Source: Muricauda sp. SCSIO 65647 (GTDB lineage: Bacteria; Bacteroidota; Bacteroidia; Flavobacteriales; Flavobacteriaceae). Taken from it: a stretch of 64,000 bases of DNA. The notes under the pieces were generated by a model. That model made no database searches. It was not told the origin of the DNA and saw only the letters and a list, made by a program, of their open reading frames with translations. Shown in pieces: positions 1-64,000 of the stretch. The stretch spans positions 1,838,501 through 1,902,500 of the forward strand of contig NZ_CP091037.1 in assembly GCF_021534965.1 (NCBI RefSeq), in the 5' to 3' direction. Position 1 is the stretch's first letter. Every line of letters starts with the position of its first letter. A program made the position numbers and the translations under genes.

Positions 1-984
1 CATGCCGAGTGGCATGGGTATACCCCAACAGACTTGGTATTTCCGTTCTTTTTGTTCATCGTGGGTACATCTATCGTGTTTGCCTACAAGAACAAGAGGC
101 CCGCTAATGCGGCCACTTATAAAAAAATTACGATTAGATCGTTAAAACTTATCGGTTTAGGGCTTTTCTTGGGGGCTTTTACCATCAGTTTTCCATTTAT
201 CAAAGAGTTTTCAGAGATTCGGTTTCCCGGGGTGTTGCAGCGCATTGGGGTCGTATTCTTTTTTGCAGCGGTACTTTTTTTGAATTTTAATTGGAAAACG
301 TTGTTGGGGATCTGCATTTCTATCTTGATCGGCTATTGGCTGTTGATGGCATTTGTTCCTGTAGAAGGGATACCTTCGACTTTTGATAGGGCCCCGAACA
401 ATTTGGCCAACTATCTTGACGTGCAGGTATTTGGTTCACATAATTACAGGCCAGATTATGATCCTGAGGGATTGCTGAGTACCCTGCCCGCTATCTGCAG
501 TTCGCTTTTAGGGATTTTCACAGGGTTGATCCTGACCTCAAAGCAAGCTGAAAAAGTCAAGATACTGTTTGGCCTTGGGGGCTCAATGCTCATAATCGGA
601 CATCTTTGGGATTTCATCTTTCCTATCAACAAGGCATTGTGGACAAGCAGTTTCGTTTTGGTCACTGCAGGCTGGGCGAACATTTTTTTGGCATTGATCT
701 ATTATCTTACCGATGTCAAAGGGCTTCGATTCGGAAGCATTTTTCGCTATGCCGGGGCCAACGCCATTGTCGTGTACTTCATGTCGAGCTTTGTCACCAA
801 ACTCTTCTATTCGATAAAGGTAAATGAAGACACCTCTTTACATGGGTGGTTGTTTGATACTCTTTACGCACATGAATTTATGTCGATGCAGCTATCATCA
901 TTACTATATGGGTTGACCATAGCGGCCTTTTATTGCCTATTGGCCTATGTAATGTATAAAAAAGGGATTTTTATAAAAGTATGA
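1..984 (+). CDS. DUF5009 / NagX-like membrane acyltransferase, 5' truncated
   Basis: The reading frame is open from base 1, so the gene begins outside the window and about 327 C-terminal residues are present. The first visible residues (HAEWHGYTPTDLVFPFFLFI) match the conserved N-terminal region of the heparan-alpha-glucosaminide N-acetyltransferase-like family (DUF5009/NagX), where a short WHG-x-DLVFP-FFLFIVG stretch precedes the membrane helices. About eight hydrophobic segments follow, with a short positively charged C-terminus. Known relatives are inner-membrane proteins thought to acetylate amino sugars taken up from glycans; that role is inferred here. A TTG at 34 could be taken for a start but lies inside the conserved block, so it is not the real one. 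It converges on ribE. Confidence 0.85.
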   Translation, partial: HAEWHGYTPTDLVFPFFLFIVGTSIVFAYKNKRPANAATYKKITIRSLKLIGLGLFLGAFTISFPFIKEFSEIRFPGVLQRIGVVFFFAAVLFLNFNWKTLLGICISILIGYWLLMAFVPVEGIPSTFDRAPNNLANYLDVQVFGSHNYRPDYDPEGLLSTLPAICSSLLGIFTGLILTSKQAEKVKILFGLGGSMLIIGHLWDFIFPINKALWTSSFVLVTAGWANIFLALIYYLTDVKGLRFGSIFRYAGANAIVVYFMSSFVTKLFYSIKVNEDTSLHGWLFDTLYAHEFMSMQLSSLLYGLTIAAFYCLLAYVMYKKGIFIKV

Positions 985-1011
985 TATGCTGATGTTTATA
1001 AAAATCCTTTT
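961..1011 (+). terminator. AT-rich inverted repeat ending the acyltransferase gene
   Basis: Positions 961-977 and 995-1011 form an almost perfect 17-bp stem with one extra G in the left arm. The left arm overlaps the last codons of the gene. There is little GC and no separate T-run beyond the arm itself, so it is a plausible but not textbook terminator. Confidence 0.45.
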
Positions 1012-1042
1012 GACTTCCTGCATCGAGCATCAACCTTCTTTC

Positions 1043-1091
1043 CAACCTTAAACCTTGAACCTTAAACCTTGAACCTTCAACCTTGAACCTT
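1043..1091. repeat. Heptamer tandem array, seven NAACCTT units
   Basis: Seven consecutive 7-bp units of the form NAACCTT (first base C, A, G, A, G, C, G) fill the gap between two convergent genes. A degenerate unit follows at 1092-1098 and a looser CAACCTT lies at 1031-1037. It is non-coding in either frame context. No function is evident. Confidence 0.85.
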
Positions 1092-1134
1092 CTACCTGAA
1101 ACAACAGAAACCGAAAACACCGAACGTGCGGCAT

Positions 1135-1719
1135 CTAGGTCGCCATCAACCTTGCTACATATTTACCAATGACATCAAACTCAAGATTGACAGTGCTACC
1201 CACGTGATAGGTTTTGAAACGGGTATTTTCATAGGTATAGGGAATGATTGCGACACTGAAATAACCATTTTGCGAATTGACCACTGTCAAGCTCACCCCA
1301 TCTACGGTGATCGAACCTTTTTCAATGGTCACATTGTTTTGCGCGGTATCGTACGCAAAGGTGAAGACCCAACTGCCGTCTTTTTCGTCGATATGGGTAC
1401 ATGTTGCGGTTTGGTCGACATGGCCTTGCACCAAATGACCGTCTAACCGGGTGCCGAGTACCATGGCACGTTCAAGATTTATCAAATCACCTATCTTCAA
1501 CTCATTTAGGTTAGACTTGTTCAAGGTTTCTTGAATGGCGGTTACGATATATTCATCGTCGTCAATGGCGACTACGGTCAAGCACACACCGTTATGCGCC
1601 ATACTTTGGTCGATTTTCAGCTCTTTGGCCAAGGGTGATGAAATCGAAATATGTAAATTGCCCCCTTCTTTTTTCAGTGCGGCCACTGTGCCCAAGGTTT
1701 CGATAATTCCTGTAAACAT
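1135..1719 (-). CDS. ribE: Riboflavin synthase, alpha subunit
   Basis: Catalyses dismutation of two 6,7-dimethyl-8-ribityllumazine molecules into riboflavin and a pyrimidinedione, the last step of riboflavin synthesis, in the cytoplasm as a trimer. The protein has the family start MFTGIIETLGTV and two homologous lumazine-binding barrels, about residues 1-96 and 97-194. The second copy is seen from GHVDQTATC onward, and both halves carry a DGVSLTV/NGVCLTVV block. Length 194 is normal (about 200). It is divergent from pdxA with 47 bp between the starts, and isolated from other rib genes. No FMN riboswitch is visible in the short leader. Confidence 0.96.
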   Translation of the reverse strand: MFTGIIETLGTVAALKKEGGNLHISISSPLAKELKIDQSMAHNGVCLTVVAIDDDEYIVTAIQETLNKSNLNELKIGDLINLERAMVLGTRLDGHLVQGHVDQTATCTHIDEKDGSWVFTFAYDTAQNNVTIEKGSITVDGVSLTVVNSQNGYFSVAIIPYTYENTRFKTYHVGSTVNLEFDVIGKYVARLMAT

Positions 1720-1736
1720 GTCTTTGGTAAATTGCC

Positions 1737-1744
1737 TAGATTTG
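1737..1744 (+). promoter_or_regulatory. Candidate -7 element for pdxA
   Basis: TAGATTTG fits the Bacteroidota -7 consensus TAnnTTTG exactly and lies 22 bp before the pdxA start codon. No TTG is seen at the usual 19-bp upstream spacing, so the call is tentative. Confidence 0.4.
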
Positions 1745-1766
1745 CGGTGTAAATGTAGCCATATTT

Positions 1767-2819
1767 ATGGGAGGGAACACAAAAATAAAGCTAGGTATTT
1801 CTATAGGGGATTTGAATGGGATCGGATGTGAGGTGGCCCTTAAAACTTTTGAAGATGCCCGAATGCTTGATTTTTGTACTCCGGTGCTCTTTGCTTCGAA
1901 CAAGACTATTTCACACCAAAAAAAATCGCTATCCCTAAACACCAATTTTAATGGCGTATATGACGTCTCGAAGATGGTCGAGGGCAAAATCAATGTGGTC
2001 AATGTCTGGAAAGAATCTCCAAGAATAGAATTTGGAAAACCCACCGAAGAAAGCGGTAAGTATGCCATAAGATCTTTACGGGCAGCAGTCGAAGCTTTAA
2101 AAAAGGAGGAAATCGATGTTTTGGTGACCGCACCGATTAACAAAAACAACATACAATCTGAAAATTTCAAGTTTCCTGGCCATACCGATTTCTTGGCCCA
2201 AGAACTCGAGGGAGAAAGCCTGATGTTCATGGTAACCGATACCTTGCGCGTGGGGTTGTTGACCGACCATATAGCAGTGAAGGATGTCGCCCAGGCCATT
2301 ACACAAAAACGGGTTTTTGAAAAGGTGGAAACCATGATGGACTCGCTAAAAAAAGACTTTGGTGTCAGAAGGCCGAAGATTGCGTTATTGGGCATCAATC
2401 CGCACAGTGGTGATAGGGGCACCATTGGTCAAGAAGACGACAAAATCTTGAAGCCCGTGATTCAAGAACTCTTCGATAAGGGGCATTTGGTGTATGGGCC
2501 GTATTCTGCCGACAGTTTTTTTGGCTCCAAAACGCATCAGAACTTTGATGCCATTCTGGCGGCCTACCATGATCAGGGATTGATTCCTTTCAAGACCCTA
2601 TCATTTGGAAAAGGCGTGAATTTTACCGCTGGTCTTTCGAGGGTACGCACTTCGCCCGACCACGGTACTGCTTATGAAATAGCGGGCCATGGCAAGGCTG
2701 ACGAAAGCTCTTTCAAAGAAGCGGTTTTTGCGGCCATCCAAATTTTCAAGAATAGGGTCGAGTATGAAGAATTGACCAAAAATCCATTGAAAAAACAAAA
2801 AGTCAAGAAATCCGCCTAG
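1767..2819 (+). CDS. pdxA: 4-hydroxythreonine-4-phosphate dehydrogenase
   Basis: NAD-dependent oxidation of 4-hydroxythreonine 4-phosphate, giving the amino-ketone that PdxJ condenses with deoxyxylulose 5-phosphate in the DXP-dependent pyridoxal phosphate pathway. Visible family features are the N-terminal ISIGDLNGIGCEV block, the metal-binding histidine in GHTDFLAQEL (about residue 137), NPHSGDRGTIGQED (about 211) and the metal-site AAYHDQGLIPFK (about 267), then GTAYEIAGHG near the C-terminus. At 350 residues it is slightly longer than the usual 330, the extra being a lysine-rich tail. It precedes the DUF177-rpmF operon, which has its own promoter. Confidence 0.95.
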   Translation: MGGNTKIKLGISIGDLNGIGCEVALKTFEDARMLDFCTPVLFASNKTISHQKKSLSLNTNFNGVYDVSKMVEGKINVVNVWKESPRIEFGKPTEESGKYAIRSLRAAVEALKKEEIDVLVTAPINKNNIQSENFKFPGHTDFLAQELEGESLMFMVTDTLRVGLLTDHIAVKDVAQAITQKRVFEKVETMMDSLKKDFGVRRPKIALLGINPHSGDRGTIGQEDDKILKPVIQELFDKGHLVYGPYSADSFFGSKTHQNFDAILAAYHDQGLIPFKTLSFGKGVNFTAGLSRVRTSPDHGTAYEIAGHGKADESSFKEAVFAAIQIFKNRVEYEELTKNPLKKQKVKKSA

Positions 2820-2855
2820 GGCGTTCGCCCACATTGAATTATATAGTGGTAACAG

Positions 2856-2885
2856 TTGGGCATTTCTAAATAAATGGTATCTTTG
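2856..2885 (+). promoter_or_regulatory. Bacteroidota-type promoter of the DUF177-rpmF-fabH-acc operon
   Basis: TTG at 2856-2858, 19 bp, then TATCTTTG at 2878-2885. This matches the -33 TTG and -7 TAnnTTTG consensus of the Bacteroidota primary sigma factor with ideal spacing. The start site would fall near 2892, giving a leader of about 58 nt before the ATG at 2950. Confidence 0.75.
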
Positions 2886-2949
2886 CACCCGCCAGAACCG
2901 AAAGGGCCTGGCTTCCTTTCGAGGATATGGCAAACTGAAAGAGCGAAAA

Positions 2950-3480
2950 ATGGAGATGAAGCAGTTCACGATTCCGTTTTCGGGATTGAAACAAGGTAAC
3001 CATTCGTTTGCCTACACGATAGGGAATGAGTTCTTTGAAGCCTTTGATTATCACGAATTCAATACAACATCGATTGAAGTGAAAGCACTGCTCAAAAAAA
3101 TGAGCACCATGATGGAATTGCTTATCACTGCAAAGGGATCGGTAAACGTTGATTGCGATTTGACCAATGAGCCGTACGATCAGCCCATAACCTCAGATTT
3201 GGATCTTGTGGTGAAGTTTGGGGAAGAATACAACGATGAAGATGATGAGATCTTGATCATTCCGCATGGCGAGCATCAAATCAATATTGCGCAGTATATC
3301 TTTGAAATGTTGGTACTGGCAGTGCCACAAAAAAGAGTACATCCGGGTGTTGTTGACGGTACGTTGAAGTCAGAATTGTTGGATAAGCTTGAAGAGCTAC
3401 AACCGAAAGAAAACAAAAGGGAAGAAGGAAATACCGACCCAAGATGGGACGGATTAAAAAAATTTTTAACAGATAAATAG
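2950..3480 (+). CDS. DUF177 (YceD-like) protein
   Basis: A 176-residue acidic cytoplasmic protein of the DUF177/YceD family, which nearly always sits immediately before rpmF. The family has been linked to 23S rRNA accumulation and to ribosome or membrane-lipid gene expression in other bacteria and plastids; the exact role here is not known. The family pattern is seen in GSVNVDCDLTNEPYDQPI (about residues 58-75) followed by an acidic stretch. The start is at ATG 2950; a second ATG two codons later is also possible. rpmF follows after 6 bp, so the two are co-transcribed. Confidence 0.85.
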   Translation: MEMKQFTIPFSGLKQGNHSFAYTIGNEFFEAFDYHEFNTTSIEVKALLKKMSTMMELLITAKGSVNVDCDLTNEPYDQPITSDLDLVVKFGEEYNDEDDEILIIPHGEHQINIAQYIFEMLVLAVPQKRVHPGVVDGTLKSELLDKLEELQPKENKREEGNTDPRWDGLKKFLTDK

Positions 3481-3486
3481 GAAATC

Positions 3487-3687
3487 ATGGCGCATCCTAA
3501 AAGAAAAATATCAAGAACAAGAAGGGACAAAAGAAGAACCCACTATAAGGCAACCATGCCAACCATTGCCAAAGATTCGACCACTGGTGAAATGCACCTT
3601 TACCACAGGGCACATTGGCATGAAGGGAAATTGTACTACAGAGGGCAGGTCTTGATCGACAAGACCGAAGAAGAAACCGCTGCTTAG
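3487..3687 (+). CDS. rpmF: 50S ribosomal protein L32
   Basis: A 66-residue basic protein of the large ribosomal subunit. It begins [20 protein letters not shown], the conserved N-terminus of bL32, and continues with a short domain lacking the zinc-binding cysteines found in some lineages. Such a cysteine-free form is common. It is followed by a strong terminator at 3715-3745, so most transcripts of DUF177-rpmF should end before fabH. Confidence 0.97.
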
Positions 3688-3714
3688 TCGTATAGTATTC
3701 GAAAAGAAAATAGG

Positions 3715-3745
3715 ACTCCCGTTGAGAAGCATCGGGAGTTTTTTT
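3715..3745 (+). terminator. Rho-independent terminator after rpmF
   Basis: Stem 3715-3721 (ACTCCCG) pairs with 3733-3739 (CGGGAGT) across an 11-nt loop, followed by a run of seven T. It lies 28 bp after the rpmF stop. It would partly separate the ribosomal gene from the fabH-acc genes. Confidence 0.85.
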
Positions 3746-3864
3746 ATGGCAGCAACCAAATTTCCAAAAACAAATGTGTTTGCAGCAAAAAATCACAAAA
3801 AATCACTATTTTTCCCTGTTTTTGGGTCAAATTGTGCCGTTTTTGACTAAAAAAGGACACTAAA

Positions 3865-4854
3865 ATGAATAAAAGAACAGCAGCGATCACAGCTGTGGGA
3901 GGCTATGTCCCCGATTTCGTGTTGACCAACAAGCTGTTGGAGACGATGGTTGAGACCACTGACGAATGGATCACCACCCGAACCGGAATCAAAGAACGTA
4001 GAATTTTAAAGGAAGAAGGCCAAGGCACCTCATTTCTTGCCATTAAAGCTGCTGAAGACGTATTGCAAAAAAGAGGACTTGACCCCTCTGAAATCGATAT
4101 GGTGCTCATGGCAACGGCAACGCCCGATATGCCAGTGGCCGCGACAGGAACATATGTGGCATCCCAAATCGGTGCTACCAATGCGTTCTCTTACGATTTG
4201 CAGGCTGCCTGTTCCAGTTTTTTATATGGCATGTCGACCGCTGCCCGCTATATTGAATCGGGCAGGTACAACAAAGTATTGTTGATAGGGGCCGACAAAA
4301 TGTCTTCCATCATCGATTATACCGATCGAACGACCTGTATCATTTTTGGTGATGGCGGGGGAGCCGTTTTGTTCGAGGCCAATGATGAAGGGTTAGGGTT
4401 ACAAGATGAGCATTTGCGAACAGACGGTGTTGGGCGGCAGTTCTTGAAAATCGAAGCAGGAGGCTCTATTTTACCAGCTTCAGAAGAAACGGTCAAGAAC
4501 AAACAGCACTATGTGTTTCAAGATGGTAAATCAGTATTTAAATTCGCTGTATCGAATATGGCAGATGTATCGGGCTTGGTCATGGAACGCAATGGGCTGA
4601 CCCATGAAGATGTGAATTGGCTGGTGCCCCATCAGGCGAACAAAAGAATCATAGACGCTACGGCGAACCGAATGGGCCTTGACGAGAGCAAGGTCATGAT
4701 GAACATACACCGATATGGAAATACCACATCGGCAACCCTCCCACTTCTGCTTTATGATTACGAGAAGCAGTTAAAAAAGGGAGATAACCTGATATTTGCT
4801 GCTTTTGGAGGCGGATTTACTTGGGGCTCGATCTATTTAAAATGGGCCTACTGA
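3865..4854 (+). CDS. fabH: Beta-ketoacyl-ACP synthase III
   Basis: Condenses an acyl-CoA primer with malonyl-ACP to begin fatty-acid synthesis. The thiolase-fold protein has 329 residues, the usual size. The catalytic triad is visible: Cys in LQAACSSFLYG (about residue 114), His in VPHQANKRI (about 253) and Asn in RYGNTTSA (about 282). The C-terminus ends with the family GGGFTWGS motif. It sits 27 bp before accB, in a conserved Bacteroidota fabH-accB-accC arrangement that links primer condensation with malonyl-CoA supply. The 178-bp gap before it holds the rpmF terminator; no canonical promoter was recognised in the remaining AT-rich part. Confidence 0.97.
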   Translation: MNKRTAAITAVGGYVPDFVLTNKLLETMVETTDEWITTRTGIKERRILKEEGQGTSFLAIKAAEDVLQKRGLDPSEIDMVLMATATPDMPVAATGTYVASQIGATNAFSYDLQAACSSFLYGMSTAARYIESGRYNKVLLIGADKMSSIIDYTDRTTCIIFGDGGGAVLFEANDEGLGLQDEHLRTDGVGRQFLKIEAGGSILPASEETVKNKQHYVFQDGKSVFKFAVSNMADVSGLVMERNGLTHEDVNWLVPHQANKRIIDATANRMGLDESKVMMNIHRYGNTTSATLPLLLYDYEKQLKKGDNLIFAAFGGGFTWGSIYLKWAY

Positions 4855-4881
4855 TTAGAAACTAACTAAATCAAATATTTC

Positions 4882-5370
4882 ATGGACATCAAAGAAATTC
4901 AAAGCCTGATCAAGTTTGTCGCCAAATCTGGTGCCAGCGAGGTAAAACTTGAGATGGAAGATTTAAAGATTACCATTCGTACCGGATCTCATACCTCTTC
5001 ACCTGAGACAACCATCGTACAACAGATTCCAGTGGCCCAGCCCCCTGTGGCCCAAGCACCGGCACCTGTTGCCGAAGCACCGGCGGCTCCAGCGGCAGAG
5101 CAGAAAGAAGTGGATGCGGATGACTCAAAGTATATTACGATAAAATCACCCATTATCGGTACTTTTTATCGTAAGCCTTCACCTGACAAGCCGCCATTTG
5201 TTGAAGTGGGAAAAACCATAAATAAAGGGGATGTGCTCTGTGTGATCGAGGCCATGAAGCTCTTCAATGATATCGAATCAGAAGTGTCGGGCAAGATTGT
5301 CAAGATACTGGTAGAAGACTCGTCACCGGTTGAATTTGACCAACCGTTGTTCTTGGTGGACCCCAGTTAA
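4882..5370 (+). CDS. accB: Acetyl-CoA carboxylase biotin carboxyl carrier protein
   Basis: Carries biotin between biotin carboxylase and carboxyltransferase in malonyl-CoA formation. The 162-residue protein has a short N-terminal dimerisation region, a Pro/Ala-rich flexible linker (about residues 50-78) and a C-terminal biotinyl domain. The biotinylated lysine is in [10 protein letters not shown] (about residue 134), and the [16 protein letters not shown] thumb region is present. It is followed by accC after a 90-bp spacer with an unusual imperfect inverted repeat. Confidence 0.97.
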
Positions 5371-5460
5371 TCAAAAGTTTAAAGTTTAAGGTTTATATGT
5401 TTTGGGTTACCAGATCTTGACATATAAACTGCTAAACCATGAACTCTTAAACTCAAAAGT
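5371..5460. repeat. Imperfect inverted repeat filling the accB-accC spacer
   Basis: The left part is built from repeated AAAGTTTAA-type words. The right part (TAAACTGCTAAAC, then GAACTCTTAAACTC) is roughly their reverse complement, closed by TATATG/CATATA near 5395 and 5423. It contains no open reading frame. It resembles in wording the low-complexity repeats at 1043-1091 and around the four-helix-bundle gene near 22.7-23.1 kb. Confidence 0.45.
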
Positions 5461-6813
5461 ATGTTCAAAAAAATATTGATAGCAAACAGGGGAGAGATTG
5501 CACTGCGGGTAATCCGTACCTGTAAAGAAATGGGCATCAAAACAGTGGCGGTATATTCCAAAGCAGATGAAGAGAGCCTACACGTTCGCTTTGCCGATGA
5601 GGCAGTTTGTATAGGCCCTGCACCCAGTAACGAATCATACCTGAAGATACCGAACATCATTGCTGCCGCTGAGATTACCAATGCCGATGCCATTCATCCC
5701 GGTTATGGCTTTCTTTCTGAAAACGCCAAGTTTTCGAAAATATGTGCTGAATCTGACATCAAGTTTATAGGAGCTTCTGCAGAGCAGATTGAGAAAATGG
5801 GTGATAAGGCCACGGCCAAAGAGACCATGAAAAAAGCGGGAGTGCCGACCATACCTGGATCGGATGGAATCTTGAAAGATGTGGAAGAGGCCAAAGAAGT
5901 GGCCAACAAAATGGGTTATCCAGTGATGATCAAAGCCACGGCTGGTGGTGGCGGAAAAGGGATGCGTGCCATTTTGAAAGAAGAAGAACTCGAAAAGAAC
6001 TTTGAGAGTGCCGTTCAAGAGGCCGAGGCAGCTTTTGGCAATGGTGGTATGTACATGGAAAAACTGATTGAAGAACCCCGCCATATCGAGATTCAAATCG
6101 TGGGGGATCAATACGGCAAGGCATGCCACCTATCAGAACGCGATTGTTCGGTGCAGCGAAGGCACCAAAAGCTTACCGAAGAGACCCCTTCACCGTTCAT
6201 GACCGATAAATTGCGTGATGCCATGGGCAAGGCAGCTGTCAAAGCCGCCGAATATATTAAATATGAGGGGGCGGGCACGGTCGAGTTCTTGGTCGACAAG
6301 CACCGTAATTTCTATTTTATGGAAATGAATACCCGTATTCAGGTTGAACACCCCATTACCGAACAGGTAATCGATTATGATCTGATTCGCGAACAGATCT
6401 TGGTGGCAGGCGGTGTTCCCATTTCTGGCAAGAACTACACTCCGAAATTGCATTCCATCGAATGTAGGATCAATGCTGAAGACCCTTATAACGATTTCAG
6501 GCCTTCGCCAGGCAAGATAACCACATTGCACACGCCGGGCGGTCATGGTATTCGATTAGATACCCATGTGTACAGCGGCTACGCCATTCCGCCGAACTAT
6601 GATTCGATGATCGCGAAGTTGATCACTACGGCCCAGACCCGTGAAGAAGCCATCAATAAGATGCGAAGGGCCTTAGATGAATTTGTCATTGAAGGCATAA
6701 AGACGACCATACCCTTTCATCGTCAGTTGATGGATGACCATGACTACTTGGCCGGTAACTATACCACCAAGTTCATGGAAGATTTTGAGATAGATGAAAA
6801 ATACCTATATTGA
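5461..6813 (+). CDS. accC: Acetyl-CoA carboxylase, biotin carboxylase subunit
   Basis: ATP-dependent carboxylation of biotin on AccB. The 450-residue protein has the three family parts in order: N-terminal domain ([20 protein letters not shown]), ATP-grasp domain with the glycine-rich [12 protein letters not shown] loop (about residues 159-170) and the catalytic [13 protein letters not shown] motif (about 286), and a C-terminal domain. Length is typical. It ends the acc operon; the intrinsic terminator at 6819-6841 starts 6 bp after the stop. Confidence 0.98.
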
Positions 6814-6818
6814 ATTCG

Positions 6819-6841
6819 CCCCGACCTAGTCGGGGTTTTTT
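6819..6841 (+). terminator. Rho-independent terminator of the acc operon
   Basis: CCCCGAC (6819-6825), loop CTA, GTCGGGG (6829-6835), then TTTTTT. It is compact and GC-rich, so it should be strong. The next start codon is at 6844, immediately beyond the T-run, leaving no room for a promoter in between. Confidence 0.85.
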
Positions 6842-6843
6842 GT

Positions 6844-7956
6844 ATGCGATTAAGTTATTGGGAATATAAGACTTGGTTTTCCGAGATTGACTTTACAATA
6901 GTAGGAAGCGGTATTGTGGGGCTCACTACTGCCGTTTTTCTAAAGGAGAAATACCCAAAGGCAAAGGTACTGATCCTTGAAAAGGGCGTTTTACCCCAAG
7001 GCGCAAGTACCAAAAATGCAGGCTTCGCCTGTTTTGGAAGTATCTCAGAGATTATTTCAGACCTTGAGAACCATAAAGATGAAGAGGTGTTTCAATTGGT
7101 AAGACAACGGTTTGAGGGCATTGACACACTTCGAAGACTTTTGGGAGATGACCCTATTGGTTTTGAACAAAATGGTGGACACGAAATCTTCTTGGATAAG
7201 GATATTGGGCTATATGAGAAATGCCAAAAAAAAATACCTGAGATCAATGCTTTTTTAAGACCCATTTTCAAGGGTGATCCATTTCAAGAACTGCCCAACC
7301 GGTTCGGCTTTCAAGGAGTACAAAAGCGATACATCACCCATCGGTTTGAAGGCCAGTTGGATGTTGGAAAAATGATGTGGCAACTGCTACAAAAAGCCCA
7401 TGAAAAAGGGATCATTGTTTTAAACGGCATGGCGGTGACCGCTTTTGAGGATAATGGAGATGCCGTGCACATAAACATTGCAGGGGTTGAATTGGTCACA
7501 AAAAAACTCTTTGTTGCCACCAATGGTTTTGCTGGCCAATTGCTCAATAAAACGGTCAAACCCGTAAGGGCACAGGTACTGGTGACCAAACCCATTAAAA
7601 ACCTGCATATCAAGGGCACTTTTCATTTTGATGAGGGCTATTATTATTTCAGAAATGTCGATGATCGCATTTTGTTTGGCGGGGGCCGAAATCTTGATTT
7701 CATCGGAGAAGAAACAACCGATTTTGGTACCACAGGCCCTATTCAAAAAGAATTGAAAAGACTACTTGCAGACATCATACTTCCCGACCAAGAGTTTGAG
7801 ATCGATCGCTCATGGAGTGGAATCATGGGTGTGGGTCGCCAAAAAACCCCTATTGTTGAACAGCTTTCAGAAAATGTGTGCTGTGGCATTCGATTGGGGG
7901 GAATGGGGGTGGCCATCGGAAGCTTGGTCGGCAGGCAGCTTGCAAACTTTGTGTAG
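6844..7956 (+). CDS. FAD-dependent oxidoreductase (DAO family)
   Basis: A 370-residue flavoprotein of the D-amino-acid-oxidase/glycine-oxidase superfamily. The dinucleotide-binding motif is in FTIVGSGIVGLTTAVFLKE (about residues 18-36) and ends with LILEKG. A C-terminal FAD-contact region has RLGGMGVAIGS (about 350). The substrate is not identifiable. The start at 6844 keeps an N-terminal LSYWEYKTWF segment that looks conserved in related proteins. That places the ATG two bases after a strong terminator T-run, so expression would need read-through, an internal promoter or processing. Confidence 0.85.
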   Translation: MRLSYWEYKTWFSEIDFTIVGSGIVGLTTAVFLKEKYPKAKVLILEKGVLPQGASTKNAGFACFGSISEIISDLENHKDEEVFQLVRQRFEGIDTLRRLLGDDPIGFEQNGGHEIFLDKDIGLYEKCQKKIPEINAFLRPIFKGDPFQELPNRFGFQGVQKRYITHRFEGQLDVGKMMWQLLQKAHEKGIIVLNGMAVTAFEDNGDAVHINIAGVELVTKKLFVATNGFAGQLLNKTVKPVRAQVLVTKPIKNLHIKGTFHFDEGYYYFRNVDDRILFGGGRNLDFIGEETTDFGTTGPIQKELKRLLADIILPDQEFEIDRSWSGIMGVGRQKTPIVEQLSENVCCGIRLGGMGVAIGSLVGRQLANFV

Positions 7957-7982
7957 TGTGGGTGTTACCATTGACCCAGATT

Positions 7983-8384
7983 CTATACCTCGGGTCTTCT
8001 ACGATTTGCCTTTTTCTGGGAATCCTTTTTCTTGGATTTTAATCGTTTTTCAATGGAGCTTTTGGAAGGCTTTGTAGGTTTTCGTTTTTTGGGAACGTGC
8101 AGGGCTTTTTTCAGCAACGTAAAAAATCGTTGAGTAACTAATTTTTTGTTTTGATGCTGGCTTTTCGCCTCGTCACATTGCAGTATCAAAACATGGTCTT
8201 TTGTTAGACGTGGCTTCAATTTTTCAAGGGCACGCTCTTTTTCGCTTGGTGTGAGCGCCAATGTATTTGCTAAATCAAATGTCAATTCTATTTTCGAACT
8301 GACCTTGTTGACATGTTGCCCACCAGAACCACTACTGCGAATGGCCTTGAACTTTAACTCCGAAAAAAGCTTCTCCTTATTCAT
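7983..8384 (-). CDS. arfB: ArfB-like peptidyl-tRNA hydrolase (ribosome rescue)
   Basis: Release-factor-like protein that hydrolyses peptidyl-tRNA on stalled ribosomes. The catalytic GGQ lies at residues 21-23 in GSGGQHVNKV. The rest of the small RF-1-like domain is followed by a basic tail from about residue 95, rich in Lys and Arg (KKRKPTKPSKSSIEKRLKSK), the part that enters the mRNA channel in ArfB. Length 133 matches the family (about 140). It starts 3 bp after the ABC ATPase gene stop, so the two are co-transcribed. Confidence 0.92.
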   Translation of the reverse strand: MNKEKLFSELKFKAIRSSGSGGQHVNKVSSKIELTFDLANTLALTPSEKERALEKLKPRLTKDHVLILQCDEAKSQHQNKKLVTQRFFTLLKKALHVPKKRKPTKPSKSSIEKRLKSKKKDSQKKANRRRPEV

Positions 8385-8387
8385 CGG

Positions 8388-9368
8388 TCAATTGTTTATC
8401 ATTCTTTTGTTGACCAGGGGCAAGGGTATGTTCAAAAAAACTTTGACATGAGCTTTCAGGGCATGGCTGTTGGAGAAGAAAATGTGTTGCCCATTGTCGG
8501 TAACGCCTTCAATAAGATAGGTGCTGCCCTTAAAATGACTTTTGATTACGTATACCTCCACACCACTTTCTTTTGAAATTTGAAATTCATGCGGATATAC
8601 CAGTATTTTGGCATCGGTCTCGGCGTACTCTTTGAGCAGTTTTATGGGCAACTCATTCACTTGGCCAAACAAAGAAGCCACGTATTTTTCTTTGGGCTTA
8701 TCATACAGTCTTTGGGTAGGTTCATGCGCTATCTGAACCCCATCTTTGAGCACCAAGACCTCATCGGCAAAGGCCAATACATCTTCGGGGTCATGGGTGG
8801 CCGTAATTATGGTGACTCCTCGTTCTTTTAAATAGGGAAAAAGCTTATGCCGAAGTTCATATTTTTTAAACTGATCAATACTGCTAAAGGGCTCGTCCAA
8901 AAGAAGAATGTCCGATTCTTGGGCCAAGGCTTTCGCCAAAGCTACGCGCTGCTTTTGGCCACCACTTAGGTCTTTGACCTTGGCATTGGCAAAGGCCGTC
9001 ATGGAAACAGTATTGAGCAATTCGTCAACACGGGGCTGATGTGTGTCCATTTCAAAAACGGAAAGATGTTCTGCCACATTTTCAAAAACTGTGGTAAAGG
9101 GCATCAGGTCAAAATCTTGGGAAACATACTTCATATAGTTTTCCCCGGGAATCAAATTGAAGTTTGGCCCCAGAACCTTGGCGCTGTTCCAATGCACACT
9201 GCCTGCATCAAGCTGTAGCAATCCGTAAATGGCCTTGAGCAATGTGCTCTTGCCCGAACCGCTTTCACCAATTATGGCCAAATGCGTGCCCTTTTCCAGA
9301 GAAAAATCAATGTTTTTCAATACGGGCTCCTTTTGATAGGAAAAGGAAATGTTTTCTACGTTGAGCAT
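8388..9368 (-). CDS. ABC transporter ATP-binding protein, without a neighbouring permease
   Basis: A 326-residue ABC ATPase. Walker A is GESGSGKST (about residues 34-42), the signature LSGGQKQRV (about 134), Walker B ILLLDEP followed by FSSID, and an H-loop ATHD. The region after residue 230 resembles the regulatory C-terminal domain of the FbpC/PotA importer ATPases. No permease or binding-protein gene is adjacent: ArfB lies downstream and an S9 peptidase upstream. It may serve a transporter encoded elsewhere. The substrate is unknown. Confidence 0.88.
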   Translation of the reverse strand: MLNVENISFSYQKEPVLKNIDFSLEKGTHLAIIGESGSGKSTLLKAIYGLLQLDAGSVHWNSAKVLGPNFNLIPGENYMKYVSQDFDLMPFTTVFENVAEHLSVFEMDTHQPRVDELLNTVSMTAFANAKVKDLSGGQKQRVALAKALAQESDILLLDEPFSSIDQFKKYELRHKLFPYLKERGVTIITATHDPEDVLAFADEVLVLKDGVQIAHEPTQRLYDKPKEKYVASLFGQVNELPIKLLKEYAETDAKILVYPHEFQISKESGVEVYVIKSHFKGSTYLIEGVTDNGQHIFFSNSHALKAHVKVFLNIPLPLVNKRMINN

Positions 9369-9439
9369 GTAACAAGAAATAATCCGCTTCTAATGGAAAC
9401 GGATTATTATAAGGTTTTATTGAAAGCTAATGGCTCAAA

Positions 9440-11593
9440 TCAATCCTTGAACTCCTTTAAGATCCCCCGATTGGGCAATTCGTCAAACCCCATATTGTAA
9501 AGGGTGAACCCAAAAATATCGGCATATTGCTCAATGGTCTTACTCACCGGGGTTCCTGCACCGTGGCCCGCTTTGGTCTCGATACGGATCAACACCGGAT
9601 TTTCACCTGCTTGCTTTTCTTGCAGTTCGGCGGCGAACTTGAAGCTGTGTGCTGGCACCACACGGTCGTCATGATCGCCGGTGGTGACCAAAGTGGCAGG
9701 GTAGTTTGCCCCCTCTTTTACATTGTGTACGGGCGAATATCCTTTCAAGTACCCAAACATCTCCTCGCTTTCTTCTGAAGTGCCGTAATCGTAGGCCCAC
9801 CCTGCACCGGCGGTAAAGGTGTGGTAGCGGAGCATATCCAATACGCCCACGGCAGGCAGTGCCACTTGCATCAAATCAGGCCGTTGTGTCATAGTGGCCC
9901 CCACCAAAAGCCCTCCATTGGATCCTCCGCGAATTGCGAGATATTCTTTTGCAGTGTAGTTGTTTTCAATCAGGTATTCAGCAGCGGCGATAAAGTCGTC
10001 GAAAACATTTTGCTTTTGCATCTTGGTTCCGGCGATATGCCACTTTTTACCATATTCACCGCCACCGCGAAGATTGGGCACGGCATAAACGCCACCTTGC
10101 TCCATCCAAACCGCATTGACAATACTGAAAGAGGGCGTCAAACTGATGTTGAAACCTCCATAGCCATAAAGAATGGTCGGGTTTTTTCCATTGAGTTCGA
10201 TACCTTTTTTATGGGTGATGATCATCGGCACCTTAGTGCCATCTTTAGAGGTGTAGAATACCTGGGTCGATTCATAATCATCAGGATTGAAATCAATGGC
10301 AGGCTTCCAGTATTGCACATATTCGCCTGTTTCCACATTGTATTTGTAAGATGAGCCCGGGGTATTGTAGTTGGTGAACGAAAAGTAGAACTCCTTGTCC
10401 TCCTTTTTGCCACCGAACCCTCCGGCACTGCCCACACCGGGTAGTGCTACTTCGCGTACAAGATTGCCCTCATAATCATATTGCAATACTTTCGAAATCG
10501 CATCGACCATATATTCAGTGAAAAAGTAACCCCCTCCCGTTCCGGCGGTCAGCACATGTTCGGTCTCAGCAATGAAATCTTTCCAGTTTTCAGGAACTGG
10601 ATCTGAAGCATCGGTGACCACGATCTTTTTGTTCGGGGCATTTCTATTGGTCACCAAATAGAGTGACGGGCCCTCATTGTCGATTACATAGGTGTCAGAT
10701 TCGGTATCGTCAAGCACGGTCACCAATTCGCTGTTGGGCTTTGTTAGATCTTTCAAGAACAATTTATTGCCTGAAGTGGAAACCGATGCGGTGATGAACA
10801 GGTATTTTTCATCTTCGGAAACATAGCCGCCCACATACCGATGTTTTTCTTCGGCCGTTCCACCAAAAATGACCTGATCTTCTGATTGTGGAGTGCCCAA
10901 TTTGTGGTAATAGAGCTTGTGCTGGTCGGTTTTGGCCGAAAGTTCGCTGCCATCGGGCTTGTCATAACTAGAGTAGAAAAAACCGTCATTGCCCTTCCAA
11001 GAAATGCCGCTAAACTTGATATCGACCAACGTATCTTCGACAATTTCCTTGGCCTCGGCATTGATGACAATGCCCTTGCGCCAATCGCTTCCCCCCTCAG
11101 AAATTAGATAGGCCGCTTTAGAGCCATCTTTGGTAAAGCTTAGCCCCATCAAAGAAGTGGTGCCATCTTCAGAAAAGGTATTGGGGTCTAAAAACACTTC
11201 AGCTTCACCATTTTCCTTTTTTCGATAGACCACGTATTGGTTTTGTAGGCCGTCGTTTTTATAAAAATAGGTGTAGTCGCCCTCTTTGAAAGGAGAACCC
11301 AATTTTTCATAGTTCCACAGTTTCTCAAGGCGGTCTTTTAGGTCGTTGCGAAATGGAATGCTGTCGAGATACCCAAAAGTGACCTTGTTCTGGGTTTTGA
11401 CCCAGGCCTCGGTCTCGGCACTTCTATCATCTTCAAGCCAACGGTAGGGGTCTTTGACCTCGGTGCCGAAATAGACATCAACGGTATCGACTTTTTTGGT
11501 TTCAGGATAGTTCACAACAATGGGATCTCTCTCTTTTTTTGTTTTACAGGCCGCAAAGATAAGCAGTACTGCGAGCAGTGTTATTTTTTTCAT
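9440..11593 (-). CDS. Prolyl oligopeptidase family (S9A) lipoprotein
   Basis: Serine peptidase cleaving after proline in short peptides, probably anchored to a periplasm-facing or outer membrane. An N-terminal lipoprotein signal ends LLIFAAC, so the mature protein starts at Cys16. A seven-bladed propeller domain covers about residues 75-420, then the alpha/beta-hydrolase domain. The catalytic Ser is in RGGSNGG, Asp in GDHDDRVVP and His in KAGHGAG. An in-frame TTG/ATG further upstream (to 11626) would place charged residues before the signal peptide, so ATG 11593 is preferred. Length 717 fits S9A. Confidence 0.93.
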
Positions 11594-11625
11594 TTTCGAT
11601 AGGATTGATTTGGTTAAAAATACCA

Positions 11626-11663
11626 TAAAAAAACCTTTGAATTTGTTGAAAATCCAAAGGTTT
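11626..11663 (-). terminator. Intrinsic terminator after the alpha/beta hydrolase gene
   Basis: On the minus strand 11663-11655 (AAACCTTTG) pairs with 11639-11631 (CAAAGGTTT), and a run of seven T follows. It lies 27 bp beyond the stop of the upstream gene and just before the S9 peptidase leader. Confidence 0.75.
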
Positions 11664-11689
11664 AACGAATTTTAACCCTTTACTGCGAT

Positions 11690-12490
11690 TTAATGCCGAG
11701 CCAAAATTTTTCGTACTTCGGCGATGATCACATTGGGCCTATCGTGATGAATATAATGACCACTTCCATCAACGATGAGATGCGTGCTTTTTGGAGACAT
11801 TTCAGCCAGTTCATTTTGAAAGACCAACCATTGATCCCTTAGTTTTTTGCTTTCTAAAATAGATGATTTTTTACCTGCGGTCAAAACGGAAATCGGAACT
11901 TCTGGAAAACCGGGTTTTCCATTAAAATCATTATGGGCATTTTTGACAATATCGAGCTCATACTTTCGGTTACTTTTTTTGATAGACATGACCAATGTGT
12001 TATAGATCAACCCATGTTCGTTTTTAAAATACTCGAATTGCCCTGGGTGTGAAGCATCCAAAAAGATAACTCCGGTTACTTGCCCAGGGTACAATCGTGC
12101 AAACATATTGATGTATAATCCACCCGCCGAGTGCCCGATCAATAGGTAAGGAGGGGGCACGTTATTTGACCTAAGGTTTTGATGTAATTGTTGGGCTACC
12201 TCGACCACGTTCTTGGGCGGATCGACCACTGTACTCGAACCATACCCTGGTCGGTTATAGGCGTATACCTTTGCTATGGTGGCCAACGAGTCAAGAATGG
12301 GTCTCCAAGTGTCCATTGTCGGGCCCATGCCTGTTTCGAGCACTATGGTGGCCGTACCTTCACCCATGATGATCTGCTCAACGGTTCTATTTTTGACTTG
12401 TTGTCGGGTAACATTTTGCAATGGGGCGCAGTTAACGAACAGAAGAACTGTTAGAAGCGGCAAGAAGCTGTATGAGAATACGTTTTTCAT
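11690..12490 (-). CDS. Alpha/beta hydrolase lipoprotein
   Basis: A 266-residue exported hydrolase. The lipoprotein signal ends LLFVNC (lipobox Cys about residue 19). The nucleophile elbow is GHSAGG (about 119), the oxyanion-region motif is ETGMGPTMDTW, and the catalytic His is in GSGHYIHHDRP near the C-terminus. The substrate is unknown; small esters or lactones are typical of the family. The frame is open upstream to 12589, but ATG 12490 gives a clean signal peptide and leaves 16 bp after the preceding gene, with which it forms an operon. Confidence 0.85.
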   Translation of the reverse strand: MKNVFSYSFLPLLTVLLFVNCAPLQNVTRQQVKNRTVEQIIMGEGTATIVLETGMGPTMDTWRPILDSLATIAKVYAYNRPGYGSSTVVDPPKNVVEVAQQLHQNLRSNNVPPPYLLIGHSAGGLYINMFARLYPGQVTGVIFLDASHPGQFEYFKNEHGLIYNTLVMSIKKSNRKYELDIVKNAHNDFNGKPGFPEVPISVLTAGKKSSILESKKLRDQWLVFQNELAEMSPKSTHLIVDGSGHYIHHDRPNVIIAEVRKILARH

Positions 12491-12506
12491 TACTTTGATT
12501 TTCGAT

Positions 12507-13622
12507 TTACTGACTATTTGAAAAGCGCTCTCCCATGATTCGCATTGCCTCAAGAACCGCGGGAATACTTTTTTTCCCTTCCCTATCATAAGAATTGGTC
12601 ACTGCAAAATTGGAAAAGGTTCGATCGGCACTTAAGAAAAGTTGGGCGAACCATTTGGCATTGCTACCTGAATGAAAAATACCATTTTCAGTAACATTCC
12701 ACCCTAGGGCATAACCAGAATTACCGACCTCTTTATGTAATAGATCCAAAGTCTCTGGTTTTACGATATTCGTTTTCCCCATGTGCAATTCGATATATTT
12801 TGCCAAATCATCCAATGTGGTGTGAACGGTACCTGCAGGCCCTAAGGCAATGGGGTTGTCAGAGAAAATATCCATTGGGTCCTTGGGCTCCCATTCCCCA
12901 TGTTCAAACTGATGTCCCCAAGGCTGCTCATCACCGTCATTGCCAGGGGCACCAAAATGGGTATTTTCCATAGCAAGGGGATCGAAAAGATAGGTGGTCA
13001 TCAGGTCTTCCCAAGAGGTTTGCATAATCAGCTCTAACATAACACCGGCAACCACATAGCCATTATTGCTGTAGGCGAAACCATTTTCTCTTGGTTGGTT
13101 CAAAACGGCAATGGCCCATTCTTGCCTTATTTCAGAGATGTTACTTGTATCGTGATGGTCAACAGAATAATCATTTGGCGAGACACCACTTGTATGCGAC
13201 AATAATTGTATGAAGTTGACCTCTTTATATTCCTCGAGATATCCTTCAGAAGCGACATCGCCAATAGTGGTCGTCCATTCTAAATGGCCTTTTTCGACCA
13301 ATATCCCTATCAAGGTCGCGGTCATCGATTTTGTAATGGAACCAATGTGCCATTTGTTGTTCGTACTGACCTGGGTTGTCGTATGGGCAGAGTGAACCCC
13401 AACGGCTTCTTTTTCCAAAACGCCATTTGTGCCCATGGTCATTGTGGCAAGTGAAGGAACATTTAGGTCTTCAAGAATTTTTTCAAGATTGGGCACCAAT
13501 AGCGTATCACCTGCTTTTCCTACACTCAAAGAGGGGGTGGGCACAATGGGATCATTGTCTTTACTGCAACTTAGGGTAGTAAGACTCAAGAGTGAAACAA
13601 GAAATAGAACTAGTGTTTTCAT
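12507..13622 (-). CDS. Class C beta-lactamase-like serine hydrolase, lipoprotein
   Basis: A 371-residue member of the AmpC/penicillin-binding-protein-like serine hydrolases. The lipoprotein signal ends LTTLSC. The SxxK motif is SITKS (about residue 95), the second motif is YSNNGY (about 176), and HSG replaces the usual KTG triad near residue 318, as in many esterase or D-aminopeptidase members. True beta-lactamase activity is therefore not implied. It precedes the alpha/beta hydrolase gene by 16 bp and is divergent from the LytS/LytTR pair, with 219 bp between the starts. Confidence 0.88.
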   Translation of the reverse strand: MKTLVLFLVSLLSLTTLSCSKDNDPIVPTPSLSVGKAGDTLLVPNLEKILEDLNVPSLATMTMGTNGVLEKEAVGVHSAHTTTQVSTNNKWHIGSITKSMTATLIGILVEKGHLEWTTTIGDVASEGYLEEYKEVNFIQLLSHTSGVSPNDYSVDHHDTSNISEIRQEWAIAVLNQPRENGFAYSNNGYVVAGVMLELIMQTSWEDLMTTYLFDPLAMENTHFGAPGNDGDEQPWGHQFEHGEWEPKDPMDIFSDNPIALGPAGTVHTTLDDLAKYIELHMGKTNIVKPETLDLLHKEVGNSGYALGWNVTENGIFHSGSNAKWFAQLFLSADRTFSNFAVTNSYDREGKKSIPAVLEAMRIMGERFSNSQ

Positions 13623-13682
13623 GATCGCTGATTTAAAGATTACCCGCCAAAGGAAGAGTAGCCTTGCCTCATTTTAAAACTT

Positions 13683-13758
13683 TGTTGACCATCGAAAGAG
13701 AGGTGTTGACAAACACCGTTTTTCCCTTTATCTGGCAACTTTTTGCCATTGGTCAACA
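13683..13758. promoter_or_regulatory. Candidate operator: TGTTGAC direct repeats plus an inverted copy
   Basis: TGTTGAC occurs at 13683-13689 and 13704-13710, exactly 21 bp apart. An inverted copy, GTCAACA, lies at 13752-13758. Two GTT-cored direct repeats about 21 bp apart are the usual layout of LytTR-domain binding sites, and the adjacent rightward operon encodes such a regulator. A weak -7-like TACCTTTC lies at 13807-13814, before the kinase gene. Confidence 0.45.
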
Positions 13759-13841
13759 CTTATGGCATGTTGGTAAACTTTTTATTTTCAGTTAAAAAGG
13801 ATTGAATACCTTTCAGGTGATTTATCACCAAGATTCCAACG

Positions 13842-14939
13842 ATGGCCTGGAAAGCAAAACATTTTAGAAGACTGATCGTTCATTCATTGAGTTGGCTGGG
13901 TTTTGTCTTTCTGATGAGTAGCAAGGCTGTGGATTTGACATGGGGATTTTTCGCTCGTTCAGAAGGATCCATTTTTCTTCCGGTGCTCTATGGAACTGTT
14001 TTTGGAGCTATTATTTTTTATGGCAATTATTACTATTTGATTCCCAAATATTTTAGCCAACGCAAGAAATGGAAATATTGGTTTTTTGCTGTCGGGTCGC
14101 TCTTGGTGGTTTGTGCCATAGAATCTCTGGTCGATATTTTGGTACTGATTCAAAAGCATGGCCTTCAAGAAAAAAACAGCGATGGTTCCGAAGATTTTGG
14201 GGCCTTTGCAACTTTGGTTTTTGCCAATACCTTGACGGCCAATTTGGCCTGTCTCATTTTTTCATTTGCCTATCGATTTCCAAAAGATTGGATTAGAAAT
14301 GAAAAGCAAAAGAACCAGTTGGAAAAAGACAAGTTGCGTTCAGAACTCGATTTTTTAAAAGCGCAGATCAACCCCCATTTTTTGTTCAACGGGATCAACA
14401 GCATTTACCACTTGATCGGTTCGAACAATGAATTGGCGAAGCATACCCTGCTTCAGTTTTCGGGACTGTTGCGCTATCAATTATACGAGTGCAATGTAGA
14501 TTTCATTTCCTTGCAAAAAGAACTTGAATATTTGAAGAACTATGTGAACATTGAAGAGATAAGAAAAGGGGAAGATGCGGTATTCTCTATTGATTTTCCC
14601 GATATGTCAGACAATCAATTCAAGGGGTTAAAAATCGCTCCTTTATTGATTTCGCCCTTTTTAGAGAACGCATTTAAATATTTGAGCCATAATTCAGAAA
14701 GAGAACGAAATTATGTGAACATTGCCCTTGGGGTAACGGGCAATGTACTGCACATTTTTATTGAAAACAGCACAGATCCCAAACTAAAGAAGAAACCCGA
14801 GAGCGAAGGGGGCATTGGCTTGGTCAATGTGAAACGACGACTGGCATTGATGTACCCCAATGACAAGCATCAATTGACAATTTCTTCTGAAGACCGTAAA
14901 TTTCAAGTAGAATTGATACTCAGTTTGCATGAAAATTAA
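13842..14939 (+). CDS. LytS/YehU-family sensor histidine kinase
   Basis: A 365-residue membrane histidine kinase. Four transmembrane helices occupy roughly residues 10-30, 45-65, 83-103 and 122-142. A short coiled linker leads to the His_kinase domain, whose phospho-accepting His is in INPHFLFNGINSIYHL (about residue 180). A compact ATPase domain carries PLLISPFLENAFKY (N-box) and GGIGLVNVKRRL. There is no recognisable sensor domain beyond the membrane helices. The stop overlaps the next gene start by 11 bp, so kinase and regulator are translationally coupled. Confidence 0.92.
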   Translation: MAWKAKHFRRLIVHSLSWLGFVFLMSSKAVDLTWGFFARSEGSIFLPVLYGTVFGAIIFYGNYYYLIPKYFSQRKKWKYWFFAVGSLLVVCAIESLVDILVLIQKHGLQEKNSDGSEDFGAFATLVFANTLTANLACLIFSFAYRFPKDWIRNEKQKNQLEKDKLRSELDFLKAQINPHFLFNGINSIYHLIGSNNELAKHTLLQFSGLLRYQLYECNVDFISLQKELEYLKNYVNIEEIRKGEDAVFSIDFPDMSDNQFKGLKIAPLLISPFLENAFKYLSHNSERERNYVNIALGVTGNVLHIFIENSTDPKLKKKPESEGGIGLVNVKRRLALMYPNDKHQLTISSEDRKFQVELILSLHEN

Positions 14940-15657
14940 TTGTTTGATCATAGATGATGAGGCCTTGGCCCGAAAAGGATTGCAAGAGTATGTTTCCGCC
15001 TTGGATTTTCTTGAGCTCAAGGGGCTGTGCAAGAATGCCATACAGGCCAATACGCTTTTAAAAGCAGAGGACATACACCTTATTTTTTTGGATATTGAAA
15101 TGCCCTTGATTTCGGGGATGGATTTTCTGAAATCATTACAAAACCCGCCTAAAGTCATTTTTACAACGGCATATACCGAATATGCGGTCGAAAGTTTCGA
15201 ATATGACGTGGTCGATTATTTGGTGAAGCCCATTTCAATGGAACGGTTTCTGCAGGCCTGTAATAAGGCCCACAAAGTCATTCTCGGCGATCAAAAAGAA
15301 GGTATTGCCGATACAAAACCTGCAGATGAAGATGATTTTCTTTTTGTTCGTATCGACAAAGAATTGGTGAAAATAAAGTTTGATGATATCCTGTTTGTGG
15401 AAGGCATGCAGAATTACGTCAAAATTTTTACCAAAGAGCAAACCTATATTGCCCATTTGCCACTCAAGAATGTAATGGAATGTCTCCCCAAAGAATCGTT
15501 TTTTCAGGTTCACAAGTCTTTTATATCGTCACTGGACAAAGTTGAGGTCATAAGTGGCAACCAATTGATCATCCAAAACCATAAAATACCCATAGGGCGC
15601 ACCAAGAAAGAAGCTGTCTTGGCGTTGTTGACAAAAAACAGACTACTCAAAAAGTGA
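14929..15657 (+). CDS. LytTR-family response regulator
   Basis: A 242-residue DNA-binding response regulator paired with the preceding kinase. The receiver domain has the acidic pair in LIIDDEAL, the phospho-accepting Asp in IFLDIEMP (about residue 55), Thr in FTTAYTEYA and Lys in LVKPI. The LytTR DNA-binding domain covers about residues 135-240, with the typical FVEGMQNYVKIF and VHKSFISSL motifs. It probably regulates its own operon or the divergent hydrolase genes through the repeats at 13683-13758; this is inferred. It converges on asd with a 28-bp gap. Confidence 0.93.
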   Translation: MKINCLIIDDEALARKGLQEYVSALDFLELKGLCKNAIQANTLLKAEDIHLIFLDIEMPLISGMDFLKSLQNPPKVIFTTAYTEYAVESFEYDVVDYLVKPISMERFLQACNKAHKVILGDQKEGIADTKPADEDDFLFVRIDKELVKIKFDDILFVEGMQNYVKIFTKEQTYIAHLPLKNVMECLPKESFFQVHKSFISSLDKVEVISGNQLIIQNHKIPIGRTKKEAVLALLTKNRLLKK

Positions 15658-15685
15658 TGTTGACCAAAGTAATTGGGGAATGAAC

Positions 15686-16675
15686 TTAAACCAAGTCTTT
15701 TTCCACTAAATACTCAGCGATTTGTACCGCATTGGTAGCGGCCCCCTTACGTAGGTTGTCAGAGACGATCCACATGTTCAAGGTGTTACGCTGGGTTTCA
15801 TCCCTTCGTATACGGCCCACAAAGACTTCGTCTTTATCATGCGCATAGATGGGCATGGGGTAGGTGTTCGTATCAGGATTGTCTTGTACGGTCACCCCGT
15901 GGGTTTCGTTGAGTAGCTTTCGTACCTCCGATAAATCAAAATCATTGTGAAATTCGACATTTACTGATTCTGAGTGCCCGCCCGCCGTAGGAATTCGAAC
16001 CGCTGTTGCCGAAACCGAGAACGTACGATCGTCCAATATTTTTTGCGGCTCACGGGCAAGCTTCATCTCTTCTTTGGTATAACCGTTTTCTAAAAACACA
16101 TCACAGTGGGGCAGGGCGTTTCTGTTGATAGGGTACGGATAGGCCATTTCACCCTGTACGCCGGCCATTTCATTTTCTAACTGCTGTACCGCTTTAATGC
16201 CTGTACCAGAAACCGATTGGTAAGTCGAAACGACCACCCGCTTCATTTTGTATTTTTTGTGCAAAGGGTTCAGGGCCATGACCATTTGAATGGTCGAACA
16301 GTTGGGGTTGGCAATGATTTTGTCTTCGTTGGTGAGCACATGGGCATTGATTTCGGGCACCACCAATTTTTTGGTGGGGTCCATGCGCCATGCAGATGAA
16401 TTATCGACCACCGTTGTGCCGACTTCGGCAAACTTAGGGGCCCATTCCAAAGAAGTATCGCCGCCTGCAGAGAGGATGGCAATATCAGGTTTGGCAGCAA
16501 CGGCGGTTTCTAGACCAATGACACTGTATTCTTTGTTTTTAAAGGTTAGTTTCTTTCCAACAGATTGCTCAGAGGCGACCAATAACAACTCGGTTATCGG
16601 AAAATTTCGCTCGGCCAACACCTTTAGCATCACTTCACCTACCATGCCTGTTGCTCCTACAACTGCTACTTTCAT
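15686..16675 (-). CDS. asd: Aspartate-semialdehyde dehydrogenase
   Basis: Reduces aspartyl phosphate to aspartate semialdehyde, the branch point to lysine/diaminopimelate, threonine and methionine. NADP-binding GATGMVGEVML is at the N-terminus, the catalytic Cys is in NPNCSTIQMV (about residue 127), and the active-site His is in GGHSESVNV (about 235). The start was moved to ATG 16675 because the frame upstream begins at a poor position and the family N-terminus is MKVAVVGATG. Length 329 is normal. Confidence 0.96.
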   Translation of the reverse strand: MKVAVVGATGMVGEVMLKVLAERNFPITELLLVASEQSVGKKLTFKNKEYSVIGLETAVAAKPDIAILSAGGDTSLEWAPKFAEVGTTVVDNSSAWRMDPTKKLVVPEINAHVLTNEDKIIANPNCSTIQMVMALNPLHKKYKMKRVVVSTYQSVSGTGIKAVQQLENEMAGVQGEMAYPYPINRNALPHCDVFLENGYTKEEMKLAREPQKILDDRTFSVSATAVRIPTAGGHSESVNVEFHNDFDLSEVRKLLNETHGVTVQDNPDTNTYPMPIYAHDKDEVFVGRIRRDETQRNTLNMWIVSDNLRKGAATNAVQIAEYLVEKDLV

Positions 16676-16765
16676 TGCATTTGATTTTAGAGAGCAAATG
16701 TACTGCACGTATTTGGTTGTACAATACTTCTTGAAGCGTATTTCAAAAAATCACAGATTGTTATA

Positions 16766-16799
16766 AATAAAACAACCACCATGTTTTGTCATGGTGGTT
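16766..16799 (-). terminator. Region between asd and mscL: intrinsic hairpin
   Basis: AACCACCATG (16774-16783) pairs with CATGGTGGTT (16790-16799) across a six-base loop. On the minus strand a GTTTTATT tract follows, so it would end transcripts from mscL before asd. Confidence 0.75.
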
Positions 16800-16838
16800 T
16801 GGGTTAAACCTGGTGTAGCGGTCTGCCGCTTACGGCCA

Positions 16839-17240
16839 TTATTTTTTCAGCGCATCGCGTATTTCCATCAAAAGATCTTTTTCTGATGGCCCGGGGTCTG
16901 GAGCCGGTTCTTCTTTCTTCTTCATTTTGTTGACGCCTTTGACGATCAAGAACATGACAAATGCCACGATCAAGAAGTCGATTACATTGGTGAGAAAATC
17001 ACCATATAGAACAGCAACTTCGCCCACTTTTTCACCCGCATCGTTCATGGTTCCTTCTTTGATAATGTATTTTAGGTTTTTAAAATCCGCATCGAACAAG
17101 AGACCGATGAGAGGAGAAACGATACCTCCGGTAAAAGAGGCCACCACCTTGTTGAAAGCGGCACCCATGACGAAACCTACAGCAATATCGACGAGGTTTC
17201 CTTTCATGGCGAAATCTTTGAATTCGCTAACAAATCCCAT
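16839..17240 (-). CDS. mscL: Large-conductance mechanosensitive channel
   Basis: Inner-membrane pentameric channel that releases solutes on osmotic downshock. The N-terminal amphipathic helix MGFVSEFKDFAMKGN is followed by TM1 with the constriction sequence VDIAVGFVMGAAF. A periplasmic loop comes next, then TM2 (about residues 86-108) and a charged C-terminal helix (KKEEPAPDP then SEKDLLMEIRD). Length 133 is typical. It is monocistronic, with its own terminator at 16766-16799. Confidence 0.96.
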   Translation of the reverse strand: MGFVSEFKDFAMKGNLVDIAVGFVMGAAFNKVVASFTGGIVSPLIGLLFDADFKNLKYIIKEGTMNDAGEKVGEVAVLYGDFLTNVIDFLIVAFVMFLIVKGVNKMKKKEEPAPDPGPSEKDLLMEIRDALKK

Positions 17241-17313
17241 TTCTATAGTTTAATTGGTTAATACGGTAACAATGTAGGCAAAAAAGCGATGTATAGCAAT
17301 AGAGCCATCCAAT

Positions 17314-18420
17314 TTAGGGGATGATCAGCCGTTTGACCCGTTGCGAGATGGCGGTCAATATTTCGTAAGAAATCGTATGGGCAGAAGAGGCGAATTCTTC
17401 TGCGGAATGGTTCCCGCCAAAAATAACGACCTCATCGCCCTCTTCACAATCGATGTCAGTGACATCGATCATAATCATGTCCATGCAGACATTACCGATA
17501 ATCGGCGCTCTTTTCCCCTTGACAAAGACATGGGTCTTGTCACCCCCATATTGCCTTCCTATACCATCGGCATGGCCAATGGGAAGCGTGGCCGTGATTC
17601 GATGGCCGTCTGATTTGAAAGCACGGTTATAGCCAACACTTTCGTCAGGTTCTATTTTGTGCATTTGTGAAATAACGGTTTTCAGTGTGGCAACGGGTTT
17701 GAGTATTTCATCAATTTCATGATGGTTGCCATACCCATATAGCCCGATACCACTGCGTACCATTTCGAACTGTGCTTCAGGATAGTTGATAATGCCCGAT
17801 GTGTTCAGCATATGTCGTACGGGCCGATGGCTCAGTTTTTGGGTGAGCGCTGTACTGATTTTTTTAAAGGTGTCGATTTGTTGAAGACTGAACGCGCGTT
17901 CATTTTCGTCTTCTGAAGCGGCCAGATGGGAAAAAACAGAAACTATTTCGAGCTCGTCCCTTCCGTCCAACACTTTTAAGATATGATTCACATCATTTTC
18001 CCAAAATCCGAGACGGTTCAGGCCCGTATTGAATTTGAGATGTACAGGATACTTATGCTGTGCCTTCTCTTTGGCCACTTGCAAAAAGTCACGCAATATT
18101 CGTGGTGAATAAAGACTGGGCTCTAGACAGCGGTCTATGAGCTCGCCAAAATTGATCACTTGGGGGTGCAGTACCAAAATGGGGGTTTTGATACCGGCAT
18201 CGCGTAAAAGCACCCCTTCTCTGACATAGGCCACAGCAAAGTAATCAACCTTCAAGGCCTCAAGTTTTTTGGCTATCGATACCATATCACTGCCATAGGC
18301 AAATGCCTTTACCACAGCCAGAAATTTGGTCTGCGGGTCGAGCCTTGATTTGAAATGGTCGAAATTGTGTTCGAGTGCAGAGAGGTCAATTTCAAGAGTG
18401 GTCTCACCGATTCTACCCAT
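17314..18420 (-). CDS. alr: Alanine racemase
   Basis: PLP enzyme making D-alanine for peptidoglycan. The PLP lysine is in VVKAFAYGSD (about residue 37), where the second Ala/Asn position is Phe rather than the common Asn. The catalytic Tyr region is VGYNRAF (about 254), and RSGIGLYGYG and GNVCMDMIMIDVT are present. Upstream codons in the same frame lie inside tdk; the start ATG 18420 gives MGRIGETTLEIDLSALEHNF and an 8-bp overlap with the tdk stop, suggesting translational coupling. Length 368 is normal. Confidence 0.95.
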   Translation of the reverse strand: MGRIGETTLEIDLSALEHNFDHFKSRLDPQTKFLAVVKAFAYGSDMVSIAKKLEALKVDYFAVAYVREGVLLRDAGIKTPILVLHPQVINFGELIDRCLEPSLYSPRILRDFLQVAKEKAQHKYPVHLKFNTGLNRLGFWENDVNHILKVLDGRDELEIVSVFSHLAASEDENERAFSLQQIDTFKKISTALTQKLSHRPVRHMLNTSGIINYPEAQFEMVRSGIGLYGYGNHHEIDEILKPVATLKTVISQMHKIEPDESVGYNRAFKSDGHRITATLPIGHADGIGRQYGGDKTHVFVKGKRAPIIGNVCMDMIMIDVTDIDCEEGDEVVIFGGNHSAEEFASSAHTISYEILTAISQRVKRLIIP

Positions 18421-19057
18421 TGGCCGCTTTCTTTTCAGTGATGATTTCTTCGGCATCGACCTGCATCTTGCCGACCTTTTCTTTCAACATGGCCTTATAG
18501 AAAGCCGCTCGGCTCAAAGGCTCGTACTCATCGGTCTCGCCCAAGAGTACCAACTTGTCATCATTTGATTTTCTAAAACTGTAATTGGCAAGGTTTCCGG
18601 TACGGGTGCAAACGGCGTGAACTTTGGTCACATATTCGGCGGTGGCCATTAAAGCGGGCATGGGGCCAAAGGGATTGCCTTTGAAATCCATATCCAATCC
18701 GGCGATGACCACTCGAACACCTCGATTGGCCAAATCGTTACAGACCGTTATGATCTCATCATCGAAAAACTGGGCCTCGTCGATTCCCACCACATCACAG
18801 CTGTCGGCCAAAAGGCGAATATTTGCCGCGGCCGGTACAGGGGTCGACCGAATTTCGTTGTCATCGTGCGAAACCACCATTTCCTCATCATATCGGCTAT
18901 CGACGATAGGTTTGAAGATTTCGACCTTTTGCTTTGCAAACTGCGCACGGCGCAATCGTCGGATCAATTCTTCGGTCTTGCCCGAGAACATAGATCCGCA
19001 GATGACCTCTATCCATCCGAACTGTTCTTTATGATTGACCGTGTTTTCGAGAAACAT
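18413..19057 (-). CDS. tdk: Thymidine kinase
   Basis: Phosphorylates thymidine in nucleotide salvage (type II, tetrameric). The P-loop is GSMFSGKTEELIRR (about residues 22-35), the Walker B-like motif is VVGIDEAQFFDDE (about 90), and the thymidine-binding lasso region is KVHAVCTRTGNLANYSFR. Of the four zinc cysteines usual in the family only one is obvious (CTRTG), as in many Bacteroidota. Length 214 is normal. It is followed by alr with an 8-bp overlap; the 153-bp leader shared with the rightward hypothetical gene is AT-rich. Confidence 0.95.
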   Translation of the reverse strand: MFLENTVNHKEQFGWIEVICGSMFSGKTEELIRRLRRAQFAKQKVEIFKPIVDSRYDEEMVVSHDDNEIRSTPVPAAANIRLLADSCDVVGIDEAQFFDDEIITVCNDLANRGVRVVIAGLDMDFKGNPFGPMPALMATAEYVTKVHAVCTRTGNLANYSFRKSNDDKLVLLGETDEYEPLSRAAFYKAMLKEKVGKMQVDAEEIITEKKAANG

Positions 19058-19210
19058 GTTGTACTTTTAAACGAAAGTAAGCTGTTTTCCGTTTCTATTA
19101 AAAGGAAGTTTAAAATTACTAAAATTTACACCGGCCATTTAGAACAAAATTTAACCTTTTGTTCAATAAAGGGCACGGATTTTGGTGTTACATTTATATA
19201 AAGAATTATA

Positions 19211-19900
19211 ATGATGAAGCGTAAGATTAGGGAAGAGCTGGTAAAACTGTCAACAGATATCATCACTTCACGTGAAGATAAAGAACTGACCGACCTTTAT
19301 GAAAAGGCAAAAGAATTGTATGAGAAGTTGGCGGTCTTGAAATTCATCGATGAAAATTTGAACGATATCGAGGTCGATGTATCGAAAAATGTATTGGCTG
19401 CCCGTTTCGAAAAAATGGCTACCGCTGTTATAAGCGGCAATACTTCAGTGCCCGAGACCAATCCCCATGAAGAAGATATCATTACCCCAGGTATGGAAAC
19501 GATAAAAGATATGGTATCTGAAATGCCCAGTGAGGCCGTAGAATATATATTTTCAGATTTCATCGCCAAGCCGACGAATATGAAAAGTGATAAGGAGATT
19601 TTGACACCGGAAGTATCCGAAATCGAGGCGGAAAAACCCAAACAAAAGTCACTCAATGACAAGTTGACCACCAAAAAGCTACAGATAGGCCTCAATGACC
19701 GTTTGGCCTTTGTGAAACATCTGTTCAATGAAAACACTGAAGATTATAACCGGGTCATTTCTCAATTGAATACCATCGATACCGAAGAACGCTCCATGTC
19801 TTTTATCGATAATATGGTGAAGCCCGAGTATAACGGTTGGGAAGGAAAAGAAGAGTATGAGAATCGTTTCAAGGCACTGATCGAGCGTAAGTTCGCATAG
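19211..19900 (+). CDS. Conserved hypothetical protein, helical and acidic
   Basis: A 229-residue soluble protein of unknown function. The N-terminal 60 residues are predicted helical and charged (REELVKLSTDIITSREDKEL). The middle is acidic, with possible disorder about residues 85-150. The C-terminus (about 155-229) has a compact block beginning LNDKLTTKKLQIGLNDRLAF and ending YENRFKALIERKFA. I recall similar proteins in Flavobacteriaceae without an assigned role. There is no signal peptide or membrane helix. The start could be ATG 19211 or the next codon, also ATG. It is followed by a DoxX-like gene 47 bp later. Confidence 0.8.
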   Translation: MMKRKIREELVKLSTDIITSREDKELTDLYEKAKELYEKLAVLKFIDENLNDIEVDVSKNVLAARFEKMATAVISGNTSVPETNPHEEDIITPGMETIKDMVSEMPSEAVEYIFSDFIAKPTNMKSDKEILTPEVSEIEAEKPKQKSLNDKLTTKKLQIGLNDRLAFVKHLFNENTEDYNRVISQLNTIDTEERSMSFIDNMVKPEYNGWEGKEEYENRFKALIERKFA

Positions 19901-19947
19901 TGTGGCTTTCTTCTTACCTTTAGCAACGAACCAATATCATCTTGTTT

Positions 19948-20301
19948 ATGCTTAAAAAGATTCTCTATTGGGCGTCAACCGGTATTTTGACGCTTATCAT
20001 GCTTTTTTCTGCTTACAACTACTTCTTCAACCATCAAGCGATTGCTGACTTTTATGTGAACATGGGGTATCCCACCTACTTGATCTATCCTTTGGCAATT
20101 GCAAAAATCTTGGGGTTGGCCGTCATTTGGGGCAATTTTTCAAAGGCCCTAAAAGAATGGGCCTATGCGGGGTTTTTCTTCAATACGGTTCTGGCCTTTT
20201 TTGCCCACTATATGGTGAATGATGGGCAGCATATGGGAGCACTCATTGCTTTTGTGGCGGTAATGCTTTCTTATTTCACAGGAAAGGAAGTTAGGCCTTA
20301 A
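19948..20301 (+). CDS. DoxX-like small membrane protein
   Basis: A 117-residue four-helix membrane protein. Hydrophobic segments lie at about residues 4-22, 45-62, 70-88 and 93-110. The pattern FNHQAIADFYVNMGYPTYLI followed by PLAIAKILGLAVI is characteristic of the DoxX/DoxX-like superfamily. The function in most bacteria is not established. The ATG at 19948 is preferred over a TTG two codons earlier. It sits 9 bp before rsmI, so co-transcription is likely. Confidence 0.85.
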   Translation: MLKKILYWASTGILTLIMLFSAYNYFFNHQAIADFYVNMGYPTYLIYPLAIAKILGLAVIWGNFSKALKEWAYAGFFFNTVLAFFAHYMVNDGQHMGALIAFVAVMLSYFTGKEVRP

Positions 20302-20310
20302 CTTCACCCC

Positions 20311-20982
20311 ATGGGAAAGTTATATTTGGTGCCCACGCCCATTGGCAATTTGGAAGACATGACCTTTCGGGCCATCAAGGTGCTCAAAGAGGTTGATTTG
20401 ATTCTGGCGGAAGACACCCGCACCAGTGGGAAGCTCTTGCAGCATTATGAAATCTTGACCCCAATGCAGAGCCACCATATGCACAACGAGCATAAAACGG
20501 TAAACGCCTTGGTCGAACGTATGAAATCTGGGGAAATTTTTGCCCTTGTTTCAGATGCGGGCACCCCGGCCATTTCCGATCCGGGATTTTTATTGACAAG
20601 GGCCTGTATCGAAAACGATGTTGAGGTCGAATGCCTTCCTGGGGCCACGGCCTTTGTTCCGGCGTTGGTGAACAGTGGCCTGCCCAATGACCGATTTGTT
20701 TTTGAAGGTTTCCTTCCCATAAAAAAGGGTCGCCAGACACGGTTGATGGCCCTAAAGGAAGAGACCCGTACCATGGTGTTTTATGAGAGTCCGCATAAAT
20801 TATTGAAGACCTTGACCCAGTTTACGGAGTATTTTGGAGAAAACAGACCAGCTTCGGTCTCTCGAGAACTCACCAAACTATATGAAGAAAACATCCGCGG
20901 AACGCTATCAGGGGTATTGCAACATTTCACAGAAAACCCGCCTAAGGGAGAACTGGTCATCGTGGTAGCTGGAAAGAAATGA
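20311..20982 (+). CDS. rsmI: 16S rRNA (cytidine1402-2'-O)-methyltransferase
   Basis: SAM-dependent 2'-O-methylation of C1402 in the ribosomal decoding site. The tetrapyrrole-methylase fold is recognised by LYLVPTPIGNLEDMTFRAI at the N-terminus, EDTRTSGKLL (about residue 35), SDAGTPAISDPG (about 81) and LPGATAFVPALV (about 110). Length 223 is somewhat short of the usual 280 because the C-terminal extra domain is absent, as is common in Bacteroidota. It overlaps the next gene by 4 bp (ATGA). Confidence 0.95.
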   Translation: MGKLYLVPTPIGNLEDMTFRAIKVLKEVDLILAEDTRTSGKLLQHYEILTPMQSHHMHNEHKTVNALVERMKSGEIFALVSDAGTPAISDPGFLLTRACIENDVEVECLPGATAFVPALVNSGLPNDRFVFEGFLPIKKGRQTRLMALKEETRTMVFYESPHKLLKTLTQFTEYFGENRPASVSRELTKLYEENIRGTLSGVLQHFTENPPKGELVIVVAGKK

Positions 20983-21551
20983 TGGAAAAACTGCTTTCAG
21001 ATATCAGAAACTGCACGGTCTGCACTAAGCATCTGCCCTTGGGGCCACGCCCTATCGTTGCGGCAAATTCAAAAGCCAAAATCGCCATCATCGGCCAAGC
21101 ACCTGGTAAGAAGGTGCACGAAACGGGCATACCATGGGACGACCCCAGCGGAAGGCAATTGCGAAAATGGCTGGGTGTCACTGATGAGGTGTTTTATGAT
21201 GAGACCAAGATGGCACTTATACCCATGGGTTTCTGCTATCCCGGAAAAGGCAAATCAGGTGATTTGCCGCCCCGCACCGAATGTGCCCCACTCTGGCATG
21301 AACCACTATTAAAAAAAATGCCAAACCTGCAGATGATTATTTTGATTGGCCAGTATGCCCAAAATTATTATTTGGGGAACAAAATGGGCAAAAATTTGAC
21401 CGAAACGGTGAGGAACTTCAAAGACTACTTGCCCGAATATTTTGTGTTACCGCATCCATCACCAAGAAACCGGTTTTGGTTAAGTAAAAATCCGTGGTTC
21501 GGAGAAGAAGTTTTGCCTAAATTGAACAACTTGGTCTCTAAGTTCATTTAA
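20979..21551 (+). CDS. Uracil-DNA glycosylase family protein
   Basis: A 190-residue member of the uracil-DNA glycosylase superfamily, probably excising deaminated bases. The active-site motif is IIGQAPGKKVHETGIPWDDP (about residues 28-47), and the C-terminal base-flipping motif is PHPSPRNRFWLSKNPWF (about 154), the typical HPSPRN of this subgroup. The N-terminal CTVC pair is reminiscent of the iron-sulfur class, but the full four-cysteine set is not visible. The ATGA overlap with rsmI indicates coupling. Confidence 0.9.
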   Translation: MMEKLLSDIRNCTVCTKHLPLGPRPIVAANSKAKIAIIGQAPGKKVHETGIPWDDPSGRQLRKWLGVTDEVFYDETKMALIPMGFCYPGKGKSGDLPPRTECAPLWHEPLLKKMPNLQMIILIGQYAQNYYLGNKMGKNLTETVRNFKDYLPEYFVLPHPSPRNRFWLSKNPWFGEEVLPKLNNLVSKFI

Positions 21552-21630
21552 GTTGCCATTCTTCTGGTCACGGGAATGACAAAGAAGAAAAACCTAATTT
21601 CTAATAGCGAAGCGGTCTAGCGTCTAAAAT

Positions 21631-22233
21631 CTAATACCTACTCCCATCATGTTTTCCTTTCTGCCAACCGTATTTGCCCAGATATTGCTCGGCGCTTTCT
21701 ACGGCACCATCTTCGATCGAGGTACCCATTGAGTCATTCCAGCGATTGAGGTACCCAAATAGCGAGATGACCCCCAACATTTCAACAATTTCACCATCAT
21801 TCCAATATTTATGAAGTTGTCTTTTGATTGTGGCATTCACGGTATTGGGTACCTGTGAGGCGGCCAACGCAAAATCCAAAGCGGCGCGTTCTGCATCAGA
21901 AAAGGCCTCGTGGGTGCGGTATTCCCAAATATTGTCTAATTGTTCTTGTTTGGCACCATAGCGCTCAGCGGCTCTAATGGCATGGGCTTGGCAATAACGG
22001 CAACCCGTGGCATTGCTGCTCACCCAGGCTATCATGCGTTTTAGGGCCGAGGTAACACGCCCTTCATTGGCCATGACGGCCTTGTTCAAATTAATGAAGG
22101 CCTTTGAAATAGCCGGTCGGTGCTGCATGGTCAATACCGAATTTGGGCAAAAACCCAAGGTCTCGTTAAAGAATTCGGCCAGTTCTTTGGTCTCTGGGTC
22201 GTGATTGGGGTCTAGTGGTTCTACAAGTGCCAT
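21631..22233 (-). CDS. Carboxymuconolactone decarboxylase / AhpD-like protein
   Basis: A 200-residue helical protein of the AhpD-like fold. The redox CxxC-x2-H motif is CRYCQAH (about residues 78-84), preceded by helices with ALKRMIAWVSSNATG. Relatives are peroxidase-related or alkylhydroperoxidase-like enzymes; the substrate here is unknown. It converges on the glycosylase gene across a 79-bp spacer and is divergent from OsmC, another peroxide-linked family, 49 bp away. A shared oxidative-stress role is an inference from that pairing. Confidence 0.88.
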   Translation of the reverse strand: MALVEPLDPNHDPETKELAEFFNETLGFCPNSVLTMQHRPAISKAFINLNKAVMANEGRVTSALKRMIAWVSSNATGCRYCQAHAIRAAERYGAKQEQLDNIWEYRTHEAFSDAERAALDFALAASQVPNTVNATIKRQLHKYWNDGEIVEMLGVISLFGYLNRWNDSMGTSIEDGAVESAEQYLGKYGWQKGKHDGSRY

Positions 22234-22282
22234 CGGGGGTTGATTTTATTGTACTTTTGATTTTTACAAGAAACAAAATTTT

Positions 22283-22711
22283 ATGGCAACAACAAATCAT
22301 ATTTCAACAAAGTGGTTGGGCAATATGGCCTTCGAGAGTAATAATCCATCGGGGTTAACCCTGAAAATAGATGCGAGTCCTGAAGATGGGGGTGATGGGG
22401 CTGGCCTTCGCCCGAAAGCTCTTATGTTATCTGGCTTGGCAGGGTGCTCTGGCCTAGATGTTGCCTCGCTGATAAAAAAGATGAAATTGGAAGTCGATGA
22501 TTTCCATATTGAGACCATTGGTTCGCTTACCGATGAGCACCCAAGGTATTATGACAAGGTCAGTATCGAATACCATTTTTACGGTTCCAATCTCAATGAG
22601 GCCAAATTACAACGTGCCGTAGACCTGTCTTTAGAAAAGTATTGTGGCGTGATGGAGATGTTCAGACGGTTTGCCAAGATGGACATTGAAACGGTTTTTC
22701 ATACAAGATAA
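22283..22711 (+). CDS. OsmC family peroxiredoxin-like protein
   Basis: A 142-residue OsmC/Ohr-fold protein. The two conserved cysteines are in SGLAGCSGLDVAS (about residue 53) and LEKYCGVMEM (about 117), consistent with thiol-dependent organic hydroperoxide reduction. The charged RPKAL motif before the first Cys is typical of the YhfA-like subgroup. It is divergent from the AhpD-like gene. The stop is followed directly by one arm of the inverted repeat around the four-helix-bundle gene. Confidence 0.9.
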   Translation: MATTNHISTKWLGNMAFESNNPSGLTLKIDASPEDGGDGAGLRPKALMLSGLAGCSGLDVASLIKKMKLEVDDFHIETIGSLTDEHPRYYDKVSIEYHFYGSNLNEAKLQRAVDLSLEKYCGVMEMFRRFAKMDIETVFHTR

Positions 22712-22743
22712 GTTCAAGCACAAGCACAAGTCCCAAGTTCAAA
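22711..22743. repeat. Left inverted-repeat arm flanking the four-helix-bundle gene
   Basis: AGTTCAAG, a CACAAG-rich part and CCCAAGTTCAA. It is similar to the reverse complement of 23113-23146, which reads AGTTCAAG, AGTCAAGCCCAAG, then TTTAAGTTCAA. The arm starts at the osmC stop codon. Confidence 0.6.
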
Positions 22744-23094
22744 ATGAATGATAAAAGGTATGATTTAGAAGATAGGTTAGTCGATTTTGCTGCCGCCGTC
22801 ACCCTTTTTAGCGAAAAGTTGCCCAATAATTTTACGGGCAATTACAACGGTAATCAAATGTTGCGTTCGTCAGGAAGTGCGGCCTTGAATTTTGGGGAAG
22901 CCCAAGGAACCATTACTGATAGGGATTATGCCCATAGAGCAGGAATCAGCCTTAGGGAACTAAAGGAAACAAGGGTGAACCTGAAGATTTTGTCAAAAAT
23001 TGAATACGGCAATGTTAACAAACGTATGAGACTATTAGACGAGGTTGAGCAGCTGATAAAAATCATCGCGACCATTATCAAAAACAAGCTGTAG
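22744..23094 (+). CDS. Four-helix-bundle protein (23S rRNA intervening-sequence/S23 family)
   Basis: A 116-residue all-helical basic protein. LEDRLVDFAAAVTLFSEKLP starts helix 1, LRSSGSAALNFGEAQGTITD contains the family RS-x-x-A-x-N-x-x-E signature (about residues 40-55), and DYAHRAGISLRELKET follows. The family is named for ORFs inside 23S rRNA intervening sequences; many free-standing copies in Bacteroidota have no known role, and the related Avd protein serves diversity-generating retroelements. No reverse transcriptase is nearby. Inverted repeats flank it on both sides, consistent with a small mobile or structured unit. Confidence 0.88.
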   Translation: MNDKRYDLEDRLVDFAAAVTLFSEKLPNNFTGNYNGNQMLRSSGSAALNFGEAQGTITDRDYAHRAGISLRELKETRVNLKILSKIEYGNVNKRMRLLDEVEQLIKIIATIIKNKL

Positions 23095-23112
23095 ATGCAC
23101 TTGATCCCTACA

Positions 23113-23146
23113 CTTGAACTTAAACTTGGGCTTGACTCTTGAACTT
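23113..23146. repeat. Right inverted-repeat arm flanking the four-helix-bundle gene
   Basis: CTTGAACTTAAACTTGGGC continues into TTGACTCTTGAACTT. It is the approximate reverse complement of 22711-22743. The recJ start codon follows 6 bp later. Confidence 0.6.
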
Positions 23147-23151
23147 CAATT

Positions 23152-24840
23152 ATGCGCTGGACACTAAAACCAAAACCTGACCAAAAAGATATCGAGCGGC
23201 TTTCCAACGAACTGAAAGTCGACGGTTTGGTAGCACAATTGCTCCTGCAACGGGGAATAACCAATTACGAGGAGGCCAAAAATTTTTTTAGGCCGCAACT
23301 CACAGATTTACATGATCCTTTTTTGATGAAGGATATGGATATTGCCGTTGGCCGAATCGAAAAGGCAATCGCCAATAAGGAAAACATTTTGATATATGGT
23401 GATTATGACGTCGATGGTACCACTGCAGTGGCCCTGTTGTTTACCTATTTGGGCGAGTACTATGAGAATGTGGCAACATACATACCTGATCGTTATACTG
23501 AAGGCTATGGGGTTTCATTTGAGGGAATAGACTTTGCCGACGACAACGGTTTTTCATTGATCATCGCCTTGGATTGTGGCGTCAAGGCAATTCGGCAGAT
23601 TGAATATGCCAAGAAAAAAGGAATAGATTTCGTCATCTGCGACCACCATAGGCCTGGTGAACAGCTCCCAGAAGCCGTTGCGGTCTTAGACCCCAAAAGG
23701 AGAGATTGCGATTACCCCTATAAAGAACTTTGTGGCTGCGGAATTGGGTTTAAATTAACCCAGGCCTTGGCTTTGAAAAGAGGACAGACCATTGATGATC
23801 TGGAGCCCTATCTCGATTTGGTCGCCACGGCGATAGGGGCCGATATTGTACCGATAACCGGTGAAAACAGGGTGTTGGCCCATTATGGCCTACAAGTGAT
23901 CAACATTAATCCACGAACCGGATTTCGGGCCATCATTGACCAGATCAAAAAGAAAACCTTGACCATCACAGATGTGGTATTTATCATTGCCCCCCGAATC
24001 AATGCTGCGGGTCGTATGAAGCATGGCCAATACGCGGTTGACCTCCTCATAGAGACCGATTTGGACAAGGCCGTTGAATTTGCCAAGAAAATTGAACTGT
24101 TCAATCTTGACCGTAGGGGGCTAGATCAAGAAATTACCGAAGAGGCCTTGATCCAGATTCGCGATAATAAAGAAGAGGAATACTTCACCTCTGTGGTCTA
24201 TGCCGAACATTGGCATAAGGGCGTTATCGGCATCGTGGCCTCGAGACTGACCGAGACATACTATCGCCCCACGCTGGTCTTTACCAAAAGCGGTGATAAG
24301 CTGGCAGCCTCGGCACGTTCAGTAAAAGGGTTTGATGTATATGAAGCCTTGGAAGGCTGTTCTGACCATATAGAGCAGTTCGGCGGACATAAGTACGCTG
24401 CGGGGCTCACGTTACTTGAAGAACAATACGAAACCTTCAAGAAACAATTTGAAAAAGTGGTCTCTGAGACCATAGACCCCATATTGTTGACCCCTGAAAT
24501 TTCGGTTGACACCCAGATCGAATTGAAAGACATTACACCGAAATTAATGCGAATCATTCGCCAATTCGCTCCCTTCGGGCCTGGCAATATGACGCCTATT
24601 TTTATGGCCAAAGATGTTCAAGACACGGGCTATGGAAGAGGGGTGGGCGAAGATGAAAAGCATTTGAAGCTTTCATTGACCCAAAAAGGCTCAAGGCCTA
24701 TTGGTACTATTGGGTTCAATTTGGGAAATAAACTAGATGTGGTAAAAAAGAAACATCGTTTTGATGTTGTATTTTCTTTGGATGAGAATGAATGGAACGG
24801 ACAAGTGAGCCTGCAATTAAAACTAAGGGATATCAAATGA
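23152..24840 (+). CDS. recJ: Single-stranded-DNA-specific exonuclease RecJ
   Basis: 5'-3' exonuclease in recombination and mismatch repair. The DHH phosphoesterase motifs are GDYDVDGTTAVALL (about residue 83), LDCGVKA (about 143) and CDHHRPGE (about 163). The DHHA1 domain with FGGHKYAAGL (about 410) and an OB-fold C-terminus with RQFAPFGPGN follow. Length 562 is typical. It overlaps the downstream VOC gene by 4 bp. The upstream boundary is the right arm of the inverted repeat at 23113-23146, so its promoter must lie within or before that element. Confidence 0.96.
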   Translation: MRWTLKPKPDQKDIERLSNELKVDGLVAQLLLQRGITNYEEAKNFFRPQLTDLHDPFLMKDMDIAVGRIEKAIANKENILIYGDYDVDGTTAVALLFTYLGEYYENVATYIPDRYTEGYGVSFEGIDFADDNGFSLIIALDCGVKAIRQIEYAKKKGIDFVICDHHRPGEQLPEAVAVLDPKRRDCDYPYKELCGCGIGFKLTQALALKRGQTIDDLEPYLDLVATAIGADIVPITGENRVLAHYGLQVININPRTGFRAIIDQIKKKTLTITDVVFIIAPRINAAGRMKHGQYAVDLLIETDLDKAVEFAKKIELFNLDRRGLDQEITEEALIQIRDNKEEEYFTSVVYAEHWHKGVIGIVASRLTETYYRPTLVFTKSGDKLAASARSVKGFDVYEALEGCSDHIEQFGGHKYAAGLTLLEEQYETFKKQFEKVVSETIDPILLTPEISVDTQIELKDITPKLMRIIRQFAPFGPGNMTPIFMAKDVQDTGYGRGVGEDEKHLKLSLTQKGSRPIGTIGFNLGNKLDVVKKKHRFDVVFSLDENEWNGQVSLQLKLRDIK

Positions 24841-25223
24841 GAATAGAACATTTGGCCATTTGGGTAGCTGACCTTGAAGCCATGAAAGATTTCTATGAAA
24901 TCCATTTCAATGCCAGGGCAGGAGAGCGGTATGAAAACCCAACGAAAAACTTCACCTCCTACTTTTTGGATTTTGGTACAGGTTCGAGACTTGAATTGAT
25001 GCACAAACCGGAAATTCCTTTTTTGGTGAGTCAAGAAAGTGAACGTCTCGGACTGGTTCACTTTGCCATTTCAGTAGGGTCAAAAAGAAAAGTCGACACC
25101 CTGACCGAAAAACTCAGAGCTGATGGTTTCAGTATAGTAGGCGAACCTAGAACCACAGGCGATGGCTACTATGAAAGCGTAGTGCTCGACCCTGAGGGCA
25201 ACCGAGTCGAGATTACTGAATAG
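24837..25223 (+). CDS. VOC superfamily (glyoxalase/bleomycin-resistance-like) protein
   Basis: A 128-residue single VOC domain. It starts MRIEHLAIWVADLEAMKDFY with the metal-ligand His at residue 5, contains LDFGTGSRLELMHKP (a Glu ligand), GLVHFAISVGS (His) and ends DPEGNRVEI (Glu), so all four metal ligands are visible. The substrate is unknown. The ATG at 24837 overlaps the recJ stop (ATGA). The frame is open further upstream inside recJ, but that part is not conserved. Confidence 0.88.
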   Translation: MRIEHLAIWVADLEAMKDFYEIHFNARAGERYENPTKNFTSYFLDFGTGSRLELMHKPEIPFLVSQESERLGLVHFAISVGSKRKVDTLTEKLRADGFSIVGEPRTTGDGYYESVVLDPEGNRVEITE

Positions 25224-25359
25224 CCTGCCACATACGTCCATATTCCAATACTTTTTTGATTGCATCAAATTGGTTTAGAAGCTTTTATGATATATGTCAT
25301 AAATCCAGCCGCTTGTTGCCCGTACCTTAGTCTCTTATTTTAGGATTAAAAAATAATTT

Positions 25360-28077
25360 ATGGATTCAATTACCAATACCAAGAGAAAAGTATACCGTTT
25401 TGGCCATCGACAGACCGATGGCGACCGAACCATGCGCAACCTTCTAGGCGGTAAGGGCGCCAATCTTGCTGAGATGAGCCGTTTGGGCATTCCCGTTCCG
25501 CCAGGGCTTACCATTACCACCGAGGTTTGTACTGAATACAACGCCATTGGAAAAGAGGCAACGGTCGAGTTGATAGCCGAAGAAGTACGTGAGGCCATTA
25601 AGCAGATAGAAGCTGAAATGGACACTGTTTTCGGCGAAGATAAGAATCCGTTGTTGTTGTCAGTGCGGTCGGGGGCAAGGGTTTCGATGCCCGGTATGAT
25701 GGATACGGTATTGAACCTTGGCCTGAACGATGTTTCGGTATTGGGCGTTGCCAAAAAAACCAATAACGAGCGCTTCGCTTGGGATTCATACCGGCGCTTT
25801 GTACAGATGTATGGCAGCGTGGTCATGGGAATGAAACCTGAAAACAAAGAAGACGAAGATCCCTTCGAAGAACAGATCCACCAAACAAAAGAGGCACGGG
25901 GCATTTCTTTAGATACCGAATTCACCGTGGAAGACTTGAAAAATTTGGTCGTTGACTTCAAGAAATTAATCAAAGAAAGAACAGGGCAAGACTTTCCCAC
26001 CGACCCATGGGAACAATTGTGGGGAGCCATAATGGCCGTTTTTGATAGTTGGAATGGAGACCGGGCCGTCTATTATCGCAAGATCAATGGTTACCCACCA
26101 GACTGGGGCACTGCGGTAAATGTACAGGCCATGGTATTCGGTAACATGGGTGAAAATTCGGCCACAGGTGTCTGTTTCACCAGAGATGCCGCCACAGGGG
26201 CCAATCAGTTCAATGGCGAGTACTTGATCAACGCACAAGGTGAAGATGTGGTGGCCGGTGTTCGTACCCCCCAACAAATCACATTGGAAGGTTCAAAACA
26301 TTGGGCAGAATTGGCCAAACTTTCTGAAAAAGAAAGGGCAGCAAAATATCCATCCCTACAAGAGGTGATGCCCAAATTGTACCAAGAACTATTCCGATAT
26401 CAAAACCAGTTGGAAATCCATTACCGTGATATGCAGGATATGGAATTTACCATTCAAGACGGCAAATTGTGGATTCTGCAAACACGAAACGGTAAGCGAA
26501 CCGGTGCGGCCATGGTCAAAATTGCCGTAGATCTGCTTAAAGAAGGCATGATTGACGAAAAAGAAGCCTTATTGCAGATTCTACCTGAAAAATTAGATGA
26601 GTTGTTGCATCCTGTTTTTGATCCACGCGCTTTGAAACGTGCGAAAGTCATCGCCCAAGGATTACCGGCTTCACCAGGTGCCGCCACGGGGCAAATCGTC
26701 TTTTTTGCCGATGAGGCCAATAAGTTCAAGAACAGTATTTTGGTTCGAACCGAGACCTCGCCCGAAGATTTGGAAGGAATGGACCTTGCCAAAGGCATCT
26801 TGACCGCAAGGGGAGGTATGACCTCGCATGCGGCAGTGGTGGCCCGGGGCATGGGAAAATGCTGTGTTTCAGGGGCAGGAGCTTTGAAAATCAACTATAA
26901 AAAACGAACGATGACCGTTGATGGGCACGAATACCACGAAGGCGATTGGATTTCCCTCAACGGCACCACAGGAAATATCATCGATGGAAAAGTGGCCACC
27001 ATGGAACCACTGCTCAGTGGTGAATTTGCCGAAATCATGACATTGGCCGACAAATATGCCACTATGAAAGTGCGTGCGAATGCCGATACCCCGAAAGATG
27101 CGAAGACTGCCCGCAATTTTGGGGCGCAGGGCATCGGATTGGCACGAACCGAGCACATGTTTTTTGAGGGCAATCGCATCATGACCATGCGGGAAATGAT
27201 CTTGGCCGATACCATAAAGGGCAGAAAACTGGCTTTAGAGGCCTTGTTGCCCATGCAGCGAAATGACTTTGAAGGACTTTTCGAGGCCTTACACGGGCAT
27301 CCCGTAACGATTCGATTGTTGGATCCACCATTGCACGAGTTTGTTCCCCATCAATTGGCTACACAAAAAGAATTGGCAGAAGACCTGCATATTTCATTGG
27401 CGGCCGTCAAGAACAAAGTCGCTGAATTGCACGAGTTCAACCCCATGTTGGGGCATAGGGGCTGTCGTTTGGGCATTACCTATCCTGAAATCACCGAGAT
27501 GCAGACCCGTGCCATTATTGAGGCGGCCTTGAATGTAAAAGAAAAAGGTATTGAAGTAAAGCCCGAGATCATGGTCCCATTAGTGGGTACTTTGGAAGAA
27601 TTTGAAAGCCAAGAAGAAGTGATCAAGCAAACGGCCGAGACCGTTTTTCAAGAATATGGTGACCGAGTCGACTATTTGATCGGCACCATGATAGAAGTGC
27701 CCCGTGCGGCTCTGATGGCAGATGCCATTGCGCAAAGGGCCGACTTCTTTTCTTTTGGCACCAACGACCTTACCCAGATGACCTTTGGCTATTCTCGTGA
27801 TGACGCGGGCAAGTTTATGTCATATTATCTTGAAAAAGGTATTTTAAAAGCTGACCCATTTGAGGTCTTGGATCAAGAGGGTGTCGGTCAACTGGTGGCC
27901 TTGGGCGCTAAGAAGGGTCGAAGCACCAAACCTGATTTGAAAGTGGGCATCTGTGGCGAACATGGGGGCGAGCCTTCATCGGTCGAATTCTGCCATGACA
28001 ACGGATTGGACTATGTGAGCTGCTCACCGTTCAGGGTTCCGATTGCAAGAGTTGCTGCAGCACAAGCAGCACTATAA
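25360..28077 (+). CDS. ppdK: Pyruvate, phosphate dikinase
   Basis: Interconverts pyruvate + ATP + Pi with phosphoenolpyruvate + AMP + PPi, allowing gluconeogenesis or PPi-linked glycolysis. The 905-residue protein has an N-terminal ATP-binding domain (LLGGKGANLAEMSRLGIPVP, about residues 28-47), the swivelling phospho-histidine domain with GGMTSHAAVVARG (about 487), and a TIM-barrel PEP domain ending in GICGEHGGEP (about 864). All match the family (about 880-900). It shares the window with pyruvate kinase (51.9 kb), the opposing enzyme. A palindromic TATGATATATGTCATA-like stretch lies about 70 bp upstream (near 25286). Confidence 0.97.
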   Translation: MDSITNTKRKVYRFGHRQTDGDRTMRNLLGGKGANLAEMSRLGIPVPPGLTITTEVCTEYNAIGKEATVELIAEEVREAIKQIEAEMDTVFGEDKNPLLLSVRSGARVSMPGMMDTVLNLGLNDVSVLGVAKKTNNERFAWDSYRRFVQMYGSVVMGMKPENKEDEDPFEEQIHQTKEARGISLDTEFTVEDLKNLVVDFKKLIKERTGQDFPTDPWEQLWGAIMAVFDSWNGDRAVYYRKINGYPPDWGTAVNVQAMVFGNMGENSATGVCFTRDAATGANQFNGEYLINAQGEDVVAGVRTPQQITLEGSKHWAELAKLSEKERAAKYPSLQEVMPKLYQELFRYQNQLEIHYRDMQDMEFTIQDGKLWILQTRNGKRTGAAMVKIAVDLLKEGMIDEKEALLQILPEKLDELLHPVFDPRALKRAKVIAQGLPASPGAATGQIVFFADEANKFKNSILVRTETSPEDLEGMDLAKGILTARGGMTSHAAVVARGMGKCCVSGAGALKINYKKRTMTVDGHEYHEGDWISLNGTTGNIIDGKVATMEPLLSGEFAEIMTLADKYATMKVRANADTPKDAKTARNFGAQGIGLARTEHMFFEGNRIMTMREMILADTIKGRKLALEALLPMQRNDFEGLFEALHGHPVTIRLLDPPLHEFVPHQLATQKELAEDLHISLAAVKNKVAELHEFNPMLGHRGCRLGITYPEITEMQTRAIIEAALNVKEKGIEVKPEIMVPLVGTLEEFESQEEVIKQTAETVFQEYGDRVDYLIGTMIEVPRAALMADAIAQRADFFSFGTNDLTQMTFGYSRDDAGKFMSYYLEKGILKADPFEVLDQEGVGQLVALGAKKGRSTKPDLKVGICGEHGGEPSSVEFCHDNGLDYVSCSPFRVPIARVAAAQAAL

Positions 28078-28099
28078 TAAATAGATTGCCTGATTTTGG

Positions 28100-28162
28100 G
28101 AACGCCGTAGAAAAGTTGATTTCAAAGGAAGCAAATCCGGAGATGACTTTTTAACGGCGTTC
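28100..28162. terminator. Long hairpin between ppdK and lpxH
   Basis: GAACGCCGT (28100-28108) pairs with ACGGCGTTC (28154-28162), and AAAAGT/ACTTTT extends the stem inwards, leaving a loop of about 29 nt. A T-rich stretch follows on the plus strand to 28181. It probably ends ppdK transcripts; the loop is longer than in a typical intrinsic terminator. Confidence 0.5.
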
Positions 28163-28165
28163 TTT

Positions 28166-28930
28166 CTATTCTATTTTTTTAAGCTTAAGTTGCGCGCCAT
28201 CAAAAACGGCATAGGTGAAATGGTTGATCCAGTCACCTAGATTGACATAGGTCGACTTGCCATTGAGGTCAATTTCTAAGGGAAGGTGACGATGCCCAAA
28301 CACAAAAAAGTCATAATGCTTCGTTTCCAATTTTCGCTTACAGTAATGTACGAGCCATTCTTTGTCTTCGCCCAAAAACTGTGCATCCGCTTCCCCTGAA
28401 ATGATTTTGTTGTTGATGGAAAGGTGCTGTGCCAACCGAACCCCCATATCGGGATGCAGCCACCGAAAGAACCATTGTGCCACAGGGTTCGTAAACACTT
28501 TTTTCATTCGCTTGAAACCCTTGTCACCCGGACCAAGCCCATCGCCATGGCCTATCAGAAAAGAAGTGTTGTCTATCTTTAGTTCTTGGGGTTTGTGATA
28601 TACGGGAATGTTCAGTTCTTCCTCAAAATAACCGTTCATCCAAAGGTCGTGGTTGCCAACAAAATAGGTGATGGAAATGCCTGAATCGGTCAATTCAGCT
28701 AGCTTTCCCAAAGTACGGGTAAAGCCTTTTGGCACTACTTTTTTGTACTCGAACCAAAAATCAAAGAGGTCGCCCATTAGATAAATGGCGGCTGCATCTT
28801 CTTTAATGCTATCCAACCAGGCCACAAATTTCTTTTCGCGCGGCAAGCTCTCTTTGGCCGTGGGCGCACCCAAGTGGTTGTCACTGGCGAAGTATGCTTT
28901 TTTGCCCTTTGGAAGAGTTATTGAATCCAT
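28166..28930 (-). CDS. lpxH: UDP-2,3-diacylglucosamine diphosphatase (LpxH family)
   Basis: Calcineurin-like metallophosphoesterase cleaving UDP-diacylglucosamine to lipid X in lipid A synthesis. The metal-binding motifs appear in order: ASDNHLG (about residue 15), GDLFDFWFEY (about 52), GNHDLWM (about 96), IGHGDGLG (about 129) and FGHRHLP (about 218). The DNHLG form in place of DxH-GD is usual for the Bacteroidota enzymes. Length 254 is normal. It is convergent with ppdK and 21 bp downstream of the oxidoreductase lipoprotein gene. Confidence 0.92.
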   Translation of the reverse strand: MDSITLPKGKKAYFASDNHLGAPTAKESLPREKKFVAWLDSIKEDAAAIYLMGDLFDFWFEYKKVVPKGFTRTLGKLAELTDSGISITYFVGNHDLWMNGYFEEELNIPVYHKPQELKIDNTSFLIGHGDGLGPGDKGFKRMKKVFTNPVAQWFFRWLHPDMGVRLAQHLSINNKIISGEADAQFLGEDKEWLVHYCKRKLETKHYDFFVFGHRHLPLEIDLNGKSTYVNLGDWINHFTYAVFDGAQLKLKKIE

Positions 28931-28951
28931 TCAGAGGTTAAAAATACAAAC

Positions 28952-30133
28952 TTAGGGTGTAGCAGTGGTGAAAAAGTCTTTCCAAACCACCGTCTTTCCT
29001 GTTTCGGCAGCATGTTTGGCGGCTTCCAAGATTTGTACGACAATCAAGTTGTTTTCAAGGGAGGAAACCCCAAAGGCATCCACAGGCAGATTTTTATTGA
29101 CCACTTGGGCCAAGTAGGCAAAAGGATCGTGAACACCCATTGGTAGTGGGGAAGCAGTAATGTTCTTTGGTCCGTCTTTTTCATTTTCGAGTACCTCCAT
29201 ATCCTCTCCATTTTTACAGATGACATAGCCTGATTTGCCATAAACTTCCATATCCTTGCGATTGTGCGACCAGTTCCAGGAGGCCTGCAAGATGACCTGA
29301 ACATCTTTATAATCTAAAATGATGGTGGCGTCATCTTCCACCTTCGGATACAGTTCAGGTTTATACTGTCTCGTGGTACAGGTCACTTTTTCTGGGGTTT
29401 GGCCTTCCAAAAACCATGTGGCCAAATTGGCACCATAGCAACCAAAATCGGTAAGGGCTCCACCGCCGTTCAAAACGGGATCTGTCAACCATTCCAAAAA
29501 CTCTTCGTTGCAACCAATTTCAATTGGCCCGGGGTGACCGTGATGAAATACCATTCGTTGAATGGGGCCTATCTTTTCTTCCTTTTTTACCAAAGAGTAG
29601 GCTTTTTCATTTGAGCCGTACCATGAGGTTTCGTAATTGGTCAACAACTGCACCCCGTGCTCTTTGGCCAACCGGGCCATTTTTTGGGCATGCTCCCAAT
29701 TAACGGCCAAAGGCTTTTCGACCATAACGTGAACCCCTTTTGGGGCAAAAAACTCGACCACTTCTAGATGCCCGTAAATGGAATTGAAGGCCAATACAGC
29801 TTCGGGTTTGACTTTTTCATAAAGCGCTGGCATTGAATCAAAGACCAAATCCATTGAATAGCCATGTTGCCTGCCATATCGCTCTGCCAGTTCTCGGTTG
29901 GGCTCTACTATGCCCACTATTTCAATGTCGCCCAGTTTTTCCCTGCCCAAGATCCAATGCACATGAGTATGCACTAAACCGATCACCGCCACTTTTAGCG
30001 GCTCTCCCTCATAATACGATGGGCTTTCTTGAGTATCCATAAGCTCATTTGTCTTGGGCACGTCTTTTTGTTTGCAACCCACGCTCATTATCAAAAGTAA
30101 AATCAGACCGATTGATTGAAAATGTTTTATCAT
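28952..30133 (-). CDS. Gfo/Idh/MocA-family oxidoreductase, predicted lipoprotein
   Basis: A 393-residue NAD(P)-dependent sugar or inositol dehydrogenase-like protein. An N-terminal signal ends LLLIMSVGC, so it is probably exported and lipidated, which is unusual for a dinucleotide enzyme but known in Bacteroidota. The Rossmann fold starts KVAVIGLVHTHVHWIL (about residue 48), and the conserved EKPLAVNWEHA motif (about 140) holds the catalytic Lys. The C-terminal domain contains LTDFGCYGANLATWF. The substrate is unknown. It lies 28 bp after a tiny membrane-protein gene and 21 bp before lpxH. Confidence 0.88.
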   Translation of the reverse strand: MIKHFQSIGLILLLIMSVGCKQKDVPKTNELMDTQESPSYYEGEPLKVAVIGLVHTHVHWILGREKLGDIEIVGIVEPNRELAERYGRQHGYSMDLVFDSMPALYEKVKPEAVLAFNSIYGHLEVVEFFAPKGVHVMVEKPLAVNWEHAQKMARLAKEHGVQLLTNYETSWYGSNEKAYSLVKKEEKIGPIQRMVFHHGHPGPIEIGCNEEFLEWLTDPVLNGGGALTDFGCYGANLATWFLEGQTPEKVTCTTRQYKPELYPKVEDDATIILDYKDVQVILQASWNWSHNRKDMEVYGKSGYVICKNGEDMEVLENEKDGPKNITASPLPMGVHDPFAYLAQVVNKNLPVDAFGVSSLENNLIVVQILEAAKHAAETGKTVVWKDFFTTATP

Positions 30134-30161
30134 ATAGATGGTATTGATTGAAAAAAATGGT

Positions 30162-30275
30162 TCAACGTTTAAACCGACGGTTATTGCGAATGCGCATGAT
30201 TACATAAATCGCAATGACCAATACGGCCAACAAGGGCAAAACGAGGTCACTGTTTAAATACGATAGAATGTCCAT
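30162..30275 (-). CDS. 37-residue single-pass membrane protein
   Basis: A tiny ORF of MDILSYLN, a hydrophobic segment DLVLPLLAVLVIAIYVIM and a basic tail RIRNNRRFKR. The layout (one transmembrane helix, positive-inside tail) and its fit in the gap, 4 bp after the enoyl-CoA hydratase stop and 28 bp before the oxidoreductase start, argue for a real gene. The function is not recognised. An in-frame extension upstream into the hydratase gene is not likely to be used. Confidence 0.55.
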   Translation of the reverse strand: MDILSYLNSDLVLPLLAVLVIAIYVIMRIRNNRRFKR

Positions 30276-30279
30276 ATAG

Positions 30280-31047
30280 CTATTTTTTAAGGTCTGAAAG
30301 AACCGCTTTCGTATTGGGCGACAGAGCCAATTGCCCTGACTGTTCGGCACGTTCAAGCAATAAATCATCCCAATGTTCGGTACCGAACCATAGGGCCTTC
30401 TTCATTTTTTCCAATGCTTCTGGATTATAAGCGGCCATTTTTTGTAGATAAAAATCGAGTTCTTTGTCCATTTCCTTTATAGATCCAAAGACTTTGGCAT
30501 ACAGACCCTTTTCTTTGGCCCAATAGGCATTTTTCCACTCTGTGGGATTCAAGGCCAGCTCTGCCAGTGCGGCTTTTCCAGCTTTTCTTTCCACGGCCGG
30601 GGCGATTACCAAAGGGGCGATCCCGATTGAGATCTCAGATAATTTTATGGAGGCCGCTTCAGTGGCGAACACATAGTCACAGGAAGCGGCAAGCCCTACA
30701 CCACCGCCGACCGTTTTGCCCTGCACACGACCGATAACGGGTTTTTTGCATTTTCGCATGGCGTTGATGACCTGGGCAAAACCACTGAAAAAAGCCTTTC
30801 CTTCCTTTAAATTGGATATGGCCAGAAGCTCATCAAAAGATGCCCCGGCACAAAAGGCACGGTCACCTTCTGATTTTAAGAGTATGAGCGATACTTCTGA
30901 ATTACTGGAAAGCGTATCAAATGCATCGGCCAAGCGCAGCAGCAATTCCGAGACAAACGAATTACTGGCCGGATGCCCAAATTCTACGATAGCTATACTG
31001 TTTTCAATTTTGGTGTAAAGACTTCCGTTGGGTCGATCTGTGCCCAT
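30280..31047 (-). CDS. Enoyl-CoA hydratase/isomerase family protein
   Basis: A 255-residue crotonase-fold protein, probably in acyl-CoA hydration or isomerisation. The oxyanion-hole motif is GDRAFCAGASFDELLA (about residues 60-75), and GRVQGKTVGGGVGLAASCD (about 103) is typical. One catalytic Glu position is retained in LSEISIGIAPLV. The start was set to ATG 31047 (MGTDRPNGSLYTKIEN); the frame is open upstream but that part overlaps the MATE gene region. It is in an operon with MATE (19 bp before) and the 37-residue protein. Confidence 0.88.
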   Translation of the reverse strand: MGTDRPNGSLYTKIENSIAIVEFGHPASNSFVSELLLRLADAFDTLSSNSEVSLILLKSEGDRAFCAGASFDELLAISNLKEGKAFFSGFAQVINAMRKCKKPVIGRVQGKTVGGGVGLAASCDYVFATEAASIKLSEISIGIAPLVIAPAVERKAGKAALAELALNPTEWKNAYWAKEKGLYAKVFGSIKEMDKELDFYLQKMAAYNPEALEKMKKALWFGTEHWDDLLLERAEQSGQLALSPNTKAVLSDLKK

Positions 31048-31066
31048 AATATGGTTTTGTCCAAAA

Positions 31067-32407
31067 TTAAGTTTTTTGGAGCAAGGGCCTGAATTTTCTT
31101 CTAAATTTAAACACCAGCGCAAAGCCCCTTATGGCCATCCAAACCACAAAGGCGATCCAAATGGCATAGAATCCCCAGCCCAATGCCTTGCCGATGTACA
31201 GCGTGGGCAAAAAGCCCAAGAATGTGGCCGTCAGCAGCACATTTCTAAGGTACTTCATTTCGCCGAGACCTTTAAAGAGTCCGTCAAAAACAAAGGCCAG
31301 TGTGTTCATCGGCAATCCTAGAATAACAATGAAGAAGATACTGTAAAAGGTATTCAAGACAATGGTCTCGTTTGAAAATATTCTCCCCAGCGGATAATAA
31401 AAAACAAAGCCGATAAGCATCAGAACCAGACTGACCATCAATCCGTAAACGATTATTTTCTTGGCCAGTTTCCATAGACCTTTATAATCTTTCGCGCCCA
31501 ATAACCTGCCGCCCATACTATTGCCCGCAGCTCCATAGCCATCGATGAAAAAGGCGGCAAAAAGCCATAGATTGATGGCAATGGTGTGTGCGCCGATATA
31601 TCGGTCACCCAATGCCGTGGCCTCCCTGACCGCGACAATCAGTGCCACGTTCAGGGCCAATGCCCTTACAAAAAGGTTAAGGCTCATAAAAATCAATCGT
31701 TTTAACTCATGATTTAATGGAAAACGAAGCTTTAGACTGATGTTTGTCTTGCTTTTCAATAAGAAAAACACCAAAATGGCCATGACCGCCTGTGAAATGA
31801 GACTGGCCCATGCAGCGCCCTCTAGGTACATGGCAGGAATGACATCTTCAATTCCATACACCAATATAAAATCAAGAACAATATTGAGTCCGGCCCCAAT
31901 CAAGGCAATGACCATAGGATAGAATGTATTTTGAAGGCCCCTAAAAATGCCAAAAACGGCAAAAGTGAACAATGTGAGCGGGAACCCCCATACCCGAATC
32001 GAATAATAACTGATACAGTAGTCAAGAATCTTGCCCGAAGCCTCAAAGAGTTTGAAAATATCCTCCACGATAAAAATGGTAGAGCCCAAAATCACGAAGC
32101 TCAATAGAATATTGAAGAAAATGGCCTGGGCAGGTAGATTTTCGACTTCTTTGATTCGTTTGGCGCCCAAATACTGTGAGATGATGGCCGAAATGGCACT
32201 ACGGGTCTGGCCCAATACCCAAATCAACATCGAAAGGAAAGAACCGACAATACCGGCAGCGGCCAAAGATTCCAACCCATCTACGGGAATATTGCCGACA
32301 ATTGCCGTATCTGTGATGGAAAGAACAGGTTCTGCTATGCCCGAAATGGTAGCGGGGATAGCCAAATTGTTTATATTTCTAAAAGTGACAGCGGTTCGTG
32401 TAAGCAT
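31067..32407 (-). CDS. MATE family efflux transporter
   Basis: A 446-residue inner-membrane antiporter of the MATE/DinF-like type, exporting cationic or hydrophobic compounds. Twelve hydrophobic segments arranged as two halves are visible, with the N-terminal INNLAIPATISGIAEPVLSI and AIVGNIP motifs of the family. Substrates cannot be read from sequence. It is preceded by a GNAT gene with a 5-bp gap and followed by the hydratase gene. Confidence 0.92.
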   Translation of the reverse strand: MLTRTAVTFRNINNLAIPATISGIAEPVLSITDTAIVGNIPVDGLESLAAAGIVGSFLSMLIWVLGQTRSAISAIISQYLGAKRIKEVENLPAQAIFFNILLSFVILGSTIFIVEDIFKLFEASGKILDYCISYYSIRVWGFPLTLFTFAVFGIFRGLQNTFYPMVIALIGAGLNIVLDFILVYGIEDVIPAMYLEGAAWASLISQAVMAILVFFLLKSKTNISLKLRFPLNHELKRLIFMSLNLFVRALALNVALIVAVREATALGDRYIGAHTIAINLWLFAAFFIDGYGAAGNSMGGRLLGAKDYKGLWKLAKKIIVYGLMVSLVLMLIGFVFYYPLGRIFSNETIVLNTFYSIFFIVILGLPMNTLAFVFDGLFKGLGEMKYLRNVLLTATFLGFLPTLYIGKALGWGFYAIWIAFVVWMAIRGFALVFKFRRKFRPLLQKT

Positions 32408-32412
32408 AGTAA

Positions 32413-32913
32413 TCAGAGCACCAACTCGTAACAGTGAAAAGGATGTTCGCTTTGTTTTGGAAAGTAGACATCAGCCAATCTTTTATATCCTCTCATTTCA
32501 TAAAACCGTTGGTTTCTTTTGTTTTGGGAAAAAGTATCTAATCTAATGGATGCAAATTTACCTGTTCGAGCCAACTTTTCGGCAAAGTCCATCAAAGATC
32601 GGGCGTGGCCATGACCCTGAAATTTGGGATGTACGCATAGACGGTGTACATAGATGTTGTTTTCATTGGGGATCAACCAGTCTACTGATTTGTACTCGTC
32701 ATCGATAAGGGTGGAAATGGCAATGGCACCGATGATTTTTTCGCCCACCTCCTTAACATACAGCTCTTGTCGCTCCACATCCCTCATAAAGGCAGTTTCT
32801 GAGGGGTAGTGATCGTTCCATTGATAAATGCCTCTTTGCTGCATAGCATGGGCACAGGCCTTTGTAATCATCAAAATTTCAGGTATTTCAGATATCTTTG
32901 CATGTCTGATCAT
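32413..32913 (-). CDS. GNAT N-acetyltransferase
   Basis: A 166-residue acetyltransferase. The acetyl-CoA binding motif is in VHPKFQGHGHARSLMDFAEK (about residues 96-115), preceded by YVHRLCVHP, and the C-terminal NQRFYEMRGYK is typical. The acceptor is unknown. It is the first gene of the leftward GNAT-MATE-hydratase-small-protein-oxidoreductase-lpxH run and is divergent from the universal stress protein gene, with 54 bp between the starts. Confidence 0.9.
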   Translation of the reverse strand: MIRHAKISEIPEILMITKACAHAMQQRGIYQWNDHYPSETAFMRDVERQELYVKEVGEKIIGAIAISTLIDDEYKSVDWLIPNENNIYVHRLCVHPKFQGHGHARSLMDFAEKLARTGKFASIRLDTFSQNKRNQRFYEMRGYKRLADVYFPKQSEHPFHCYELVL

Positions 32914-32967
32914 CTAAGAAGGTAGATTAAATTGTAAATTTAGGTCATAATCATAACAACCAAGCTT

Positions 32968-33765
32968 ATGAAGAATATATTGGTGCCGGTGGGCACGTCA
33001 CCAAATTCGCATGAGACACTTCAGTACGCTGTAAATTTCGCTTCAGATTTTGGGGCCAACATCTACGTTATGGATGTGTTTACCGTAACCACTGGCGCCG
33101 GAAATCTGGGCAAGGTTACCGAGAAAGTGGCAGAAAGCGGCAAAGCATATATCAAAGAAGTCATTTCAAAAGTTGACACAAGAGGTCTTGACATCAAGAT
33201 TGCCTCGTACAACGGCGACATCATTGATGGCTTGATAGATATTGAAAAAGAATTGGGCATTGACCTGATCATTATTGCACCAAGAAGCAATGACATCAAT
33301 GAAGAGCTCTATTTGGGAAATACCTCTGGGCGAATTATCAAGCAGACCGAAATACCAACGCTGATAGTACCAAAAGGCACCAAGCATTCTCCCATCAAGA
33401 ATATTCTATGCGCTTTTCGTTCAGGGATATTGAAGCACAATAAGATTTTACAACCGTTGATTGAGGTTACTGAAAAATATCATACCGAGGTAAACCTATT
33501 ACTGGTGAAGACACCGGGTTACACCGAAGATGATTTACAGGTAAATACCGCTTTGATGGATTTAAGCAAAAAGTTGACCATTTCTGAAAATCCGACCACC
33601 TATTTAGGCGTTTTAGAGCACTTTCAAAAAAATCAGCCAGATATTCTATGCGTTTTCAGAAGAAAACGCGGATTTTTCAAAAAACTATGGGAAAAGAACA
33701 CCATTCGTAAATCAGAGTTCTATGCACCAATACCCGTGTTGGTCTTGAGTGTGAAAAAAGACTAG
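32968..33765 (+). CDS. Universal stress protein, two UspA domains
   Basis: A 265-residue protein made of two UspA folds, about residues 1-135 and 140-265. The first has MKNILVPVGTSPNSHETLQY and the ATP-contact region LYLGNTSGRIIKQTEIPTLI; the second is more diverged. Tandem UspA proteins of this size are common in Bacteroidota and respond to stress or starvation; the molecular function is unknown. No terminator was recognised in the 128 bp before tRNA-Ala. Confidence 0.9.
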   Translation: MKNILVPVGTSPNSHETLQYAVNFASDFGANIYVMDVFTVTTGAGNLGKVTEKVAESGKAYIKEVISKVDTRGLDIKIASYNGDIIDGLIDIEKELGIDLIIIAPRSNDINEELYLGNTSGRIIKQTEIPTLIVPKGTKHSPIKNILCAFRSGILKHNKILQPLIEVTEKYHTEVNLLLVKTPGYTEDDLQVNTALMDLSKKLTISENPTTYLGVLEHFQKNQPDILCVFRRKRGFFKKLWEKNTIRKSEFYAPIPVLVLSVKKD

Positions 33766-33825
33766 CTTTTGCCTAGGAGACATTTTGAAACTTGGCCAAA
33801 ATGTATTTCCTTTGCGCTCTCTTTC

Positions 33826-33861
33826 GGGGCATTAGCCCGCCCGGATGAATCCATTCATCCG
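33826..33861. other. tRNA-like 11-bp block and palindrome upstream of tRNA-Ala
   Basis: GGGGCATTAGC at 33826-33836 equals the first 11 bases of the tRNA gene 68 bp downstream, but the rest of a tRNA is absent. It is followed by a perfect inverted repeat CGGATGAAT-CC-ATTCATCCG at 33842-33861. It could be a tRNA remnant, leader hairpin or recombination scar. Confidence 0.4.
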
Positions 33862-33893
33862 TTGAAGAAAGTGGCGAAAAGAAATATAATTTT

Positions 33894-33967
33894 GGGGCAT
33901 TAGCTCAGCTGGCTAGAGCGCTACGCTGGCAGCGTAGAGGTCATCGGTTCGACTCCGATATGCTCCA
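33894..33967 (+). tRNA. tRNA-Ala (GGC anticodon)
   Basis: The cloverleaf is readable by eye. The acceptor stem GGGGCAT/ATGCTCC has one G-U pair. The D arm has AGCTCAGCTGGCTAGAGC, the anticodon stem is CTACG/CGTAG with loop CTGGCAG and anticodon GGC at 33928-33930, and the T arm is TCGGTTCGACTCCGA. The discriminator base is A. CCA is not encoded. A terminator follows at 33971-33998. Confidence 0.95.
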
Positions 33968-33970
33968 CAA

Positions 33971-33998
33971 AAGGCACCTTTCAATAGGTGCTTTTTTT
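33971..33998 (+). terminator. Intrinsic terminator of tRNA-Ala
   Basis: AAGGCACC (33971-33978) pairs with GGTGCTTT (33987-33994), including one G-U pair, with an 8-nt loop and a T-run to 33998. Confidence 0.8.
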
Positions 33999-34071
33999 GT
34001 TTTTGGAAAACAATAACATTTTGCTTTTCACCGAACGGCGCATCGTTCATATCTTATGGGTCAAATTTTGT

Positions 34072-34785
34072 ATGATGGATTTAAAAGGAAAAGTTGCCTA
34101 TATAACAGGGGGTAGTAAGGGTATTGGCCATGGCGTGGCCAAAACGCTTTTGAATGCAGGAATGAAAGTTGCCATAAGCGGAAGAACGTTAAAGACTGTA
34201 CAAGAGGCCGCTTCCATCTTGGGAAGCGAAAAGAGTGTGCTCGCACTTGAATCAGATGTCACTAGCCTTGAGAATGAGCAACAGGCCATCAATACCATTC
34301 TTCAGAGGTGGGGCCATTTAGATGTAGTTTTGGCAAATGCAGGTGTGGGTCACTTCGCCCCGGTCGATGAAATGGTTCCGGAACAATGGCACCAAATGAT
34401 GAACACCAATCTAACCGGAGTTTTTCATACTCTCAAGGCTTCGGTTGAGGCATTAAAAAGCTCAAAAGGGTATTTCATGTCATTGGCGAGTCTTGCCGGC
34501 ACCAATTTTTTTGCCAATGGGGCAGGGTATAATGCCACAAAATTTGGCGTTGTCGGCTTTACACAGGCTGCTATGCTTGATTTGAGAAGGTATGATATAA
34601 AAGTCACCACCATCATGCCCGGCTCCGTGGCCAGTTATTTCAACGACAATGACCCCTCTGAAAAAGATGCTTGGAAGATACAGCCAGAAGACATTGGTCA
34701 AATTGTTCTCGATCTCTTGATGATACACCCGAGAACGTTGCCCAGCAAAGTTGAGGTGAGGCCGACAAGGCCAGATTTGAAATAA
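34072..34785 (+). CDS. Short-chain dehydrogenase/reductase
   Basis: A 237-residue classical SDR. The cofactor motif is YITGGSKGIGHGVA (about residues 9-22), NAG is present in LANAGVG, the catalytic Ser is in SLASLAGTNF (about 137) and the Tyr-x3-Lys is YNATK (about 150). An acidic ESDVTSL at the end of strand 3 is present. Substrate and cofactor preference are unassigned. The start is ATG 34072 or the next codon ATG 34075; an in-frame upstream extension overlaps the tRNA terminator and is not conserved-looking. It abuts the convergent AddB-like gene with no gap. Confidence 0.9.
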   Translation: MMDLKGKVAYITGGSKGIGHGVAKTLLNAGMKVAISGRTLKTVQEAASILGSEKSVLALESDVTSLENEQQAINTILQRWGHLDVVLANAGVGHFAPVDEMVPEQWHQMMNTNLTGVFHTLKASVEALKSSKGYFMSLASLAGTNFFANGAGYNATKFGVVGFTQAAMLDLRRYDIKVTTIMPGSVASYFNDNDPSEKDAWKIQPEDIGQIVLDLLMIHPRTLPSKVEVRPTRPDLK

Positions 34786-37533
34786 TCAGGCCTCTTCTTC
34801 AACAAATGGGGCATCAACATTGAAAAGGGAAACGATCAATTCTTTTAGACCGCTCTTGAACCGGTCAAGAAGTGTGGCGTCTATCAGATGTTCTTTTTGT
34901 TGGCTTCTCGCAGACGGTTTAAGAGCGAACATAATGGGTTCGGGGTTTATTTTTTTGACAGGAATGATTCCAGCGGTCAGATGCCCAATAGTTGATTCTT
35001 TTGCATAAAGAAGGCTATAGCAAAGCAACTGAAAGGCTTTGCCGAGTGAAGGGTCTTGGGTAATGTTTTTCATATCGGTTATTTCGACCTCTGAAGAAAT
35101 AACACGCCCTGTCTTATAGTCTAAGATGCGCAATTGCCCATCTTTTTCATCTATCCTATCAATTTTTCCTTTCAAAGTAACAGGGAACCCCAATTCTTGA
35201 ATATCTAGATCGAGGGAGACTTCTTTTTCGATGCCCAAAATTTTTATTTCATGTTGTTCGGCATCTGATATTTCATTATCGATCAGGTTTTGCAAGTATT
35301 TGGTGATTACATTGAACACGATAAGGGTTTGCCCACTTTTTAAGCTGTTCGGCGAATACCATTTCAGAAACTGTTCTTCTACAGTGGGGGCAATTTTTTT
35401 CTTTGTTTCTTCAAGCGCATAAGTAGTCAAAAAAGAGTTTTCAAAGGGCCGATAGAGCACTTCCAATGCGTCATGTACAATGGTGCCAAACGTATTGGCG
35501 GCGATGTTCTCTTCTACTCCATCCGTTTCCTTTATTTTGAGTACGTTCTTTTTGTAAAACCCAAGCGGATTCTCGATGTAATTGGCCAATGCCGAGGGTG
35601 AAAACCCCTTTTCGGCCAAAATTTTCAGGGTATCGAGCAGGCCAGGGGTTTTGGGTACTTCAAACGAGAATTTTTCTGAAGCTGAAACTATGGGTGAGGC
35701 AATGTTGTGTTCTACATAGTGTTGAAGTTTCACATCTGTGAGCAGTTGTGTGAGCAAACGACTTTTTTCACCACCTTCTAGAGTATCGATTTCGGTATTG
35801 TACAACAAGTGAATGTTTTTGGCCCTTTGTAACAGGCGATAGAAATGATAGGTGTAAATGGCATCTTTTTCTTTGTGGGTGGGCAGGCCGAATTCTTTTT
35901 TTACATCAAAGGGGATGAATGAACTGTTTGTTTTTCCGGTAGGCAAGATACCTTCGTTTACAGAGGTAATGACCACGGTTTCGAAATCGAGATTTCGACT
36001 TTCGAGCATTCCCAAAATTTGTAACCCTTTAATGGAATCTCCTTGAAAATCGAGCTTTACGTCAGAAACTTGCTTTGCTAACAGTTGTTTGAGAATGGCA
36101 ATGTTGTTTAAAAAAGAATGGGTCAAGACATTTTCATGCAGTGTAGTGAAAAGACTGTGAAAGTGTTCAAGTTGTTGCAATTCAAGTGCATTCTTTTCTT
36201 TTTCGAAATATTTTTTAAGTGAAAGGATGGCTTTTAAGCAATTATTGATGAACTGCCGGGGGTTCGGAAGACTCTCAGCAAAAAACATCGATATAAAGGT
36301 ATTCTGATCAGGGGAATCAGATCTGAGATGTGAAAGACTTAGATACGTTAAATTTTGCGAAAATATTTTGCTCTTTAACATCGAGACATAACTATTGCCG
36401 GCTTTATGCAACAATATCTTGGCATAGGGGTTTGCCAATAACAGTTGTATGTCTTTGTGGTACCAGCCGTGCTTAGACCTATTGATCGACAGGTTCATCA
36501 GCGTGGTAAAGAAATCATATAACGGTGTGTCGGCCAAAGATAGGCCCATCGTAACATTGACTTTGGCAATTTCTTTGGGCAATGCATGTAGTATCGGCAC
36601 CAACAATGATTCATCAGCTAGAACAAGGGCCATATTGTTCAATTGCCCCGGATTGGTGGTATTTATTGTTTCAAGCAATTGACCGACATATTTCGCTTGG
36701 GCAATATTTTTGGGGACCCCTGTGATTTTTATCGATTTTTCGCCAAGAAAATTATCGGTTATCCCTTTGAGTGGATTGCCGCTAAAATAGGGCCAGCCCT
36801 TCTTATATCTTCTGATAAAAAGTCCGGCATCATGTACGGGGTCATTTAGAAAGTAAGAATCCAAATCCCAATAGATATCGGCATTGCCTTTCGCAAGAAA
36901 TGCTTGAACAATCTGTGTTTCGGCAGTGTTCAAGGCGTTGAAACCTATGAATAGATGTTTATGGCCATTTGTTTCGATGTAGCCATCAATGTTGTTGCTG
37001 GCTTGCCGGTAGGCCAACCCCTGATAAGCCTTTCCTTCTTCAATGAGTTTTTGGGTAAAAGACTCATATACTGAATGGGCATTTTGCCAGAACTTAACAT
37101 AGCCTTCAACCAAAGGGGTCTTTTCTGCTTTTAGGTTCCAGTTTTTAATTCTATGGATTTCAGATAGATAATTGAACAGGGTCCGATAATCGAGCAGGTA
37201 ACGGTCGATTTCATTGAAATCTTGCAATAAAGTATGTGCCCATCCCAAAAATGATAGAAAGTCTTCTTTGGGCTTTTCATCTGAAGTGGTTAGGCTTTCA
37301 TATAGGGTCAACAAGAGCTCTTGCTGTGTACTAGGTGAAAGTCTGGATAGTTGCCCGATGAAGTCTTCTATCGATAGAATCGAAGGTGCAAAAATGGGCT
37401 TATCTATGCGTTCGGCTAAGTATTTCCTCAGAAAAACCCCTGCTCTTTTACTGGGTAAGACAAATGTCAGTTGATTCAGTGACACATGTTTCTCGAGAAC
37501 ATCATCAATAACATCTTCCAAAAAAGAGCGCAT
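34786..37533 (-). CDS. AddB-like PD-(D/E)XK nuclease with degenerate helicase domain
   Basis: A 915-residue protein of the AddB/RexB type, the partner of the AddA helicase-nuclease in double-strand-break end resection. The N-terminus has LTFVLPSKRAGVFLRKYLAE, a helicase-like region without a complete Walker A. The C-terminal nuclease has GKIDRIDEKDGQLRILDYKT (about residues 790-810), with the catalytic Asp and Lys of the PD-(D/E)XK fold. The iron-sulfur cysteines of Bacillus AddB are not evident. The matching AddA-like gene lies 5 kb upstream on the same strand, separated by ompA and kbl. Confidence 0.85.
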   Translation of the reverse strand: MRSFLEDVIDDVLEKHVSLNQLTFVLPSKRAGVFLRKYLAERIDKPIFAPSILSIEDFIGQLSRLSPSTQQELLLTLYESLTTSDEKPKEDFLSFLGWAHTLLQDFNEIDRYLLDYRTLFNYLSEIHRIKNWNLKAEKTPLVEGYVKFWQNAHSVYESFTQKLIEEGKAYQGLAYRQASNNIDGYIETNGHKHLFIGFNALNTAETQIVQAFLAKGNADIYWDLDSYFLNDPVHDAGLFIRRYKKGWPYFSGNPLKGITDNFLGEKSIKITGVPKNIAQAKYVGQLLETINTTNPGQLNNMALVLADESLLVPILHALPKEIAKVNVTMGLSLADTPLYDFFTTLMNLSINRSKHGWYHKDIQLLLANPYAKILLHKAGNSYVSMLKSKIFSQNLTYLSLSHLRSDSPDQNTFISMFFAESLPNPRQFINNCLKAILSLKKYFEKEKNALELQQLEHFHSLFTTLHENVLTHSFLNNIAILKQLLAKQVSDVKLDFQGDSIKGLQILGMLESRNLDFETVVITSVNEGILPTGKTNSSFIPFDVKKEFGLPTHKEKDAIYTYHFYRLLQRAKNIHLLYNTEIDTLEGGEKSRLLTQLLTDVKLQHYVEHNIASPIVSASEKFSFEVPKTPGLLDTLKILAEKGFSPSALANYIENPLGFYKKNVLKIKETDGVEENIAANTFGTIVHDALEVLYRPFENSFLTTYALEETKKKIAPTVEEQFLKWYSPNSLKSGQTLIVFNVITKYLQNLIDNEISDAEQHEIKILGIEKEVSLDLDIQELGFPVTLKGKIDRIDEKDGQLRILDYKTGRVISSEVEITDMKNITQDPSLGKAFQLLCYSLLYAKESTIGHLTAGIIPVKKINPEPIMFALKPSARSQQKEHLIDATLLDRFKSGLKELIVSLFNVDAPFVEEEA

Positions 37534-37543
37534 TGTTAAAAAT

Positions 37544-37572
37544 AAAAAAAGCTCCGCATTTGCGGAGCTTTT
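37544..37572 (-). terminator. Rho-independent terminator of the OmpA porin gene
   Basis: AAGCTCCGCA/TGCGGAGCTT stem with a short loop (37549-37570), followed on the minus strand by a seven-T run at 37550-37544. It lies just 27 bp after the ompA-like stop and 11 bp before the AddB-like start. Confidence 0.88.
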
Positions 37573-37598
37573 CTTTTATCGAAAATTGTTTTTGAGCC

Positions 37599-38957
37599 TT
37601 ACTTTATCAAGTTGATTTCAACCCTTCTGTTTTGGCTTCTACCAGCTCTTGTGTTGTTGGTGGCGATTGGCTTATCTTCACCATAACCAATAGCGGTCAA
37701 ACGATCAGAAGCGATACCTTCGTTAATCAAGAAATCACGTACTGAATTTGCTCGTTTTTCTGAAAGCGATTGATTCAATTTGGCGCTACCAACACTATCA
37801 GTGTGTCCTTCAACAGTAAACTTGGCATTTGGATACTCGTTAAGAATTCTGATGATGTCAACAAATACACTGGTTGATTCAGGCTTCAAAGAAGCTTTGC
37901 CAGTATCGAACAAGATAGTTCTAGCGTAATCGTTCAACTGCTTTTGAACCTCTTCTGTAACTTCTGGGCAACCATTGTTTGCAACAGTTCCGGCAACCTC
38001 AGGACATTGATCGTCTTTGTCAAGTACGCCATCACCATCACTATCTGGCCATGGGCAGCCATTGTTCTCAGCAGGACCTGCTTCATTAGGACACTGATCA
38101 TCTTTGTCAGCAACACCGTCGCCGTCAGCATCAGGACATCCAGCCAATGCCTCAAGACCAGCTTCGTTTGGACATGCATCGTCTTTATCAGCGATACCGT
38201 CACCATCAGCATCAGGACAACCGTTCAATTCTTTTAAGCCAGCGGCATTTGGGCAATCATCTTTACCATCTTCAATGCCATCACCGTCTGAATCAGGACA
38301 ACCGTTGAATGCCTCAAGACCAGCAACCTCCGGGCAGGCATCATCTTTGTCATAAATGCCATCGCCATCAGTATCGGTACCTCCGAAACGGATAGAGAAG
38401 CCAGCCAAGTGCTGGAAGTGCTTCACGCCATAGTCTTCAAAAGCGTGCTTATATTGTGTCTGAACCGTGAAACCAAAATTGTCGGTGAACCAATAGTTGA
38501 GACCAACGCCACCATTCACTGTTCCTGCGCCGATTTCATCAACCCAAGTATAACCACCGCCCACTTCAACAAAGGGATCTAATTTGGTGTTCTTTAGAAT
38601 ATTATACTTAATGGTACCATCAATGGCATAATGTGATAGGTCATCTGCAGTAACATCTCCAAGCTTTTCGATTCTGTTAAGCGATCCTCGAGCACCTACA
38701 GAAAAGCCATCACCGATGTATTTCGAAACGGCTATGTATGAAATCGAAGGGATGATGTTCCAGTGATCGTTTACATTGAAATACTCATCGAAAAGTCCGC
38801 CTGTTGGATATGAGGCATCAGAATCATTGGTAGGATAAACATCAATTGCGTTCACCCCAACGCTCACCTGCCAAGGATTATTTTCGTCTTGCGCCTGTAT
38901 GCTGTTCAAGCCAAAAAAGACAATAGCAACAGCTACTAATTTGCTAAGATGTTTCAT
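37599..38957 (-). CDS. OmpA-family outer-membrane protein with thrombospondin type 3 repeats
   Basis: A 452-residue secreted protein. The signal peptide ends NSIQAQ. A beta-barrel domain of about 170 residues ([15 protein letters not shown] through FSIRFGG) is followed by five calcium-binding TSP3 repeats of about 27 residues each, with the acidic DxDGDG core. The C-terminal OmpA domain binds peptidoglycan ([20 protein letters not shown] and NRRVEI). This matches abundant Bacteroidota porin-like anchors. The ATG at 38957 is used; the upstream in-frame TTG is less likely. A strong terminator follows. Confidence 0.93.
37965..38376 (-). repeat. Five thrombospondin-3 coding repeats, 81-87 bp period
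   Basis: Within the OmpA-family gene, five tandem units encode GxxDKDDxCPxxAG-x5-NGCPDxDGD. Three of the four full spacings are exactly 27 residues and one is 29. They bind calcium in known homologues and form a rigid stalk. They are a coding tandem repeat and not an array of independent elements. Confidence 0.9.
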
Positions 38958-39070
38958 GTTCAAAATTTTAAGTTTAAGTGTTTATCAGCTGCAAATGTAA
39001 GTTGTTAAAAACTATTAACAAAATCAATCACTTATTTTTTTTCCTGCATTTCATGGAAAAATTTGCGCAC

Positions 39071-40264
39071 TTAAACGATATTTAATTCCTTTCCAACTTC
39101 AATAAATGCATCGATCGCTTTATCAAGATGTTCCTTTTTATGTGCTGCCGATAATTGTACACGAATTCGAGCTTTGCCCTTGGGCACAACGGGATAGAAG
39201 AACCCTATGACATAGATGCCCTTTTCGAGTAGCATATCGGCCATTTTTTGCGATAGTTTGGCATCGTAGAGCATTACCGGCACAATGGCAGAATCACCAT
39301 CGATGATATCAAAACCGGCTGATTTCAGGCCTTTTTTGAAATATTCTGTGTTTTCTTGCAAGGTATCGCGCAGTTGGGTATCATTTTCAAGCATATCGAA
39401 TACCTTAATAGAGGCACCTACTATGGCCGGGGCAAGTGAATTTGAGAATAGGTAAGGTCTTGAACGCTGACGGAGCATTTCGATGATTTCCTTTTTACCA
39501 GTGGTATAACCGCCCATTGCACCCCCAAGGGCTTTTCCCAGCGTACCGGTGATGATGTCTATACGATTCATCACGCCTTTTTCTTCCAAGGTTCCTCTTC
39601 CGGTCTCCCCAATAAATCCGGCCGCATGGCACTCATCGATCATGACCAGTGCATCATATTGTTCAGACAGGTCGCAGATTCTATCCAAAGGCGCCAATAA
39701 TCCGTCCATTGAAAAAACACCATCGGTCACGATTATTTTAAACCTGGCTCCGTCATCAACGGCCTGTTGCAGTTGTTTTTCAAGGTCGGCCATGTCACTA
39801 TTGGCATAACGATAACGCTTGGCCTTGCAGAGCCGAACCCCATCGATAATGGAGGCATGGTTCAACGAATCTGATATGATGGCATCTTCAGCAGTGAGCA
39901 GTGGCTCAAATACCCCCCCATTGGCATCAAAGGCCGCAGCATATAATATGGTATCTTCAGTACCGTAAAATTGTGCGATTTTGGCCTCCAGCTCTTTGTG
40001 TATATCTTGGGTCCCGCAGATAAAACGTACTGATGACATGCCGAAACCATGTGTGTCAAGCGTTTTCTTTGCCGCAGCGATGACCTCTGGGTGCGATGAT
40101 AGCCCCAAATAGTTGTTGGCGCAGAAATTGATGACTTCTTGACCCGTGGAAATCTTGATGACAGCATCTTGGGGTGTCGCAATGATGCGCTCTTTTTTGA
40201 ACAGTCCGGCTTTCTTGATTTCTTCAAGTTCGTTTTGAAGATGTTCCTTTATTTTTCCGTACAT
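39071..40264 (-). CDS. kbl: Glycine C-acetyltransferase (2-amino-3-ketobutyrate CoA ligase)
   Basis: PLP enzyme cleaving 2-amino-3-ketobutyrate with CoA to glycine and acetyl-CoA in threonine catabolism, belonging to the alpha-oxoamine synthase group. The PLP lysine is in [17 protein letters not shown] (about residue 241), the cofactor Asp in [16 protein letters not shown] (about 208), and [15 protein letters not shown] starts the fold. Length 397 matches Kbl. The ATG at 40264 is preferred over a TTG seven codons earlier that lies inside the upstream helicase gene. Confidence 0.92.
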
Positions 40265-40277
40265 AGATTTTATGGTT

Positions 40278-43200
40278 TTAGACAAATATCGGTGTTATCG
40301 TATCATTTATATATAACAGTACTTTCTTTTCGATTATCAGGCCCATTTCTGTCAATGCTTTTGCGTATTCATTTAACTGGATTTGATGTTTTGGTGAGGG
40401 ACTCCCGGTCTTATAGTCGATCAACGACACCTTGTTTTTCTTTATCACGATCCTATCTGGGCGCAGAAGATTTCCCTCGGCGGTAATGATTTCTTGTTCA
40501 TTGAAGACATCATTGTCTTCTGAAAAGAAGGGTGATAATTCAGGACGTTGCACCACATCGTCCAACTTTTTCTGTAAATACACCAGTTCTTCTTCAGCAA
40601 GCGTATGCTGAGATGCCATGTTGGCCAAAGCTTGGGGCACATCTTTGCCATACTTGATCTGACTTAAAACGTCATGAACAAGATTACCTTTTGAGATGGC
40701 TTCTTTTCTTTCGGCAGACATGAATGCACGATTTGAAACTGCTATTTTCAAATTTGAATGCTCTATGGCAGTGGGCCGCATGGCAACAGTGTCAGGAATT
40801 CTGTCTACCACTCTTTCCGTCTTTTCGGTAAGACTTCCAAAGCTATATTGCAACCGTCCATCTTGCCAAAGGCCTTTTTCCAAAAGATAATCCTTGAAAA
40901 GTCCGGAATAATTGTCCGGTTTTGAGGAGACCCCTAGAGGGCAAAGTATATACAACGCATTTATTGCCCTGGTCATGGCCACATAGAGCACGTTGAAGGC
41001 ATCGAGTTGGGCTTTTTCAAGTTCTTCTTGGTACAATGTTGCGATCGGGTTGCCCATATGTGCCATTTTCTTGTTCGAATTCAATAAAACACGGTCGAAA
41101 CCCAAAAAGTCACCGGTATTCACCGGCATCCATAATTTCTTTGGCTTGGTATCGACCAATTTTGAATCGGCGTATGGAAAAATGACCAGTTCAAACTCAA
41201 GTCCCTTTGCTTTATGAACGGTCATAATCTGAACGGCATCAATACCCTCAGGGGTAGAAAGGCTGATCTTGTTTTCATTGAGACGCCAGTATTCCAAAAA
41301 AGAAAGAATTTGCGAGCCCTCATTTTGCTGAACCGAAAAAGCCTCATCCAACAATGTGAAAATATAGGCATCTGAATGGCCCCAAAGGTCGAATTTGGCA
41401 ATAGCCAATTCTAAAATATCATAAACCGTTTTCGAGTGTAGGCCATTACGATCAAACCCAAAGCTCCCTGATAGGTACTCTGTGAGCGAGCCTAAACGTT
41501 GTGTGATGGATTCGTGCAAATTATCTTCTTCTCGCAAAAGAAATTTCAAAATTTCAAAGGAAGCTTCTTGGTCACCTGAATTTTCGAGCCATGTCAACAG
41601 TGCCAAAAGAAAAGTGATGGTCTCATTGTTTTTGAGCAAAAGCGAATCTGGCGACAGCAATGGCACATTCTGCTGTTTTAGAAAATTGGCCATCGAGGCG
41701 GCTTTTTGGTTATCGCGGACCAGAATGCAAATGTCGCCGTAACCGTACTTTTTTTGGATGGCATTTTGAACAATGTCGATTACCTTTTTGCAGTATTCGT
41801 CTTCTGCCTCATTTTTTTCCAAAAAGGAGATTTCGACAAAGCCACCCTTTTTAGATCGAATTTTTTGTCGGGAACCTTCAGAATAGAGCCGCTGATAGGT
41901 TTCGTTGTGGAGAAACCTTGAAATGTGTGAAAAAAACGAATTGTTCAGCTTGATGATTTGTTCATGGCTTCGCCAATTCGAGGCCAGGGGCTCTATCGAG
42001 GGCTCGACTACAAACGGACTGCCCTGTAGGTTGATAAGGTTCAAGAACTGCTCGGCCTCGCCGCCCCGCCATCGATAGATAGATTGTTTTACATCGCCCA
42101 AAAGGGTCAATGAGCCTTTTTGCCCTTTTTCATTCATACCTTCCAATGCATTGGCTATGAGCGGAACAAGATTCTTCCACTGCATTTCAGAAGTATCTTG
42201 AAACTCATCGATGAAATAATGTCTGAACTTTTCACCCAGCCGCTCATAGATGAAGGGAACGGGTTCATTCTTGATGGTGTCGGCAATGATGGTATTGAAT
42301 TCAGAAATGGGCAATAGATCGCGCTCTGCCAATATTGCCTTGACCTCTTTCGATATTTCGTTCAGCACTGTCATTGGCACGATGTTCTTGTAACAGTTTT
42401 GTAAGAACGTCATTGACCAAAAGGTCTGTCTGATATGGTTGAACAGTTCGATGAATCTGGGGTGTAGGGCATCAAGCCTTTCTTTTATCTTCTCTGTGGC
42501 CGTTTTGTTGTAGAGTGCTGTTTCTTCAAAGTTTTGCTTCCAAGATGCATCGAAGTTGATATTGAAATTTTCGTCTTTAAGGGTTTGCATGAACTTTGGA
42601 AAGTAACCACCCTTGAAGTCTGAAAACCCAAGGTCATTCGAGGTAATGGTGCGCAACGCTTCAGTGGCGGTTTCCTTAATCTGTATTTCCTTTGACCTTA
42701 TATCGGCCCTCAATTTTTTCTGCAACGCCAAAAAATCTTCCAGATTCTTGTCTTTCAAATGTTTCAGGTGTTTCGAATGCACTTCTTGAAAGAGCAGTTT
42801 TCCGGTTTCGAACAAGTCTTTGAAAATGTTCCAACTTTTGTTCGCCTCGATTTTTTCAAAAGAAAAATCCAGTAAAAATCGGGTAAGTCCCTGATCGGTT
42901 CCTGCCCTGTCCAGAAGGCGGGCTATGGCTTCTTCCAACAATAAATCGACATCGAGCACGACCTCAAAGTTTTGCGATATTTTCAGGTCGCGTGCAAAGG
43001 TTCTGATAATGTTATGGGTGACCCGATCGATAGTCGATATTTCGAAAAGTGAATAGTTGTGCAAAATGACCTTGAGCAACGACCTTGAACGTTGCACGAG
43101 CTCTTCATTTGACAAGGAAAGTTCGTTGCAGAGTTCTTCTGCCATGCTACTCTCTTTGACATCTGAAAGGCGCGAAAAAAGTTGTAGGTTACCCAAAATC

Positions 43201-43370
43201 CGCTCTTTCATTTCGCCCACAGCCTTGTTTGTGAAAGTAATGGCCAATAGATGCCTGTGGTCGATTTTCGAATTTGGGTCAAGTAACAGCTTCAGGTAAT
43301 TTTTGACAAGTTGATACGTCTTGCCAGAACCTGCAGAAGCATTGAAGATCGTAAAGGTTTCGCCGTACAA
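40278..43370 (-). CDS. AddA-like UvrD/REP helicase-nuclease
   Basis: A 1030-residue helicase with a C-terminal nuclease, the likely AddA partner in recombinational repair. Walker A is [12 protein letters not shown] (about residues 9-20), Walker B/motif II is [13 protein letters not shown] (about 390), motif III is [20 protein letters not shown] (about 424), and the later UvrD motifs [18 protein letters not shown] and LYVAMTRA are present. The nuclease motif is [20 protein letters not shown] (about 985). The frame opens with a TTG at 43370; no in-frame ATG exists between the upstream stop and the Walker motif, so the start is unusual. Confidence 0.9.
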
Positions 43371-43443
43371 GTTTTTATTTGCAAAGTACTGATTCTTATT
43401 GGCTTCTTAACATAACATTATGGGAATTTATTTGTTAAAATTG

Positions 43444-43451
43444 TACCTTTG
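43444..43451 (+). promoter_or_regulatory. Candidate -7 element of the superoxide dismutase gene
   Basis: TACCTTTG fits TAnnTTTG exactly, 36 bp upstream of the ATG. A TTG lies only 9 bp before it, too close to be the usual -33 element, so this is a partial match. Confidence 0.5.
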
Positions 43452-43487
43452 AAGCAGAACATTATTAACGTAAAAACTGAAAAAATT

Positions 43488-44096
43488 ATGGCTTTTGAAT
43501 TACCCAATTTGCCTTATGCCTATGATGCTTTGGAACCACATATCGATGCCCGTACTATGGAAATTCACCATACCAAGCACCATAATGGCTATACCACAAA
43601 ATTGAACGGAGCGATTAGTGGCACCGATCTTGAACACAAGACCATCGAAGATCTTTTGAAGAATTTAGATATGTCGAACGGCGCAGTTCGAAACAATGGC
43701 GGCGGTTATTACAACCACTGCCTTTTTTGGGAAATAATGTCACCCGATGGGGGAGGAAGCCCTTCGGGCGAGTTGGCCACTGCCATCGATGTTGCCTTTG
43801 GCTCGTTTGATGGGTTCAAAGATAAATTCAGTGCTGCGGCAGGAAGTCGATTTGGCTCAGGCTGGGCTTGGCTGTGCGTTCATAAAGGCGGAAAACTCGA
43901 GATTTGTTCGACCCCCAACCAAGATAACCCATTGATGCCCGAGATAGGCTGTGAAGGCCACCCAATTTTAGGATTGGATGTCTGGGAACATGCTTACTAT
44001 CTCAATTATCAGAACCGAAGGCCCGATTACATTTCAGCTTTTTTCAATGTTATCAACTGGGATGAGGTCGCAAAACGGTATGCAGGGAACAAATAG
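43488..44096 (+). CDS. Superoxide dismutase (Fe/Mn type)
   Basis: Converts superoxide to oxygen and hydrogen peroxide. A 202-residue family-typical protein starting [20 protein letters not shown]. Metal ligands are His in [14 protein letters not shown] (about residue 27), His in [10 protein letters not shown] (about 79), and Asp plus His in [20 protein letters not shown] (about 163). Whether iron or manganese is used cannot be decided from sequence by eye. It is monocistronic, with a promoter-like element upstream and a terminator at 44122-44151. The ATG at 43488 is preferred over an upstream in-frame ATG in an unconserved segment. Confidence 0.96.
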
Positions 44097-44121
44097 GAAA
44101 TTTCTATAAAAATGTAGTGAA

Positions 44122-44151
44122 AAGGCGCGCCGAAACCGGTGCGCTTTTTTT
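44122..44151 (+). terminator. Rho-independent terminator of the superoxide dismutase gene
   Basis: GCGCGCCG (44125-44132), loop AAAC, CGGTGCGC (44137-44144) with one G-U pair, extended by AAG/CTT, then seven T. It lies 25 bp after the stop codon. Confidence 0.85.
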
Positions 44152-44180
44152 ATTGCGAATGGCTCAATAGCATAGAATAG

Positions 44181-44250
44181 AAAAGGGCGGGGAAGCCCCC
44201 ACCCTTTTCGTCCCAAATCTTACCATAAACTTAACCTACTTATGCTATGG
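44181..44250. repeat. Hairpin-plus-box element, copy 1
   Basis: The hairpin at 44181-44208 (GGGCGGGG and CCCCACCC arms with one C-A mismatch) is followed on the plus strand by the 39-bp box at 44212-44250. The box begins CCCAAATCTTACCAT and ends CTTATGCTATGG; this copy has ATAAAC where copies 2 and 3 have ATGAAC. The stretch 44097-44751 between sod and purF holds no convincing gene and is made up of three such copies, their spacers and the two flanking terminators. Confidence 0.85.
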
Positions 44251-44378
44251 CAATACTAAATTACTGGTATTGTGTAAAATAACAAAGAAAATTTAATGAT
44301 TTTTTTGAGCTTCCCGTAAGATTCTGACAGAAAATTCAATCGAAAAATTTGTTTAACGGCTTGAATTTCAAACATAAA

Positions 44379-44445
44379 GAAGGCGGAGCTAGCTCCGCCT
44401 TCTTTCCCCAAATCTTACCATGAACTTAACCTACTTATGCTATGG
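44379..44445. repeat. Hairpin-plus-box element, copy 2
   Basis: A perfect 12-bp stem, GAAGGCGGAGCT/AGCTCCGCCTTC (44379-44402), is followed by the box at 44406-44445. On the minus strand TACATTTG (44458-44451), a perfect Bacteroidota -7 match, lies a few bases before the box, so transcription leftward through the box into the hairpin is possible. Confidence 0.88.
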
Positions 44446-44593
44446 TTTTCCAAATGTATTTCAAGCCCTTATAACCGAAAAAGCTTTTAGACGAATGCCC
44501 CTTTAATCGGTTGAAATACCCGATTAAAACAAAGGGATTATAAAATATGAAGAAAAGGATTACGGATATTTTTAAAAGGAAGTGCCTGAATAT

Positions 44594-44664
44594 AAAAAAG
44601 GTGGAGAAGTCTCCACCTTTTTTGCCCCAAATCTTACCATGAACTTAACCTACTTATGCTATGG
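44594..44664. repeat. Hairpin-plus-box element, copy 3
   Basis: A perfect 14-bp stem, AAAAAAGGTGGAGA/TCTCCACCTTTTTT (44594-44623), is followed by the box at 44625-44664, identical to copy 2 over its length. The hairpin sequence differs from copy 2 while pairing is retained. Read leftward the element is box, hairpin, then a six-T run, the layout of a short terminated RNA. Confidence 0.88.
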
Positions 44665-44701
44665 CAAGCACTAATTTAACAGTCTGCTACTCCTAAGGGC
44701 T

Positions 44702-44722
44702 AAAAAGACGGTAAAACACCGT
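44702..44722 (-). terminator. Terminator of the purine operon
   Basis: On the minus strand ACGGT (44722-44718) and ACCGT (44712-44708) pair around a five-base loop and are followed by CTTTTT. It lies about 30 bp after the purF stop. Confidence 0.55.
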
Positions 44723-44751
44723 TTTCATCGATGAAAAGCATGCTTCTCTGG

Positions 44752-46665
44752 TTAAACGGTAATCTGTGAATAAGCACGCTGGTTTTTGCCTTCATAGAAA
44801 TTCACGAAAGCACGATTGACCACTTTGTTGCCCCCGGGGGTAGGGTAGTCACCGGTAAAGTACCAATCACCGAGATTCTTTGGGCAAGCGGCATGAAGGT
44901 TTTCGATGGTCTGATATATAATCTGTACTTCTGCCTGTACGTCTTTCGGACTTAGCATTGATGCTATCTTATCAGATATCTGTCCAGCGGTGAACGGGGC
45001 ATAGAAATCCTGCACATAATTGACGGGCTCAATTTTTGGAGATTTTACCTGCTCTTTACATTTGTAATAAATGTCATCCACAATATGCATCGTACCCTGC
45101 TCTTTGTGTAGGGCAAGTGCAGCCCTAAAGGCCACGAAATCTTCGAGCTTGGCCATGTCGATGCCATAGCAATCAGGATATCGAATCTGGGGAGCCGAAG
45201 AAACCACGATTATCTTTTTCGGATTCAATCTGTCCAACATCTTAAGAATACTCTTTTTCAATGTGGTGCCCCGAACAATACTATCATCAATAATAACGAG
45301 GTTGTCAGACTTTTTGACCGATCCGTAGGTGACATCATAAACGTGGGCAACCAAATCATCCCTACTGCTGTCTTGGGTGATAAACGTTCTGAGCTTGGCA
45401 TCTTTTATGGCCACTTTTTCGATTCTTGGCCGAATATCAAGAATTTTGTGCAGTTGCTCTTTGGTAATATCCTGGCCCAAGGCCAAAATCTGTTCTTCCT
45501 TTTTTTTGTTCAAATAGTTTTGTGCCTCTTTCACCATTCCGAAAAAGGAAGTTTCAGCCGTATTTGGAATATATGAGAACACGGTGTTCAACAAGTCGCC
45601 GTCAACCGCCTGCAATATTTGGGGAAACAATAACTGTCCCAATTTTTTACGCTCTCCATAGATTTCTTTGTCACTGCCCCTAGAGAAGTAAATACGCTCG
45701 AATGAACATGATTTTTTTTCTACGGGCCGAATGATTTCCCTGATGGATGTGGAGCCATTCTTTTTGATGATAACGGCGTGCCCTGGATCGAGTTCTTTTA
45801 CGCTTTCGTAGGGAACGTTGAAAACCGTTTGAATGGCAGGCCGTTCTGAAGCCACCACGACAATTTCGTCATCTTGATAGTGATAAGCTGGCCGAATGCC
45901 CGCCGGATCCCTCAACACAAAGGCATCGCCGTGGCCTAAAAGCCCAGCCATAGTGTAACCGCCATCCCAGTTTTTGGAAGACTTTTTCAATACTTTGGCC
46001 ACATTTAACCTTTTGGCGATCATCGGGGAAGCTTCTCGCTTGTTGAAACCTTCTTTTTTGATTTCTTTGTAAAGCTTTGCCACGGCATCGTCTAAAAAAT
46101 GACCGATTTTTTCCATAACCGTGACGGTGTCTACCATTTCTTTTGGGTGTTGCCCCAGTTCGACCAAATTTCCAAAGAGTTCATCCACATTGGTCATATT
46201 GAAATTACCGGCCACGATGAGGTTACGGTGCATCCAATTGTTCTGCCTTAAAAAAGGGTGTACACTTTCGATGCTGTTTTTGCCAAAGGTACCATACCGT
46301 ACGTGTCCCAAAAGTAGTTCGCCGATATAGGGAATGTTTTTTTTCTGCCAGGCCACATCAGAGGTTTTGTCAACGTTTTCAGAAATGACCGAATTGACCC
46401 TTGCATTGATTTGATCAAAAATATCTTGAATGGGCTGCGCTTCGGCCGATCGTACCCTGCTCATATATCGCTCACCAGGGGCCATGTTCAGTTTGATGCT
46501 GGCAAAACCGGCACCATCTTGGCCTCGGTTGTGCTGTTTTTCCATCATCAGGTACATCTTGTTGACACCGTAAAAAGCCGACCCGTATTTTTCTTGGTAA
46601 TATTCTAAGGGTTTTAGCAGCCGTATCAGCGAAATCCCGCATTCGTGCTTGATAGCATCACTCAT
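44752..46665 (-). CDS. purF: Amidophosphoribosyltransferase, long Bacteroidota form
   Basis: First committed step of purine synthesis: glutamine + PRPP to phosphoribosylamine. The N-terminal Ntn-type glutaminase has its nucleophile Cys after a short propeptide (MSDAIKHE then CGISLIRL) and the NRGQDGAGFAS motif (about residue 47). The phosphoribosyltransferase domain has the PRPP loop VIIDDSIVRGTTLKKS (about 450). At 637 residues it exceeds the classic 500, as in other Bacteroidota. It ends the leftward purN-rnhA-pfkB-purF run and begins 25 bp after pfkB. Confidence 0.93.
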   Translation of the reverse strand: MSDAIKHECGISLIRLLKPLEYYQEKYGSAFYGVNKMYLMMEKQHNRGQDGAGFASIKLNMAPGERYMSRVRSAEAQPIQDIFDQINARVNSVISENVDKTSDVAWQKKNIPYIGELLLGHVRYGTFGKNSIESVHPFLRQNNWMHRNLIVAGNFNMTNVDELFGNLVELGQHPKEMVDTVTVMEKIGHFLDDAVAKLYKEIKKEGFNKREASPMIAKRLNVAKVLKKSSKNWDGGYTMAGLLGHGDAFVLRDPAGIRPAYHYQDDEIVVVASERPAIQTVFNVPYESVKELDPGHAVIIKKNGSTSIREIIRPVEKKSCSFERIYFSRGSDKEIYGERKKLGQLLFPQILQAVDGDLLNTVFSYIPNTAETSFFGMVKEAQNYLNKKKEEQILALGQDITKEQLHKILDIRPRIEKVAIKDAKLRTFITQDSSRDDLVAHVYDVTYGSVKKSDNLVIIDDSIVRGTTLKKSILKMLDRLNPKKIIVVSSAPQIRYPDCYGIDMAKLEDFVAFRAALALHKEQGTMHIVDDIYYKCKEQVKSPKIEPVNYVQDFYAPFTAGQISDKIASMLSPKDVQAEVQIIYQTIENLHAACPKNLGDWYFTGDYPTPGGNKVVNRAFVNFYEGKNQRAYSQITV

Positions 46666-46690
46666 CTCACAAAAATATGAAACCCATTGA

Positions 46691-47632
46691 TCACAGGGTT
46701 TGGGGTTGTTTTAGTTCAATATTAAATTGGGTCAATTCTTTAAATTGCAATAGTCGGTCGTTGACTTCTTTCTTTTGCAAGTGCAACATACGGTCGACAC
46801 CGAACTTTTCTACACAGAAAGAGGCAAGGTTCGATCCATGTATAACGGCGTTCTTCAAATTCTCAAACGTTATGTTCTTTGTTTCGGCGAGATACCCGAC
46901 AAAGCCCCCGGCAAAGGTGTCACCGGCACCTGTTGGGTCGAAGACCTCTTTAATTGGCAATGCAGGGGCAAAAAAGATATGATCTTGATGAAACAGGAGC
47001 GCACCGTGCTCTCCCTTTTTGATGACCACATATTTTGGGCCCATGGCCTGTATTTTTGAGGCTGCCTTGACCAATGAGTGTTCATGTGTCAATTGCCGTG
47101 CTTCCTCGTCATTGATGGTAATGACATCGATTTTGGCTATCACCTCCATGAGTTCATCCCACGTGTTGTCCATCCAAAAGTTCATGGTATCTAGAACGAT
47201 AAGTTTGGGCCGTTCAGACATTTGGTCAATGACACTCATCTGAATATCAGGATGAAGATTGCCCAACATCACTACATCGGCATTCTTGAATGTTTTGGGC
47301 ACAAGTGGATCGAAATTAGCGAGGGTGTTGAGTTCCGTCACCAGAGTATCTCGTGTGTTAAGGTCATTCCGGTATTTTCCTTTCCAAAAGAACGTCTTAC
47401 CGCCTTTCACGATTTCAACACCTGAAAGGTCTATATTTTTGTCCCTCAAAAGCTGTAAATAGTCTTCAGGTAGATCGTCACCCACTACCGAGACAATGCC
47501 CGATTCAACCTTAAATTGCGAGGCGGCCATACCTATGAAAGTGGCCGCGCCACCTAAAATCTTGTCCGTTTTTCCAAAAGGGGTTTCAATGGCATCAAAG
47601 GCTATGGTGCCCACAATCAAGAGTTTGCCCAT
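46691..47632 (-). CDS. PfkB-family sugar or nucleoside kinase
   Basis: A 313-residue ribokinase-fold kinase. The N-terminal LLIVGTIAFDAIETPFGKTD and GGAATFIGMAASQF match the PfkB family. The C-terminal signature is DPTGAGDTFAGGFVGYLA (about residues 244-261), with the catalytic Asp in GAGD. Substrate not assigned; its position between rnhA and purF suggests nucleoside or ribose salvage, but that is inference. The gap to purF is 25 bp. Confidence 0.9.
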   Translation of the reverse strand: MGKLLIVGTIAFDAIETPFGKTDKILGGAATFIGMAASQFKVESGIVSVVGDDLPEDYLQLLRDKNIDLSGVEIVKGGKTFFWKGKYRNDLNTRDTLVTELNTLANFDPLVPKTFKNADVVMLGNLHPDIQMSVIDQMSERPKLIVLDTMNFWMDNTWDELMEVIAKIDVITINDEEARQLTHEHSLVKAASKIQAMGPKYVVIKKGEHGALLFHQDHIFFAPALPIKEVFDPTGAGDTFAGGFVGYLAETKNITFENLKNAVIHGSNLASFCVEKFGVDRMLHLQKKEVNDRLLQFKELTQFNIELKQPQTL

Positions 47633-47659
47633 TTAGCAAATTTTGGTGCAAAGATACAA

Positions 47660-48292
47660 TTATTTTCGGCCAAAGTCTGCAGGAATCTCACCCCATGCCC
47701 TGGTCTCCCACTTGACGATCGGCGTATTGTATCGATTGGACTTTAGCCAGTGTTCAGCGCGTTCAATAAGCTCAAACAATTTCTTGTTCTTTTTGTTTTG
47801 TTGAAGCTTGGTGCCACATTTTTTCTTTTGAACCCAACCTATGGCAATACGGGAATCGGAATAAAGTAAACGATCACTCTTTTTTTGCTTTAAAAAGGCC
47901 AGGCCATGCACTAGGGCCAGAAACTCACCGATATTACTGGTGCCCTCGGTAAAAGGCCCTTGCTTGAACAACACCTTTTTGGTACGTGTATCGACCCCTT
48001 GATACTCCATTTTGCCAGGATTGCCACTTGAGGCGGCATCAACTGCAATAGAGTGATAGTTTGGCTCGCCGATTTTTAAAAGTTCTTCTGGAGTAAGTCT
48101 TGGTTTACCCACTTTCTTTCCTTTGTATTCGAGATAGTTGCCGTTGAATGCTTTTTTGGCTTCCTGAAAGGTGGAAAAAGATTTATACTGTGCGCCCTTG
48201 AAGCCTTCGATCTGGGCCTTGCAATCTTCCCAAGACTCATAGATTCCGGGGCGCTTCCCCTTCCAAACGACATAAAACTTCTTCTTAGCCAT
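47660..48292 (-). CDS. rnhA: Ribonuclease H with N-terminal viroplasmin domain
   Basis: Degrades RNA in RNA-DNA hybrids. The N-terminal KFYVVWKGKRPGIYESWEDC is a caulimovirus viroplasmin/RNase HI-like hybrid-binding domain (about residues 3-50). A linker leads to the RNase H domain, whose catalytic acidic residues are in AVDAASSGNPGKMEYQG, NIGEFLALVHGL and LLYSDSRIAIGW. The ATG at 48292 gives MAKKKFYVVW; the upstream in-frame part lies within purN. The start overlaps the purN stop by 8 bp, so the two are coupled. Length 210. Confidence 0.92.
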   Translation of the reverse strand: MAKKKFYVVWKGKRPGIYESWEDCKAQIEGFKGAQYKSFSTFQEAKKAFNGNYLEYKGKKVGKPRLTPEELLKIGEPNYHSIAVDAASSGNPGKMEYQGVDTRTKKVLFKQGPFTEGTSNIGEFLALVHGLAFLKQKKSDRLLYSDSRIAIGWVQKKKCGTKLQQNKKNKKLFELIERAEHWLKSNRYNTPIVKWETRAWGEIPADFGRK

Positions 48293-48854
48293 CGCCCAGC
48301 AACAGTTTTTCAATAACTTTCGGGTAGTGCTCGTACTCCAGTTCATGTACTTTCTTTGCTATGCTCTCTATACTGTCTTCACTGTTGAGCGCTACTTTTT
48401 CTTGATGGATGATCGCCCCTTCATCATAGTGTTCGTTCACGTAATGGATAGTGATGCCGGTTTCTTTTTCTGAATTTGCCCTTACGGCTTCATGTACCCT
48501 GTTTCCGTACATGCCCTTACCTCCGTATTTGGGAAGCAATGCCGGATGAATGTTGATGATTTTATTGGGGAAGGCCTCTACGAAAGAGGAAGGTATTTTC
48601 CAAAGAAAACCTGCCAGAAGGATAAGGTCGGGATTTTCATGTCTGAGCAGGCTCAACAATGTACCGTATTGAAAGGCGGCCTTGTTGAAATAAAAAGCCG
48701 GAATATTTAACCGCTCACACCTTTGCAGCACTTTGGCATCAGATTTATTGGTCAACACCAATGAAACTTTCGCAAGATTTCCTGAATTGAAATACGTAAT
48801 GATGTTTTCTGCATTTGAGCCAGAGCCAGATGCCAAGATGATAAGTTTTTTCAT
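48285..48854 (-). CDS. purN: Phosphoribosylglycinamide formyltransferase
   Basis: Transfers a formyl group from 10-formyltetrahydrofolate to GAR in purine synthesis. A 189-residue formyl-transferase fold starting MKKLIILASGSGSNAENII. The catalytic region INIHPALLPKYGGKGMYG (about residues 100-117) holds Asn and His, with the Asp in EHYDEGAIIHQE (about 140). It heads the leftward purine operon and is divergent from acpP (158 bp between starts). An ATTCTTTG on the minus strand near 48903-48910 is a possible -7 element. Confidence 0.95.
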   Translation of the reverse strand: MKKLIILASGSGSNAENIITYFNSGNLAKVSLVLTNKSDAKVLQRCERLNIPAFYFNKAAFQYGTLLSLLRHENPDLILLAGFLWKIPSSFVEAFPNKIINIHPALLPKYGGKGMYGNRVHEAVRANSEKETGITIHYVNEHYDEGAIIHQEKVALNSEDSIESIAKKVHELEYEHYPKVIEKLLLGDG

Positions 48855-48972
48855 GCTAAGACAAGATAACTATAGGTGTCTTCAACGGGCCGCTAAGTTA
48901 AGGGCAAAGAATTTAACCCAGTAATTTACAGCACATTTTATCGCCGAATAGTGTATTTAAACCAAAGTTTAC

Positions 48973-48980
48973 TATTTTTG
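48973..48980 (+). promoter_or_regulatory. Candidate -7 element of acpP
   Basis: TATTTTTG fits TAnnTTTG, 32 bp before the acpP start codon. The usual upstream TTG is not clear. Confidence 0.5.
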
Positions 48981-49012
48981 CCAACGATTTAAATTTAAAA
49001 ACCGATATAACT

Positions 49013-49246
49013 ATGTCAGACATTGCATCAAGAGTTAAGGCCATTATCGTTGATAAACTCGGTGTTGACGAAAATGAAGTAGTACCTGAAGCAAGCTTTA
49101 CCAACGATTTGGGTGCAGATTCTTTGGACACTGTTGAGCTTATCATGGAGTTTGAGAAGGAATTCGACATCCAAATTCCTGATGATCAGGCTGAAAACAT
49201 TGCTACGGTCGGTCAGGCCATAAGCTATATAGAAGAAGCAAAGTAA
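49013..49246 (+). CDS. acpP: Acyl carrier protein
   Basis: A 77-residue acidic carrier for growing fatty acyl chains. The phosphopantetheine-accepting Ser is in [11 protein letters not shown] (about residue 39), and the four-helix layout and length are standard. It is followed by a strong hairpin at 49273-49313 before fabF, which would keep acpP more abundant than the synthase. Confidence 0.98.
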
Positions 49247-49272
49247 TTTATGATATCTTACTAAGATTTTAG

Positions 49273-49313
49273 ATTATCCATGTGGTAATTGAACCACATG
49301 GATAATTTTTTTT
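49273..49313 (+). terminator. Strong hairpin with T-run between acpP and fabF
   Basis: The perfect 14-bp stem ATTATCCATGTGGT/ACCACATGGATAAT (49273-49286 and 49293-49306) has a six-base loop and a run of eight T. It ends acpP transcripts; fabF is 33 bp downstream and must use read-through or another promoter. Confidence 0.9.
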
Positions 49314-49346
49314 AATTTAAGGCTGAATAGGTCAAAAATCAGTTCA

Positions 49347-50597
49347 ATGCAGTTAAAGCGAGTTGTAGTTACCGGTTTGGGAGCCTTGACCCCGATTGGC
49401 AACAATATTGATGCCTATTGGGACGGATTAAAAAATGGAAAAAGCGGTTCTGCCCTGATCACATATTTTGACACGGAAAAGTTCAAAACCAAATTTGCCT
49501 GTGAACTAAAGGGGTATAACCCACAAGACCATTTTGACAGAAAGGAGGCCCGAAAACTTGATAGATTTGCCCAATATGCACTGGTTTCTTCAGAAGAGGC
49601 AATAAAAGATTCAGGTCTTGACCTCGATAAATTGGACAAATTCAGAGTCGGTGTTGTTTGGGGAGCAGGTATTGGAGGGCTTGAAACCTTTCAAGATGAA
49701 GTCATTGGGTATGCCAAAGGTGACGGTACCCCAAGATTCAACCCTTTCTTTATCCCTAAGATGATTGCGGACATTGCACCTGGCAATATTTCCATCAAAT
49801 ATGGTTTCATGGGCCCGAACTATACGACGGTCTCTGCCTGTGCTTCTTCAGCGAATGCTATGATCGATGCCCTGAACTACATACGTTTGGGCCATTGTCA
49901 AGTTGTGGTGACAGGAGGTAGTGAAGCTGCAGTGACCATAGCGGGTATGGGCGGTTTCAATGCCATGCATGCCCTTTCTACAAGAAACGATAGTCCCGAG
50001 ACCGCCTCAAGACCCTTTGATGCCACTCGTGACGGGTTTGTTCTTGGCGAGGGAGCTGGCGCTTTGATTCTTGAAGAATATGAGCATGCCAAGGCCAGGG
50101 GAGCGAAAATTTATGCAGAGGTAATCGGTGGCGGGCTTTCAAGCGATGCCTACCATATGACGGCACCACATCCTGAAGGCATCGGAGTGGTGAAGGTGAT
50201 GGAGAACTGCCTTGAAAATGCTGGCGTCAAACCTGAAGAAGTAGATGCCATCAACACCCATGGGACCTCGACACCCTTGGGCGATGTGGCAGAGCTAAAA
50301 GCAATATCAAAAGTGTTTGGCGACCATGTGCACAATATCAACATTAACTCTACCAAGTCTATGACCGGGCACCTTTTAGGGGCTGCCGGTGCAATTGAGG
50401 CAATAGCGTCGATATTGGCCATAGAGCATAGTCTGGTACCACCTACCATTAACCATAGTGTGGTCGATGAGAACATCGATCCCAAGTTCAACCTTACCTT
50501 GAACAAGGCGCAAGCACGGGAGGTTAATATAGCGATGAGCAACACCTTTGGTTTTGGAGGGCATAATGCCTGCGTGCTTTTCAAGAAAATAAGTTGA
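49347..50597 (+). CDS. fabF: Beta-ketoacyl-ACP synthase II
   Basis: Elongates acyl-ACP with malonyl-ACP. The 416-residue thiolase-fold protein has its catalytic Cys in TVSACASSANAMID (about residue 164), and two His in NTHGTSTPLGD (about 304) and KSMTGHLLGAAGAIEA (about 341). The N-terminus RVVVTGLGALTPIG and the C-terminal SNTFGFGGHNA are standard. It lies between acpP and rnc, the conserved Bacteroidota order. Confidence 0.97.
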   Translation: MQLKRVVVTGLGALTPIGNNIDAYWDGLKNGKSGSALITYFDTEKFKTKFACELKGYNPQDHFDRKEARKLDRFAQYALVSSEEAIKDSGLDLDKLDKFRVGVVWGAGIGGLETFQDEVIGYAKGDGTPRFNPFFIPKMIADIAPGNISIKYGFMGPNYTTVSACASSANAMIDALNYIRLGHCQVVVTGGSEAAVTIAGMGGFNAMHALSTRNDSPETASRPFDATRDGFVLGEGAGALILEEYEHAKARGAKIYAEVIGGGLSSDAYHMTAPHPEGIGVVKVMENCLENAGVKPEEVDAINTHGTSTPLGDVAELKAISKVFGDHVHNININSTKSMTGHLLGAAGAIEAIASILAIEHSLVPPTINHSVVDENIDPKFNLTLNKAQAREVNIAMSNTFGFGGHNACVLFKKIS

Positions 50598-50604
50598 GAA
50601 AACA

Positions 50605-51348
50605 ATGAAGTTTTCGCCCAAAATATTTAATTCCCTTCCGAAATCGGACGGGGATTTTTTTTTGGGAATGAAAAAAATTCTTGGTTTTAAACCAAAGGAT
50701 ATCGGTATCTACAAAAAGGCCTTTTTACACCGATCTTTGAATAAAAGGGATGTTGATGGCAACCCCTTGAACTATGAACGCCTCGAGTTTTTGGGCGATG
50801 CGATGCTGGGCACCATCATCTCAAAACACCTATACAGTGAAGTTCCCAATGGAGATGAGGGCTATCTGACCAAAATGCGCTCAAAGATCGTCAGTCGAAA
50901 ACACTTAAATGAATTGGGCAAAGACCTCAACTTGCTCAAACATGTAGAAAGTAGAATACCGAAATCACATTTTGGTGAAAACATACATGGCAATGTGTTT
51001 GAAGCAGTGGTCGGAGCCATCTATTTAGACCGTGGATATCACTACTGTGAGAAGTTTATTCATGAAAGGGTCATTGAACCTTATGTTGATATTGAACAAT
51101 TGGAAGGAAAGGTCATTAGCTATAAGAGCTTGGTCATTGAATGGTGTCAGAAGCAAAAAAAGAATTTCCATTACGATGTCTATGAAGACACGGGCAATGA
51201 TGAGTTGAAACATTTTGCGGTTAAACTTTCAATAGAAGACAAAATAGCGGCCAAGGCAAGGGCCACCTCAAAGAAAAAAGCAGAAGAAAAAGCATCAAAG
51301 CGTGCCTACTTTGCACTACAGAACAAAATTGAAGCGGCTCAATCATGA
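50605..51348 (+). CDS. rnc: Ribonuclease III
   Basis: Double-strand-specific endoribonuclease that processes rRNA and some mRNAs. The signature NYERLEFLGDAMLGTIIS (about residues 54-71) is intact with its catalytic Asp/Glu, and a double-stranded-RNA-binding domain ends the protein (SYKSLVIEWCQKQKKNFHYD through KKKAEEKASKRAYFALQ). Length 247. It starts 7 bp after fabF, so the two share a transcript. Its presence matters for how the structured RNAs noted in this window might be cut. Confidence 0.97.
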   Translation: MKFSPKIFNSLPKSDGDFFLGMKKILGFKPKDIGIYKKAFLHRSLNKRDVDGNPLNYERLEFLGDAMLGTIISKHLYSEVPNGDEGYLTKMRSKIVSRKHLNELGKDLNLLKHVESRIPKSHFGENIHGNVFEAVVGAIYLDRGYHYCEKFIHERVIEPYVDIEQLEGKVISYKSLVIEWCQKQKKNFHYDVYEDTGNDELKHFAVKLSIEDKIAAKARATSKKKAEEKASKRAYFALQNKIEAAQS

Positions 51349-51455
51349 AATAAGTAAAACGCAAACGTTTTCGTAACGCTTCTATGGTTTAAACTAACGT
51401 TATCTTCTAGGGAAGTTGTCTCAATAGCTTTATATTTACAATTCGCTTTGATTTA

Positions 51456-51920
51456 ATGTTGACAACCCACAAGATATCGGCTGAGCTGTTCTACGATTCA
51501 TTCGACCTTATTGCTATTCATAGCAGTTTGAACGACTATACGTTGGCTTATGCGCTCAACAAGCATCAGGGACTTCGTTTGCAGCGAAATCAAAAAGACC
51601 GGCAACTCAACAATGGCATATCTTTTCCTGTTTTTGATTGGCATGATGAAGTGAGTGATTGTGAGTACGTCTTATTTGGGAACAAGTGTAGAATCGATGA
51701 AAGTCAAAGGTCTGATGGCCTTTTCGAGTTTGATACGTCTATGAGAGCATATTATTTGGTGCAAGAGCGAAAAGAAGTTGATTACTTTTTGAAGATCTGT
51801 ACAGATCAAGACTCAAAAATTGCGCAAATGGCGCAGAGCATCAATTTAATTTCGGGCGTGGTCATGGCCTATGGGCTAGAGGCCGATATGTTAAAGTCTA
51901 AGGCAAACCTAATTTTTTGA
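51456..51920 (+). CDS. IPExxxVDY family protein
   Basis: A 154-residue protein recognised by the conserved position between rnc and pyk and by the LVQERKEVDYFLKI block (about residues 102-115), where the usual IPExxxVDY is here VQERKEVDY. Its function is unknown. There is no signal peptide or membrane helix. Start ATG 51456; the gene ends 2 bp before the pyk start. The 107-bp gap after rnc holds no clear terminator. Confidence 0.85.
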   Translation: MLTTHKISAELFYDSFDLIAIHSSLNDYTLAYALNKHQGLRLQRNQKDRQLNNGISFPVFDWHDEVSDCEYVLFGNKCRIDESQRSDGLFEFDTSMRAYYLVQERKEVDYFLKICTDQDSKIAQMAQSINLISGVVMAYGLEADMLKSKANLIF

Positions 51921-51922
51921 AA

Positions 51923-53365
51923 ATGCCGACCAAGAAAAAGACCAAGATTGTGGCCACTTTAGGGCCCGCTACGAATAGGCGTGAAACGCTTAAGAGTATG
52001 ATAGAGGCTGGGGTAGATGTCTTTCGCATCAATTTTTCACATGCGAATTATGATGACGTGGTCGAACGTATCGACCTGATCCGAGATCTGAATAAAGAAC
52101 TCGGTACAAATACCGCCATTTTGGCAGATCTACAGGGTCCGAAGCTCAGGGTGGGGGTCATGGGCGGTGAGGTTGTCGTGGCACCCGACGATGAAATTTC
52201 TTTTGTTACCGGAGAACCCTTTGAGGGAAATGCTGAGCGGGTATACATGAACTATAAAAACTTTCCCAAAGATGTAAAGCCCGGTGAGCGAATTCTTCTT
52301 GATGATGGCAAACTGATTTTCGAGGTGCTATCGTCAAACTCAAAAGATGAAGTGAAGGCCAAGGTTGTTCAAGGGGGGCCATTGAAGTCAAAAAAGGGGG
52401 TCAATTTACCCAATACGAACATCTCACTTCCGGCGTTGACCGAAAAAGATATCAAAGATGCCATTTTTGCCGTCAAGCAAGAGGTTGATTGGATCGCCCT
52501 TTCATTCGTTCGCCATAGTCAAGACCTTATCGATCTACAGAATCTTGTTAAAGAGCATTCAGAACATAAAATACCTATCATTGCCAAGATCGAAAAGCCG
52601 GAGGCAGTCGAAAATATTGATAAGATAGTCGCCTATTGTGATGGAATGATGGTTGCCCGTGGCGATTTGGGCGTCGAAATTCCTGCCCAAGAAGTACCGC
52701 TGATTCAAAAGAAACTGGTATTGCGTGCCAAAAAGGCGAGAATACCCGTAATCATCGCTACCCAGATGATGGAAACCATGATCACGAGCCTCACCCCTAC
52801 CAGGGCCGAAGTAAATGATGTGGCCAACTCGGTCATGGATGGGGCCGATGCCGTAATGCTTTCAGGAGAAACCTCGGTGGGCAACTATCCGATTCAGGTA
52901 ATCGAGAAGATGACCAGTATCTTAAAAAGCGTCGAAGGGTCAAGTTTGATAACGGTTCCTCAAAATCCGCCCCATATTCGAACCAAGAGGTACATCACCA
53001 AATCGGTCTGCTATCATGCAGCTTTAATGGCCAATGAGATACAGGCCAAAGCTATTTCTACCCTTACCAATAGTGGCTATACGGCTTTTCAAATCTCAGC
53101 TTGGCGGCCAAGCGCCCATATACTGGTCTTCACTTCAAACAAACGAATACTTACACAATTAAACTTGTTATGGGGGGTCAAGGCCTTTTATTATGATAGA
53201 TATGTCTCTACCGATGAGACCATTGAAGATGTGAACGCCATTGCCTGTAAAAAAGGGTTTTTAGATGTGGGCGATATGCTCATTAGCCTTGCAGCCATGC
53301 CCATAAAAGATAAAGGAATGGTGAATACCTTACGGGTCACAGAAATAGAGACCTGTAGTTTTTAG
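51923..53365 (+). CDS. pyk: Pyruvate kinase
   Basis: Transfers phosphate from PEP to ADP at the end of glycolysis. The 480-residue protein has KTKIVATLGPATNRRET and FRINFSHANYDD at the N-terminus, the catalytic Lys in IAKIEKPEAVENID (about residue 215), MVARGDLGVEIPAQEVPLIQ (about 244) and the TQMMETMITSLTPTRAEVND loop (about 280). The C-terminal regulatory domain is intact but diverged. The ATG at 51923 is preferred over the TTG two codons before. The stop overlaps the convergent PAS gene by 4 bp. Confidence 0.97.
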   Translation: MPTKKKTKIVATLGPATNRRETLKSMIEAGVDVFRINFSHANYDDVVERIDLIRDLNKELGTNTAILADLQGPKLRVGVMGGEVVVAPDDEISFVTGEPFEGNAERVYMNYKNFPKDVKPGERILLDDGKLIFEVLSSNSKDEVKAKVVQGGPLKSKKGVNLPNTNISLPALTEKDIKDAIFAVKQEVDWIALSFVRHSQDLIDLQNLVKEHSEHKIPIIAKIEKPEAVENIDKIVAYCDGMMVARGDLGVEIPAQEVPLIQKKLVLRAKKARIPVIIATQMMETMITSLTPTRAEVNDVANSVMDGADAVMLSGETSVGNYPIQVIEKMTSILKSVEGSSLITVPQNPPHIRTKRYITKSVCYHAALMANEIQAKAISTLTNSGYTAFQISAWRPSAHILVFTSNKRILTQLNLLWGVKAFYYDRYVSTDETIEDVNAIACKKGFLDVGDMLISLAAMPIKDKGMVNTLRVTEIETCSF

Positions 53366-53883
53366 GCTACTTCTTTTTCGTAGGCAATGAAGTTGATCAC
53401 ATCGCCCGAGGTGTTATAGATCGGTTCTGCAAGAATTCGACAGTTGTACGTGCTTCCGTCTTTTCTATAATTTAGTATGGTCTCTTCAAAAGGCTCTCTT
53501 TTCTTTATAGCTTCCCCGATTCTTTTTGATGTTTTTTGGCAGGTATCCTTGCCTTGAAAGATTTTGGGTCGTTTGCCCAAAATTTCTTCGGGGCTATAAC
53601 CGGTCATGGAGAAAATATTATGGGTTGCATGAACAATTCGCAATTGTGCATCGGTGACCACGATTACAAGACCGTCATTGAGCAAATGGTCTTCAAAAGG
53701 TTGCGATGCGCTCCACTTATTCCTTTTTGCAATGTTTTTCAAAAGAGAGATGTCTAGATAATTATTACAGATAGTATCGAAATGCATGGCATAGAAATCC
53801 CAAGAGGCCAAGGGAGGGCTTTTGATCGTTAGTGTATCATAAAATCGTTGTGCCGCAGAATCATAGACTTCAAATTCTTTCAT
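53362..53883 (-). CDS. Single PAS-domain protein, LOV-like but without the photoactive Cys
   Basis: A 173-residue protein with an N-terminal helical region (about residues 1-65) and one PAS domain (about 70-173). The domain has SMTGYSPEEILGKRPKIFQG, where LOV domains have GxNCRFLQG: the cysteine position is Pro. NYRKDGSTYNCRILAEPIYN matches the flavin-contact strand of LOV proteins. It has no output domain. Function not recognised; a redox or light-independent sensor scaffold is possible. It is convergent with pyk. Confidence 0.82.
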   Translation of the reverse strand: MKEFEVYDSAAQRFYDTLTIKSPPLASWDFYAMHFDTICNNYLDISLLKNIAKRNKWSASQPFEDHLLNDGLVIVVTDAQLRIVHATHNIFSMTGYSPEEILGKRPKIFQGKDTCQKTSKRIGEAIKKREPFEETILNYRKDGSTYNCRILAEPIYNTSGDVINFIAYEKEVA

Positions 53884-53962
53884 CTTCCAAAAATTGGGAT
53901 ATTCAGATTATCTGTAATAAATACCTTCTATTATGGTATCAATACTACAAAAAACACTGAGG

Positions 53963-54088
53963 ATGAATAAATATTTGGGCCGTATTAACCTTTTTGTTCA
54001 ACGATTATCTGGTTTAGGGAGAATCATAGGGTGTAAGGATAAACAAAAAAATAGAACAATATATAAGAAACAGGTCATCATCATATGA
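53963..54088 (+). CDS. Possible 41-residue leader ORF before the AraC gene
   Basis: ATG 53963 opens a basic 41-residue frame (MNKYLGRINLFVQRLSGLGR, then a Lys-rich end). Its stop overlaps the AraC start codon as ATGA at 54085-54088. The perfect coupling geometry is suggestive. There is no similarity to a known peptide, and codon bias cannot be judged at this length. Confidence 0.3.
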   Translation: MNKYLGRINLFVQRLSGLGRIIGCKDKQKNRTIYKKQVIII

Positions 54089-54933
54089 AATTTGAATATC
54101 GCGATTCTAAAATTGGGGCCCTTCTAGGGTTTACCGACAACATCAAAAAAGACCAAAACGCCTTTACCATTACCAAAGACACCATTAAGTTTCTTTGGAA
54201 CCGTCAAGACCAACCCGTCTCCTTCTCTTTGGATGGCCAAGAGATTGTGCTGCAACCAAGGCAGTTGGTCACACTGACCTACCTGCAGCATGTATCATTT
54301 GAACGCACAAAACAGCCAATTGCCGCATTCGTCTTCAATCGTGAATTTTATTGTATCAATGACCATGATAGTGAGGTCTCGTGCAACGGCATACTCTTTT
54401 TTGGCACCCAAGACATACCGATAGTCACCATTCCAGAAGCGCAGCGACAACGCTTCAATTTATTGTATGAGATCTTCATGGAAGAGTTTATGACCTCAGA
54501 TAAAATTCAGGGCGATATGCTGCAGATGTTGCTTAAGCGTCTTATCATAATGTGCACGAGACTGGCGAAAGAACAGCTTATCGTTAAAGAACTCAACAAC
54601 GACCAAATCGATATTATTAGAAAATTCAATTTTTTGGTCGACGTACATTATAAGACAAAAAGAAAAGTGGGCGAATATGCCGATATGTTATATAAGTCGC
54701 CGAAGACACTCTCCAATCTTTTTGCAATCTATAACCAGAAAACGCCACAGCAGATCATTCTTGAACGATTGGCACTTGAGGCCAAACGATTGATTCACTT
54801 TACCGATAAACAAAACCAAGAAATCGCCTATGAACTTGGGTTCAACGACCCGGCCCATTTTAGCCGATTTTTCAGAAAGATGACCCAAACCACTCCCTCA
54901 GAGTATAGAGAAAGCCTGAATTTATCTGCCTAA
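54085..54933 (+). CDS. AraC-family transcriptional regulator
   Basis: A 282-residue regulator. The C-terminal AraC helix-turn-helix pair runs over about residues 190-278: VGEYADMLYKSPKTLSNLFA is the first helix-turn-helix, and EIAYELGFNDPAHFSRFFRK with TTPSEYRESL is the diagnostic second part. The N-terminal 170 residues form a cupin-like sensing domain (QDQPVSFSLDGQEIVLQP). The ligand is unknown. The following AhpD-like and cupredoxin genes are plausible targets (same direction, within 1.3 kb), as an inference. Confidence 0.92.
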   Translation: MKFEYRDSKIGALLGFTDNIKKDQNAFTITKDTIKFLWNRQDQPVSFSLDGQEIVLQPRQLVTLTYLQHVSFERTKQPIAAFVFNREFYCINDHDSEVSCNGILFFGTQDIPIVTIPEAQRQRFNLLYEIFMEEFMTSDKIQGDMLQMLLKRLIIMCTRLAKEQLIVKELNNDQIDIIRKFNFLVDVHYKTKRKVGEYADMLYKSPKTLSNLFAIYNQKTPQQIILERLALEAKRLIHFTDKQNQEIAYELGFNDPAHFSRFFRKMTQTTPSEYRESLNLSA

Positions 54934-55020
54934 GGGAAATTTTGACAAGCGGTCGGGAAATCGCTCCTAACACCTGCCTTCTATTTCAGTACATCTTTGT
55001 GCCATAGTTTAAAAACAAGA

Positions 55021-55179
55021 ATGATGAACGCACAGAGATCGCTTTTTAATCTCATTGAGATTTTCAGAACAAATAAAGCCTCGACAACGCCGTCCGTTGC
55101 CATAGAAGAACATTGCAACAAGAAATACCACCATGATTTCTACTGTGATGCCGAGAAACCTTTTATAAAGAATTTTTAA
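55021..55179 (+). CDS. Small hypothetical ORF (52 residues)
   Basis: Two adjacent ATGs at 55021 and 55024 open a frame encoding MMNAQRSLFNLIEIFRTNKA, then a Cys/His-rich end with EEHCNKKYHHDFYC. A CATCTTTG-like -7 element lies about 30 bp before. It sits 32 bp before the AhpD-like gene. The Cys/His spacing could bind metal. No family was recognised; it may be a real small gene or chance. Confidence 0.4.
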   Translation: MMNAQRSLFNLIEIFRTNKASTTPSVAIEEHCNKKYHHDFYCDAEKPFIKNF

Positions 55180-55211
55180 TCAGAATAATAATCCTATAAA
55201 CAATTAAGATC

Positions 55212-55760
55212 ATGAGCACATTTAATGTACCCAGAAGGGAAGAAGTAAGTGAAAACAACCAAGCCTTGTTCGATACGCTTGAAAAAGCCGTGGGCTTTGT
55301 ACCCAATCTATATGCCACATATGCGTATTCAAAAAATGCACTTGGCAATTATTTGACACTTTCAGGCGCAAAGACTTCATTGAGCGCTAAAGAGAAAGAA
55401 GTCGTAAACCTAGCGGTGAGCCAAGTGAACGGCTGTTCGTACTGTTTGTCTGCGCATACCGCCATCGGTAAGATGAACGGTTTCAGCGATGACCAAATAA
55501 TAGAACTGCGTCTGGGCAAGGCTTCTTTTGACAACAAACTGGATGCTTTGGCACGTTTGGCCAAAAACATCACCGAAAATAGAGGGGCAACAGATGCAGA
55601 AGTGGTCGAGAATTTCTTTGCTGCCGGATGGACCAAAGAAAATTTGGTCGATACCATAGTATTGGTCGGTGACAAAACCATTTCAAACTATCTGCACAAA
55701 ACGACTGATGTGCCCATTGATTTTCCTGTAGCGCAACCCTTAGAAGCAGCAACAGTATAG
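55212..55760 (+). CDS. Carboxymuconolactone decarboxylase / AhpD-like protein
   Basis: A 182-residue helical protein with the AhpD-like motif CSYCLSAH (about residues 77-84), preceded by LSAKEKEVVNLAVSQVNG. Homologues are thiol-linked peroxidase-like proteins, often induced by AraC-type regulators. It is followed by the cupredoxin gene 32 bp later. It is not a close copy of the other AhpD-like gene at 21.6 kb: the two share fold and motif but differ in length and sequence. Confidence 0.9.
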   Translation: MSTFNVPRREEVSENNQALFDTLEKAVGFVPNLYATYAYSKNALGNYLTLSGAKTSLSAKEKEVVNLAVSQVNGCSYCLSAHTAIGKMNGFSDDQIIELRLGKASFDNKLDALARLAKNITENRGATDAEVVENFFAAGWTKENLVDTIVLVGDKTISNYLHKTTDVPIDFPVAQPLEAATV

Positions 55761-55792
55761 TAGAATTCAACAATAAATCTAAATACGTAAAA

Positions 55793-56182
55793 ATGAAAAA
55801 AGTAATCGCAATTTTAGTTTTGACAATAGGTGTAGTGCTTAACGCAAATGCACAAGACAGCATGGTCGATAAATCGATGAAGACCATTGAGTTGGAACAA
55901 ACCCCGGGAGAATTTACCAAAAAGAGTTTGACCGTCAATGAAGGCACCTATGTTTTCGAGATCAAGAACAATGGTATTGACCACAATGTGGGCTTTGTAT
56001 TGGTAAAGAAGGGAAAGGATATCAGCAAACCTGAAAACCATATTCAGACCGCTTATGTTACCGCACCGGTAAAAACGGGTGATACCCAAAAATCAAAACC
56101 CACTAAGCTTGAAAAGGGAGAGTACATTTATTTTTGCCCATTGAACCCAACGGCGACAGACAATCTTTTGATTGTAGAGTAG
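55793..56182 (+). CDS. Secreted cupredoxin-like protein, incomplete copper site
   Basis: A 129-residue protein with a signal peptide ending VLNANAQ. The cupredoxin beta-sandwich is visible with a candidate first copper ligand in IDHNVGFVLV (about residue 63) and YIYFCPLNPTATDN (about 114), where Cys is kept but the following His and Met of type-1 sites are not seen. Either copper is bound differently or the fold has been reused. It is followed by a bidirectional terminator at 56201-56231. Confidence 0.85.
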   Translation: MKKVIAILVLTIGVVLNANAQDSMVDKSMKTIELEQTPGEFTKKSLTVNEGTYVFEIKNNGIDHNVGFVLVKKGKDISKPENHIQTAYVTAPVKTGDTQKSKPTKLEKGEYIYFCPLNPTATDNLLIVE

Positions 56183-56200
56183 GTCGATCTAAATAGTTGA

Positions 56201-56231
56201 AAGCCCCGACATTTTTAGTCGGGGCTTTTTT
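56201..56231. terminator. Bidirectional terminator, cupredoxin and TetR genes
   Basis: AAGCCCCGAC (56201-56210) pairs with GTCGGGGCTT (56218-56227) around a seven-base loop, followed by a T-run to 56231. The loop contains the TetR gene stop codon (56215-56217), so the hairpin is shared by both convergent genes. Confidence 0.85.
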
Positions 56232-56808
56232 CTGCCCATTGAACCCCATTGAACAAACTAGGGGCCATATTCTTTGCAAGGTAAATAGGCCAATCGCTTT
56301 TGTGCACATAGCTTTCCGTCATGGCACTTTCATAAAGCAGATAGAGACCCCCTGATATTTTTTCGACCTCGGCCTTTGAAATATTCACGAAGTTACGTCG
56401 CACCAACCCTTCTAAAAACAGCAACAAATCCTTTTTTTGTTGGCGAATGACCTCGGCAATTTTTCGATTTTCTTGTGGCAGTTCACCATAAATTCTTGAA
56501 GCCCAACAGCCATAAAAAGCACTATTTCGATACACATCGATCAAATAATCAAAAATGGCCATTAGGGCTGGTTTGCCTATTTCGCGACGCTCTGCATAGG
56601 CCTTTAGTGCAGAAATAAAGCTGCGATGCCTATCTTCAAGATAAGCGATACAAATAGCATCTTTTGATTCAAAATGATTATACAGTGTGGCTTTGGCAAT
56701 GCCGGCTTCTTTTATGATTTCATTGATTCCGGTATTGTGGTATCCGTTTCTGTAAAAGAGTGAACCGGCTGTTTTTAAGATGTGAAGGGCGATATCTGGG
56801 GCTGACAT
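56215..56808 (-). CDS. TetR-family transcriptional regulator
   Basis: A 197-residue regulator. The N-terminal helix-turn-helix is in GINEIIKEAGIAKATLYNHF (about residues 26-45), the usual TetR motif. The rest is a helical ligand-binding domain (FLEGLVRRNFVNISKAEVEK). The ligand is unknown. The start was set at ATG 56808 because further upstream codons run towards the dinB stop. It lies 46 bp downstream of dinB and is probably its co-transcribed neighbour. Confidence 0.9.
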   Translation of the reverse strand: MSAPDIALHILKTAGSLFYRNGYHNTGINEIIKEAGIAKATLYNHFESKDAICIAYLEDRHRSFISALKAYAERREIGKPALMAIFDYLIDVYRNSAFYGCWASRIYGELPQENRKIAEVIRQQKKDLLLFLEGLVRRNFVNISKAEVEKISGGLYLLYESAMTESYVHKSDWPIYLAKNMAPSLFNGVQWAEKSPD

Positions 56809-56854
56809 GCCTTCAAAGTTAAGAAAGACCGGTTTGTCTACCAGCTTTTTTTCG

Positions 56855-57955
56855 TTAAAAATCAAATCTTAGCTGTACCGAGATTGAATTTTCCTTTGGT
56901 TCTGACTTCTTGTCTGGGGTATTCAGATTTGAAAGCGATATACCCAAAAGCCGTACAGAGTTTTCTAGAGAAGACTGGTACAAAAGCTCTTTTGCCATTT
57001 CTAGGATCATGGCCTTTTCAGAAATGAAATAGGGCAGGGTCTTACTGCGGGTCTGTAAGGTGAAATCGCTGTACTTGATCTTTAAAGTCACCGTTTTTCC
57101 GGCGATTTTTGATTTTTTTAGGCGACGCTCCAGTTCTTGTGAGATATTCTCTAAACGTTCCAACATAAAGATTTCGCTGCTCAGGTTTTCACTAAAAGTG
57201 CGTTCGGCCCCCACTGACTTCGGGGTACGATGTGGCTTCACGGCACTGTTGTGCTGACCGCGAACCACATGGTAGTAGTATTTGCCGTTTTTTCCGAAAT
57301 GGGTATTCAAAAAAACAAGTGACTTTTCTTTTAGGTCTTTGCCGTTGAAGATGCCCAATCGATACATTTTTTCGGCAGTGACCTTGCCCACGCCATAAAA
57401 TTTTCGAATGTCGAGGCCTTCCAAAAAAGGGATGACCTCCTCTGGGTTCACGGTTTTCTGTCCGTTGGGTTTGTTGTAATCACTGGCCACCTTGGCGATG
57501 AACTTGTTGATCGATATGCCCGCTGAAGCGGTCAATCCTGTTTTTTCAAGAATTTTTTGTCGTATTTCCTTGGCGATCAAGGTAGCCGACGGGTTTCCTT
57601 TTTTGTTTTCGGTCACATCTAAATAAGCTTCATCCAGCGAAAGGGGCTCGACCAAATCGGTATATTCAAAAAAGATGTCTCGTACCTGCTGCGAAACTTC
57701 CTTATATCTGTCAAATCGGGGTTTGACAAAGATGAGATCTGGACAGTTTTTCTTGGCGATGTAGCCAGCCATGGCACTACGAACCCCAAATTTTCGTGCC
57801 TCATAACTGGCGGCCGATACCACACCGCGTTTTGAACCGCCTCCTACGGCTATGGGTTTCCCCTTTAGTTCTGGATTGTCATGTTGCTCTACGGAAGCAT
57901 AAAAAGCATCCATATCAACATGAATGATCTTTCGTAAAGGGAAATCCATTTCCAT
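56855..57955 (-). CDS. dinB: DNA polymerase IV
   Basis: Y-family translesion polymerase. The catalytic palm motifs are HVDMDAFYASVEQHDNPELK (about residues 11-30) and SLDEAYLDVT (about 110). The helix-hairpin-helix region has KFYGVGKVTAEKMYRLGIF (about 190-208), and the little-finger domain follows with VGAERTFSENLSSEIFMLE. The ATG 57955 start (MEMDFPLRKIIH) is preferred, and a second ATG two codons on is possible. Length about 366. The beta-clamp motif at the C-terminus ends VQLRFDF. Confidence 0.94.
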   Translation of the reverse strand: MEMDFPLRKIIHVDMDAFYASVEQHDNPELKGKPIAVGGGSKRGVVSAASYEARKFGVRSAMAGYIAKKNCPDLIFVKPRFDRYKEVSQQVRDIFFEYTDLVEPLSLDEAYLDVTENKKGNPSATLIAKEIRQKILEKTGLTASAGISINKFIAKVASDYNKPNGQKTVNPEEVIPFLEGLDIRKFYGVGKVTAEKMYRLGIFNGKDLKEKSLVFLNTHFGKNGKYYYHVVRGQHNSAVKPHRTPKSVGAERTFSENLSSEIFMLERLENISQELERRLKKSKIAGKTVTLKIKYSDFTLQTRSKTLPYFISEKAMILEMAKELLYQSSLENSVRLLGISLSNLNTPDKKSEPKENSISVQLRFDF

Positions 57956-58114
57956 ACTATAAATGTATGACAACTTGCAACGAAAAGGGCACGTACGAAG
58001 AACAACTTGGCCATTTAGAACAGCCGTATCCATAAGGGAAAAGGTATCGATACTCTTTTTGAACTACCCTGGCCTTGTTAAAAATCTGGTGGAGAGAAAC
58101 AAGAAAATAAACTT

Positions 58115-58150
58115 ATATGTACATATGTTTAAACATAATTAGTATCTTAG
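58115..58150 (+). promoter_or_regulatory. Overlapping palindromes and promoter-like site before the mannose locus
   Basis: ATATGTACATAT (58115-58126) and TATGTTTAAACATA (58124-58137) are perfect palindromes sharing three bases. TATCTTAG at 58143-58150 resembles the Bacteroidota -7 element (7 of 8). The palindromes would sit in the -33 region, where a GntR/LacI-like repressor could block transcription. Confidence 0.5.
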
Positions 58151-58163
58151 AGGCCCTTTTGGT

Positions 58164-59942
58164 ATGTCTCGCGCTATGCAAAGAAAGACTTCTCAATATT
58201 TGCTTCCGGTTTTCAAGAATGGCCACAATGATTCATCATATGATATCTTTCCCTCATTTCCTCTTAAAAGTGGGGTCATCAACGAAGGATATAAGGGTTT
58301 GGCCCAAGAGATCCTAGGGAAAAAAACAGTAATTCTTGATGGGTATATCGGTGTTGATTGGCATGAGGTATGCACTTCACTGGGGGCTGAACTTCAAGAA
58401 AAAGGTCAAGAGGTATCATTCATTCACGTAAAGGACTTTTTGAGGCCAGAAAATGAGATTTCAGTATTGATAGCACCTTTTTTGGGAGCAGATGATCCCT
58501 TATTTGGACACAGGGCCGATATCGGTCTCTCTGCGTATTTTGATCAAGAGAAGTTGAAAAACCTCGAATTAGATGAAAATGCCGATAGCAATATTATTTA
58601 TGGTACCGGGGCAGCCCAAACATCGATTGAAGGTTTTTTGGTCTATTTCGACATTCCGAAGAACGAACTTCAATATCGAATGCGCGCCAATGCCATAACC
58701 AATCTCGGTTTTAGTTCCCCCAAAGATCATAAACAAATGTACAAGCACTTTTATTTTGTTGATTGGGAAGTGCTGAACAGGGAGAAAAAAAGATTATTGC
58801 CCCAAATCTCCATTGTGGTAGACCAACAGCGGCCAAACCATCCTACTTGGATGATGGGCGATGCGATGAGAAAAGGCTTGGCCAGAATGTCAAAAAGGTA
58901 CTTCAGGGTCAGGCCTTGGTTTGAACCCGGTGTTTGGGGCGGTCAATGGATGAAGGGAAAAATAAAAGACCTAAATCAAAAAGTGCCGAACTATGCCTGG
59001 TCTTTTGAGATGATAGTACCCGAAAATGGATTGGTGTTTGAAAGTGATGGTCTACTTTTGGAAGTCTCGTTTGATATGCTCATGTATCAAGAGCGTGAAA
59101 ATGTCTTGGGCAGGGCAGCAAAGAGATTTGGTGATGAATTTCCGATTCGCTTCGATTTTCTTGACACATTTGATGGGGGCAATCTATCGGTACAATGCCA
59201 TCCGTCGCCAGCGTATATCAAAAACAATTTTGGTGAAAATTTCACTCAAGACGAAACCTATTACATACTTGATGCGGGAAAAGGCGCCAACGTATATCTA
59301 GGGTTTCAAAAAGATATTGATTCCGCAGAATTTAAAGAAGCCCTTGTTCATAGCCATAATAGCAAGGAAGTATTGGATGTTGAGAAATATGTACAAAAGC
59401 TCCCTGCCAAAAAGCATGACCTTTTTTTGATACCCCATGGTACTGTTCACTGTTCGGGGGTTGATAATTTGGTTCTTGAAATCAGCGCTACACCTTACAT
59501 TTTTACTTTCAAAATGTATGACTGGCAACGGTTAGATCTAGAGGGCAACCCGAGGCCTTTGAACATTGAAAGGGCATTTGAGAATCTTAATTTTGAAAGA
59601 AGGGGCCAAAAGGTGGCCGAAACATTGATATCTAAACCCAGGGTAGAAGCTTCGGGAAAAAACTGGGAAAAAATACACCTGCCCACACATCCCGATCATT
59701 TTTATGACATATATCGATATGATTTTGATGATGAAGTACATATTGACACCCAAGGGCAGTGCCATGTACTGATGTTGGTCGAGGGTGAAAAGATAGTGCT
59801 GGACACCAATGGGGCCGAACAAGTTTTTCATTACGCGGAGACTTTTGCCATACCGGCAGCAGCGGGCAACTATAGCTTGATCAATAAAGGAAATGCAAAG
59901 GCAAGGGTCATTGTCTCTTTTGTAAAAGACGAAATGTGCTGA
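58164..59942 (+). CDS. Mannose-6-phosphate isomerase-like protein with extra N-terminal domain
   Basis: A 592-residue protein. The C-terminal half (from about residue 265) is a type I phosphomannose isomerase-like cupin: RVRPWFEPGVWGGQWM, FLDTFDGGNLSVQCHPS with the metal-binding His, ETYYILDAGKGANVY, and FLIPHGTVHCSG. The N-terminal half is not standard: TVILDGYIGVDWHEV recalls a P-loop kinase fold, but GxxxxGK is missing, so it is a degenerate domain. The second in-frame ATG at 58176 may be the true start. Likely handles mannose 6-phosphate in glycan catabolism, as it precedes two mannosidase genes. Confidence 0.85.
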   Translation: MSRAMQRKTSQYLLPVFKNGHNDSSYDIFPSFPLKSGVINEGYKGLAQEILGKKTVILDGYIGVDWHEVCTSLGAELQEKGQEVSFIHVKDFLRPENEISVLIAPFLGADDPLFGHRADIGLSAYFDQEKLKNLELDENADSNIIYGTGAAQTSIEGFLVYFDIPKNELQYRMRANAITNLGFSSPKDHKQMYKHFYFVDWEVLNREKKRLLPQISIVVDQQRPNHPTWMMGDAMRKGLARMSKRYFRVRPWFEPGVWGGQWMKGKIKDLNQKVPNYAWSFEMIVPENGLVFESDGLLLEVSFDMLMYQERENVLGRAAKRFGDEFPIRFDFLDTFDGGNLSVQCHPSPAYIKNNFGENFTQDETYYILDAGKGANVYLGFQKDIDSAEFKEALVHSHNSKEVLDVEKYVQKLPAKKHDLFLIPHGTVHCSGVDNLVLEISATPYIFTFKMYDWQRLDLEGNPRPLNIERAFENLNFERRGQKVAETLISKPRVEASGKNWEKIHLPTHPDHFYDIYRYDFDDEVHIDTQGQCHVLMLVEGEKIVLDTNGAEQVFHYAETFAIPAAAGNYSLINKGNAKARVIVSFVKDEMC

Positions 59943-59951
59943 TTATTATCT

Positions 59952-62900
59952 ATGGGAACAAAAAAAACATATTGTCTGCTCGTAAACCTTATGCTGTTGG
60001 CCATGGCCTATTCACAGCAAGAGATAGTCTGGCAAATTGGGCGGTCAGACAATAGCGGAAACGAGTTTGCCTTGGCCCCGTCAGGGTTCAATAAATTTTT
60101 GGAGAAGGATTTTGGATGGGAAGACCGTTTTTTTGTAATTGGGCATTCAGAAGAGCGCAAAGATTTTCCCTATGTGCTGCCCGGTGCCGACGACTACTGG
60201 GGCGGAACATCTGGATTATCGGGCATACGCCCCCATCAATTGAACCTGTTGTTCGGCATAGCCAAAAAAACGAAAAAAAGTACGTGGAAACTTATTGTGG
60301 ATATTTTGGATTGCAGCCCCGAAAAACCACCCTTCTTAAAAGTGTCCCTGAATGGACAGTCATGGAAATTTCGTTTAAAAAATGGAAAGAATGCCGATGC
60401 CTTAACAGGGAATATGGCTGATTCTCAAGAGCAAGTAATTGAAATTCCCGTTGATGCCGAACTGATAAACGAGGGGGGCAACGAGCTTCAGTTGACAACT
60501 TTGGAGGGAAGTTGGCTAGTGTTCGATCAAATTAGATTGGAAGCTTCTGGGGATGTGCGTTTGCTGAAGCCAAAAAATATATTTATCAAAAAAATAGAAC
60601 CTGCCCACTATGAATTACTTGAAAATGGCATAAGGTTCCAACCACTTTTGCTAGAGGCACAACATTTATCAGGAACGCCAGAGCTTAGGGTGCAATTGGA
60701 TGATAACGATGTATTTAGAAAAGTGGTCGAAAATGGCAGGCATGTTTTTGAGGTGCCCATGCCATCTGTGGGCAAATCAAAAATGAGTCATTATAAAGTT
60801 CTTGTGAACGGAAAGATTGTCGACGAAGGCACAATCAAAAGAACACCACAAAAATTGAATCGCCTCGTAGACTACGTAGACACCAAAATAGGTTCGGGCC
60901 ATTCAAGGTGGATGATAGCCCCAGGCCCTTGGATGCCGTTCGGAATGGCGAAAATAAGTCCCGATAATCAGAATAGTGGTTGGCAGGCAGGATATCAACC
61001 TACTTTTGAAAGTGTCGGAACCTTCAGCCATATTCATGAATGGACCATGGCAGGGTTGGGCACGTTTCCCACCAACGGTCCTTTGGTTACTGAAATCGGC
61101 AATCAAGGGGAACCCGATACCGGGTATCGCTCCCGTATAGATAAAAAAACCGAAAAAACCCCTTTGGGCTATTATTCGGTCGTACTAGATGATTACAACA
61201 TCAAGGCAGAGCTTACGGCCACAACAAGATGTAGCTTTCAACGGTATACCTATCCTAAGAATGTGCCCGGTTCAAGAATATTGGTCGACCTAAAAATACC
61301 TGCTGAATATGGCTATAACATAAAAGAAGCACATTTAGAAAAAATAAGCGATTACAAAATCGTAGGGTACAGCAAACAGGTTTCACCATCGGTCTGGGGC
61401 GAGCAGTATTACAGAAAGCAGATGGTCGAAGATGGTGACAAGCGAAGAGAATGGGATGAGATCGAACAAGAGTACACCCTCCATTTTGTAATGGAATTTG
61501 ATAGACCCATCACTGGGTTTGGCATTTGGGCAGACGGCCCTGAAAAGGGAAATAAAGATGTATCGACTTCAAATGATGTCGATAAGCTTACGTTGGTCAA
61601 TCCTGAAGATGTCGTTGCCTTTGTTGGTTTTGACACCAAAGAAACCCAAGTGGTGCAAACAAGAACCGGATTGTCTTTTGTAAGTATTGATAATGCGGCC
61701 CTCAACTTGAAAGAGGAAATTACAACACCATTTGGGTGGAGCTTTGATAAGGTGCGAAGCCATCATGAAGCATCGTGGGAACAGTTGTTGGAAAGGGTAT
61801 TGATATCCACAGACGATAGATTGGAAAAAACACGATTCTATACCAATATGTACAGGGCATTGGTGAGCCGTAACATATTTAGTGATGTAGACGGCAGTTG
61901 GGTCGATGCTACCGAGCAAGTACGTAAGTTTAAAAATCCTGACGACGTCGCACTTGGGTGCGATGCCTTTTGGAATACGTTTTGGAATCTTAATCAATTT
62001 TGGAACCTGATCACTCCCGACTGGTCTTCAAAATGGGTGAAATCGCAACTGGCGATGTACGATGCCAATGGCTGGCTGGCCAAAGGGCCTGCTGGAATGG
62101 AGTACATACCCGTTATGGTGGCAGAGCATGAAATACCGCTGATCGTGGCGGCCTATCAAATGGGAATACGTGATTTCGATGTTGAAAAAGCCTTTAGGGC
62201 CATATATAAAATGCAAACGGTTCCCGGTGAAAAAGTGGGCAACGGTTACGCAGGCAATAGAGATTTGGAATCGTATCTAAAATATCGCTATGTGCCCTAT
62301 AACAAAGGGCGTTTTTCCAATACGTTAGAGTATTCGTTCGATGATTTTGCGGTATCACAACTTGCCAAGGCACTTAATAAAAAAGAAGAATATACCGCGT
62401 TTATAGACAGGGCATATTGGTGGAAAAATGCAATTGACCCTGAAATCGGGTATGCCAGGCTTCGACATTCAGATGGCACATGGTATGAGAATTTTGACCC
62501 CATCAAAACGGGGGGAAACCATCAATTTGTTGAGGGCAATGCATGGCAACTCACGTTTTTTGTGCCACAAGACATTCCAGCCCTTGTCGAAATTATTGGG
62601 GAAGACGAATTTGTAAAACGTTTGAATGGGGGCTTCGAGGTGAGCAATATATGGCGATACAATGCCCCCAATGAGCTCTACTGGGATTTCCCCGTGATAC
62701 AGGGAAACCAGCAATCAATGCATTTTGCCTACTTGTTCAATTGGGCAAAAAAACCATGGCTTACCCAAAAATGGAGTAGGGATATCATGCAACGTTATTA
62801 CGGTTATGGCGTGTCGAATGCCTATTTGGGCGATGAAGACCAAGGTCAGATGAGCGCTTGGTTCATCATGTCTTCCCTTGGGCTTTTTCAAACAGATGGC

Positions 62901-63185
62901 GGTACGAGAGAAGCTCCCATCTATGAGATTGGCAGTCCTCTGTTCGAAAAGGCTGCCATTAATTTGAATAATCGATATGGCAGGGGCAAAACGTTCACCA
63001 TTATTGCCAAAAACACTTCTTTTCTCAATAAATATGTACAAAAAGCGACCCTTAACGGTGTAGAATTGAACAATTTTTGGTTTTCTGCAAGTGAGTTGAC
63101 AAAGGGAGGGGTATTGGAATTGATTATGGGTCCCCAACCAAATAAAAGCTGGGGCGTGAACGAACTGCCAAAAAACCCAAAATGA
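59952..63185 (+). CDS. GH92 alpha-mannosidase with N-terminal lyase-type domain
   Basis: A 1077-residue secreted protein; the signal peptide ends MAYSQ. About residues 22-200 resemble the carbohydrate-binding region of rhamnogalacturonan lyases (WQIGRSDNSGNEFALAPSGF and VIGHSEERKDFPYVLPGADD). The GH92 catalytic part begins about residue 300 (YVDTKIGSGHSRWMIAPGPW, HIHEWTMAGLGTFPTNGPL) and ends with EDQGQMSAWFIMSSLGLFQ, a family hallmark. GH92 enzymes remove alpha-mannose with inversion and need calcium. It is 9 bp after the isomerase gene and overlaps the next gene by 4 bp. Confidence 0.9.
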   Translation: MGTKKTYCLLVNLMLLAMAYSQQEIVWQIGRSDNSGNEFALAPSGFNKFLEKDFGWEDRFFVIGHSEERKDFPYVLPGADDYWGGTSGLSGIRPHQLNLLFGIAKKTKKSTWKLIVDILDCSPEKPPFLKVSLNGQSWKFRLKNGKNADALTGNMADSQEQVIEIPVDAELINEGGNELQLTTLEGSWLVFDQIRLEASGDVRLLKPKNIFIKKIEPAHYELLENGIRFQPLLLEAQHLSGTPELRVQLDDNDVFRKVVENGRHVFEVPMPSVGKSKMSHYKVLVNGKIVDEGTIKRTPQKLNRLVDYVDTKIGSGHSRWMIAPGPWMPFGMAKISPDNQNSGWQAGYQPTFESVGTFSHIHEWTMAGLGTFPTNGPLVTEIGNQGEPDTGYRSRIDKKTEKTPLGYYSVVLDDYNIKAELTATTRCSFQRYTYPKNVPGSRILVDLKIPAEYGYNIKEAHLEKISDYKIVGYSKQVSPSVWGEQYYRKQMVEDGDKRREWDEIEQEYTLHFVMEFDRPITGFGIWADGPEKGNKDVSTSNDVDKLTLVNPEDVVAFVGFDTKETQVVQTRTGLSFVSIDNAALNLKEEITTPFGWSFDKVRSHHEASWEQLLERVLISTDDRLEKTRFYTNMYRALVSRNIFSDVDGSWVDATEQVRKFKNPDDVALGCDAFWNTFWNLNQFWNLITPDWSSKWVKSQLAMYDANGWLAKGPAGMEYIPVMVAEHEIPLIVAAYQMGIRDFDVEKAFRAIYKMQTVPGEKVGNGYAGNRDLESYLKYRYVPYNKGRFSNTLEYSFDDFAVSQLAKALNKKEEYTAFIDRAYWWKNAIDPEIGYARLRHSDGTWYENFDPIKTGGNHQFVEGNAWQLTFFVPQDIPALVEIIGEDEFVKRLNGGFEVSNIWRYNAPNELYWDFPVIQGNQQSMHFAYLFNWAKKPWLTQKWSRDIMQRYYGYGVSNAYLGDEDQGQMSAWFIMSSLGLFQTDGGTREAPIYEIGSPLFEKAAINLNNRYGRGKTFTIIAKNTSFLNKYVQKATLNGVELNNFWFSASELTKGGVLELIMGPQPNKSWGVNELPKNPK

Positions 63186-64000
63186 TGAAATACGCAACAA
63201 CCGTCCTTCTTCTTTTATTGTGTCTTGCAAGCTGTAGCGAAAGCAAGAATGAAGAAAAAAAGCCCTTGCACGACCTTGTACAATATGTAGATCCACAGAT
63301 TGGCTCTGTTCATGGCCGATGGTTTTTTTATACACCTGCGGCCCGACCCTTCGGCATGGCAAAACTGGCACCGCATACCAATGCGTACAATAGCCAAGGA
63401 GGATGGGGCCCCACGGGCTATGATGACCGCCATACCTCCATTGAGGGGTTTGGCAATTTTCATGAGTTTCAAATCGGGGGATTGGTGATTATGCCAACCA
63501 TCGGATCGTTGAAGACCGTTCCGGGAACCTTGGAAAATCCTGATGAGGGATATCGATCTAGATTCGATAAAGAAACCGAACATGCCGAGGCGGGGTATTA
63601 CAGTGTTCATTTGACCGATTATGACATAAGGGCAGAACTGACCTCGACCGAAAGGGTAGCACTCCATCGATATACCTTTCCAAAAACCGATGAGGCCCAC
63701 CTCATTATCGATATCGGGCATAAACAGGGTGAGAGCAGCGATGTGACCGATGCCCATGCCCGACTTGTCAATGGAGATGAGGTGGAAGGCTATATCGAGA
63801 CCTATCCCGAATACGTGAAATTCTGTGACCCAGAAAAAAGGGTAATGATGTATTTTGTGGCCAAGCTCGGCAAAAAGCCCATAAAGATGGGAAGTTTCAT
63901 CGATTCCGTCCAAAATGTGGGGGCTACAAAAACCAAGGGGATCAACAACGGACTCTACCTTACTTTCTCAATGCATCAAGAAGAGATTTTAGAAATGCAA
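63182..64000 (+). CDS. Second GH92 alpha-mannosidase, lipoprotein, 3' truncated by the window
   Basis: Starts ATG 63182, overlapping the previous stop as ATGA, and runs open to the last base (273 codons seen). The lipoprotein signal ends LLCLASC. GH92 N-domain motifs are visible: LVQYVDPQIGSVHGRWFFYT, ARPFGMAKLAP and IEGFGNFHEFQIGGLVIMP. No lyase-type N-terminal domain is present, unlike the preceding paralogue. The protein is likely anchored on the outer or periplasmic face of a membrane. The C-terminal catalytic half is outside the window. Confidence 0.93.
   Translation, partial: MMKYATTVLLLLLCLASCSESKNEEKKPLHDLVQYVDPQIGSVHGRWFFYTPAARPFGMAKLAPHTNAYNSQGGWGPTGYDDRHTSIEGFGNFHEFQIGGLVIMPTIGSLKTVPGTLENPDEGYRSRFDKETEHAEAGYYSVHLTDYDIRAELTSTERVALHRYTFPKTDEAHLIIDIGHKQGESSDVTDAHARLVNGDEVEGYIETYPEYVKFCDPEKRVMMYFVAKLGKKPIKMGSFIDSVQNVGATKTKGINNGLYLTFSMHQEEILEMQ

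Follow-up and report, generated by a model that had tools for sequence, protein, structure and literature searches.

A predicted family of multicopy small RNAs encoded in tandem between sod and purF in Flavobacteriaceae

Tandem units between sod and purF

The window, a 64,000-nucleotide stretch of the Muricauda sp. SCSIO 65647 genome, contains three 73-nt repeat units (44181–44253, 44376–44448, and 44595–44667) located between two syntenic genes. On one side, an Fe/Mn superoxide dismutase gene (sod, 43488–44096, plus strand; Pfam Sod_Fe_N and Sod_Fe_C) is convergent with the array, and on the other, a purF-like gene encoding 637 amino acids (44752–46665, minus strand; weak match to Pfam GATase_6) lies upstream of it in the same orientation. 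Each unit contains a 39-nt box (44212–44250, 44407–44445, and 44626–44664), in which the sole difference among the three copies is A or G at one position (CATAAAC vs CATGAAC). A hairpin adjoins each box, and its sequence varies by copy while its pairing is retained, with the arms of copies 2 and 3 matching perfectly (15/15 and 14/14) and copy 1 showing the form GAAAAGGGcGGGG/CCCCaCCCTTTTC. The preliminary description had recognised this three-copy box of approximately 39 bp with one substitution, together with the adjacent hairpins of differing sequence and preserved pairing, and both elements proved to be real; what it missed was the strand and the order, as every unit reads promoter, box, and terminator on the minus strand, with the box before the hairpin. 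Directly after sod, at 44126–44153, a GC-rich inverted repeat followed by a T-run constitutes an ordinary terminator convergent with the array.

All features of the three copies lie on the minus strand, and the functional unit extends beyond the box and hairpin to include the promoters. Copy A, nearest to purF, spans 44594–44665 (101 bits with the covariance model), with its predicted 5′ end at the purine adjoining CCATAGC and its predicted 3′ end in the T-run. Its conserved 5′ segment, identified by sequence comparison and consisting of the 5′ hairpin and the linker, occupies 44626–44664, and is followed by the bidirectional intrinsic terminator AAAAAAGGTGGAGA/TCTCCACCTTTTTT (44594–44623, inverted repeat I2) and preceded by a promoter region (44665–44724) with an imperfect −7-like box, TAAATTAG, at 44671–44678. 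The middle copy, B (44376–44446; 94.3 bits), has its conserved segment at 44407–44445 (repeat comparison), its terminator at 44376–44405 (inverted repeat I1), and its promoter region at 44446–44505, where a perfect −7 box, TACATTTG, at 44451–44458 is accompanied by the class-B upstream motif TTcgTCTAAAA. In copy C, nearest to sod (44180–44251; 92.7 bits), the TTTATGG variant of the conserved segment lies at 44212–44250 (repeat comparison), the terminator at 44180–44209 (fold and covariation), and the promoter region at 44251–44310, with an imperfect −7-like box, TAATTTAG, at 44256–44263 and the class-C element AATACCAGTAAT.

The RNA predicted from each copy is approximately 72 nt long and comprises a 5′ hairpin (CCAUAGC/GUUcAUGG with the loop GUAGG), the linker UAAGAUUUGGGG, and then the variable intrinsic terminator; the covariance model R1, based on a length-matched sequence subset, has two helices. 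Immediately 5′ of CCATAGC, at position −1, a purine is present in 98–100% of homologues, depending on the class. Farther upstream, TA at −13/−12 with TT at −9/−8 occurs in 98% of class B and class C copies, 84% of class D copies, and 58% of class A copies. These upstream boxes, like that of copy B, agree with the −7 box of F. psychrophilum, TAnnTTTG, located at −12 to −5 of the start site (PMC9723704). Such a box is present in most homologous copies, and those of copies A and C here are imperfect. Nearly all class C copies (77 of 82) share AATACCAGTAWT in a fixed place that falls between the −33 and the −7 region, and a TTnnTCTAAA motif lies around −50 in 73 of 122 class B copies and in many class D copies. 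Judging from these signals, each copy has its own promoter and intrinsic terminator, and transcription probably starts at the purine beside CCATAGC and ends at the terminator, which fits the tandem small-RNA array that was among the guesses of the preliminary description. Because the copies share their 5′ part while their promoter regions differ by array position, different signals probably feed one RNA, and the promoter classes may respond to distinct regulators.

Distribution and conservation of the family

The three-copy pattern goes well past what chance would give: in the 3.81-Mb Muricauda genome, the box pattern did not recur when up to three mismatches were allowed, and the covariance model found three copies only (101, 94, and 93 bits), with the remaining hits, at approximately 31 bits or less, being terminator-like or on the opposite strand. 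Of 60 relatives searched with blastn, 27 carry the element, and every one of these belongs to Flavobacteriaceae; when R1 was run over 296 genomes of the order, matches of >60 bits occurred only in this family (f1), throughout which homologues are found. Matches outside the family scored approximately 45 bits or less and on inspection were unrelated terminators. As far as sampled, the sRNA family is thus confined to Flavobacteriaceae. At least 117 loci were found in named genomes, including Zobellia, Maribacter, Muricauda, Robiginitalea, Aquimarina, Kordia, and Arenibacter, and a species-rich Flavobacterium-like genus carries arrays of up to five copies in the R1 scan. Among the matches listed, the array is flanked by sod and/or purF in most named loci, and the sRNAs are in the purF orientation wherever purF was found. 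Tandem copy number ranges from 1 to 6 across homologues, with a median spacing of 207 nt, and the paralogues follow the order A-B(n)-C, in which A is first, one to several B copies follow, and C is last (ABC, 25; ABBC, 17; ABBBC, 5 among the matches listed).

Of 354 distinct copies collected from homologous loci, 213 agree fully over their first 40 nt, and the 5′ forms next in frequency depart from this sequence at one or two bases or through a single TAAG/TAG indel, which bears out the earlier suggestion of selection on the box sequence. In an alignment of 120 distinct copies, standard pairing holds for 98.8% of the paired cells, and the single-strand fold z-scores range from −2.5 to −4.5. 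In the terminator, 12 of 13 pairs have double changes, a result reached by none of 500 shuffles, so that structural covariation proves this element. According to the preliminary description, a box found only here would have argued for a recent local duplication without function; the homologue search instead turned up members in many Flavobacteriaceae. When all 56 sequences were aligned with MAFFT, RNAalifold recovered helix 1 only, because MAFFT misaligned the terminators. In the 5′ helix, the variation among the 120 aligned copies is mostly one-sided, from G-U to A-U, and double compensatory changes were seen in neither alignment A1 nor A2 and in one cell of A3; this predicted hairpin is plausible, not proven. 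The ability of the box ends CCAT and ATGG to pair, pointed out earlier, was confirmed as a weak pairing. Because the stem that covaries forms the 3′ end of the RNA and is an intrinsic terminator of the usual kind, its covariation indicates the end of transcription and not a separate structured module; the earlier claim of selection on the pairing of this stem was right. It is the 5′ hairpin plus the linker that makes up the conserved working part, and there nearly all changes affect one side only.

Predicted targets among PorP/SprF-type mRNAs

RNA-level control in Flavobacteriaceae is, to our knowledge, almost unexplored. Complementarity to the sRNA was assessed in 434 translation-initiation regions (TIRs) of the Muricauda genome, drawn from 20 evenly spaced 20-kb stretches, the window, and the SusC loci, and together covering approximately 12% of the genome. 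Across these TIRs, duplexfold energies reflected long-loop artefacts and could not be told apart from those of shuffles, and a single-segment complementarity scan was near shuffles and not clearly significant. A two-segment ranking placed a PorP/SprF-family gene first, with a value reached by approximately 9 of 60 shuffles, and the background of 433 TIRs was mildly enriched (12 vs 6.1 expected; 36 of 1000 shuffles). Among PorP/SprF TIRs from sRNA-bearing genomes, 8 of 41, the lead gene of the ranking included, contain a perfect complement of at least 9 nt (0.75 expected; 0 of 1000 shuffles, which, like our other shuffle controls, ignore phylogenetic relatedness), and none of the 18 PorP/SprF TIRs from genomes without the sRNA does. 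A second PorP set from seven other sRNA-bearing genomes, the only one drawn beforehand, gave 7 of 59 (1.21 expected; 4 of 2000 shuffles), a smaller effect that is partly carried by the same sprF orthologue.

The signal came largely from a single orthologue, the PorP gene that immediately follows an ORF ending in GHFTLYR. In the Muricauda genome, this ORF is an SprB-repeat adhesin with a type-B CTD, followed by PorP_SprF, and by these sequence features the two genes are the sprB–sprF pair. SprF anchors SprB and aids its secretion in F. johnsoniae (PMC9143113). Perfect complements of 9–12 nt were found in 9 of 13 sprF orthologues from sRNA-bearing genomes (0.34 expected), a count that none of 5000 shuffles reached (shuffle maximum, 5), with p-values that are optimistic because these orthologues were selected with the signal already in view; 7 of 11 remained when the own genus was left out. 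The predicted sites, such as AACTTAACCTA, CCCAAATCTTA, and AACTTAACCTAC, lie either before the start codon or at +13 to +23, depending on the species, and the part of the sRNA used also varies, which argues for selection on pairing. Meanwhile, the 17 Flavobacterium-like sprF TIRs, from genomes that do encode the sRNA, contain no 9-nt complement, and none of the sprF TIRs of the sRNA-bearing genomes G008, G009, G235, G115, G172, G197, G310, and G315 reached 9 nt. The target is thus restricted to one clade, and because this leaves the family-wide invariance of the 5′ part unexplained, there must be further targets or a protein that binds the RNA.

Further complementary sites were seen elsewhere. 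At a distance of 18–33 nt upstream of sprF, the Flavobacterium-like genus has a conserved ATGATGTTAT that often follows GCCCC. It shares 7 nt of complementarity with CCATAACATTAG, a lineage-specific form of the sRNA, and is possibly a lineage-specific pairing site, though too short to judge. In the start region of a second PorP/SprF-family gene (G000:C1:618296), three segments are complementary to the box (CCAAATCTTA, AACTTAACC, and ACCATGAA), and a minus-strand gene for a 234-amino-acid signal-peptide protein, with CCCAAATCTT at −15 to −6 before its ATG, is a candidate further target. SusC was rejected as the main target, as a complement of at least 8 nt in 4 of 16 susC TIRs of the Muricauda genome (1.27 expected; 37 of 1000 shuffles) is only marginal.

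The three minus-strand genes would, on our preferred reading, encode a trans-acting sRNA of approximately 72 nt, with the position-specific promoters (A, B, and C) feeding different signals into one common RNA. This RNA would pair via its loop/3′ arm (GUAGGUUAAGUU) and/or its linker (UAAGAUUUGGG) with the TIRs of mRNAs for PorP/SprF-type outer-membrane proteins of the type IX secretion system (T9SS), chiefly that of sprF behind the SprB gliding adhesin, and would most likely block their translation. We assign this explanation as a whole a probability of approximately 0.6. Its parts differ in strength: the sequence comparisons make an sRNA gene family almost certain and a base-pairing mode of action probable, sprF/PorP mRNAs are rather likely to be real targets in the A-B-C clade, and the odds of repression as against activation appear about even. 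In the literature searched, we found no report of sRNA control of gliding motility or of the type IX secretion machinery.

Relation to known sRNAs and alternative explanations

The preliminary description recognised no described family, and the Rfam search agreed, yielding no match at the gathering score for the element and only a tRNA in the window; the weak Rfam matches share mainly the terminator, except for FopS (BTncRNA_FopS, RF04319). FopS, an sRNA of Bacteroides, represses outer-membrane protein mRNAs by pairing with the start codon region, and it has in common with the Flavobacteriaceae sRNA that it is a multicopy paralogous RNA of approximately 70 nt in which an invariant 5′ part of approximately 40 nt follows a TAnnTTTG promoter and precedes a variable intrinsic terminator (PMC11697453). 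Its start-codon pairing is also the mode proposed here, and the best reading is that the two RNAs act in a similar manner. They differ in that FopS copies are dispersed, whereas the Flavobacteriaceae sRNA forms one syntenic tandem; in that a 5′ hairpin is predicted in the latter; in that the Muricauda genome lacks a homologue of RbpB, the RRM_1 partner protein of FopS; and in that complementarity to SusC start regions, with which FopS pairs, is only marginal for the Flavobacteriaceae sRNA. The FopS model scored the element at 22.4 bits vs a gathering score of 56 and had no match in Flavobacteriaceae genomes; a local core shared with FopS, UUCAUGGUA(uu)AGAUUU, was equalled by 55 of 3000 shuffles; and global alignments to real FopS or FopS-like members from other families gave p values of 0.03–0.21. 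Membership in FopS was therefore rejected as unproven, the alignments being not convincingly above chance.

The model search also showed FopS above the gathering score in several family-level groups of the class, with up to 12 matches per genome (G782, G639, G764, G463, G614, G586, G557, G529, G499, G745, G725, and G684), so that its spread may exceed the Bacteroidaceae described in PMC11697453. The FopS-like sequence nearest to the box, TTTTTCATAGGATAAGGTTTAAGG (p approximately 0.03), comes from a weak 36-bit match (G411:C18:28835–28913) and may reflect a link or chance.

More distant parallels exist in other phyla. The Qrr, LhrC, csRNA, and OmrA/B groups also consist of near-identical paralogues with separate promoters, for which dosage or signal integration is assumed, and we know of no sequence relation between them and the Flavobacteriaceae sRNA. 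All four are named as multicopy sRNA groups in PMC11697453. The family described here is very likely real, as a new sRNA family of this known kind, the multicopy trans-acting sRNA, and support for its mechanism and target is moderate.

Among the alternatives, the most serious is that the conserved 5′ part serves chiefly to bind a protein, whether as its titrator or as the ligand of a chaperone, with the sprF complementarity being incidental or secondary. Near-invariance of 40 nt across the family would indeed be unusual for a pairing seed whose best target is restricted to one clade. However, the complementarity to sprF TIRs lies far above shuffles, its sites occupy differing positions by species and are absent in genomes without the sRNA, and the Muricauda genome yielded no Hfq and no RRM_1 match (a control genome was positive for the latter), leaving no known candidate ligand; we consider protein binding as the main role unlikely, while giving it some weight. 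The RNA might instead be one already detected in Flavobacterium and unlinked until now, either an Rfp transcript of F. psychrophilum or an unnamed candidate of F. columnare. Like the Flavobacteriaceae sRNA, Rfp18 and other Rfp RNAs are conserved across species and have envelope or secreted-protein targets: Rfp18 controls metalloprotease mRNA levels and has predicted protease and adhesin targets, and conservation of Rfp RNAs beyond F. psychrophilum is reported (PMC9723704). F. columnare candidate RNAs without Rfam matches have also been reported (PMC5395568), and the family is present in the large Flavobacterium-like genus. Rfp18, however, is described as pairing by its third stem-loop, whereas R1 has two helices and the predicted RNA two hairpins, and the median Rfp transcript length is 176 bp vs approximately 72 here (PMC9723704). 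The box sequence had no occurrence in the main texts of the literature searched, and such an identity seems to us quite improbable.

Two readings that dispense with a regulatory RNA fare worse. The hairpins have A-runs and T-runs able to terminate both strands, and the array lies between convergent sod and purF, as would suit a bidirectional terminator module or a REP/MITE-like repeat without an RNA product of its own. Such a module would have no need of an invariant box, and promoter boxes stand at fixed spacing upstream of the boxes, with class-specific promoters, at a single syntenic location and not dispersed, making this reading very doubtful. As for a small ORF starting from the ATG within the invariant box (MVRFGAKKVE...), lineages differ there by one base (TAAG or TAG), which changes the frame (MVRFGAKK vs MVDLGQKK) and rules out a conserved ORF; what follows downstream is variable terminator, so that we give this reading almost no credence.

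The preferred reading of a multicopy trans-acting sRNA provides an unannotated, nameable sRNA family across much of Flavobacteriaceae, with a covariance model and a fixed locus, and a testable target within the machinery for gliding motility and type IX secretion. A broader picture, which we offer only tentatively, is that a fixed array with one invariant RNA and several position-specific promoters sets SprF/PorP translation, and that a deep origin or a convergent design is shared with FopS. If true, gliding and surface-adhesin display would be under direct RNA control, and start-codon pairing of outer-membrane protein mRNAs would be a general strategy of Bacteroidota.
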